From: Bacillota bacterium
GTDB taxonomy: Bacteria; Bacillota_G; Limnochordia; DTU010
DNA: 31,859 nt
Assembly: GCA_012799255.1 (NCBI GenBank)
Contig: JAAZLQ010000242.1
Location: forward strand, 1 to 31,859
Reading direction: 5' to 3'
Made by a program: the position numbers and the translations under genes
In this document: piece after piece, positions 1 through 31,859 of the stretch
Layout: every line of letters begins with the position of its first letter
Position numbering within the stretch: position 1 is the stretch's first letter
The notes under the pieces: generated by a model
Database searches by the model: none
Seen by the model: the letters and a program-made list of their open reading frames with translations, nothing else
What the model was told of the DNA's origin: nothing

Positions 1-134
1 AGCAGTTGTTGAATGAGGGATATGAGTTCTGCTCGCTGTTCACTGACTTGGCAAACCCAACTTCGAACAGTATTTATCAAAAAATAGGCTACAAACCCCT
101 TGGAGACTTTGATGGGTATTACTTCAAGGACTAG
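1..134 (+). CDS. GNAT N-acetyltransferase, C-terminal fragment (cut by window edge)
   Basis: The frame open from the left edge (codons begin at base 3) encodes about 43 residues ending in a TAG at 132-134. The segment NPTSNSIYQKIGYKP followed by a Phe/Tyr-rich end is the typical last strand-helix-strand of a Gcn5-related acetyltransferase, where Asn and the IYQKIGY helix sit near acetyl-CoA. Only the C-terminus is visible, so the acceptor substrate cannot be told and the upstream part may be intact outside the window. It is the first of three GNAT-like pieces in a row on this strand. Confidence 0.7.
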   Translation, partial: QLLNEGYEFCSLFTDLANPTSNSIYQKIGYKPLGDFDGYYFKD

Positions 135-150
135 ATGGAGATGGACATCA

Positions 151-404
151 ATGTCGTACTTAATCCGAGCTGAACACCAAGCGGATTATCCTGTAGTGAC
201 GGATCTGTAATTGTTATGGGCGATCCGAACTTTTACACAAAGTTTGGCTTCGAGAAGGCCTCAAATTGGAGAATTGGTCTGGATGAGAATTACTCTAGTG
301 ATTATCTCTTTGCCTTAGAATTAAGAAAAGGTGAACTGGAACGAGTTAACGGCATCGTCAAATATTGTGATCTCTTTTACGATGAGAATGGTGAGTTGAT
401 TTGA
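151..404 (+). pseudogene. YhbS-like GNAT acetyltransferase, internally deleted
   Basis: ATG at 151 starts a typical GNAT N-terminus (MSYLIRAEHQADYPVVTDL) that stops at 208-210. In another frame, just before the stop and through 404, the sequence reads VIVMGDPNFYTKFGFEKA and then a C-terminus ending YDENGELI. This is the usual YhbS-type ending, in which a V-x-GDPxYYxxFGF segment is normally about 100 residues downstream of the start. The acetyl-CoA binding core between the two parts is missing and the frames differ, so this is read as a pseudogene with an internal deletion. A 62-residue reading from ATG 216 is possible but would lack the catalytic core. Confidence 0.7.
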
Positions 405-730
405 CAATTAATTGGAGGTTGTTGGTCTCTAGGCTTTATCAGTTTGCTCCATCATAATGAGTTTACCGGCGAGACTTATTGTATGGGTGTCTATCAAGAA
501 ATCCATAGCCGGGGCTTAGGTAGAATGCTTATTAGCGCTGCTGAGGAGTTGTTACAGGAACAAGGCAAAAAGTTCTTCACTGTGAAAACTCTAGGTGACA
601 GCTTTCCTGATGAGGCCTACGGGCGCACTAAGCAGTTTTATCGTTCGGTGGGATTTTCCCGTTAGAAGAATCTTTAGACATTTGGGGGGCGGATACTCCT
701 TGTCTGATTATGGCCAAGCCATTAAACTAG
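405..730 (+). pseudogene. GNAT acetyltransferase remnant, N-terminus lost and frameshifted near the end
   Basis: From just after the previous stop the frame encodes GFISLLHHNEFTGETYCMGV, then HSRGLGRMLISAAEELL, which is the GNAT motif A (R/Q-x-x-G-x-G/A acetyl-CoA loop), then FYRSVGF. A stop follows at 663-665. Moving by one base at the T-run around 654-658 restores a sensible tail (PLEESLDIWGADTPCLIMAK) up to TAG at 728-730, so a one-base loss in a homopolymer is likely. No normal start or ribosome site exists; TTG 444 is the first possible start and falls inside the fold. A sequencing error could explain the frameshift but not the missing N-terminus. Confidence 0.7.
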
Positions 731-740
731 GAGGAGCGGC

Positions 741-1532
741 ATGGATGAACTAAAAAAAGCAATTAAACTGAGGCGTGTGTTTATTGCTTTTCTCACAGTC
801 TTTATTCTAAACTTGGTATTCCCATTAATTGGATCAGCTTCCAAAACGCAGAGATTATGGTTGCTGGTAAATATCATTGTATCAATTCTTGCACTGGCCC
901 TGTTAAGAAATGAAAAGCTACCATCCCGACGTTCAGTTGTCTTAGGGGCGGCTTTAGCGATTCTAGTCGGAATTACCAGTCCGGTTGCTGCAGTCACCAC
1001 ATTTTTAGCCTTTGTTGCTGCAACGCGTATTTTTGAACTGACAGATGGCAAACTCTCCTTACTGCGGCGTCCTTTAAGGCGTAGTATTCTCTGGGGAGTA
1101 GGAGTAGGATTTCCCTTAGGGGTCATCAACCTCTTTTTGGCTGGCGGCCAAACGCTAAGGTTTGCTCCCTCGTTCTATGCGTTTTTGGTTTCTTTGAATC
1201 CAGGCATTTCAGAGGAAATAATCTACCGCTTTTTCATCTATGCCTTCTCAGTCTACCTATTGGACGGTAGAATCACTACACGTAAAGAAACCATCTGGGT
1301 ATATGTGCTGATGATCGTTCCTCATGTTCTGATGCATTTTCCAGATCTCTATTTTGTCAATGGAGTCTTGCATTTTGATTTAGGAACGCTACTCATTGGA
1401 CCTGTCATTCTGGGAGTACTTTTTGGTTTACCTATGACACTCTTGATGGTAAACAGGGACCTAACTGCAGCTATGATCACCCATACCGTGGTGGATTTAA
1501 TACGGTTTATCTTTTTGGGATTACCATTCTAG
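741..1532 (+). CDS. CPBP family intramembrane metalloprotease (CAAX protease/bacteriocin-processing type)
   Basis: A 263-residue, strongly hydrophobic protein with about seven to eight membrane segments. It carries the CPBP (Abi) signature: EExxxR at residues 158-163 (EEIIYR), a His pair in HVLMH at 195-199 and HTVVD at 248-252, the residues expected to bind metal and activate water in Rce1-like glutamic or metalloproteases. Members cut peptide bonds within the membrane; the bacterial substrates are mostly unknown. ATG 741 follows GGAGGAG with good spacing. The gene stands alone after the GNAT remnants and ends at a bidirectional terminator shared with the MATE gene. The family call is firm; the substrate is not inferable. 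Confidence 0.88.
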   Translation: MDELKKAIKLRRVFIAFLTVFILNLVFPLIGSASKTQRLWLLVNIIVSILALALLRNEKLPSRRSVVLGAALAILVGITSPVAAVTTFLAFVAATRIFELTDGKLSLLRRPLRRSILWGVGVGFPLGVINLFLAGGQTLRFAPSFYAFLVSLNPGISEEIIYRFFIYAFSVYLLDGRITTRKETIWVYVLMIVPHVLMHFPDLYFVNGVLHFDLGTLLIGPVILGVLFGLPMTLLMVNRDLTAAMITHTVVDLIRFIFLGLPF

Positions 1533-1556
1533 TGCCGCTTTCTTGCGGGCAAACGA

Positions 1557-1580
1557 AAAAGAGGCTAGGCAGCCTCTTTT
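1557..1580. terminator. Bidirectional intrinsic terminator between CPBP protease and MATE genes
   Basis: A perfect 10-bp stem, AAAAGAGGCT (1557-1566) with AGCCTCTTTT (1571-1580), around a 4-base AGGC loop, with A/T flanks so it can act on both strands. The left part of the stem contains the MATE stop codon (1565-1567) and the right arm encodes its last residues, so the - strand gene ends inside its own terminator. Confidence 0.85.
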
Positions 1581-2965
1581 GTTGTAGTGCCACTAACGCT
1601 CTTTGCTTTCCAGCCACCTTTCCTGTAGAAAGCGTAGGTTATAACTGCGCCTAATGTCCAAGAAATTAAGAGCGAGAGGAAGGTGGATTCTGGCCGTCCC
1701 GTGGGGTAGAGGGGACTTCTAGTGGCATAAGCCAAACCATAAGCTAAAGGCACCCTGATGATAACTGTGGAGATTAAAGAGATCCACATGGGAGTCATGG
1801 TATCTCCTGCGCCACGCATCACACCTGACAGCGATTGAGTGACTGCCACAGCAATGTAACCAAAGGCTAAAATGCGAAGCATACGTACGCTCATATCAAC
1901 CAATTCTGGTGTATCTGTAAAAACGTTCATAAGATGGTGACCAAAAAGGAGTAGTAGGATAGTGAGCACAGTAGAAACACCCACAGCCATAAGCGTGCCG
2001 TGCTTAGTGCCTTCTTCTACCCGATCCATTCTTTTGGCACCGATATTCTGTCCAGTAAAAGTAGTGAGAGCACTTCCGAAGGAAAAGTTAGGCATCATGG
2101 CAAATCCATCTACGCGCATTACAATCACGTTACAGGCGATCACCATTTCTCCAAAACTATTCGTAAGTGATTGTACCACAATCATGGCCAAGGAAAAAAT
2201 GGCTTGGGTAACTCCTGACGGTAAACCCAACTTGACTACAGCTAGAGATAGCTCTCTGCTTGGCTTCAGTAGCGACCAGTTTAGATCAAAGTGCTCTGTC
2301 ATGCGCATCAATTTCATTAGACACAAAATGCCAGATATCGCTTGGGCAATTACGGTAGCCAAGGCTACTCCAGGCACTCCCATGCCAAAACCCGCCACGA
2401 ACAAAATGTCAAGTAACACATTGAGAATTGTAGCTACTAGCAAGAAAACCAAGGCAGAGATTGAATCACCCAGCCCGCGTAAGATTCCTGCTAAAATGTT
2501 ATAGTAAGAAAAACCAACGGCACCGAGAAAGAAAATGTTTAAGTAATCAGTGCACCAATCGATGATAGATGCAGGAGTGTTTAAGAGTTCCAAGAGCGGG
2601 CGGCTTACTAATGGCCCAATAATCATGATGAGACCAGAGGCAATAGCTGTTAGAGTTAGGCAGGTACCAATAGTCTTTGAGAGATGTTCTCTGTCTTTAG
2701 CACCGAAATACTGGGCAACCATAATGCCAGCTCCTACCGAAATGCCAACAAAGAGCACCAAAAGAAGGTTTAAAATGGGACCAGCACTACCAACTGCTGC
2801 CAACGCATTATCACCTATATAACGTCCAACAACAATTGAGTCGGCTGTGTTATAGAATTGCTGAGCAATATTACCTAGTAACATTGGGATGGTGAACTCG
2901 ATGATCCGTTTCCAGGGTGTGCCTTGGGTCAAGTCTCTTGCTGCAAAAAGCCCACTTTTGGACAT
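1565..2965 (-). CDS. MATE family multidrug/Na+ (or H+) antiporter
   Basis: A 466-residue membrane protein with about 12 predicted helices and the two-fold MATE layout. The N-half has PMLLGNIAQQFYNTADSIVVG and the second half repeats the pattern with VTQAIFSLAMIVVQSLTNSFG and QSLSGVMRGAGDTMTPMW. Such proteins export cationic drugs or metabolites using Na+ or H+ gradients. ATG at 2965 is chosen because AAGGAGG lies seven bases upstream; an open frame continues to 2998 without a ribosome site. The gene is monocistronic, divergent from the methyltransferase, and ends in a shared terminator. The NorM/DinF/YeeO subgroup cannot be fixed by eye, nor can the cargo. Confidence 0.93.
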   Translation of the reverse strand: MSKSGLFAARDLTQGTPWKRIIEFTIPMLLGNIAQQFYNTADSIVVGRYIGDNALAAVGSAGPILNLLLVLFVGISVGAGIMVAQYFGAKDREHLSKTIGTCLTLTAIASGLIMIIGPLVSRPLLELLNTPASIIDWCTDYLNIFFLGAVGFSYYNILAGILRGLGDSISALVFLLVATILNVLLDILFVAGFGMGVPGVALATVIAQAISGILCLMKLMRMTEHFDLNWSLLKPSRELSLAVVKLGLPSGVTQAIFSLAMIVVQSLTNSFGEMVIACNVIVMRVDGFAMMPNFSFGSALTTFTGQNIGAKRMDRVEEGTKHGTLMAVGVSTVLTILLLLFGHHLMNVFTDTPELVDMSVRMLRILAFGYIAVAVTQSLSGVMRGAGDTMTPMWISLISTVIIRVPLAYGLAYATRSPLYPTGRPESTFLSLLISWTLGAVITYAFYRKGGWKAKSVSGTTTKEAA

Positions 2966-3122
2966 AATTAACCTCCTTAAGATAAAAATAAGAGCCACTG
3001 TAGGCCCCGTCTGAACACTAATTTTATCCTAATCTCGCTAGCCCAATCTGTCAATACCAACCGAGCATGATTAGGTCTAAGTTGAAAGGAAAAAATCCCA
3101 TTTCAGAGAATAAGGAAAGCGA

Positions 3123-3746
3123 GTGAACAATATGCTTCAGATAAAGATCAGGGGGCATGACTTGATACTAAATACCCATCCTCAGTTGTTTTCGCCTAAT
3201 GGACTAGATCGCGGAACGCTGGCCATGCTCTCTGTAGTCCAGTTTCAAGTCGGGCAGCGTGTGCTTGATTTGGGGTGCGGTTATGGTGCGGTGGGCATAT
3301 TAGCAGCAAAGCTGGTGGGAGCGGAGAATGTAGTAATGGTAGATAACGATCCCTTAGCTGTGCAAGTGTCGAAGGAGAACCTCGTTCTGAATCGGGTTTC
3401 CCATGTGACTGTCTGCCAAAGCAACGGTTTTTCCAACCTTAGGGAAAGCAATTTCGATCTAATCCTCTCCAATCCACCTTATCATACAGATTTCTCTGTT
3501 CCCAAAGAGTTCATAGAAAAAGGATTTAACCGGCTTGTAATAGGTGGCAAAATGTACATGGTAACCAAGCGTAAGGAATGGTACAAGAACAAGTTCATCG
3601 CCATTTTTGGTGGTGTGAGAGTTTGTGAAGTAGATGGTTATTATGTTTTTATGGCTGAAAAAAAGAGCGTTCGATATGCGAGCAGCAAAAAAGGCCGGAT
3701 TCGTGAAGGAAGGATATCGACATCTAATCGAATTGTCAAGAAATGA
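3123..3746 (+). CDS. RsmC/YbxB-like class I SAM-dependent methyltransferase
   Basis: A 207-residue Rossmann-fold methyltransferase. Motif I is VLDLGCGYGAVGI at residues 47-59, an acidic VMVDNDP follows at 71-77, and motif IV is SNPPY at 116-120, typical of enzymes that methylate an exocyclic amino group of a base. Length and the short N-terminal segment match the single-domain YbxB/RsmC relatives that make m2G in 16S rRNA, which is the best guess. GTG 3123 is preferred because AAGGA sits about six bases upstream; ATG 3132 is an alternative. The basic tail after residue 180 (SKKGRIREGR) is longer than I expect and could help RNA binding. Confidence 0.82.
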   Translation: MNNMLQIKIRGHDLILNTHPQLFSPNGLDRGTLAMLSVVQFQVGQRVLDLGCGYGAVGILAAKLVGAENVVMVDNDPLAVQVSKENLVLNRVSHVTVCQSNGFSNLRESNFDLILSNPPYHTDFSVPKEFIEKGFNRLVIGGKMYMVTKRKEWYKNKFIAIFGGVRVCEVDGYYVFMAEKKSVRYASSKKGRIREGRISTSNRIVKK

Positions 3747-3807
3747 ACAGATTAAAGGATGGGAGTAGGAGTCGTGAAGATGTGGATGGTTAATTCGGAG
3801 GTGCGCT

Positions 3808-6057
3808 TTGCAAGGTAAGGATTTTGAGCAAGAGCAAAAGTGGTTGGATTACGTTTATAAAGAAATTGATCAACAAGTGGCTAAGCAACAAGAGAAAACC
3901 AGTGGCTTTGAACAGGATATGCTCCATATTCGTTCTGTTCTGAGGGAAGAATACGGTATCTCCTCTGCCAGTCCGGGTAAAATGATGGACGTGGCACAGC
4001 GTATCGCAGAACTGAGACATAGCGCCAGTGAGTTTGGGATTCAACATAAGCTACTAAAACAGTTACAGGCGGTTCGCAGGTCTCCCTACTTTGGACGGAT
4101 TGATTTCCATGAGGAGGGATTACCTAACAGTGAACCGATTTATGTTGGGATTCGCTCTCTAATTGAGGAAGAGACAGGTTTACCCCTCGTGTACGACTGG
4201 CGCGCACCCATTTCCAGCATGTTTTACGATTTTGGTTTGGGTGAGGCGGAATACGAAGGTCCAGGGGGAGTATATCGGGGTCATATTTCCTTGAAACGCC
4301 AGTTCGGTATTAGGGAACGCAAGTTAGTCTATATGTTTGATAACGAGCTTAAGATCGATGACGAAATCCTACAGCAAGCGCTCGGCCAGAACACCAGCGA
4401 AAAAATGCGTACCATAGTCAATACCATACAGCGAGAGCAAAACCAGGCCATCCGCAATGATACGGACCATCTCCTTTTGGTGGAGGGACCTGCTGGAAGT
4501 GGAAAGACCTCGGTTGCGCTGCATCGCGTGGCTTACTTGCTGTATAGATATCGAGAGACGATTAGTTCCCAAAATATCGTTATTTTCTCACCAAACCGCA
4601 TTTTTAGCGATTATATTTCCAACGTTCTTCCCGAACTGGGCGAGGAAAATGTGATTCAACTAACTTTTCAACATTTTTCCCAGTTGTTCTTGAAGTGGCA
4701 GTGGGATGTGGAGACCCAAGTAACGTATCTAGAGAAACTATTACAGTTAGATGATGAGAAACGTAATAAACGTCTCCAGGAGACTGCATTCAAATCGTCC
4801 GCAGAGTTTCAAGAGGTGTTAGATAATCTTGTGGAGACAGTCCATGAAGAAGTTTCTCGGTTCCAGGATGTTCGCCTGGGACAGACATTGGTGATGTCCG
4901 CCGCTGAACAGAGGAGGCTCTTTGAGGAAAACTATAGCTATCTTCCTGCCCATAGACGCTTACGCCAGATCTACCAGCGTATCTGGTTTTTATTACGGCC
5001 ATTGAGGAAAAAAAGTTTGAGGAAGGTCTTTCAAACGGTACAAGCTGATCCAGCGTTTGAAGGAGAATCTTGGATGACCGTGGCCAGGGAAGCAGTAAAG
5101 CGCCTTCGCGCAGAGTTAGAACCTACTCTTCATCTGTTAGCGACTAGGTACCATATAGACAGCCTTGCTTGGTATCAGCGTCTCCACCAGGATGAGCAAC
5201 TCTGGATGAAGGTGGCCGGCGGTCTAGCGCAACCAGAACAGCTTCGCAAACTAGATGTTATTCCATTTGAAGACGTTGCACCACTTTTATATCTCACAGG
5301 AGAGCTAGAAGGCTACCCAGTCCAGCATGGAATTCAGCATGTTGTGGTAGATGAAGTCCAAGATTACGCACCTCTCCAGCTGGAGATAATGCTTAGAACA
5401 TATCCTAGGGCTAAATTCACCTTTGTAGGTGACGTCTTTCAGTCCCTGAACGCATATGTGTGGCAAAGTTCTCACTTAAGACTGGATGATGTATTTTCTG
5501 AATTAGGTTTGAAGACGGTACGGCTCAATAAAAGTTACCGTTCTACCGAGGAGATCTTTAACTTTTGTGGTGGACTTTTAGCCAACAACCAGTCTACAGA
5601 GACGGTTCTACGCAACGGTCGAAAACCTGTAGTCTGGAAAGGTGAGGAAGGAAGTATACAGCTACTTGCAGACTTGATTCGTCAAAACTTGCAGGCGGGT
5701 TATCAAACCATCGCAGTGATCGGGAAAACTTCCGAGGAATGCCAAACTATTTATGAACGGCTGAAAGATTACGATTCTGGATTAGACATTTCATTACTCG
5801 TGCACGAAGATGCTACTTTCGCCAAGGGAGTGCTAGTGGTTCCAGTATTCTTAGCGAAGGGGCTTGAATTTGATGCTGTCATTATCCCAGACGCCAGCCA
5901 GCAAGTGTATGGCAAAGCGTATGAGCGTCGGCTCCTTTATGTGGCTTGTAGTAGGGCCTTGCATCGTCTTGATCTCATCTACAGTGGTCAGTTGTCTCCT
6001 TTTGTAGAAGCCGTACCTGCCCGGTTTTATGAACTTGAACTCCAAGGCAAAATCTGA
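3808..6057 (+). CDS. helD: HelD-type superfamily 1 helicase (RNA polymerase recycling motor)
   Basis: A 749-residue UvrD/Rep-like ATPase. The N-terminal 40 residues are a charged coiled coil (FEQEQKWLDYVYKEIDQQ) as in HelD. Walker A GPAGSGKT is at residues 227-234, motif II DEVQD at 515-519, motif IV-like NKSYRSTEEI, motif V AKGLEFDAVIIPDA and motif VI LYVACSRALHRLDL near the end. A roughly 280-residue insertion separates motif I from motif II. HelD in Bacillota binds RNA polymerase, inserts into its channels and releases stalled complexes using ATP. The start is TTG 3808, with GGAGGTG upstream. It follows the methyltransferase by 61 bases. The end of the gene carries the promoter of the ABC-F gene. 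Confidence 0.88.
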   Translation: MQGKDFEQEQKWLDYVYKEIDQQVAKQQEKTSGFEQDMLHIRSVLREEYGISSASPGKMMDVAQRIAELRHSASEFGIQHKLLKQLQAVRRSPYFGRIDFHEEGLPNSEPIYVGIRSLIEEETGLPLVYDWRAPISSMFYDFGLGEAEYEGPGGVYRGHISLKRQFGIRERKLVYMFDNELKIDDEILQQALGQNTSEKMRTIVNTIQREQNQAIRNDTDHLLLVEGPAGSGKTSVALHRVAYLLYRYRETISSQNIVIFSPNRIFSDYISNVLPELGEENVIQLTFQHFSQLFLKWQWDVETQVTYLEKLLQLDDEKRNKRLQETAFKSSAEFQEVLDNLVETVHEEVSRFQDVRLGQTLVMSAAEQRRLFEENYSYLPAHRRLRQIYQRIWFLLRPLRKKSLRKVFQTVQADPAFEGESWMTVAREAVKRLRAELEPTLHLLATRYHIDSLAWYQRLHQDEQLWMKVAGGLAQPEQLRKLDVIPFEDVAPLLYLTGELEGYPVQHGIQHVVVDEVQDYAPLQLEIMLRTYPRAKFTFVGDVFQSLNAYVWQSSHLRLDDVFSELGLKTVRLNKSYRSTEEIFNFCGGLLANNQSTETVLRNGRKPVVWKGEEGSIQLLADLIRQNLQAGYQTIAVIGKTSEECQTIYERLKDYDSGLDISLLVHEDATFAKGVLVVPVFLAKGLEFDAVIIPDASQQVYGKAYERRLLYVACSRALHRLDLIYSGQLSPFVEAVPARFYELELQGKI

Positions 6058-6063
6058 TAACAT
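6035..6063 (+). promoter_or_regulatory. Sigma-A type promoter of the ABC-F leader
   Basis: TTGAAC (6035-6040), 17-base spacer, TAACAT (6058-6063) preceded by TGA, giving an extended -10. It overlaps the last codons of helD and would start a leader RNA of about 230 bases near 6070. Confidence 0.6.
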
Positions 6064-6098
6064 AGACAGTGAAAACTTAATTAAAATGGAGGAGAGCA

Positions 6099-6110
6099 AT
6101 GATTCGCTAA
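6099..6110 (+). CDS. Leader peptide, three codons (MIR)
   Basis: ATG ATT CGC TAA, preceded by GGAGGAG at 6088-6094 with spacing of four to six bases. The stop codon's last base touches the first paired base of the attenuator hairpin (6111). A longer frame from ATG 6086 (MEESNDSLTIW) exists but has no ribosome site. Short leaders with an Arg codon next to the stop are typical stall sites for drug-bound ribosomes. Function is inferred from position only. Confidence 0.5.
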   Translation: MIR

Positions 6111-6233
6111 CAATATGGTGAAAATTTTAGACCATTTGAGTAGGCCTTTTAACAGGTCTGTTTTTGTTCGCCATATTGGGTAGATGAATATTGCTTTCTA
6201 GACACGTTTTTCTTGTGGCGGGAAACGCTATTT

Positions 6234-6262
6234 GTCTGCTTATCTTTAAGCAGACTTTTTGT
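6234..6262 (+). terminator. Intrinsic terminator of the ABC-F attenuator
   Basis: A perfect 8-bp stem GTCTGCTT (6234-6241) with AAGCAGAC (6248-6255), 6-base loop, followed by TTTTTGTTT. It lies about 40 bases before the ABC-F start codon and no gene ends before it on this strand, so it works within the leader. Confidence 0.8.
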
Positions 6263-6299
6263 TTACCTCAATTTGGCGATCAGTTAAGGAGGTAGACGT

Positions 6300-7850
6300 A
6301 TGTTAGTGATCAAGAACCTAACTTTGACCTTGTCCAAGGATTTGCGAACACTTATTGAGGGGTTCAGCTTTTCCCTGCAGGAAGACATGAAAGTGGCAGT
6401 GATCGGTGAGGAAGGGAACGGCAAGTCAACATTACTCAAAGCCATTGCTAAGCCAGAATCCATACGCCCTTATATGGAACTAGAAGGAGAGATTGTAAGT
6501 TCTGGTGAGGTTTTAGGTTACCTACCACAAGTCTTACCAGAAACCACTTTGGAGCAGACTACGAATGAGTTTTTTTCCAAACGAGTAGATCAGAGTGATT
6601 TGGATTATACCCATTTTTATACACTCCTGAGACAGATGAATTTTCCTATAGACCGCATTTCGGATCAGATTCGACTGAGAGATTTATCTGGGGGAGAGAA
6701 GATCAAGTTTCAATTGATTTGCGAGATGTTGAAACGACCAACTGTACTGCTTTTGGATGAACCAAGTAACGACCTAGATTTGGAATCTGTAGGTTGGTTG
6801 GAGGATTTTATCCGTACGAGCAAGATTCCGATAATGTTCGTATCTCATGACGAAATGTTACTGGAGCGATGCGCAAACACGATTATTCATTTAGAGCAAC
6901 TTATGCGCAAAAAGAAACCTCAATACACTATTGCCAGGCTTAGCTACGAAAACTATGTGAAGAACAGAGATGAAAGCATCCTCAGGCAAACTCGCCTAGC
7001 TCAGAAGGAAAAGGAAGAGTATGAGGAAAAGATGGAGCGCTATCGGCGGATCTATCAGCGGGTTCATCACGAACAACAAAAAGTGTCGCGTCAGATGCCG
7101 GGAGTGGCCAAGAATCTGAAAGACAAGATGCACGCGGTCAAATCTATGGGCAAGCGTTTTGAAAGAGAAAAAGAGCGTATGACCAAGCGCCCAGATTTTG
7201 AAGAAGGGATAGATGTCAAGTTTGATGAGCAGATCACTATTCCGCAAGGGAAAATGATCTTGAACCTGTCTTTAGAATCTCTCGCAGTGGGCAACCGTGT
7301 TTTGAGCCGTGATATTCAACTCTATGTGGCAGGACCACGCAAGATTTGTATTGTAGGGAAAAACGGAGCTGGTAAGACAACCCTTCTTAGGCATGTTATG
7401 AAAGAACTGGCCAGTACCGGGATAAAATATGGCTATATGCCCCAAGATTACTCTGAACTCATGGATCCGACCCAGAATGCAGTTGAATATCTTTCTCAGT
7501 CCGGCACGCGGGAAGAAAACACCATGGTTAGAACCTATCTCGGTTCAATGAACTTCACCGCAGAGGAAATGTATCATCCCATTAGCGAGCTTTCAGGGGG
7601 CCAAAGAGCGAAACTCTTCTTTTCAAAAATGGTGTTAGACCGGGATGAGGTTCTTGTCTTGGATGAACCCACTCGCAATCTCTCGCCCTTATCGGGACCC
7701 GAAGTTCGTGATGCATTAAAATCATTTGGTGGATGCATCATAGCAGTATCCCATGACCGTAAGTTCATTTCTGAAGTCTTCGATGCAATACTCCGCCTTG
7801 ATGAGCAGGGGTTACATGAGCTCCACCCAGGTGCACTAGCTACCCTATAG
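6300..7850 (+). CDS. ABC-F ATPase, probable ribosome-protection antibiotic resistance factor
   Basis: A 516-residue protein with two ABC domains and no membrane segments, the ABC-F layout. Domain 1 has Walker A GEEGNGKST at 36-44, signature LSGGE at 129-133 and LLLDEP at 150-155. Domain 2 has Walker A GKNGAGKTT near 353, signature LSGGQ and VLVLDEPTRNLSPLSGPEV. The linker (about 200-300) is rich in Lys, Arg and Glu and forms the helical hairpin that reaches the peptidyl-transferase centre. The DEPTRN-SPLS form of Walker B resembles Lsa/Vga/VmlR/CplR-type resistance ABC-F proteins more than housekeeping EttA/Uup, and the attenuator fits that role. ATG 6300 follows AAGGAGG. Which drug it protects against is unknown. 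Confidence 0.85.
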   Translation: MLVIKNLTLTLSKDLRTLIEGFSFSLQEDMKVAVIGEEGNGKSTLLKAIAKPESIRPYMELEGEIVSSGEVLGYLPQVLPETTLEQTTNEFFSKRVDQSDLDYTHFYTLLRQMNFPIDRISDQIRLRDLSGGEKIKFQLICEMLKRPTVLLLDEPSNDLDLESVGWLEDFIRTSKIPIMFVSHDEMLLERCANTIIHLEQLMRKKKPQYTIARLSYENYVKNRDESILRQTRLAQKEKEEYEEKMERYRRIYQRVHHEQQKVSRQMPGVAKNLKDKMHAVKSMGKRFEREKERMTKRPDFEEGIDVKFDEQITIPQGKMILNLSLESLAVGNRVLSRDIQLYVAGPRKICIVGKNGAGKTTLLRHVMKELASTGIKYGYMPQDYSELMDPTQNAVEYLSQSGTREENTMVRTYLGSMNFTAEEMYHPISELSGGQRAKLFFSKMVLDRDEVLVLDEPTRNLSPLSGPEVRDALKSFGGCIIAVSHDRKFISEVFDAILRLDEQGLHELHPGALATL

Positions 7851-7879
7851 GATAAATCGCTACAATTTAGCGGATAATA

Positions 7880-8827
7880 GTGGCGAGTTCATCGATGGAT
7901 GGAGGGGTTCCCCTGATTATATCAAGTGTAGTCTCCCTAGAAGACGTTCAAAGGAGACTGGACCAAGTGCTGAGTTCCACTGATCAGTCACAAAAAGTTC
8001 TGAACTACGTGGCGATGACAACGGGCAAAATGTTGCGTCCCACACTCGTGTTGCTCAGCTTTGATCTCTGCCGTGGAAGTCGTTATGCAGAAGCTATAAA
8101 CGTTGCCACAGGAGTAGAATTGGTTCATCTAGCCTCTCTTATACATGATGATATTGTGGACAATGGGGAACTGAGGCGGGGGCAACTTACAGTACATCGC
8201 AGATTCGGAACTCAAGTGGCGGTTTTGGCAGGTGATCACCTCTTCGCCGGTGCATTCAAACTCTTTTCGTTGTCAGACAGCAAAGTAACTCAGCTTATGA
8301 CAACTATCATCCAGGACATGTGTAGTGGAGAGATCAATCAACTCTTGGCTCCGATTACAGTCGAACAACAGTATTGGAACTATATTTACTTAAAAACTGC
8401 ACGCTTAATCGGAGGATGTTGCCGTTTAGGGGCGATTCTTTCAGATCAGGAACATTTGTTAGGTGACACACTCCAAAAACTTGGTGAAAGCATTGGATTC
8501 GCCTTTCAAGTGACCGATGATGTTCTGGATTATCGCGGCTCAGATTCTAGTATGGGAAAAAGACGGGGGCGAGATTTCCAGGAACAGATCTGGACCTTGC
8601 CCATTATTAGGGCGTACAATCGCGGACTGATTCCGTACGATTGGGCTAGTATGGACTTTGAGACGGTTTATGGAATTCTTGAAGCAGGGGGAATCTTCGA
8701 AGAAGTTTGGAGTGTGGCTGCTAGCTACGTGCAAAATGCCATTCGGATATTGGACGATTTCCCGGCTACCATATCTAAGGAGGAGATGTTCCGCCTGGTC
8801 ACCAAACTTACTCGCCGTGATACTTGA
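7880..8827 (+). CDS. Polyprenyl diphosphate synthase (HepT-like, long-chain)
   Basis: Up to 315 residues of a trans-isoprenyl diphosphate synthase. The first Asp-rich motif DDIVD at 90-94 is followed by RRG, the second is DDVLD at 213-217; both bind Mg2+ and the diphosphates. The region before the first motif (GVELVHLASLIH) lacks bulky aromatics at the usual chain-stopping spots, as in long-chain enzymes. It resembles component II of heptaprenyl diphosphate synthase; no component I (HepS) gene is in the window. Next to a YtpB gene, it probably supplies C35 diphosphate, or the menaquinone side chain. The start is uncertain: GTG 7880 and ATG 7895 lack ribosome sites, while GGAGGGG at 7901-7907 points to CTG 7913. 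Confidence 0.85.
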   Translation: MASSSMDGGVPLIISSVVSLEDVQRRLDQVLSSTDQSQKVLNYVAMTTGKMLRPTLVLLSFDLCRGSRYAEAINVATGVELVHLASLIHDDIVDNGELRRGQLTVHRRFGTQVAVLAGDHLFAGAFKLFSLSDSKVTQLMTTIIQDMCSGEINQLLAPITVEQQYWNYIYLKTARLIGGCCRLGAILSDQEHLLGDTLQKLGESIGFAFQVTDDVLDYRGSDSSMGKRRGRDFQEQIWTLPIIRAYNRGLIPYDWASMDFETVYGILEAGGIFEEVWSVAASYVQNAIRILDDFPATISKEEMFRLVTKLTRRDT

Positions 8828-9856
8828 CTAAATCATACCGATGCGACGTAGTAGTCTACAGAGATTGAGCAGGATTGGCATCCCTGCTACTTCTACCATT
8901 TGCTCAATTACTAGCTCTTGCTTTTGGAGGTGCACTTTAGGATCAGAGCCGTATAGAGCAATAAGTCCAGCTACCACTGTGGTATGAAACTGCGGTGCAG
9001 GTAACTGTTGACTTAAGCGTTTGCTTCTTTGGGAGAATTTAAGTAAAGAAGTGTTCCTTTCGTCGGTTGAGGGATAGAAGGTAATGAAGTTCAAATCTCC
9101 GGCCCGATCATCTTCATCTAGGTCGATAAAATAGTCGAGGAGAATATGCAGTCCCTGAATCCAAGGAAAGTAGGCATCAAGTATCTCGCTATGGTAACTT
9201 GTTGAACTATGGAATCCCAAGGCCATGAGCAGGAAGATTCCTAAGGTAGATCCGCAGGCTGCAGCCCATTCATTCCACCCCACGTCGTCCCGATTTGAGT
9301 TACTTTCCACCCAGTTCCTAAGGAGTTTTTCTCCGCCAGGTGATACATGCTTTAACACCTGCAGTTCACAGTATAACTCAGCCAGGCGAAGGGCAAATGG
9401 TTGGCTCTGTCCATAATGGGGTATGTCGCTTAAGAACTTTTGGCAGGTTGAAACCAAGCGTGGTAAGTAAACATCTTCTGAGTAGGGGTAGAGCTCATAG
9501 TAATCGATCAAAGAAGCACCTGGACTCAGCGCGTGAATAATGCTCTTGTGTAGAAGACGAAAAGAGCTGGGGTCACTGATGCTCATACGATCACAAAGGT
9601 TATCTAGATAATCGCTTATCGTTTGAAAAGCGACAACTAATGGAAGCATAGTCCTTGGGTTAACGCCTGGATAATGGGCATAAACGGACCCGCCTATACA
9701 GTGAAACGACTTGTGTTTAATGCTAAGTAAGGCTTGACTTCGCAATGGTTCAGGTACCTGATGAGCTAGAGTTGCCCATTGGCGCAACTCTTTTTTTACG
9801 GCGGGAATAGAGGCAATAAACTTACTCAACAACGAGCTGCGAGATAGAGCTTTCAT
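8828..9856 (-). CDS. ytpB: YtpB-like tetraprenyl-beta-curcumene synthase (DUF2600)
   Basis: A 342-residue all-helical protein of the DUF2600 family. In Bacillus YtpB removes diphosphate from all-E heptaprenyl diphosphate and cyclises it to tetraprenyl-beta-curcumene, a C35 precursor of sesquarterpenes and of baciterpenols in spores. Visible features: FQTISDYLDNLCDR at 78-90, acting as the acidic motif, the conserved EWAAACGSTLGIF block near 196-208, and DYFIDLDEDDRAGDLNF at 241-257. The start ATG 9856 has AGGGG upstream. The stop codon directly abuts that of the convergent polyprenyl synthase. The later-step cyclase (SqhC type) is not in the window. Confidence 0.88.
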   Translation of the reverse strand: MKALSRSSLLSKFIASIPAVKKELRQWATLAHQVPEPLRSQALLSIKHKSFHCIGGSVYAHYPGVNPRTMLPLVVAFQTISDYLDNLCDRMSISDPSSFRLLHKSIIHALSPGASLIDYYELYPYSEDVYLPRLVSTCQKFLSDIPHYGQSQPFALRLAELYCELQVLKHVSPGGEKLLRNWVESNSNRDDVGWNEWAAACGSTLGIFLLMALGFHSSTSYHSEILDAYFPWIQGLHILLDYFIDLDEDDRAGDLNFITFYPSTDERNTSLLKFSQRSKRLSQQLPAPQFHTTVVAGLIALYGSDPKVHLQKQELVIEQMVEVAGMPILLNLCRLLRRIGMI

Positions 9857-9938
9857 AGAACATCCCCTGTGCTCTATTGTTTCCTTTAGCTACACAGTTT
9901 ACGCAATAGGGGAGCCGTAATCTTATTTGAACAATAAT

Positions 9939-9964
9939 AAAACTCCAGGTGTGTTTACCTGGAG
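9939..9964 (-). terminator. Intrinsic terminator after tRNA-Trp
   Basis: Stem CTCCAGGT (9943-9950) with ACCTGGAG (9957-9964), 6-base loop. On the - strand it is followed by TTTTATTATT, so it ends the tRNA-Trp transcript and separates it from ytpB. Confidence 0.8.
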
Positions 9965-9985
9965 CCAAGTTTCATAGTAAAATAG

Positions 9986-10061
9986 TGGCAGGGGAGACAG
10001 GAATCGAACCCGCAGCACCCGGTTTTGGAGACCGGTGCTCTACCAATTGAGCTACTCCCCT
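9986..10061 (-). tRNA. tRNA-Trp (anticodon CCA)
   Basis: A 76-base cloverleaf with 3' CCA encoded (9986-9988). The acceptor AGGGGAG pairs with CTCCCCT, the discriminator is G, the D arm is GTAGCTC...GAGC, the anticodon stem is CCGGT/ACCGG around the loop CTCCAAA (anticodon CCA) and the T arm contains GGTTCGATTCC. It is the natural ligand of the UGG-specific T-box at 17612-17842 and the substrate of the TrpRS in this window. Confidence 0.95.
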
Positions 10062-10176
10062 GCGAACAATTAATATCTTAGCACAGGAACCCAGTCAGGT
10101 CAATAGTTTTCGGAAGGAATTCCCCTGTTCCTGTCAAAGTACTAGCAGGGAAGAAAAATAAAGGAGAGTGGGACAT

Positions 10177-10764
10177 TTGTCAAAAGAAATTTTAGGAAAG
10201 GTGCCCGTAGGCATCTCTAACCGACATATTCACCTATCCCAAGAGGATTTAGAGGCGCTGTTTGGCCCAGGTTACGAGCTCACAATTAGAAATGATCTGT
10301 CACAAACCGGGCAATACGCAGCGGAAGAGACCTTAACCATTGAAGGTCCGAAGTCAGCGATACATAAAGTGAGAATTCTTGGTCCCACCAGGAAAGAAAC
10401 TCAGATAGAAGTGTCCCGGACGGATGCCTTCGCTTTAGGTCTAAAACCGCCAGTGAGGGATTCAGGTAGTCTAGAAGAGTCTCCTGGTATTACATTGATT
10501 GGACCTAAAGGGCAAGTTGAGTTAAAACAGGGTGTCATTATTGCCCAAAGACATATTCATATGAACGAAGCAGACGCTGAGAAATTCGGTGTTAAAGATA
10601 AGGAGCTTGTTTCGGTCAAGACTGGTGGCGATAGGGGAGTAACCTTTGAAAACGTCTTAGTTAGGGTTAGGAATGACTTCGTACTCGAAATGCACATTGA
10701 TACGGATGAGGCCAATGCGGCTATGTTGGCAAATGGCCAGTTAGTAGAAGTGTTTCGCAATTAA
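10177..10764 (+). CDS. pduL: PduL-type phosphate propanoyltransferase / phosphotransacetylase
   Basis: About 195 residues with the duplicated beta-barrel fold of PduL. Both halves show the zinc-binding His motif: VGISNRHIHLS near the start and IIAQRHIHMNEADAEKFGV in the second half. The enzyme moves an acyl group between CoA and phosphate (propionyl or acetyl). No microcompartment shell genes are near and the N-terminus is short, lacking the encapsulation helix, so a housekeeping acetyl-CoA/acetyl-phosphate role is more likely than propanediol use. TTG 10177 is preferred because AAGGAG ends ten bases upstream; GTG 10168 would be one base from that site. It is followed 18 bases later by transketolase and probably co-transcribed. 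Confidence 0.9.
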   Translation: MSKEILGKVPVGISNRHIHLSQEDLEALFGPGYELTIRNDLSQTGQYAAEETLTIEGPKSAIHKVRILGPTRKETQIEVSRTDAFALGLKPPVRDSGSLEESPGITLIGPKGQVELKQGVIIAQRHIHMNEADAEKFGVKDKELVSVKTGGDRGVTFENVLVRVRNDFVLEMHIDTDEANAAMLANGQLVEVFRN

Positions 10765-10782
10765 TTAAGCGAGGTGGCATTT

Positions 10783-12756
10783 ATGGATCTACAAAGAATA
10801 GCTAATGTAGTACGTGGTTTAGCGGCTGATGGTGTTCAAAAAGCAGGTTCTGGTCATCCTGGTGCACCTTTAGGTCTGGCTGATATTGGTTCTGTGCTGT
10901 ACTTTGACTACCTAAAGCACAACCCAGCGAATCCAAAATGGCCCAATCGGGATCGCTTTGTTTTGTCTGGTGGGCATGGTTCAATACTTCTTTATTCTCT
11001 CTTACACCTTTCAGGTTATCAGGTTTCTTTAGACGATCTAAAGAACTTTAGACAGCTAGGCTCGAACACACCAGGTCATCCAGAGTACGGAGATACTGAC
11101 GGTGTGGAGACCACTACTGGCCCTCTCGGTCAAGGTATCGCTAATGCAGTCGGAATGGCCATTGGCGAGAGGATGGCCGCCGCCCGTTTTAATAAACCTG
11201 GTCTAGAGGTTGTAGACCATTATACCTATGTTTTGGCTGGAGACGGCGACTTTATGGAAGGTGTGAGTGCTGAGGCATCTTCACTTGCAGGTCACCTTCA
11301 ATTAGGCAAATTGATCGTGATTTATGACTCTAACCAAATCACCATTGAAGGATCTACGGAAATTACATTTACCGAATCTGTTAAAGACCGTTACATAGCT
11401 TACGGTTGGCAAGTTCTCGAGGTTGATGGTCACAATATTCCAGAAGTGCAAAGGGCCATTGCTGAGGCACAGAAAAACAGTACACAACCATCCCTGATCA
11501 TTGCGCACACACAAATCGCGAAGGGTGCACCTACTAAAGTAGGTCTCGCTGAAACCCATGGATCTCCCTTAGGTGCAGAAGAGATTGCGGGAATGAAGAA
11601 GGCACTTGGCTTACCGGCTGATCAAGAGTTCTATGTTCCCGATGACTTGAAGGACCTTCCCCAATTAATGACTCAACGTGGTCAAGGATTGGAAGCAGAG
11701 TGGACTGAACTCTTCCAGAAATGGGCCCAAGAGAATTCCCAATTAGCAGAGCAATGGAACACTTGGTTGAGCGGAACACTACCTGATCTAAGTGAAATCT
11801 TATCTATGTTTGCACCTGACACGAATATTGCCACGAGGGCTTCCAGCGGGCAAGTATTGAATGCGATTGCCCGCAAGGTTCAGAACTTGGTAGGGGGTTC
11901 AGCGGATCTAGCACCCTCTAATAACAGTTTCTTGCATGGGGAAGGAACGATTACGCCCCAGGACTTTACTGGCCGAAACTTTAATTTTGGCGTTCGGGAA
12001 CACGGAATGGCTGCCATTTTAAATGGCTTGGCTCTTTATGGGCATTTCAGAGTATTTGGTGCAACATTCTTGGTCTTCTCCGATTATATGAGACCAAGCA
12101 TTCGTTTGTCTGCTTTGATGAAGCTGCCTGTCGTGTACATTCTAACCCACGACTCTGTATATGTTGGGGAAGATGGACCTACTCATCAGCCAATTGAAAC
12201 AACTGAATCATTGAGACTCATCCCTAACCTCCGTGTGTATCGCCCTGCAGATGCTGAAGAAACTGCTTGGAGTTGGGTTGAGGCTATGAAACGCAAAGAT
12301 GGACCAAGTGCTCTGGTTTTGACCAGGCAAAATCTCCCTATGCTGCAAAAACCAAAAGGCTGGGACTTTACCAAGGGAGGATACATTGTCAGACCTGAAC
12401 AGGAAGATCTGGCCATTGTCTTGGTTGCAGCTGGTAGCGAAGTAAGTTTGGCCATGAAAGTTGCCGAACAAGTTGAAGAACCAGGACGCGGAGTAAGGGT
12501 TGTCTCGGTTCCGAATCGTGAGATCTTCCTGAAACAGGATCAGGCTTACAGGAATAAAGTAGTACCTCAAGATGTGCCCACCTTAGTCATTGAACTGGGG
12601 ATCGCAACTGGTTGGTATGCAATCAATCCTGGTGCCAGGATTGAGGTGTTTGGTCTTGACCGGTTTGGTACCAGTGGTCCAGGGCAGAAAGTCGTTGAAC
12701 ATCTTGGCTTTACTGCAGAGGCGATCAAGGATCGTATAGAAGCCATGCTTAAATAA
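10783..12756 (+). CDS. tkt: Transketolase
   Basis: A 657-residue thiamine diphosphate enzyme that moves two-carbon ketol units between sugar phosphates in the pentose phosphate pathway. Visible marks: SGHPGAPLG near residue 23, the ThDP/Mg motif GDGDFMEG starting at 153 and ending with the Asn of DSNQI, the catalytic Glu in REHGMAAILNG at about 406, HDSVYVGEDGPTHQPIE, and the C-terminal regulatory-type domain. ATG 10783 is chosen since GAGGTG lies eight bases before it; an in-frame GTG nine bases earlier overlaps that site. Length is normal. It is followed by a strong terminator, so pduL-tkt looks like a two-gene unit. Confidence 0.96.
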   Translation: MDLQRIANVVRGLAADGVQKAGSGHPGAPLGLADIGSVLYFDYLKHNPANPKWPNRDRFVLSGGHGSILLYSLLHLSGYQVSLDDLKNFRQLGSNTPGHPEYGDTDGVETTTGPLGQGIANAVGMAIGERMAAARFNKPGLEVVDHYTYVLAGDGDFMEGVSAEASSLAGHLQLGKLIVIYDSNQITIEGSTEITFTESVKDRYIAYGWQVLEVDGHNIPEVQRAIAEAQKNSTQPSLIIAHTQIAKGAPTKVGLAETHGSPLGAEEIAGMKKALGLPADQEFYVPDDLKDLPQLMTQRGQGLEAEWTELFQKWAQENSQLAEQWNTWLSGTLPDLSEILSMFAPDTNIATRASSGQVLNAIARKVQNLVGGSADLAPSNNSFLHGEGTITPQDFTGRNFNFGVREHGMAAILNGLALYGHFRVFGATFLVFSDYMRPSIRLSALMKLPVVYILTHDSVYVGEDGPTHQPIETTESLRLIPNLRVYRPADAEETAWSWVEAMKRKDGPSALVLTRQNLPMLQKPKGWDFTKGGYIVRPEQEDLAIVLVAAGSEVSLAMKVAEQVEEPGRGVRVVSVPNREIFLKQDQAYRNKVVPQDVPTLVIELGIATGWYAINPGARIEVFGLDRFGTSGPGQKVVEHLGFTAEAIKDRIEAMLK

Positions 12757-12766
12757 CTGTTGATTT

Positions 12767-12802
12767 GAAAAAGAGGCTACTCGTTGGAGTAACCTCTTTT
12801 TC
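12767..12802. terminator. Bidirectional terminator between tkt and coat gene
   Basis: GAAAAAGAGG (12767-12776) pairs with CCTCTTTTTC (12793-12802), continued inside by TACTC/GAGTA after one C-A mismatch, with a GTTG loop. A/T-rich flanks suit both tkt (+) and the coat gene ending at 12805 (-). Confidence 0.85.
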
Positions 12803-12804
12803 CT

Positions 12805-13221
12805 TTAATAATCACGGGGGTTATAGTACATGCTTCCCATCTGACTTCCTTGACCTTGATTGGGGAGTTGACTCTCATAACCTTGGAATTTCTGATGTTC
12901 CTTAGCGATTTGGTTGGGTTGCTCTGGATGGAGCGAATACCAACCTTTTTCAAACATTAAGTTGAACACGTCCCTTGCTGCATGGTGAGTCTCATTGAGA
13001 ATGTGAAGTATGTCGTTAAAGAGAGTCTGATGACTAGTTTCTCTAACAAAGACATTAAATCCGTCTGTAAGCCATTTTTCTGTGGCAAGCATGTCGTTAA
13101 GACGATCTCGGTCGTTGAACTCGGTTCCTTTTTTCACTTGGGTGGGTGGGTTCTTTATAGTTGGGTTTGTACCTCCATAACCTTGTTGGTAACTTCCATA
13201 AGAAGTGCCTTGATTATTCAT
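12805..13221 (-). CDS. CotF-family spore coat protein
   Basis: A 138-residue protein. The first 30 residues are low-complexity (Gly, Tyr, Gln, Asn), followed by a four-helix ferritin-like CotF segment: DRLNDMLATEKWLTDGFNVFVRETSHQTL and ILNETHHAARDVFNLMFEKGWY. The C-terminus is again Gln/Gly-rich and ends MYYNPRDY, as coat proteins often do. It should sit in the spore coat and be made late in the mother cell. ATG 13221 has AAGGAGG upstream. It is the second gene of a two-gene set with the 88-residue relative 27 bases upstream. No sigma-E/K promoter could be picked out with confidence. Confidence 0.85.
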   Translation of the reverse strand: MNNQGTSYGSYQQGYGGTNPTIKNPPTQVKKGTEFNDRDRLNDMLATEKWLTDGFNVFVRETSHQTLFNDILHILNETHHAARDVFNLMFEKGWYSLHPEQPNQIAKEHQKFQGYESQLPNQGQGSQMGSMYYNPRDY

Positions 13222-13248
13222 GCTAAACCTCCTTTATGAATGATTAAA

Positions 13249-13515
13249 CTACTGGAATCCATAGTGTTCATGATCGTGTTGACTAGTGTTGAGATGATTG
13301 AGCAGAATGTCATAGTGAGTCTGGTGGAGTTGGCTGATTTGCTCCAGTTGATGTTTGACCTGTTGATCCGTACACTGACTTGCGAAGTTATATGCCTTTT
13401 TTGCTGCTAGAAGTTCCCAAGACAACGCATCCGTAAGGTAAGCACAATCCTTGGTGGACAGTACCTTTGGAGGCTGATTCATACGGTATTGCTGGGAGTA
13501 TTGATTTCTATACAT
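13249..13515 (-). CDS. Small CotF-like spore coat protein
   Basis: An 88-residue protein with a Tyr/Gln/Asn-rich start (MYRNQYSQQYRMNQPPK) and then a helical pair: CAYLTDALSWELLAAKKAYNF and QVKHQLEQISQLHQTHYDILLNHL. This half-ferritin pattern is shared with CotF and with the neighbour downstream, so the two probably arose by duplication and may assemble together. The tail HDHEHYGF is His-rich. AAGGAGG precedes ATG 13515. The coat role is inferred from family and pairing. Confidence 0.78.
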   Translation of the reverse strand: MYRNQYSQQYRMNQPPKVLSTKDCAYLTDALSWELLAAKKAYNFASQCTDQQVKHQLEQISQLHQTHYDILLNHLNTSQHDHEHYGFQ

Positions 13516-13614
13516 TATGAACCTCCTTTATTGTGTTTCAATAGTAGATTGCCCGTCTTTTAGCAAATAAACTCAAATATTTACCAAAAGGGGGGAGGAA
13601 AATCCTAGAAAGCA

Positions 13615-13623
13615 TGGTATAAT
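13615..13623 (+). promoter_or_regulatory. Extended -10 promoter for DUF438 gene
   Basis: TGGTATAAT at 13615-13623 is a perfect TATAAT with an extended TGn motif. No good -35 is seen 17 bases upstream. It lies 70 bases before the start of the DUF438 gene and no other + strand gene begins here. Confidence 0.55.
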
Positions 13624-13693
13624 AACTAAGTCAGCAACTTATAAATAGACGACTATAAGATTGGTCATGCTAATTTTGAGGGGGTAAGGTATT

Positions 13694-14926
13694 TTGAGTG
13701 AACTAATCGATAATCGAAAACATCGTCAAGAAACCTTGAAGGGGATCATTCGGGATCTCCATGCTGGTGCTACCGTGGATGATCTCAAGGAACGGTTTGC
13801 AGATCTCCTTGATCAAGTGGGCGCTTCAGAAATTGCAGAAATTGAGCAAAGTCTGATCAATGAAGGTCTACCAGTCGAAGAAGTGCAGAGACTCTGTGAC
13901 GTGCATGTTGCCGTATTTAAGGACTCGTTGGATAAGCAAATGGCTGCACAATTGCAAGATGAACAGGGCGTCAAAACGGATCCGCTCCAAGACTTGATCG
14001 ACTTTAACACGGAGACGACAAGCCGCGTAGAGATCATCCGGGGCCTAATTGACAAAATTAGCGAAGCAGAGGTTGGATCGGACATTAAGTCACATCTTAC
14101 TGCTTGGGAAGTTCAACACGAAAGACTCTTAGAGGTTGATCAACACTACTCCAAAAAAGAGAATATTCTTTTCCCATACTTAGAGCGTTATGGTATTAGT
14201 GGACCCTCTTCTGTAATGTGGGCAACCCATGATGAGATAAGGGCCGCACTTAATAACGTTACTGCCATAATCGGCACAAGAATTCAAGAAGGTTTAGCTT
14301 CTCCTCAATTAGCCGCAGAAATCGGAAATGTGGTCTTACCAGCACTAAACTCAGTGTCTGAAATGATCTATAAGGAAGAAAACATTCTCTTTCCACTCTG
14401 TAGAGATACATTTACCCAAGATGAATGGAAAGAAATCTCGGCGCAATTCAAGGATCCTTTGGCAAGTGTCTACAAGGCCAAAGATGGGGAAGAGGTTAAG
14501 AGGAGTTCTAGCTCTGGTGCAATCGATTTGGACGTTGGACTATTAACGCCTGAGCAGATCAACCTGGTATTTAAACACTTACCTATTGACGTTACCTATG
14601 TAGATGAAAAGGACGAAGTTGCCTACTTTTCCCTTGGAGCTGAACGTATTTTCGAGCGCACCCGGGCGGTTATTGGGCGCAAGGTACAGTTCTGCCATCC
14701 TCCCGCAAGTATGGGCGTAGTTGAACGGATTCTGGATGACTTTAAAAATGGTCGCAGAGACAGTGCAGATTTTTGGATTAACATGAAAGATATGGTAGTT
14801 TATATTCGTTACTTTGCAGTCCGCGATAGTGCAGGTAACTATAGAGGCACATTGGAAGTAACGCAGAACATTGCAGAAATCCAAAAACTCACTGGTGAAA
14901 AGCGTATCTACGATTACCAAGACTAA
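13694..14926 (+). CDS. DUF438 / hemerythrin-like / PAS domain protein
   Basis: A 410-residue soluble protein in three parts. Residues about 8-78 are a DUF438 domain (LKGIIRDLHAGATVDDLKERF). Residues about 95-245 are a hemerythrin-like four-helix bundle with two HHE-type repeats (HERLLEVDQHYSKKENILFPYLE, and later MIYKEENILFPLC) whose His and Glu could bind a di-iron centre. Residues about 285-400 are a PAS domain (INLVFKHLPIDVTYVDEKDEVAYFSLGAERIFER). Relatives are thought to sense oxygen, NO or redox state, but no output domain is present. The start is TTG 13694 after GAGGGGG. It is monocistronic between a clear -10 and a terminator. Confidence 0.88.
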   Translation: MSELIDNRKHRQETLKGIIRDLHAGATVDDLKERFADLLDQVGASEIAEIEQSLINEGLPVEEVQRLCDVHVAVFKDSLDKQMAAQLQDEQGVKTDPLQDLIDFNTETTSRVEIIRGLIDKISEAEVGSDIKSHLTAWEVQHERLLEVDQHYSKKENILFPYLERYGISGPSSVMWATHDEIRAALNNVTAIIGTRIQEGLASPQLAAEIGNVVLPALNSVSEMIYKEENILFPLCRDTFTQDEWKEISAQFKDPLASVYKAKDGEEVKRSSSSGAIDLDVGLLTPEQINLVFKHLPIDVTYVDEKDEVAYFSLGAERIFERTRAVIGRKVQFCHPPASMGVVERILDDFKNGRRDSADFWINMKDMVVYIRYFAVRDSAGNYRGTLEVTQNIAEIQKLTGEKRIYDYQD

Positions 14927-14932
14927 TCATCT

Positions 14933-14974
14933 AACCCTCCAGGCTGATACAGGCTAAACTTGGAGGGTTTTTCA
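14933..14974 (+). terminator. Intrinsic terminator after DUF438 gene
   Basis: AACCCTCCA (14933-14941) pairs perfectly with TGGAGGGTT (14961-14969), followed by a T-rich run to 14979. Confidence 0.85.
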
Positions 14975-15035
14975 TTTTTAGGGAGAAAGGATCAAGGAGC
15001 GTGTTGAGGAAGGGCTGATCGAAATTCTAGAACAA

Positions 15036-15698
15036 TTGGTTTTCTTAGATGTGGAAACAACAGGTTTAGATGGCGAGAGGGATCGCATTATCGAGATTTT
15101 TTTGCTTGCCCTAAAAAAAACAGGGGAAGTTCGCCATTTTGAAACACTAATTAATCCTGAACGTCCTCTTCCGCCCAAGATAACGGAGATTACGGGCTTA
15201 ACTGATAGTGATCTTGTGGGAGCGCCTAGCGAAGCAATGGTGGCTGCGGAAATACGCGAGTTCATTGGTGTTGGCACTCCTGTGGGGCATAACCTTCCCT
15301 TTGATCTTCGTTTTGTTAATGCCATGTTTAGAAGGAATGGTCTGTTAGAACTAGGCGGATCTGGTATAGATACCCTAACGATAAGTAGAGAACTCTTTCC
15401 CAAACTTGCAGTTTATCCAGGGGGCGGAGGGAGCCACCGTCTGAGTAATCTCATGTATCATTTTGGCCTGGAAAACTCTTATGCTAATTCGCATAGAGCC
15501 AAAGATGACGTGATGCTACTAGTTGAAGTTTTTCGGAATCTACAAGACTACGCGACAGGGAAAGGCAAGCGATACCCCGATGCCCTGATCTACGGGTGTC
15601 CCACTTGTGGCTCGGCCATGTATCTGGAAAATGAGAATGGGCAAAATATACTGGTCTGCAAAAAGAAGCCTGCGTGTTCCGTCAAATTAGTTGTCTAG
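15036..15698 (+). CDS. DEDDh 3'-5' exonuclease (DnaQ/PolC epsilon-like) with C-terminal zinc ribbon
   Basis: A 220-residue (or slightly longer) exonuclease. Exo I is FLDVETTGL with Asp5 and Glu7, Exo II is VGHNLPFDLRFV, and Exo III is HRAKDDVML, giving the full DEDDh set, so it should degrade DNA or RNA from 3' ends. The last 40 residues hold CPTCG and then two further Cys (LVCKKKPACSVK), a zinc-ribbon-like end that is not part of the classic epsilon subunit. TTG 15036 is the first standard start but has no ribosome site. The frame is open back to 14982, with GGGAG five bases before an ATC at 14991, so the true N-terminus may be KERVEEGLIEILEQ. Confidence 0.82.
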   Translation: MVFLDVETTGLDGERDRIIEIFLLALKKTGEVRHFETLINPERPLPPKITEITGLTDSDLVGAPSEAMVAAEIREFIGVGTPVGHNLPFDLRFVNAMFRRNGLLELGGSGIDTLTISRELFPKLAVYPGGGGSHRLSNLMYHFGLENSYANSHRAKDDVMLLVEVFRNLQDYATGKGKRYPDALIYGCPTCGSAMYLENENGQNILVCKKKPACSVKLVV

Positions 15699-15700
15699 GG

Positions 15701-15729
15701 TTGACATATACCCCGTGGGGGTATATACT
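15701..15729 (+). promoter_or_regulatory. Thioredoxin promoter (consensus sigma-A)
   Basis: TTGACA (15701-15706), exactly 17 bases, TATACT (15724-15729). This is close to consensus, so the basal promoter would be strong and a good target for repression. The likely start is near 15736, about 28 bases before the trxA codon. Confidence 0.85.
15706..15726. promoter_or_regulatory. CsoR/CstR-type operator in the trxA promoter spacer
   Basis: ATATACCCC (15706-15714) and GGGGTATAT (15718-15726) form a perfect 9-bp inverted repeat around GTG. The ACCCC...GGGGT core with A/T flanks is the hallmark of sites for the CsoR family (Cu(I) sensor CsoR, persulfide sensor CstR). It fills the whole spacer between -35 and -10, so a bound tetramer would block RNA polymerase. 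The regulator gene is not in the window. Confidence 0.7.
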
Positions 15730-15763
15730 GTATTTGAGAATAAAAATAAAGGAGGCTATTAAT

Positions 15764-16084
15764 ATGCCAATGACCGTAACGGATCAGGACTTCCAGAGTA
15801 AAATATTAGACCATAAAGGTGTTTCGTTTGTTGATTTTTGGGCAGGTTGGTGTGCACCATGTCGCATGCTTGCTCCTATTATTGACGAGTTGGCAACGGA
15901 CTACGCGGGGCGCGTTCAAATTGCTAAGTTAGATGTAGATGCCAATCAAAACTCTGCACGCCAATATGGAGTAATGAGTATTCCCACCATGATCATCTTC
16001 AAAGATGGGGAAGAAGTGGATCGCTTGGTTGGTGTAATGCCCAAAGCGGCGATTGCCGAAAAGCTAGATAAGTGGATTGCTTGA
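15764..16084 (+). CDS. trxA: Thioredoxin
   Basis: A 106-residue thioredoxin fold with the redox motif WCAPC (Cys30 and Cys33), slightly changed from the usual WCGPC, the cis-Pro in SIPTMIIF and the usual length. It reduces protein disulfides or persulfides in the cytoplasm; no signal peptide. ATG 15764 has GGAGG seven bases upstream; an upstream open frame to 15674 is non-coding promoter DNA. The Gly-to-Ala change in the active site tunes redox potential in some thioredoxins. The consensus promoter with a CsoR/CstR-type palindrome suggests induction by copper or reactive sulfur species rather than plain housekeeping expression. Confidence 0.94.
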   Translation: MPMTVTDQDFQSKILDHKGVSFVDFWAGWCAPCRMLAPIIDELATDYAGRVQIAKLDVDANQNSARQYGVMSIPTMIIFKDGEEVDRLVGVMPKAAIAEKLDKWIA

Positions 16085-16109
16085 CAAAGAGGCGAAAATA
16101 GGTTAAAGT
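16081..16109 (+). promoter_or_regulatory. Promoter of the initiator tRNA gene
   Basis: TTGACA (16081-16086), 17 bases, TAAAGT (16104-16109), placing the start a few bases before the mature tRNA at 16122. The -35 box overlaps the trxA stop codon (16082-16084), so the two units are packed with no spacer. Confidence 0.6.
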
Positions 16110-16121
16110 ATAAAGTGGTGA

Positions 16122-16198
<77 letters not shown>

Positions 16199-16216
16199 GA
16201 ATTTTGCCAAACTGAC

Positions 16217-16240
16217 GACCGGTTGTCCAACCGGTCTTTT
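16217..16240 (+). terminator. Intrinsic terminator after tRNA-fMet
   Basis: GACCGGTT (16217-16224) with AACCGGTC (16229-16236), a 4-base loop, then TTTT. Confidence 0.8.
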
Positions 16241-16275
16241 CTATGCGATACAAGTTCGGCTTGGAGGTCTGAAAA

Positions 16276-16710
16276 ATGCCATTGCCTGTTATTGCAGCTA
16301 TTATTAGGCAAGGCAATGAGGTATTGCTTTGCCAGCGTAAAGAGGGCGCCTTGGCCGGTAAATGGGAGTTTCCTGGCGGTAAAATTGAGAATGGGGAAAC
16401 GCCTGAAGAGTGCTTGATTAGGGAAATCGAAGAGGAATTGGGGATCACTATTGAAGTGGATGACATCTACCAAGCAGTTCATAGTCATTATGAACACGGA
16501 GACTTTTTGATCATCGCCTACCTGGCTACTCATGTAGCAGGGGAGATTAGCCTCCGAGTTCATTCAGATTGTGCATGGGTTGATGTAGACAAAATCGAGG
16601 ATTATGATCTTGCCGATGCCAACATTCCCATTGCCAAAAGCCTAAAAGAAGAGAGCGAGTCCGCCCGGTCCAGCATGGGTTCCAACAGTAGGCCCGATGA
16701 GGCTCACTAG
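16276..16710 (+). CDS. mutT: MutT-like Nudix hydrolase (8-oxo-dGTP diphosphatase type)
   Basis: A 144-residue Nudix protein. The Nudix box runs from Gly35 to Ile57 and fits GX5EX7REUXEEXGU (REIEEELGI at its end). GKWEFPGGK in front is the MutT/NUDT1-type form, which hydrolyses oxidised or other nucleoside triphosphates and keeps them from DNA. ATG 16276 has GGAGG eight bases upstream. The last 20 or so residues (SARSSMGSNSRPDEAH) lie over the 3' end of degV, read antisense, and are probably not part of the conserved fold. Confidence 0.88.
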   Translation: MPLPVIAAIIRQGNEVLLCQRKEGALAGKWEFPGGKIENGETPEECLIREIEEELGITIEVDDIYQAVHSHYEHGDFLIIAYLATHVAGEISLRVHSDCAWVDVDKIEDYDLADANIPIAKSLKEESESARSSMGSNSRPDEAH

Positions 16711-17484
16711 GATTTCTTGAGGTCTAAGTTCTTGAACAACTAAGTCCTTTAGTTCCTGAACGAATTCTGCGCCATAGCTATGGACAATCGCTACTCGTTT
16801 CTTGGAAAAATCAATTTTGTGTTCTTGAGCCTTTGCAACCATAGTTTGCAGGGCTTTTTTTGTTGAACGAATTTTGTCTTCCACTTCAATAGTACCTTCT
16901 GGAGTGACCTTCAGAATGGGCTTGATCTTTAACATTGAACCAACTAGGCCCTGAGTTTTCGTTAGACGTCCGCCTTTAACGAGGTGGGTGAGGGAATCAA
17001 TGGTGAAATAGGCGCCAGATTCTTCTCGCTCCCGTTCCAGTTGTTGCCAAATGGCATCCAGGCTGTGGCCTTGTCTAAGCATCTCTCCAGCTGCAACAAG
17101 GAGTAAAGTCTCACCTATGGAAGCAGTTTTGGAGTCGAAAATGTGAATTTGGTCAGTGTTCAAAAGTTCTTTGGCAAGATGGGCACTTTGTAAAGTACCA
17201 CTCAGTTTACTAGAAACTCCAATATAGAGGATAGTATAACCTTCTTTTATGAATGGCTCAAAGGCCGTCACGAAGTCATGAGGATTGGCCTGGTTAGTGG
17301 CGGGCAACTCCTCACTAGCCAGCAACTTTTCCCAGAACTCGACGATGGAAAGATCGACACCATCTTTGAATTCTCTGTCTCCGAAGATGACGCTTAAGGG
17401 GACCACCCCAATGTCATAGCGCTCCTGTAAACTGTGTGGTAAATCTGCTGCACTATCGGCAAACAGCTTTATTTTTTTGTCCAT
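16642..17484 (-). CDS. DegV family fatty acid-binding protein (FakB-like)
   Basis: A 280-residue protein matching DegV/FakB over its full length: DSAADLP at 10-16, the NQANPHDFV segment, YIGVSSKLSGTLQSA and the C-terminal GPTVGTHAGPGGLALFF. FakB proteins hold a fatty acid while the kinase FakA phosphorylates it for phospholipid synthesis. No fakA/DAK gene is in the window, so this is a stand-alone paralog, as is common. ATG 17484 follows AAGGAAGG. The gene overlaps the convergent Nudix gene by 69 bases at its conserved C-terminus. Confidence 0.9.
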   Translation of the reverse strand: MDKKIKLFADSAADLPHSLQERYDIGVVPLSVIFGDREFKDGVDLSIVEFWEKLLASEELPATNQANPHDFVTAFEPFIKEGYTILYIGVSSKLSGTLQSAHLAKELLNTDQIHIFDSKTASIGETLLLVAAGEMLRQGHSLDAIWQQLEREREESGAYFTIDSLTHLVKGGRLTKTQGLVGSMLKIKPILKVTPEGTIEVEDKIRSTKKALQTMVAKAQEHKIDFSKKRVAIVHSYGAEFVQELKDLVVQELRPQEILVSLIGPTVGTHAGPGGLALFF

Positions 17485-17575
17485 TGTTTGTCATCCTTCC
17501 TTGAAACTCTAGGATTCTATTCGTTAGATTTAGTTCGTTCCCTTCGCACCACAACTATGACCTGGTACTAAGTCC

Positions 17576-17605
17576 TTGACTTTAGTCTAACCCGCCAGGT
17601 ATAAT
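17576..17605 (+). promoter_or_regulatory. Promoter of the Trp T-box leader
   Basis: TTGACT (17576-17581), 18 bases, TATAAT (17600-17605), with the predicted start near 17612. It faces away from degV and drives the T-box RNA. Confidence 0.75.
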
Positions 17606-17611
17606 GGGCTT

Positions 17612-17842
17612 GATAGTAAAGACTGGGAAAAGGAATAGTACCTTCATCACTCTGGTCTAGAGAGTCGATAATGTGGTGGAATATCGAACCAGATATGAAG
17701 GGAATGGACCTTGGAGTCGCTAAGCTGAAATTTAGTAGGCCTAGTCGGGTGTCCTCCGTTATCAGGATGGAGCGGATCGCAAGCGCGATCAAGCAGGGTG
17801 GTACCGCGGTATTTATCGTCCCTTTTTTGGGGGCGTTTTTTT
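17612..17842 (+). ncRNA. T-box riboswitch leader, tryptophan-specific (UGG specifier)
   Basis: All T-box landmarks are present. Stem I: AGTA at about 17636, then CCTTCAT pairing with ATGAAGG, CTGGT with ACCAG, the AGAGAG bulge, and CGATA/TATCG at the tip. Just after ATGAAGG comes GAATGGACC, where GAA-N3-A places the specifier as TGG (Trp). The T-box itself, AGGGTGGTACCGCGG, is at 17795-17809; its TGGT bulge can pair with the GCCA end of tRNA-Trp (one G-U). The terminator is CGTCCC (17817-17822) with GGGGCG (17830-17835) and seven Ts. Uncharged tRNA-Trp should cause readthrough. Unusually, the next gene downstream on this strand is trpS, about 950 bases on, behind an opposite-strand gene. Confidence 0.9.
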
Positions 17843-17851
17843 ATTTTATGC

Positions 17852-17885
17852 AAAAAAATCCCCAATCAGGACCAGCCTGATTGGG
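17852..17885 (-). terminator. Intrinsic terminator after HAD phosphatase gene
   Basis: CCCAATCAGG (17861-17870) with CCTGATTGGG (17876-17885), a 5-base loop, followed on the - strand by seven Ts (17852-17858). It sits ten bases beyond the T-box terminator; on the + strand it has only a short T-run after it, so it may slow T-box readthrough too. Confidence 0.85.
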
Positions 17886-17891
17886 AGCCTT

Positions 17892-18665
17892 TTAGTTTGG
17901 AATGTCACCGACACCACGCAGAATGTGGTTAGGTCTGTAGGGAAATAGGTTGGGAGTGTTCTCGTTGGAGACCCCGCTTAATACAAGTACCGTTTCGATT
18001 TCCGATTCGATTCCGGCAATAATATCAGTATCCATGCGGTCACCAATAATCACTGTTTCAGCTGCCGTGCACCCCAGCTTTTTCTGGGCATGTCGCATCA
18101 TCAACGGATTAGGCTTGCCCACGAAGTAAGCTTCCCTAAAGGTAGCCAACTCAATTGGGGCAATCAAAGCACGACAAGCGGGCCCGATTCCACTTTCGGT
18201 GGGACCAGTGAGGTCGGGGTTGGTACCAACTAATTTGGCACCCTTAGATACCAAACGGATCGCCTTTTCAATTTGCCGATAGTTATAGTCCCGTGTTTCG
18301 CCTACTACAACATAGTCCGGGTTTACATCGTTCATTGAAAAACCCACGTCATACAGGGCTTTGTGGAGGCCAGCTTCACCTATCACATAAGCACTGCCGT
18401 TCGGCTTTTGTCTAGCCAGGAAAGCGGCCGTGGCCAATGCACTAGTATAAAAGTGATCTTCTGTAACATAAAGTCCCATCCGGGCCAGTTTTTCCTGTAG
18501 CTCCCGGGGACTTCGTTCACTGCTGTTAGTTAGGAAGAGGAACTTTTTCTCGTTATCATGGAGCCATTGGACAAACTCCCTAGCCCCGTCTAAAAGACGG
18601 TTGCCATGATAAATCACACCATCCATATCACAAATGTAACCTACTTTATCTCGAATTGAACTCAT
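17892..18665 (-). CDS. HAD superfamily IIA phosphatase (NagD/AraL-like)
   Basis: A 257-residue HAD hydrolase. Motif I is CDMDGVIYHG with nucleophile Asp13 and Asp15, motif II is FLTNSS, the lysine motif is in FVGKPNPLM and motif III is IGDRMDTDI. The C2 cap type of subclass IIA (NagD, AraL, p-nitrophenyl phosphatase) is suggested by the overall pattern and length. Such enzymes remove phosphate from sugar phosphates, nucleotides or damaged metabolites; the substrate is unclear. ATG 18665 has AGGAGG seven bases upstream, better than the earlier in-frame ATG at 18683. It lies on the opposite strand between the Trp T-box and trpS and would be antisense to T-box readthrough. Confidence 0.88.
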   Translation of the reverse strand: MSSIRDKVGYICDMDGVIYHGNRLLDGAREFVQWLHDNEKKFLFLTNSSERSPRELQEKLARMGLYVTEDHFYTSALATAAFLARQKPNGSAYVIGEAGLHKALYDVGFSMNDVNPDYVVVGETRDYNYRQIEKAIRLVSKGAKLVGTNPDLTGPTESGIGPACRALIAPIELATFREAYFVGKPNPLMMRHAQKKLGCTAAETVIIGDRMDTDIIAGIESEIETVLVLSGVSNENTPNLFPYRPNHILRGVGDIPN

Positions 18666-18690
18666 TTTAATCCTCCTAGACAATCGTGGT

Positions 18691-18707
18691 TAAGGAATAT
18701 ATCCTTA
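18691..18707. repeat. Perfect palindrome between HAD gene and trpS
   Basis: TAAGGA (18691-18696), ATATA, TCCTTA (18702-18707). A 17-base symmetric site, 25 bases upstream of the HAD start and 92 before trpS. It could be an operator for either divergent gene; no known regulator is recognised. Confidence 0.35.
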
Positions 18708-18798
18708 TTCGCCTACTACGGTAAGAATACCTGCCCTCATATGAGAGAGCATTTGATGAAAAGACTTCTTGGATTGAATTTAGAAAGGATGAATGTAA

Positions 18799-19881
18799 AT
18801 GACTACAGAACACGTTGATTATGGTACATTTGAAGCAGCACTGGCGAAGAGCAAGTTGTTGGAACAGGATCTACAGAAGAACCCAACTAAACATAAGATC
18901 CTCACAGGTGATCGACCCACAGGGCGCTTGCATATCGGCCATTTCTTCGGCTCCTTGCAGAACAGGGTACGTCTGCATAAATTGGGTGTTCCGACCTATA
19001 TTGTTATTGCTGACTATCAAGTGCTTACTGACCGAGATACATTTGATGCTATTGCCGAAAACGTACATCAGTTAACCATTGACTACTTGGCTGCAGGCAT
19101 TGATCCCACAGACGGAAAAACATTTATCTTTCCCCATAGTCATGTGCCTGAGTTGAATCAATTATTACTGCCCTTTTTGACCTTGGTAACCAACGCTGAG
19201 TTGGATCGTAACCCAACAGTGAAAGAAGAGATTATTGCCTCGGGACAAAGCCGGATCAATGCTGGAATGTACACATACCCAGTACATCAGGCCGCTGACA
19301 TTCTTTTCTGCAAGGGAACGGTTGTTCCGGTCGGTAAAGACCAATTGCCACACTTAGAACTCACCAGAACGATTGCAAGACGGTTTAACCATCGCTTTGC
19401 CAACGATAAGCCGGTGTTTCCTGAACCCCAGCCTCTCTTAAGTGAGGCTCCCATTATTCTAGGTCTAGATGGTGGACAAAAAATGAGTAAAAGCAGGAAC
19501 AACGCGATTATGCTCAGCGCGAGCGAAGACGAAACCGCTCAACTCATTAAGAGGGCTAAGACGGACTCTGATCGGGTGATCACGTACGATCCTGAAAACC
19601 GTCCAGAAGTGTCAAACCTGCTCATGCTGATCTCGCTCACCACCGGTAGGCAGCCTGAAGAAATTGCTGCCGAAATAGGGGATGGAGGGGGAGGACAACT
19701 GAAGAAGATGCTCACCGAATCCCTTAACGAGTATTTCAGGCCGCTCAGAGAGAGACGAAAAGAACTAGAACAGGATCCTGGCTATATCCGCCAAGTTCTA
19801 AAAGATGGAATCAAGGCAGCTCGAGAAGAAGCGATCAAAACCCTAGAAGAAGTTAGAGAAGTTATGAACATGGGTCTTTAA
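18799..19881 (+). CDS. trpS: Tryptophanyl-tRNA synthetase
   Basis: A 360-residue class I synthetase that charges tRNA-Trp. HIGH is exact at residues 45-48 within PTGRLHIGHFFGSL, the KMSKS loop at 228-232 (GGQKMSKSRNN), and NAGMYTYPVHQAADILF with VPVGKDQLPHLELTR line the Trp and ATP pocket. It is about 30 residues longer at the N-terminus than the Bacillus enzyme. ATG 18799 has AAAGGATG upstream. There is no T-box directly in front: the 115-base gap holds only weak promoter-like boxes and a palindrome. The Trp T-box with its own promoter lies beyond the HAD gene, so the regulation may be split. Confidence 0.95.
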   Translation: MTTEHVDYGTFEAALAKSKLLEQDLQKNPTKHKILTGDRPTGRLHIGHFFGSLQNRVRLHKLGVPTYIVIADYQVLTDRDTFDAIAENVHQLTIDYLAAGIDPTDGKTFIFPHSHVPELNQLLLPFLTLVTNAELDRNPTVKEEIIASGQSRINAGMYTYPVHQAADILFCKGTVVPVGKDQLPHLELTRTIARRFNHRFANDKPVFPEPQPLLSEAPIILGLDGGQKMSKSRNNAIMLSASEDETAQLIKRAKTDSDRVITYDPENRPEVSNLLMLISLTTGRQPEEIAAEIGDGGGGQLKKMLTESLNEYFRPLRERRKELEQDPGYIRQVLKDGIKAAREEAIKTLEEVREVMNMGL

Positions 19882-20291
19882 AAAAACACCCGCGAGGTCG
19901 CTCATCTCTTGAAGCATTTAGAGCGATTTTAAGGGAGGGTTTTAGTACGACCAGAGGCTTTATATGCTTAGCACATACAAGCCCAACAGACTGCACTAGT
20001 GCCCGGCAGTTCTACCTGAGACGAGGGAGACTTGTTTCCTTCGTCTCTAAAAAAACTGTTTGGTTTACATAATATCCGTTATGCGAAGTTCTATAGTTAC
20101 TTGAAATAGAGGCTGGTAGATAAAACGCTCAACAGCAGAATCTCTGTTGGGCAAAATTACATCATTCGCATGAGACTCACATTTTTTCACATCTCGTCTT
20201 TGACCGCGAATTGTGTTGTTCACATTATTGTGCCACTTCAGCCAGGTCAGATGTATATCCTTCATGATTGTAATGACTATCGTAATAATAG
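19882..20291. other. Gene-free stretch with three consecutive hairpins
   Basis: No convincing protein gene. On the + strand three stems follow each other: GGCTT/AAGCC (19956-19983) with inner TATG/CATA, ACTGC/GCAGT (19990-20010), and GAGACGA/TCGTCTC (20018-20047) extended inside to 11 bp. None has a proper T-run on either strand. Farther left TCGCTC and GAGCGA (about 19899-19927) could form a weak end to trpS. The stacked stems suggest a structured RNA or a decayed leader, but I match no known class. The rest (20065-20290) shows nothing definite. Confidence 0.4.
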
Positions 20292-20327
20292 AAAAACCAC
20301 CCAACTGTAGCAAATACCGCTGGGTGG
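20292..20327 (-). terminator. Intrinsic terminator after the yneA-like gene
   Basis: CCACCCA (20297-20303) with TGGGTGG (20321-20327), followed on the - strand by TTTTTC. It lies 20 bases after the stop of the LysM gene. Confidence 0.8.
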
Positions 20328-20347
20328 AACTATAAAAAGATGTGTGT

Positions 20348-20689
20348 TTATGAGATGGGTCCGCTGGCCAATCGAACTGGCTCAACAAGCTTAATCTCTA
20401 TAGTCAATACTTGACCAGGAAAAATATCGGCAGATCGTAGCTCATTTAACTGCCTAATGGTGCCAACTACATCCCGAGGATCCTCATGAGGCATCTGTTC
20501 AACCGCGATAGACCACAACGTGTCACCTGGTTGAACAACAACTTGCGTATAGGCAACTTGGTCTTGTAAAATCATGATTTCTTCCTTAGAGATTATCTTA
20601 CCAGCGATGGTCATTGCACTCACCGCCAAGACTATTAAAAGACAGAATGCTGAAATAGTGTTGATGATATCTAAAGCTTTGCCGTTCAT
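20348..20689 (-). CDS. yneA: LysM protein, YneA-like SOS cell-division inhibitor
   Basis: 113 residues: a short cytoplasmic start, one membrane segment at about 10-32 (IINTISAFCLLIVLAVSAMTIAG in outline), then a LysM domain at about 52-98 (VQPGDTLWSIAVEQMP, ending FPGQVLTIEI). This is the architecture of YneA, which delays septation during the SOS response in Bacillus. Placement divergent to lexA with LexA boxes between is the same as in Bacillus. ATG 20689 has GGAGG upstream. Sequence identity to YneA cannot be judged by eye; the call rests on architecture and context. It ends in its own terminator, so yneB is not part of the unit. Confidence 0.82.
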   Translation of the reverse strand: MNGKALDIINTISAFCLLIVLAVSAMTIAGKIISKEEIMILQDQVAYTQVVVQPGDTLWSIAVEQMPHEDPRDVVGTIRQLNELRSADIFPGQVLTIEIKLVEPVRLASGPIS

Positions 20690-20705
20690 AGAAACACCTC
20701 CGGGG

Positions 20706-20717
20706 GAACAAATGTTC
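20706..20717. promoter_or_regulatory. LexA box 1 (perfect)
   Basis: GAACAAATGTTC matches GAAC-N4-GTTC, the Gram-positive SOS box, exactly. It lies just upstream of the ribosome site of the yneA-like gene. Confidence 0.9.
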
Positions 20718-20728
20718 TTCTTGGTTTC

Positions 20729-20757
20729 AGTTTATAGGGGAACACCTGTTTTGTCAA
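20729..20757 (-). promoter_or_regulatory. Promoter of the yneA-like gene
   Basis: On the - strand TTGACA (20757-20752), 17 bases, TAAACT (20734-20729); TATAAA with a 15-base spacer is the alternative. LexA box 2 covers the spacer. Confidence 0.65.
20740..20751. promoter_or_regulatory. LexA box 2 (one mismatch)
   Basis: GAACACCTGTTT has one mismatch to GAAC-N4-GTTC. It falls in the spacer of the - strand promoter of the yneA-like gene (TTGACA 20757-20752). Confidence 0.7.
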
Positions 20758-20766
20758 GGGGTTTCA

Positions 20767-20778
20767 GAACAATTGTTT
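20767..20778. promoter_or_regulatory. LexA box 3 (one mismatch)
   Basis: GAACAATTGTTT has one mismatch. It overlaps the -35 box of lexA, giving autoregulation. Confidence 0.75.
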
Positions 20779-20806
20779 GACCGATCTTTGCTGCCTATGT
20801 TATAAT
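20777..20806 (+). promoter_or_regulatory. lexA promoter
   Basis: TTGACC (20777-20782), 18 bases, TATAAT (20801-20806) with TGT before it (extended -10). LexA box 3 overlaps the -35. Confidence 0.8.
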
Positions 20807-20850
20807 GAACGAAAAAGTAAGCGAAAACCAGCCTCAGGAGGTCATCATAT

Positions 20851-21462
20851 ATGCGCAAAATTTCTGAACGTCAGCGAAAAATCTTGGAGTTTATCAGAAG
20901 TGAAGTGTCAACCAAAGGGTATCCCCCATCCGTTCGAGAAATTGGGGACGCGGTTGGGCTGAGAAGTAGCTCTACAGTTCATGGCCACCTTACTAAGTTG
21001 GAAGAAGCGGGCTATATCAGACGTGATCTTTCGAAGCCCCGGGCGATTGAACTGCTAGATGATGCAAACACTCCTAGAATTCGGGCCATTGACGTTCCTG
21101 TTGTTGGTAAGGTGACTGCGGGCAATCCCATTTTGGCGGTGGAGAATATTGAAGAATACTACCCTATTCCCCACAATTTCGTTGACCATGAGGACGTTTT
21201 TATCTTGCGGATCAAGGGTGATAGTATGATTGAGGCAGGTATTCTCGATGGTGACTTCGTGCTTGTAGGCCGGCAAGAGACCGCTTCTAATGGGGAGATA
21301 GTTGTGGCATTAGTGAATGGCGAAGAAGCCACTGTGAAGCGTTTCTACCACGAGGGAACTCACGTTCGGTTGCAGCCGGAAAACCCAACCATGGAACCAT
21401 TGGTTGTTGATGATGTTCTCATCCTGGGAAAAGTCATTGGAGTGTTTCGGCGGGTTCACTAA
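20851..21462 (+). CDS. lexA: LexA SOS repressor
   Basis: A 203-residue repressor. The N-terminal winged helix (1-65) has [23 protein letters not shown] as recognition region. The self-cleavage site is Ala90-Gly91 (VTAGNP) and the catalytic pair is Ser125 (GDSMIEAG) and Lys163 (ATVKRF). RecA filaments on single-stranded DNA trigger its cleavage, releasing SOS genes. ATG 20851 follows AGGAGG. It is divergent from the yneA-like gene across three LexA boxes and is followed by a strong terminator. Confidence 0.97.
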
Positions 21463-21488
21463 CTGTGGAAAGTACATAAGTTAAATAG

Positions 21489-21520
21489 AAAAGACGAGCT
21501 CTCAGTGATGCTCGTCTTTT
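21489..21520. terminator. Bidirectional terminator after lexA
   Basis: AAAAGACGAGC (21489-21499) pairs perfectly with GCTCGTCTTTT (21510-21520), 11 bp. The last codons of the - strand gene ending at 21502 lie within the stem. Confidence 0.9.
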
Positions 21521-21861
21521 GATTCATATTCCTTAAAGGTAATCAGTTTTCCGTTGGTGACTTTGCTGTCTACAACGTTGTACTTTGCGTCAAAGTCCAC
21601 AGTGGCATCAATCCGTTGATAGCACTTTGAGCCCACCACTGTCTTCTGGACAAAATATTGACCGGGCCCTAAATCTGCATCAGGTCCTTCCCGCCTTTGT
21701 AACTCACTTGTGGTACGTAAACGGACGGGGATCTTCTCTCCACATTTATTGCATTGCAGATAGATCCAAATCCCGTGTTGCCCATCAGTGGTAGTGTAAC
21801 CCTGTTGTCCCCTGGTCTGGACTTTTCCCAAATTGGGAAAAAACCGTGAAAGAAAGCCCAT
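21502..21861 (-). CDS. Conserved hypothetical protein with one CxxC motif
   Basis: 119 residues, soluble. The N-terminus MGFLSRFFPNLGKVQ is amphipathic, then a beta-rich core with YLQCNKCGEKIPVRLRTTSELQRR (one CxxC, half a zinc ribbon) and KTVVGSKCYQRIDATVDFD, which adds a third Cys. The pattern reminds me of a small unknown family in clostridia-like Bacillota, but I cannot name it. ATG 21861 is preceded by a weak GGAGG site. It is the last gene of a set with the two small genes upstream and ends in the lexA terminator. Confidence 0.7.
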   Translation of the reverse strand: MGFLSRFFPNLGKVQTRGQQGYTTTDGQHGIWIYLQCNKCGEKIPVRLRTTSELQRREGPDADLGPGQYFVQKTVVGSKCYQRIDATVDFDAKYNVVDSKVTNGKLITFKEYESKDEHH

Positions 21862-21889
21862 GTTATTATGCCTCCAACTCTAAATAGAT

Positions 21890-22216
21890 CTAGGCATTTA
21901 TTTTGGCGTGCATGGGCCTATCTCCTGCAATAAACTGAAAAAACACCTCTAATGCTTCCTGTTCACCTTTCTGTTCACTTCCTGAAACAAATAAAGGTAA
22001 ACCCGCATACCTCTTCGTAGCCAAGAGATAAGTCTGGTTTACCCCACATTCTATGATCTTTTTTTGTAACCAATTGTAGATTTCATACCTTGCTAAGGCA
22101 TAACTTCTCCAGTCCATTGAGTTGTCAAGATAATCGCAGAAAACAAGATCCTGTTTCGCTAAACATAGGCAGCGTTTTAGAGCCCTAAGTACATCGGATT
22201 GGGCCAGAGTTATCAT
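21890..22216 (-). CDS. Hypothetical protein, 108 residues
   Basis: Not recognised. A mostly helical soluble protein: LAQSDVLRALKRCLCLAKQDLVF, then YALARYEIYNWLQKKIIECGVNQTYLLATKRY. Three Cys, no membrane segment. ATG 22216 is chosen for AAAGGAG eight bases upstream. A GTG at 22234 would overlap the stop of the upstream gene as GTGA, a coupling form, and cannot be excluded. It lies 28 bases before the CxxC protein gene. Confidence 0.6.
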   Translation of the reverse strand: MITLAQSDVLRALKRCLCLAKQDLVFCDYLDNSMDWRSYALARYEIYNWLQKKIIECGVNQTYLLATKRYAGLPLFVSGSEQKGEQEALEVFFQFIAGDRPMHAKINA

Positions 22217-22230
22217 TAGCTGATCTCCTT

Positions 22231-22422
22231 TCACCCTGACTTATCTGGTTTCTGGTCAGAACCGACAGGCACATAAATATAGCGGATATTTCCATCCACT
22301 ACAACTTCGTAGAAGTCACATAACTGATTGTCCTTCTCCAGTGATCCGATATAGCGCCCTTGAGAGGCAAAATCAAGCGGAACGTTTTTCACTATCGGTT
22401 CCCCCCTTTTTGTCTTTTTCAA
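22231..22422 (-). CDS. Hypothetical protein, about 63 residues
   Basis: Not recognised. The Lys-rich start (KKTKRGEPIVKNVPLDF) is followed by a small beta-rich stretch with alternating hydrophobics (FYEVVVDGNIRYIYVPVG). TTG 22422 is chosen because AAGGAG lies ten bases upstream; GTG 22434 overlaps that site. Ten to fifteen bases separate it from the next gene, so the three small genes are probably one unit, beginning just after the surE terminator. Confidence 0.55.
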   Translation of the reverse strand: MKKTKRGEPIVKNVPLDFASQGRYIGSLEKDNQLCDFYEVVVDGNIRYIYVPVGSDQKPDKSG

Positions 22423-22455
22423 TGCTAGTATCACTCCTTACTTAAGCCTTTATAC

Positions 22456-22481
22456 AAAAAAGATGGGGTCTCCCCCATCTT
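22456..22481 (-). terminator. Intrinsic terminator after surE
   Basis: AAGATGGGG (22460-22468) with CCCCATCTT (22473-22481), followed on the - strand by six or seven Ts. It ends the long mutS-to-surE run. Confidence 0.85.
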
Positions 22482-22490
22482 ATTACTTAG

Positions 22491-23246
22491 CTATTGATTT
22501 AGTTCACGTTTCAAACGAGAAATCTCCTGGTAAAATGTGAGATCAAACTGGAGCGGTGTGACAGATATATAGCCTTGTTCCACTGCGACTAGATCTATAT
22601 CCAGATCCTCAGACTCAAGGGGAATAGGTTTGCCGCCCATCCAATAGTAATGGCCACCCCTAGGATCCTCTCTTTTTTCCATGAGGCCAGAATATTTTCT
22701 GACACCAAGTCTAGTAATGCGTACTCCTTTGATCTCCTCCAATGGTAAAGCAGGAATATTAATATTCAAAATTCCTGTTGTGGGAATGAGATCTGGTCGA
22801 AGTAAGAACCCCGGGTCCTCAAAAAGGAGTCTACGGACAATTATTGAAGCTGTGGGCATGAAATGGACGGATCCGCACAGAGATATGGCCAAACTGGGGA
22901 TACCACCCAGTAACCCTTCGAAGGCAGCAGCCACTGTCCCGGAGTATAGGACGTCAGTGCCTAAGTTGGATCCGTTGTTGATGCCAGATAGTATAAAGTC
23001 GGGTTTTAGATTTAGAGCTTCCAGAGCCATCTTTACGCAGTCTGCAGGGGTACCATCAAGCATGTAGCCCCTTTCCACTCTTGTGAGGCGTAAAGGCTGA
23101 TGTACCGAAATGGCATGGCTCATGCCGCTTCGTTCCAGGTGAGGCGCGATTACTTCTATTTTTCCTCTGTCCTGGACACTCTCAAGTAGGGCTGACAGAC
23201 CTGGCGCCCGGATTCCATCATCATTGACCAATAAGATCTTTTTCAT
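22491..23246 (-). CDS. surE: 5'/3'-nucleotidase SurE
   Basis: A 251-residue SurE-family phosphatase that removes phosphate from nucleoside 5' or 3' monophosphates using a divalent metal. The metal ligands are visible: Asp9-Asp10 in LVNDDGI, Ser40 in ERSGMSHAI and the Asn of SGINNGSNLG near 91-94, followed by YSGTVAAAFEG. ATG 23246 has AGGTGAAGGG just upstream. It is the last gene of the run and 14 bases behind mgtC, so it is very likely co-transcribed. Confidence 0.95.
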   Translation of the reverse strand: MKKILLVNDDGIRAPGLSALLESVQDRGKIEVIAPHLERSGMSHAISVHQPLRLTRVERGYMLDGTPADCVKMALEALNLKPDFILSGINNGSNLGTDVLYSGTVAAAFEGLLGGIPSLAISLCGSVHFMPTASIIVRRLLFEDPGFLLRPDLIPTTGILNINIPALPLEEIKGVRITRLGVRKYSGLMEKREDPRGGHYYWMGGKPIPLESEDLDIDLVAVEQGYISVTPLQFDLTFYQEISRLKRELNQ

Positions 23247-23260
23247 CCCTTCACCTGCTT

Positions 23261-23911
23261 CTACTTATAGCTGGCTCGTTTAATACCTGGTGTAGAGACG
23301 AGCTCTTCGATAATCTGCACTTTACTATACTTTGGAGCAATGTCAACTTCCAAGTCTAGTTTTGCCTCGCCGGTATCATCGCCGGATAATTCCACATGGA
23401 GCACATCTATGTCGAACTTGGCTAACACGGCAAAGACGCGAGCTAGTTGGCCCGGAGTATCCTGAATAACCAGTGTTAGAATTTCGTGGCGATTGCTGAT
23501 AAAATTCCATTCCAGCTGGTTCAGCAGAACCAAGGTCAAAACTACTAAGACTGTACCTAAGATGGCGGCAAAGTAAAACCCGGTTCCAACTGTGAGACCA
23601 ATTCCGGCAACTGTCCAGAGACTAGCTGCGGTGGTTAATCCCCGAACGCTGGCTCCTTCACGCATAATAGTACCCGCGCCTAGAAAACCAATTCCACTGA
23701 CCACCTGAGCTGCTAATCGTGCGGGATCGCTGGTTCTGCCAGCAAAGCCATAGGCAGACACGATCATGATTAGAGCTGATCCCATGCTAACTAGAATATG
23801 GGTCCGAAACCCAGCGGGGCGTCCCATACTCTCCCGTTCAATGCCGATTAAACCTCCAAGAATCAAGGCTAAGATGAGTCTTCCTGCGATTTCGCCATTA
23901 GTAATTGTCAA
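23261..23911 (-). CDS. MgtC/SapB family membrane protein with C-terminal ACT-like domain
   Basis: 216 residues: about four to five membrane helices in the first 135, with the MgtC signatures GGLIGIERE, RTHILVSMGSAL and SGIGFLGAGTIMREG, then a soluble ACT-like domain (140-216; ILTLVIQDTPGQLARVFAVL). MgtC proteins are linked to growth in low Mg2+ and to modulation of F-type ATPase in pathogens; in free-living Bacillota the role is not settled. TTG 23911 follows GAGGAGGTGG. It sits between ynbB and surE. Confidence 0.92.
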   Translation of the reverse strand: MTITNGEIAGRLILALILGGLIGIERESMGRPAGFRTHILVSMGSALIMIVSAYGFAGRTSDPARLAAQVVSGIGFLGAGTIMREGASVRGLTTAASLWTVAGIGLTVGTGFYFAAILGTVLVVLTLVLLNQLEWNFISNRHEILTLVIQDTPGQLARVFAVLAKFDIDVLHVELSGDDTGEAKLDLEVDIAPKYSKVQIIEELVSTPGIKRASYK

Positions 23912-23980
23912 ACTTCCACCTCCTCTTCACCTGATATGATTTCCATGTTATTCGCCATAAAGCACCCTGTTCCTTTCTGA

Positions 23981-25210
23981 TTAAGCAATGCTTTCGTCAA
24001 TTCCCAATTCCTTAATGGCGAATTTCAATCCAATTTCCACATGTTGCCTAGAAATTCCGCCCTGTAAATAACCGATATATGGTTCGCGGAGGGGACCGTC
24101 AGCGCTAAGCTCTATAGATGATCCTTGAATAAAAGTACCACCTGCCATAACTACTTCATCATCATAACCGGGCATCGGACTTGGGACCGGCATGTAATGG
24201 GCATCCACTGGTGCAGCCATCTGGATTCCATGGCAGAATCGCAAGAGCTCATCCCTGGATTTAAACTTAATGGCTTGTACAATATCTGTGCGATGTGCAT
24301 CAGGTAAGGGCGACACTTCATAACCCAAGGATTGGAACACTTCTGCAGCCAGGATCGCTCCGTATACAGCTTCGCCCACCACATGGGGAGCAAAAAACAA
24401 TCCTTGAAGCAAGGAACGCGTTAGACCAAAGGTAGATCCGATTTTGTTACCAAGACTAGGAGCTGTAAGGATTTCTGCACAAAGATCCACCAGGTCCTTA
24501 CGACCTGCGATGTATCCTCCACTAATAGCTAATGCTCCACCTGGGTTTTTTATTAAGGAACCTGCTATGAGGTCAGCACCAGCTTCCAATGGCTCATAGT
24601 ATTCAACAAACTCGCCGTAACAGTTATCAACAAAAATTATACAACTTGGATTGCTCTCCCGAACTGCACTGATTCCCGCTGCCAACTCGCTGATCGTGAG
24701 GGACGGGCGCCAACTATAACCGCGAGAACGTTGAAAAATGGCCATTTTCGTGGTTGGACTTACTTGCTCACGAATGGCCTCCAGATTCAAACGACCGTTA
24801 TCCAAAAGGGGGACCTCATCGTAGATAATACCCCTCTTAATAAGACTGCGGGGCGAATCACCACGAACTCCAATTACTGATTGCAAGGTATCGTAGGGAG
24901 CACCACTTGCCGAAACTAGCTCGTCACCTGGCTCTAAAATGGACAAACATAGGGAGATCGCATGGGTACCCGAGGCTATCTGAGGGCGTACTAAAGCTGC
25001 CTCAGCACGAAACACATGGGCGTAGACCTCCTCCAGGGCCTCCCGCCCCTGGTCAGAATAGGCGTACCCTGTAGAATCACCAAAGGAGTGACTGGCTACC
25101 TTAGCAGCATGAAATGCCCTCAAAACCTTTTCTTGATTGGCCAGTACCACGTCTTCCATTGGAGCGTAGTATGGCTTGATCCTATTTTTAGCGGCCTTAA
25201 TCATCTTCAC
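23981..25210 (-). CDS. ynbB: Methionine gamma-lyase family PLP protein (YnbB, 'aluminum resistance protein')
   Basis: A 409-residue fold-type I PLP enzyme. The PLP lysine is in GSLIKNPGGALA (about Lys221), the Asp contacting the pyridine N is in FVDNCYGEF (about Asp195), and SGTHAISLCL near 80 forms the phosphate-side loop. YnbB proteins are annotated as methionine gamma-lyase-like or aluminum resistance proteins, but the real reaction is unclear. GTG 25210 and ATG 25204 are both possible; either overlaps the end of the upstream 83-residue gene by 14 or 8 bases, indicating coupling. Confidence 0.9.
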   Translation of the reverse strand: MKMIKAAKNRIKPYYAPMEDVVLANQEKVLRAFHAAKVASHSFGDSTGYAYSDQGREALEEVYAHVFRAEAALVRPQIASGTHAISLCLSILEPGDELVSASGAPYDTLQSVIGVRGDSPRSLIKRGIIYDEVPLLDNGRLNLEAIREQVSPTTKMAIFQRSRGYSWRPSLTISELAAGISAVRESNPSCIIFVDNCYGEFVEYYEPLEAGADLIAGSLIKNPGGALAISGGYIAGRKDLVDLCAEILTAPSLGNKIGSTFGLTRSLLQGLFFAPHVVGEAVYGAILAAEVFQSLGYEVSPLPDAHRTDIVQAIKFKSRDELLRFCHGIQMAAPVDAHYMPVPSPMPGYDDEVVMAGGTFIQGSSIELSADGPLREPYIGYLQGGISRQHVEIGLKFAIKELGIDESIA

Positions 25211-25448
25211 TTGGGGCCTCTTTCAGAGAAGCAGAGCCAAAGCTTCCCCTCACTTGTACTTTCTTCCCAGGTATTTTTTCAATTACACTATCTTTTATTG
25301 GTTTCTCCGAAAAGACGTGGAGGCGAAAAGAACCGGTATTTGTCTGAAACATTTCGAACTCGCCGGTAATTCCATGTTTGTTCCAAAGTTTATCTGCTAC
25401 ACTCTGCATCTGTTCTTCAGTCTCGAATTCAAAGGCAATTGAGTACAC
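25197..25448 (-). CDS. Hypothetical protein, 83 residues, coupled to ynbB
   Basis: Not recognised by name. A small alpha/beta protein: YSIAFEFETEEQMQSVADKLW, then EFEMFQTNTGSFRLHVFSEKPI, ending in an acidic tail APSEDD. The beta-alpha-beta order looks like a ferredoxin-like or ACT-like fold, an inference only. GTG 25448 has AGGAGG eleven bases upstream. Its stop lies inside the start of ynbB, so translation of the two is probably coupled. Confidence 0.65.
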   Translation of the reverse strand: MYSIAFEFETEEQMQSVADKLWNKHGITGEFEMFQTNTGSFRLHVFSEKPIKDSVIEKIPGKKVQVRGSFGSASLKEAPSEDD

Positions 25449-25513
25449 TCCGACTAAAACCTCCTACTTATTTATAACCTTAATTTCTGTAATGATATCT
25501 GTAAATCCTCCTG

Positions 25514-26377
25514 TTAAAGGGCGTCTCCACGAAAATCAATAGGGGTTATCACGGTCAGCTCACCCTTTGTTAACTCCGGTTTTTTGACTAGACGCACTGC
25601 TTGACGGCGGACTACTTTCTCCACCATATTTCGTATCGCACGTGCGTTGCCGAAAGTTGCAGGATCACCCTGACGTAGCCGGCGAATTTCTCTTACCAGC
25701 TCCTGTTGGGCGTAGGCTGTTAGAGTATATTCACGCTTCTCTAACATGCCCAATGCAATCTTATAGAGTTCGATATCCGTATAGTCGGGAAAATTGATGG
25801 TTATGGGGAATCTAGAACGTAAACCTGGATTAGCTGCTAGGAATTGCTCCATTGGTGCGGGATATCCTGCAAGCACAACCACCAGACTGTCCCGCTTGTC
25901 TTCCATGGCCTTAACCAGCGTATCAATGGCTTCTTTCCCGAAGTCACGCTCTCCGCCCCTCGCTAAAGAATAAGCTTCATCGATAAAGAGTAGCCCTCCC
26001 GACGCCTGTTTTAATACTTCCCTGGTCTTCTGCGCAGTTTGCCCAATGTACTGAGCTACCAAGTCTGCCCTTTCCACTTCCACTGTATGCCCTTTCTGCA
26101 GAATCCCTATTTCCTTTAGCATTTTACTAAACAAGCGGGCCACTGTAGTCTTGCCCGTACCTGGGTTTCCGGTAAAGATGGTATGTAATACGATTGGTTC
26201 ACAAGCAAGTTGCAGTGTTTCCCTGTACTTCTGAATCAGGGCAAATGCCTGTATCTCGCTTATAACCTTCTTCACCGATTGCAACCCCACCAAGGAATCA
26301 AGTTCCTTTTGCAGTTCCTGCAAGCGCTGTCTTTGGCTCGCTTCTAGTCCCTGTAATATGGCTGATGATTGTGCCAA
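25514..26377 (-). CDS. spoVK: AAA+ ATPase, SpoVK/CbbX-like
   Basis: A 287-residue single AAA+ domain. Walker A is GNPGTGKTT at 70-78, Walker B LLFIDEAY with Asp133-Glu134, the YIGQTAQKT pore-loop region at 110-118, and the arginine finger/sensor block NPGLRSRFP. An N-terminal coiled-coil piece (RQRLQELQKELDSLVG) precedes it. SpoVK is needed for spore maturation in Bacillus; CbbX relatives remodel Rubisco. With no Rubisco here and a spore former's gene set, SpoVK is the better name. TTG 26377 follows AGGAGGG. Context mutSL-miaA-spoVK-ynbB matches Bacillus order. Confidence 0.87.
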   Translation of the reverse strand: MAQSSAILQGLEASQRQRLQELQKELDSLVGLQSVKKVISEIQAFALIQKYRETLQLACEPIVLHTIFTGNPGTGKTTVARLFSKMLKEIGILQKGHTVEVERADLVAQYIGQTAQKTREVLKQASGGLLFIDEAYSLARGGERDFGKEAIDTLVKAMEDKRDSLVVVLAGYPAPMEQFLAANPGLRSRFPITINFPDYTDIELYKIALGMLEKREYTLTAYAQQELVREIRRLRQGDPATFGNARAIRNMVEKVVRRQAVRLVKKPELTKGELTVITPIDFRGDAL

Positions 26378-26434
26378 GACGATCCCTCCTAGCCCTCCAC
26401 GATTATCTATACGCGAATCGGGCTCGGCTGGTGT

Positions 26435-27364
26435 CTATCCAAAGGTGTCCCACAGAGAGTAGATCTGCTCTTTAATTCCCTCAGAACTAAGCTCCGAACG
26501 ATTAAGCCAATGGATACGCTGATTGCGCTTAAACCACGAAAGCTGGCGCTTAGCGTAGCGTCGTGTGTCGCGCTTCAAAAGCTCCACAGCTTCTGGGAGA
26601 GTCAGCTCGCCCCGTAGATATAAAGCGATTTCTTTGTACCCCAAAGCCTGCAAGGCAGTTGGTTGCTCTGGATACTTTTGCAGTAATCCTTCAACTTCCG
26701 CGACCAATCCCTCCTTGATCATTTGGTCAACACGTTCGTTCACCCGTTGATAAATTTCAGAACGATCGCGAGTAAGACCAATATAGAGAGGATTGTAGGG
26801 GCGTTCAGTAGCTTGCTTCTTCTTTTGCAGTTCGCTAATGGGTTCCCCAGTACGCCGATACACCTCCAGGGCACGGATGATTCTGCGCAGATCATTGGGG
26901 TGGAGTCTCTTGGCGCTAATCGGATCAACTTTCTGCAACTCTATATGCAGACTAGTTGGATCCTGCTTCGCAACTTCCTCTAACTCCTGGCGAATTTCTG
27001 GGTCGGCAGAAGTGTCTGGAAAGAGGAAGCCATCCAGCAAAGCATCAACATATAACCCTGTTCCCCCAGCCACTATGGGCACTGTTGCTTTGCGTTGCAG
27101 ATCCTGCAGAACTTGCTCCGCCAACCCTATATAGTCCGCAACATTAAAGGTTTCATCAGGATTAACCACATCCAGTAGGTGGTGAACCACCCTCTGCCTT
27201 TCTGCTTGACTAGGTTTGGCCGTACCGATATCCATACCTCGGTAAACTTGCATCGAATCTGCCGAGATAATCTCTGCTCCGAAGTGCTCAGCAATCTCTA
27301 AGCTCAACTCGGTTTTTCCCACTGCAGTGGGACCAATAATAACTAAGACCTTTTGCCGAATCAC
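26435..27364 (-). CDS. miaA: tRNA dimethylallyltransferase
   Basis: About 309 residues. The P-loop is GPTAVGKT at 11-18, then SADSMQVYRGMDIGTAKPS, VVAGGTGLYVDALL, HPNDLRRIIRALEVY, and ending RQLSWFKRNQRIHWL. MiaA transfers a dimethylallyl group to A37 of tRNAs that read codons beginning with U, including tRNA-Trp and others. GTG 27364 is preferred since AGGAG lies eight bases before it; GTG 27373 overlaps that site. It follows mutL with almost no gap. Confidence 0.96.
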   Translation of the reverse strand: MIRQKVLVIIGPTAVGKTELSLEIAEHFGAEIISADSMQVYRGMDIGTAKPSQAERQRVVHHLLDVVNPDETFNVADYIGLAEQVLQDLQRKATVPIVAGGTGLYVDALLDGFLFPDTSADPEIRQELEEVAKQDPTSLHIELQKVDPISAKRLHPNDLRRIIRALEVYRRTGEPISELQKKKQATERPYNPLYIGLTRDRSEIYQRVNERVDQMIKEGLVAEVEGLLQKYPEQPTALQALGYKEIALYLRGELTLPEAVELLKRDTRRYAKRQLSWFKRNQRIHWLNRSELSSEGIKEQIYSLWDTFG

Positions 27365-27375
27365 TAAATTCACTC

Positions 27376-29199
27376 CTAAATGCGACCGAATCTCCGCAAC
27401 AGTTCCTCATTCTCCAGACGAATAATAATAGGACGCCCATGGGGGCACGTGAAGGGGTTTTTAGTGTCAGCAAGGCGATTCACTAGAGCCCGCATAATCT
27501 GTTCGTCAAGATAATCGCCTGCTTTCACTGCTCCTTTACAAGCGAGAGTAATTAGAGCGGCTTCCTTTTGCCTGGTAGTTTTTTTGGCTGTCTCAGCAAT
27601 CTCTATGATTTCATTTTTCCAATTGCCGCCACTTTCCGCTAAAGAACTGGGCACAGCCCGAAGTAAGAAGCTATTATTTCCGAAGTATTCCAAATCCAAT
27701 CCGAAGCTAGCTAGGTGACCTAATGACGCTTCAACTAAAGCCGCTTCACTGGGAGAGAACTCCAGGTGCTGGGGGAGAATCTCTTGGACGTGGATCTTGG
27801 ATTCTTCCCACTCTTTCTCTAACTCCTCAAGCAAGATCCGTTCATGGACAATATGTTGATCTAAAACCCATAGTCCTTGAGGAACCTCGAGTAAAATGTA
27901 GGTTTGATGTAATTGACCTATTATCCGTCCACCGCGTAGCGCGTTCCTTACTTCTGATAGTCCGTGCGTTTCTTGCGTGTCTGCTTCGTAGGGAACCGTC
28001 GCTGGCTCATCGCGTACCAAAATCCGGTCATGATGGGCTTCCTGGACAATCGCGGCTTGCGACTCATCCCGTCTTTTCGGGCTATACTGCCTCAAGATTC
28101 GATCCATATGTTCCCAAGTTTCTGGTTCCCAGGTGAGCTGCGCTTGAACTGCCGACATGGGCCGCGAAGGTTTGTTTAATTGGAGCTCTTTGCTTTCCAA
28201 CTTAGGTGCTAGATTCTTCCTGGTTAGACCTGACCGCACCGCTTGAAAGACATCTGTGAATAGTGTTTGCTCATCGGCAAAACGAACTTCAGCCTTTGCC
28301 GGATGCACATTGCAGTCCACAAGTTCTGGATTAATCTCTAACACCAAGATCGCCCATGGAAACTGCCTGCTGGGCAATAATCCTTCATAGGCTTTCTCTA
28401 GGGCTGCTCGGACCGTGTGGTTTTGGATCACGCGCCCATTGATAATAAATACCTGGCCACTGCGATTGCCTTTGGCTAGACGCGGAGAGCCTAAGTATCC
28501 TTGGATCTGCCCCCAAGAAAACTCAGAGTGGAACTTAATTAACTCAGGACCAATGTTCGTTCCTTCGACTGTCAAGATAGTATCAAGCAAGCGACCATTA
28601 CCTGGTGTGGTCAAGACTGGCTTCCCATCTGCTATAACGCGAAAGGCTATATGGGGATGGGCTAAGGCAAGTTTGGTACTCAACTCAACAACCCTTCTAC
28701 GCTCAGTAGACGGGGACTTCAGGAACTTTAAGCGGGCAGGAACATTATGAAAGAGATCGTGTACTTCGACTGTAGTGCCAGGTGGCGTGCCCACAGGCTC
28801 AATTATAGATTCCCCTTTTTCTTGCCAAATCTTGTAACCACTATTTTGCTCGCCTGGTCTAGTGTATAGAGCCAATTTTGCAACACTGGCAATACTGGGC
28901 AATGCTTCGCCTCGAAAACCTAAAGTATAAAGGGCAAACAGCTCATCAGCTGTAGAAATCTTACTAGTCGCATGCGTCTGGAAGGCTAGCTTTAGGTCTT
29001 CTTTTGCTATTCCAACGCCATTATCCTGTACACGAATGCTCTCTAAGCCACCGTTTCTAATCTCGATGGTGATCTGGGTGGCCCTAGCATCGATTGAGTT
29101 CTCTACCAATTCTTTTACGACAGAGGCAGGACGCTCAATTACCTCCCCAGCAGCTATTTTATGCGCTACTTCAGGAGGCAGTACCTTAATTCGAGCCAT
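27376..29199 (-). CDS. mutL: DNA mismatch repair endonuclease MutL
   Basis: About 607 residues. The N-terminal GHKL ATPase has VAHKIAAGEVIERPASVVKELVENSIDA, DNGVGI and TLGFRGEALPSI. The C-terminal nuclease motif is DQHIVHERILLEE at 447, fitting DQHxxxExxxxE with Ile in place of Ala, and ACKGAVKAG plus CPHGRP complete the zinc and metal site, so it should nick DNA as in organisms without MutH. ATG 29199 has GGTGA upstream and overlaps the end of mutS by 14 bases; the open frame continues to 29256 within mutS. Confidence 0.96.
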   Translation of the reverse strand: MARIKVLPPEVAHKIAAGEVIERPASVVKELVENSIDARATQITIEIRNGGLESIRVQDNGVGIAKEDLKLAFQTHATSKISTADELFALYTLGFRGEALPSIASVAKLALYTRPGEQNSGYKIWQEKGESIIEPVGTPPGTTVEVHDLFHNVPARLKFLKSPSTERRRVVELSTKLALAHPHIAFRVIADGKPVLTTPGNGRLLDTILTVEGTNIGPELIKFHSEFSWGQIQGYLGSPRLAKGNRSGQVFIINGRVIQNHTVRAALEKAYEGLLPSRQFPWAILVLEINPELVDCNVHPAKAEVRFADEQTLFTDVFQAVRSGLTRKNLAPKLESKELQLNKPSRPMSAVQAQLTWEPETWEHMDRILRQYSPKRRDESQAAIVQEAHHDRILVRDEPATVPYEADTQETHGLSEVRNALRGGRIIGQLHQTYILLEVPQGLWVLDQHIVHERILLEELEKEWEESKIHVQEILPQHLEFSPSEAALVEASLGHLASFGLDLEYFGNNSFLLRAVPSSLAESGGNWKNEIIEIAETAKKTTRQKEAALITLACKGAVKAGDYLDEQIMRALVNRLADTKNPFTCPHGRPIIIRLENEELLRRFGRI

Positions 29200-31786
29200 T
29201 TTGGTCACCATCCCCTCGTTCTCGCAGTTCTCTTTGCCAAAGTACCATCTTTTCAAATGCCTCCAAGGGAGTGAGACTGTTGAGATCTAGGTTTAGAAGC
29301 TCAGCTTCAACCTTACTTGGAACAAGTTCATTGCTGGCAGCTACCCCTAGGCTAGTTGGATCGTAATCCAGAGTCTTGAACAAATCCAATTGCTTGGGCC
29401 CTTGTCCGCTTGTTTCCAGCTCTTGAAGTAGCTCTAGTGCCCTTTTTAGTACTGGGCTTGGAACTCCTGCCATCCGTGCCACGTTAATCCCATAACTGCG
29501 ATCTGTGCTTCCCCTCGAGACGCGGTGCAGGAAGTAAATCTGCCCGTTCTTTTCTTCCACCTCCACTCGATAACTTGCGAGTCTTTTCAGAGTGGACTCT
29601 AGTTTGGTTAGTTCGTGGAAATGCGTGGAAAAGAGTGTTCGCGCTTTGACCTTACTATGGATATGTTCAATCACTGCTTGAGCGATAGCCATACCATCAA
29701 ACGTACTTGTTCCCCGTCCTAGTTCATCAAGGATAATCAGGGAACGTTCGGTAGCATTGAGCAGAAGCTGGGCAGTCTCAGACATTTCTACCATGAACGT
29801 GCTTTGTCCGGTACTTAAATCATCGCTAGCTCCAATACGAGTAAAAATGCGATCAACAAGGCCGATTTTCGCCGATTGTGCCGGAACAAAACTGCCCATT
29901 TGAGCCATGATCACAATTAACGCTACCTGTCGTAAGTAGGTACTCTTCCCGGCCATATTGGGACCGGTCAACAGAATGATTTGTTGTTTATCGTTGAAGC
30001 ACAAATCATTGGGCACAAACTGACCTTCAATTGCTTCGATGACCGGATGGCGTCCTTGGTTTATCTCCATGATCAGATCTGTGGACATCTGGGGACGGAC
30101 CAAATGGTGTTTCATAGCAGCAGTAGCCAGACTCTGAAACACATCTAGGTTGGCAATGATATGCGCATTTTTTTGGATAACTTCCACATAACTCTGTACT
30201 TGTCTACGGATATCAAGGAAGAGCTCGTATTCCAGTTCCTTAATGCGTTCATCTGCTCCTAGCACTAAGGCTTCCTGTTCCTTCAGTTCTGGAGTGATGT
30301 AGCGTTCAGCGTTGGCTAAAGTCTGTTTACGCTGATAATCGTCGGGAACCAAATGGGAGTTGACATTAGTAACCTCGATGTAATATCCAAAAACTCGATT
30401 GAATCCGACTTTCAGTGATTTGATACCAGTTCTTTCCCTCTCTGAACGTTCCAGATCCCGGATCCAGTCTTTCCCCCCGCTCCTAGCTTTCCGTAACCGA
30501 TCCAACTCAACATTGTAGCCATCTCTAATGAGATTGCCGTCCCGTAGTGTAATAGCTGGCTCGTCCACAATGGCATCTTCCACAAGTTGTACGAAATCAC
30601 CGAGGGGATTTAGACCCTCTACAAGATTGGTCAGTAACGGAGTTGTTACTTCGCTAAAAAGCTCCTGAATAGCTGGGATCTTAGCAAGGGAAGCTGCTAA
30701 AGCCTTAAGATCCCGGGCGTTGCCTCTTCCCGTTACTAGGCGACCTAGCAAACGCTCCAAGTCATAGACTTCGTTTAGCAGTGTAGCAAGATCTAGACGC
30801 AGACCCGTTTCTTCCACGAGCGTTTCGACCGCATCATGTCGCCCCCGAATCATCTCGATATCTAGCAAAGGTTTATCCAAGTAAGTCCTGAGCATTCTGG
30901 CCCCCATACTTGTAGCCGTATAGTCTAGGGTACCTAGAAGCGAACCGGTCTTTTTTCCCTCGCGAATAGTCTTGGTCAGCTCCAGGTTATGACTACTATG
31001 ACCATCGATTTGCAAGAACTCTTCTAGTTTGTATGGCTTAATTGAGCGAATATGAGCCAAAACACCGCGCTGTGTTTCTTGTACATAACGCAATGCTAGA
31101 CTTGCCGCTGTGATTTGGACTGAGTTGGTCAGTTGGAATACGCTAAGCGAAGATATTCCAAAATGCTGAAGTAAACTCTCAGTTGCACTGGCCAAGCCTT
31201 CTTGGGTAGTCCTTAGCTCAGTCACGGCCGCGCCTAAATGTTCAGCTAAAGATACCACTTCAACCTTCTGGGGCAAATCAGTGGTCAGCAGTATTTCTGC
31301 TGGTTGAAGCCTTCTTAACTCGTCTTCCAAGTTGGCTTGGCTGGTCAGGGATACGGTACTAAACTCTCCCGTAGACATATCCAACGATGCCATCCCCCAA
31401 CACCTTTCCTCCCAGCTGAGGGCCACTAAGAATTGGTTTTCGGATCCATCAATGTTACCCTCAATAAAAGTTCCAGGGGTGATTACCCGAACCACATCCC
31501 GCTGAACAACGCCTTTAGCTTCCTTGGGGTCTTCTAATTGCTCGCAAAGCGCTACCCTGTAACCACTGCGAACTAGCTTTTCGAGATAACCTTCGGCAGC
31601 ATGATGGGGCACACCGCACATTGGAATCCTACCTTGAGGTCCCGCTTCCCTGGAAGTCAATGCGATTTCTAACACTTTGGATGCAACTTTGGCGTCTTCA
31701 CCAAACATCTCATAAAAGTCGCCTAGTCTAAAGAAGAGAATACTGTCGGAATACTGCTCTTTAATTTCGTAATATTGCTTCATCAT
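29186..31786 (-). CDS. mutS: DNA mismatch repair protein MutS
   Basis: At least 866 residues. The mismatch-binding Phe-x-Glu is in GDFYEMFGEDA near 25, followed by the PMCGVPHHA block. The C-terminal ATPase has GPNMAGKSTYLRQ, ILDELGRGTSTFDG and LFSTHFHEL. It recognises mismatches and calls MutL. The given start is the first ATG, but the frame is open upstream as LKLTPMMKQY, and LTPMM is the usual MutS beginning. The only good ribosome site, AGGAGGTGA at 31808-31816, points to ATC 31804 or CTG 31801. The gene heads the long run of - strand genes; its promoter is outside the window. Confidence 0.95.
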   Translation of the reverse strand: MMKQYYEIKEQYSDSILFFRLGDFYEMFGEDAKVASKVLEIALTSREAGPQGRIPMCGVPHHAAEGYLEKLVRSGYRVALCEQLEDPKEAKGVVQRDVVRVITPGTFIEGNIDGSENQFLVALSWEERCWGMASLDMSTGEFSTVSLTSQANLEDELRRLQPAEILLTTDLPQKVEVVSLAEHLGAAVTELRTTQEGLASATESLLQHFGISSLSVFQLTNSVQITAASLALRYVQETQRGVLAHIRSIKPYKLEEFLQIDGHSSHNLELTKTIREGKKTGSLLGTLDYTATSMGARMLRTYLDKPLLDIEMIRGRHDAVETLVEETGLRLDLATLLNEVYDLERLLGRLVTGRGNARDLKALAASLAKIPAIQELFSEVTTPLLTNLVEGLNPLGDFVQLVEDAIVDEPAITLRDGNLIRDGYNVELDRLRKARSGGKDWIRDLERSERERTGIKSLKVGFNRVFGYYIEVTNVNSHLVPDDYQRKQTLANAERYITPELKEQEALVLGADERIKELEYELFLDIRRQVQSYVEVIQKNAHIIANLDVFQSLATAAMKHHLVRPQMSTDLIMEINQGRHPVIEAIEGQFVPNDLCFNDKQQIILLTGPNMAGKSTYLRQVALIVIMAQMGSFVPAQSAKIGLVDRIFTRIGASDDLSTGQSTFMVEMSETAQLLLNATERSLIILDELGRGTSTFDGMAIAQAVIEHIHSKVKARTLFSTHFHELTKLESTLKRLASYRVEVEEKNGQIYFLHRVSRGSTDRSYGINVARMAGVPSPVLKRALELLQELETSGQGPKQLDLFKTLDYDPTSLGVAASNELVPSKVEAELLNLDLNSLTPLEAFEKMVLWQRELRERGDGDQNGSN

Positions 31787-31859
31787 TGGGGTTAGTTTCA
31801 GGATCGCTCACCTCCTGCTTAGAAATACTGCTGCTAAATGATCCGTCCTTGGAGACTCC

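What the first reader, a model, noticed from the sequence alone, without database searches (positions are those of the whole stretch)
17576..18799. Trp-specific T-box cut off from trpS by an opposite-strand gene
A complete T-box leader with near-consensus promoter, UGG specifier, T-box bulge and terminator ends at 17842. The next + strand gene is trpS at 18799, while a HAD phosphatase gene (17892-18665) with its own terminator lies between on the other strand. Usually the regulated gene starts right after the terminator. Either the HAD gene was inserted and trpS lost Trp control, or readthrough makes a long RNA that reaches trpS and is antisense to the whole HAD mRNA, so Trp starvation would raise trpS and lower the phosphatase. 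The second option would be a new T-box/antisense (excludon-like) layout.
Basis: partly seen in the sequence, partly recalled or inferred. Interest (0 to 1): 0.85.

Follow-up and report, generated by a model that had tools for sequence, protein, structure and literature searches.

The report
Tryptophan RNA switch reaching across gene
In a group of uncultured Bacillota, an RNA sensor of uncharged tryptophan tRNA has stayed intact although an opposite-facing phosphatase gene separates it from the tryptophanyl-tRNA synthetase gene, and the evidence suggests it still controls that gene by transcribing straight across the intruder.

Summary
Rfam finds a full T-box (17616-17826, 137 bits) with a Trp specifier (UGG), a near-consensus promoter and a terminator. 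Next comes an HAD-IIA phosphatase gene on the opposite strand, then trpS. Eight relatives share this order; a ninth has HAD and trpS with the T-box body deleted but its promoter kept. Other relatives have the T-box directly before trpS, so HAD looks like an insert.

The T-box is not decaying: mean identity is 81% behind the insert and 83% without it, while fourfold silent sites are at 33-36%. trpS is the only copy found in 14 of 14 genomes. No sigma-A promoter was recognised in the 130 bases before trpS in 10 of 10 loci; the same scan finds the T-box promoter in 14 of 14 and lexA's in 13 of 13, but misses degV's. HAD has its own conserved sigma-H-like element.

Best reading: uncharged tRNA-Trp lets polymerase read through, antisense to the whole HAD gene, into trpS, a riboswitch-headed relative of the noncontiguous operon. 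That the antisense RNA lowers the phosphatase is untested. No RNA data were available.

The parts
17576..17605 (+). sigma-A-type promoter of the T-box leader (TTGACT-18-TATAAT)
   Evidence: same hexamers, spacing 17 or 18, in 10 of 10 HAD-type loci
17616..17826 (+). T-box leader RF00230, Trp specifier UGG at 17705-17707
   Evidence: 137.4 bits, E 8.5e-31; specifier invariant in 15 of 15 aligned sequences
17817..17842 (+). T-box intrinsic terminator (hairpin 17817-17835 and T run)
17860..17886 (-). terminator of the HAD gene, T run on the minus strand; its + strand tail is weak (CCTTTTAGT)
17892..18665 (-). HAD-IIA phosphatase gene between T-box and trpS
18708..18732 (-). sigma-H-like promoter element of the HAD gene (AGGTATT-N12-GGCGAA)
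   Evidence: found in 10 of 10 HAD-type loci, shuffle rate 0-0.8% each; the pattern was set after reading the sequences
18799..19881 (+). trpS, tryptophanyl-tRNA synthetase; proposed target of the T-box
   Evidence: one locus in 14 of 14 relatives searched
9986..10061 (-). tRNA-Trp(CCA), the likely ligand; discriminator G, encoded CCA

Best explanation
A HAD phosphatase gene with its own sigma-H-like promoter, and in most loci its own terminator, was inserted, facing backwards, into the leader between a Trp T-box and trpS. The T-box still controls trpS. When uncharged tRNA-Trp accumulates, the antiterminator forms and polymerase reads through 17842, transcribes the antisense strand of the whole HAD gene and makes trpS mRNA with an untranslated leader of about 1.2 kb. 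When tRNA-Trp is charged, the terminator stops it. Supported by sequence comparison: a T-box with Trp specifier, purifying selection on it, the insertion history, and the lack of a recognised sigma-A promoter next to trpS. Inferred: the continuous transcript, tRNA-dependent read-through, and any mutual antisense or collision effect with the HAD transcript.
For: 1) Conserved order: T-box, HAD(-), trpS(+) in the window, L001-L006, L068 and L086/G021. 2) T-box mean pairwise identity 81% among these nine (36 pairs) and 83% among six loci with the T-box directly before trpS (15 pairs; 77% in 21 pairs if L007, with a same-strand gene between, is added), against 36% (trpS) and 33% (HAD) at fourfold sites and 53% in the HAD-trpS gap of the HAD-type loci. 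3) One trpS locus in each of 14 genomes searched (in G007 two pieces round an N run). 4) Best sigma-A score in the 130 bases before trpS behind HAD: 2.1-9.5 in 10 loci, mean z -0.08 against shuffles; T-box leader 14.0-15.8 in 14 of 14; lexA 15.3-15.8 in 13 of 13. 5) L009 lost the T-box body and terminator but kept TTGACT-18-TATAAT. 6) 40 of 40 other T-boxes sampled in eight HAD-type genomes are followed by a long same-strand ORF. 7) In a tree of five joined proteins the HAD-type rows plus L013 form one side of a branch (79/100), and L013, with the T-box directly before trpS, sits inside: one gain of HAD and a loss in L013 with the T-box intact is the simplest reading, weakly supported.
Against: No RNA data. 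The scan finds no sigma-A promoter for degV either (best 11.0 in 14 loci), and degV must be transcribed somehow, so trpS could have a promoter of another class. If the search is widened into the HAD antisense strand, sites of 11.5 (L005) and 10.4 (L001) turn up across the HAD start, and the window has TAGACA-17-TATCCT (9 of 12, score 9.5) in the gap. Rho is present in 8 of 8 genomes searched, and about 1 kb of untranslated RNA could be a Rho target. A lax scan sees weak + strand terminator-like sites between T-box and trpS in 7 of 10 loci, in the window at the HAD hairpin. L009 shows that the T-box can be lost. L013 is a long branch, so its place is unsure.
Confidence: 0.73

Rival explanations
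1. trpS behind HAD has its own, unrecognised promoter and is no longer under T-box control; the T-box now serves only to make an antisense RNA against the HAD gene.
For: The conserved order fits. The scan misses promoters that are not sigma-A-like, as for degV; weak candidate sites exist. A published survey infers antisense-acting riboswitches, with 107 T-boxes in antisense position.
Against: In the alignment of ten gaps the conserved blocks are the HAD ribosome-binding site, the HAD promoter element and the trpS ribosome-binding site; no conserved + strand promoter block was seen. trpS is a housekeeping gene, and in seven relatives the T-box leader runs straight into it. In L009 the promoter survived without the T-box.
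Confidence: 0.13
2. The T-box is a decaying remnant after the insertion; trpS is constitutive.
For: L009 has lost the T-box body.
Against: T-box about as conserved as in uninterrupted loci over near-saturated silent sites; promoter hexamers TTGACT/TATAAT in 10 of 10 HAD-type loci; specifier and T-box core conserved.
Confidence: 0.06
3. An addition to the best explanation rather than its opposite: a reciprocal switch in which Trp starvation raises trpS and silences the phosphatase by antisense, and sigma-H-type HAD transcription lowers trpS by collision and RNase III cutting.
For: Full overlap of the two transcripts if read-through occurs; a HAD promoter element of another class in 10 of 10 loci; RNase III in 8 of 8 genomes; reciprocal regulation reported for the S. 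aureus noncontiguous operon (passages).
Against: No expression data; silent sites of HAD show no visible constraint (33% identity), so no sign of a sequence-specific antisense element; no link between this phosphatase and tryptophan is known to me.
Confidence: 0.4

Closest known systems
Noncontiguous operon (S. aureus menE-menC-MW1733-ytkD-MW1731), as described in PMC7154746 (passages)
   Same: A gene on the opposite strand lies inside the transcript of a sense unit, giving two fully overlapping RNAs.
   Different: Here the 5' part is a riboswitch leader, not protein genes, so read-through across the inserted gene would depend on tRNA-Trp charging.
Antisense-acting riboswitches (Serrano-Gutierrez and Merino 2023, PMC9943018; abstract, passages and sections 13 and 21 seen)
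   Same: A riboswitch at the 3' end of, and antisense to, the next gene; 107 T-boxes in antisense position; a B. thuringiensis T-box cut off from a tryptophan transporter gene by a transposase gene.
   Different: In the parts seen, such cases are read as antisense control of the convergent gene or as a chance insertion. Here the order is kept in nine genomes and the likely original target trpS lies downstream without a recognised promoter.
ubiG operon of C. acetobutylicum and pocR of L. monocytogenes (both as told in PMC7154746, passages; original papers not seen)
   Same: Riboswitch-controlled antisense RNA.
   Different: S-box and B12 riboswitches drive the antisense RNAs there, and in ubiG the T-box drives the sense RNA; the passages seen name no further sense gene at the end of the antisense RNA.
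Excludon (PMC7154746, passages)
   Same: One long RNA could be mRNA for one gene and antisense to its neighbour.
   Different: Opposing functions of the two genes are not shown here.

Membership tests
T-box leader (RF00230) | sequence and structure match over the curated cut-off | tested here: met
   137.4 bits against 93, positions 1-219 of 219
T-box leader (RF00230) | specifier codon matching the regulated amino acid | tested here: met
   UGG in 15 of 15 aligned sequences; nearest downstream same-strand gene trpS
T-box leader (RF00230) | antiterminator bulge complementary to the tRNA acceptor end | tested here: met
   bulge UGGU or UGGC; tRNA-Trp ends GCCA
T-box leader (RF00230) | tRNA-dependent antitermination | not testable with these tools
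   needs in vitro transcription
Noncontiguous operon | gene on the opposite strand inside the unit | tested here: met
Noncontiguous operon | protein-coding genes of the operon on both sides of that gene | tested here: not met
   only the T-box leader lies 5' of HAD; degV points away
Noncontiguous operon | one continuous transcript | not testable with these tools
   no RNA data; no recognised trpS promoter in 10 of 10 loci is indirect
Antisense-acting riboswitch | riboswitch convergent with and 3' of the next gene | tested here: met
Antisense-acting riboswitch | regulation of that gene by the antisense RNA | not testable with these tools
   needs expression data
Sigma-H promoter (HAD gene) | RnAGGAwWW-N11-12-RnnGAAT (recalled consensus, found in no call) | tested here: inconclusive
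   AGGTATT (AGGTTTT in L004)-N11/12-GNNGAA in 10 of 10 loci; the same pattern 0 of 13 before lexA, 1 of 10 on the trpS strand, 2 of 16 before degV. sigH over cut-off in 13 of 17 genomes. A strict form of the pattern hit 8 places in 4 genomes, 3 before HAD, 4 before an mreB-like gene, 1 elsewhere, control 0. C. difficile CD0761 and mreB have a SigF- or SigH-type promoter (passage). Only one of six spo0A-search loci has a site within 100 bases upstream.

The most novel reading that the evidence does not exclude
A tRNA-sensing riboswitch runs a reciprocal switch across an interposed gene: tRNA-Trp charging gates a long RNA that is at once trpS mRNA and full-length antisense to a sigma-H-driven phosphatase, and phosphatase transcription in turn damps trpS, linking amino acid starvation to a stationary-phase programme. 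It is kept by selection across a group of Bacillota.
Probability: 0.35. Interest if true: 0.75.

Novelty: new variant of a known kind. Interest (0 to 1): 0.55.

Why it matters
It is a natural experiment on how far a riboswitch can act. Uninterrupted, interrupted, deleted and perhaps restored versions of one locus exist in related species. If the read-through is real, annotation that assigns a riboswitch to the next same-strand gene by distance, or calls it antisense-acting, could miss the true target, and Trp-tRNA charging would be coupled to an unrelated gene through antisense transcription.

Tried and rejected
T-box as decayed remnant: disfavoured on conservation. One-genome oddity or assembly error: disfavoured, same order in eight relatives. 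A second trpS that would free this one: one locus in each of 14 genomes searched (draft genomes, so absence is not absolute; L005's genome was not held). A sigma-A promoter in the 130 bases before trpS: best 9.5; in the wider HAD antisense strand best 11.5 (L005) and 10.4 (L001), no shared position. Lax terminator scan of the + strand between T-box and trpS: weak sites in 7 of 10 loci, namely the window (HAD hairpin), L001, L003, L004, L006, L068 (two) and L009; L001 and L006 share a position, and so do L068 and L009, where the window and L005 have similar but unflagged sequence; the scan missed the T-box terminator of L004. Rho: + strand of HAD has slightly more C than G in 6 of 10 loci and less in 4, which decides nothing. 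Viral contigs: no relative found. SpoVG as a sigma-H control gene: not found in 11 genomes. degV for a sigma-H-like site: 2 of 16. Search for the sigma-H consensus in print: no paper. A longer trpS noted for L068 (note) was an N run. Simple monophyly of the HAD rows without L013: rejected (p-AU 2e-5); with L013 they already form one side. Folding of window pieces: z about -1.7, unremarkable.

Dropped before counts: 38 of 80 trpS loci were not given to Rfam (42 were). L009 has no T-box and is not in the T-box identities; L068 is not in the trpS identities; L019 and L020 are in neither. L068 and L086 are not in the joined-protein tree. L005 and L086 are near-copies (trpS branches 0.007 and 0.009) and both are counted. 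Of the loci, those of the HAD-type and T-box trpS places repeat earlier ones except L086/L115 (G021). The T-box listing was cut short; the 40 sampled T-boxes come from its visible part, trpS ones left out, not all visible ones taken.

Full report
Observation. The window holds a complete T-box leader (RF00230, 17616-17826 +, 137.4 bits, E 8.5e-31) behind TTGACT-18-TATAAT. The Rfam alignment puts GAA-UGG-A-CC in the specifier loop, and the UGG is invariant in the 15 sequences aligned, the window and 14 relatives. The T-box bulge reads UGGU or UGGC, and the window's own tRNA-Trp (CCA anticodon) ends in GCCA, so both contacts fit Trp. The leader ends in a hairpin and T run (17817-17842). Then come an HAD-IIA phosphatase gene on the minus strand (17892-18665) and trpS (18799-19881).

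Comparison. A scan of genome contigs with the window's TrpS gave 80 loci. I gave 42 of them to Rfam. A T-box over the cut-off lies upstream of trpS in 16 of 42. In seven of the 16 (L001-L006, L068) a HAD gene 86-89% identical to the window's lies between, on the opposite strand. In seven (L008, L012, L013, L015, L019, L024, L062) no gene lies between. In two (L007, L020) an RNA methyltransferase-like gene on the same strand lies between (named from its sequence by recall, no family search run). Genome G021 (L086) adds one more HAD-type locus, close to L005. degV upstream and, where the contig reaches that far, lexA downstream are shared by interrupted and uninterrupted loci, so the HAD gene seems to have entered this locus in place.

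L009 is a tenth HAD-trpS locus. There the T-box body and terminator are gone, but TTGACT-18-TATAAT remains just before the 3' end of the HAD gene. As left, that promoter would run unregulated through HAD antisense into trpS. It is one case and could be a recent deletion.

Is the T-box under selection? Among the nine HAD-type T-boxes (36 pairs) mean identity is 81%; among six uninterrupted ones (15 pairs) 83%, or 77% in 21 pairs with L007 added. Fourfold sites of the HAD-type loci are 36% identical in trpS and 33% in HAD, close to saturation; the HAD-trpS gap is 53%. The leader has been kept about as well behind the insert as without it.

What does it regulate? trpS has one locus in each of 14 relatives searched. 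A simple sigma-A score over the 130 bases before each gene finds the T-box promoter in 14 of 14 loci (14.0-15.8) and lexA's in 13 of 13 (15.3-15.8), but nothing comparable before trpS behind HAD (2.1-9.5, mean z -0.08, 10 loci). Over the wider HAD antisense strand the best sites are 11.5 (L005) and 10.4 (L001), at no shared position. The weights are recalled approximations, and degV also scores low (best 11.0 in 14 loci), so a promoter of another class cannot be excluded. In the alignment of the ten gaps the conserved blocks are the HAD ribosome-binding site, the HAD promoter element and the trpS ribosome-binding site.

The HAD promoter. On the HAD strand AGGTATT (AGGTTTT in L004)-N11/12-GNNGAA occurs in 10 of 10 loci, 39-49 bases before the start, with shuffle rates of 0-0.8%; the pattern was set after reading the sequences. 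The same pattern is found before lexA in 0 of 13, on the trpS strand in 1 of 10 and before degV in 2 of 16. With a looser pattern a related element (AGGGTTT) precedes the HAD orthologs of G017 and G018, which lie in other places. It resembles the sigma-H consensus (recalled). sigH is over its cut-off in 13 of 17 genomes. A strict form of the pattern hits 8 places in four genomes, three before HAD, four before an mreB-like gene (one in each genome) and one elsewhere, with 0 for the reversed control (gene named from its sequence). A paper passage reports a SigF- or SigH-dependent promoter before CD0761 and mreB of C. difficile (PMC7438776, passages only). But only one of six loci from a spo0A search has a site within 100 bases upstream. 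I call it sigma-H-like, not sigma-H.

Terminators. In the seven relatives where the scan finds a HAD terminator it is seen on the minus strand only; in the window it is also seen, weakly, on the + strand (tail CCTTTTAGT). In L005 and L086 no separate HAD terminator was found, and the HAD stop codon lies in the T run of the T-box terminator. Weak + strand sites between T-box and trpS exist in 7 of 10 loci, two pairs of loci sharing a position. Rho is present in 8 of 8 genomes, RNase III in 8 of 8.

Base rate. I fetched 40 other T-boxes from eight HAD-type genomes, taken from the visible part of a cut list. All 40 are followed by a long same-strand ORF as the next one: 38 by script, two by eye (metG-like and leuS-like by sequence). 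The interrupted arrangement is therefore exceptional in this sample.

History. A tree of five joined proteins (18 rows) puts the HAD rows and L013 on one side of a branch (79/100). HAD rows without L013 are rejected as one clade (p-AU 2e-5). L013 has the T-box directly before trpS, so one gain and one later loss of HAD is the simplest story. L013 is a long branch and the window's own place is weakly supported, so this is a lead, not a result. In G018 a HAD ortholog (77%) stands convergent to a different type of trpS (36-39% identical) that has its own T-box, an unexplained second association.

Literature. Noncontiguous operons and riboswitch-driven antisense RNAs are described in PMC7154746 (passages). 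A survey of antisense-acting riboswitches counts 107 T-boxes in antisense position against 15,851 in sense and shows a T-box cut off from a tryptophan transporter gene by a transposase gene in one B. thuringiensis genome (PMC9943018; abstract, passages and sections 13 and 21). In the listings (20 of 24 papers; 20 of 327; 5 of 5; 15 of 35; 3 of 3; 8 of 8) I saw no title or abstract start that describes a T-box acting across an opposite-strand gene on a downstream sense gene. Only open-licence papers were searched, and these lists are partly capped.

Judgement. The reciprocal effect on the phosphatase is plausible (0.4) but rests on analogy. It works like a noncontiguous operon with a riboswitch head; strictly it is not one, because no protein gene lies 5' of HAD in the unit. 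New variant of a known kind.

Noticed in passing
L009:4900-5010: T-box body and terminator deleted while its promoter remains, just before the 3' end of the HAD gene; predicted unregulated antisense and trpS transcription.
   Followed up: partly
L089 (G018), 1501-3327: HAD ortholog (77%) convergent with a different type of trpS (36-39% identical to the window's) that has its own T-box; second association of this HAD with a T-box and trpS.
   Followed up: partly
L007:5125-5949 and L020:5074-5961: An RNA methyltransferase-like gene on the same strand sits between the Trp T-box and trpS, making a two-gene T-box unit. L020 seems to be genome G017 (same T-box score), which carries a HAD ortholog on another contig.
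   Followed up: partly
window 17540-17573: Block before degV (TTCGCACCA...ACCTGGTACTAA on the + strand) that recurs, by eye, in several relatives; degV has no comparable sigma-A promoter in the 14 loci scanned (best 11.0), so this may be its promoter or an operator.
   Followed up: no
window 20777-20806: lexA promoter TTGACC-18-TATAAT; a sigma-A promoter of score 15.3 or more lies before lexA in 13 of 13 loci, 24-44 bases from the start.
   Followed up: no
L136, L137, L139, L141 (G002, G003, G005, G006): A nearly identical promoter-like element AAGGATTT-N-GGCGAAC precedes an mreB-like gene.
   Followed up: partly
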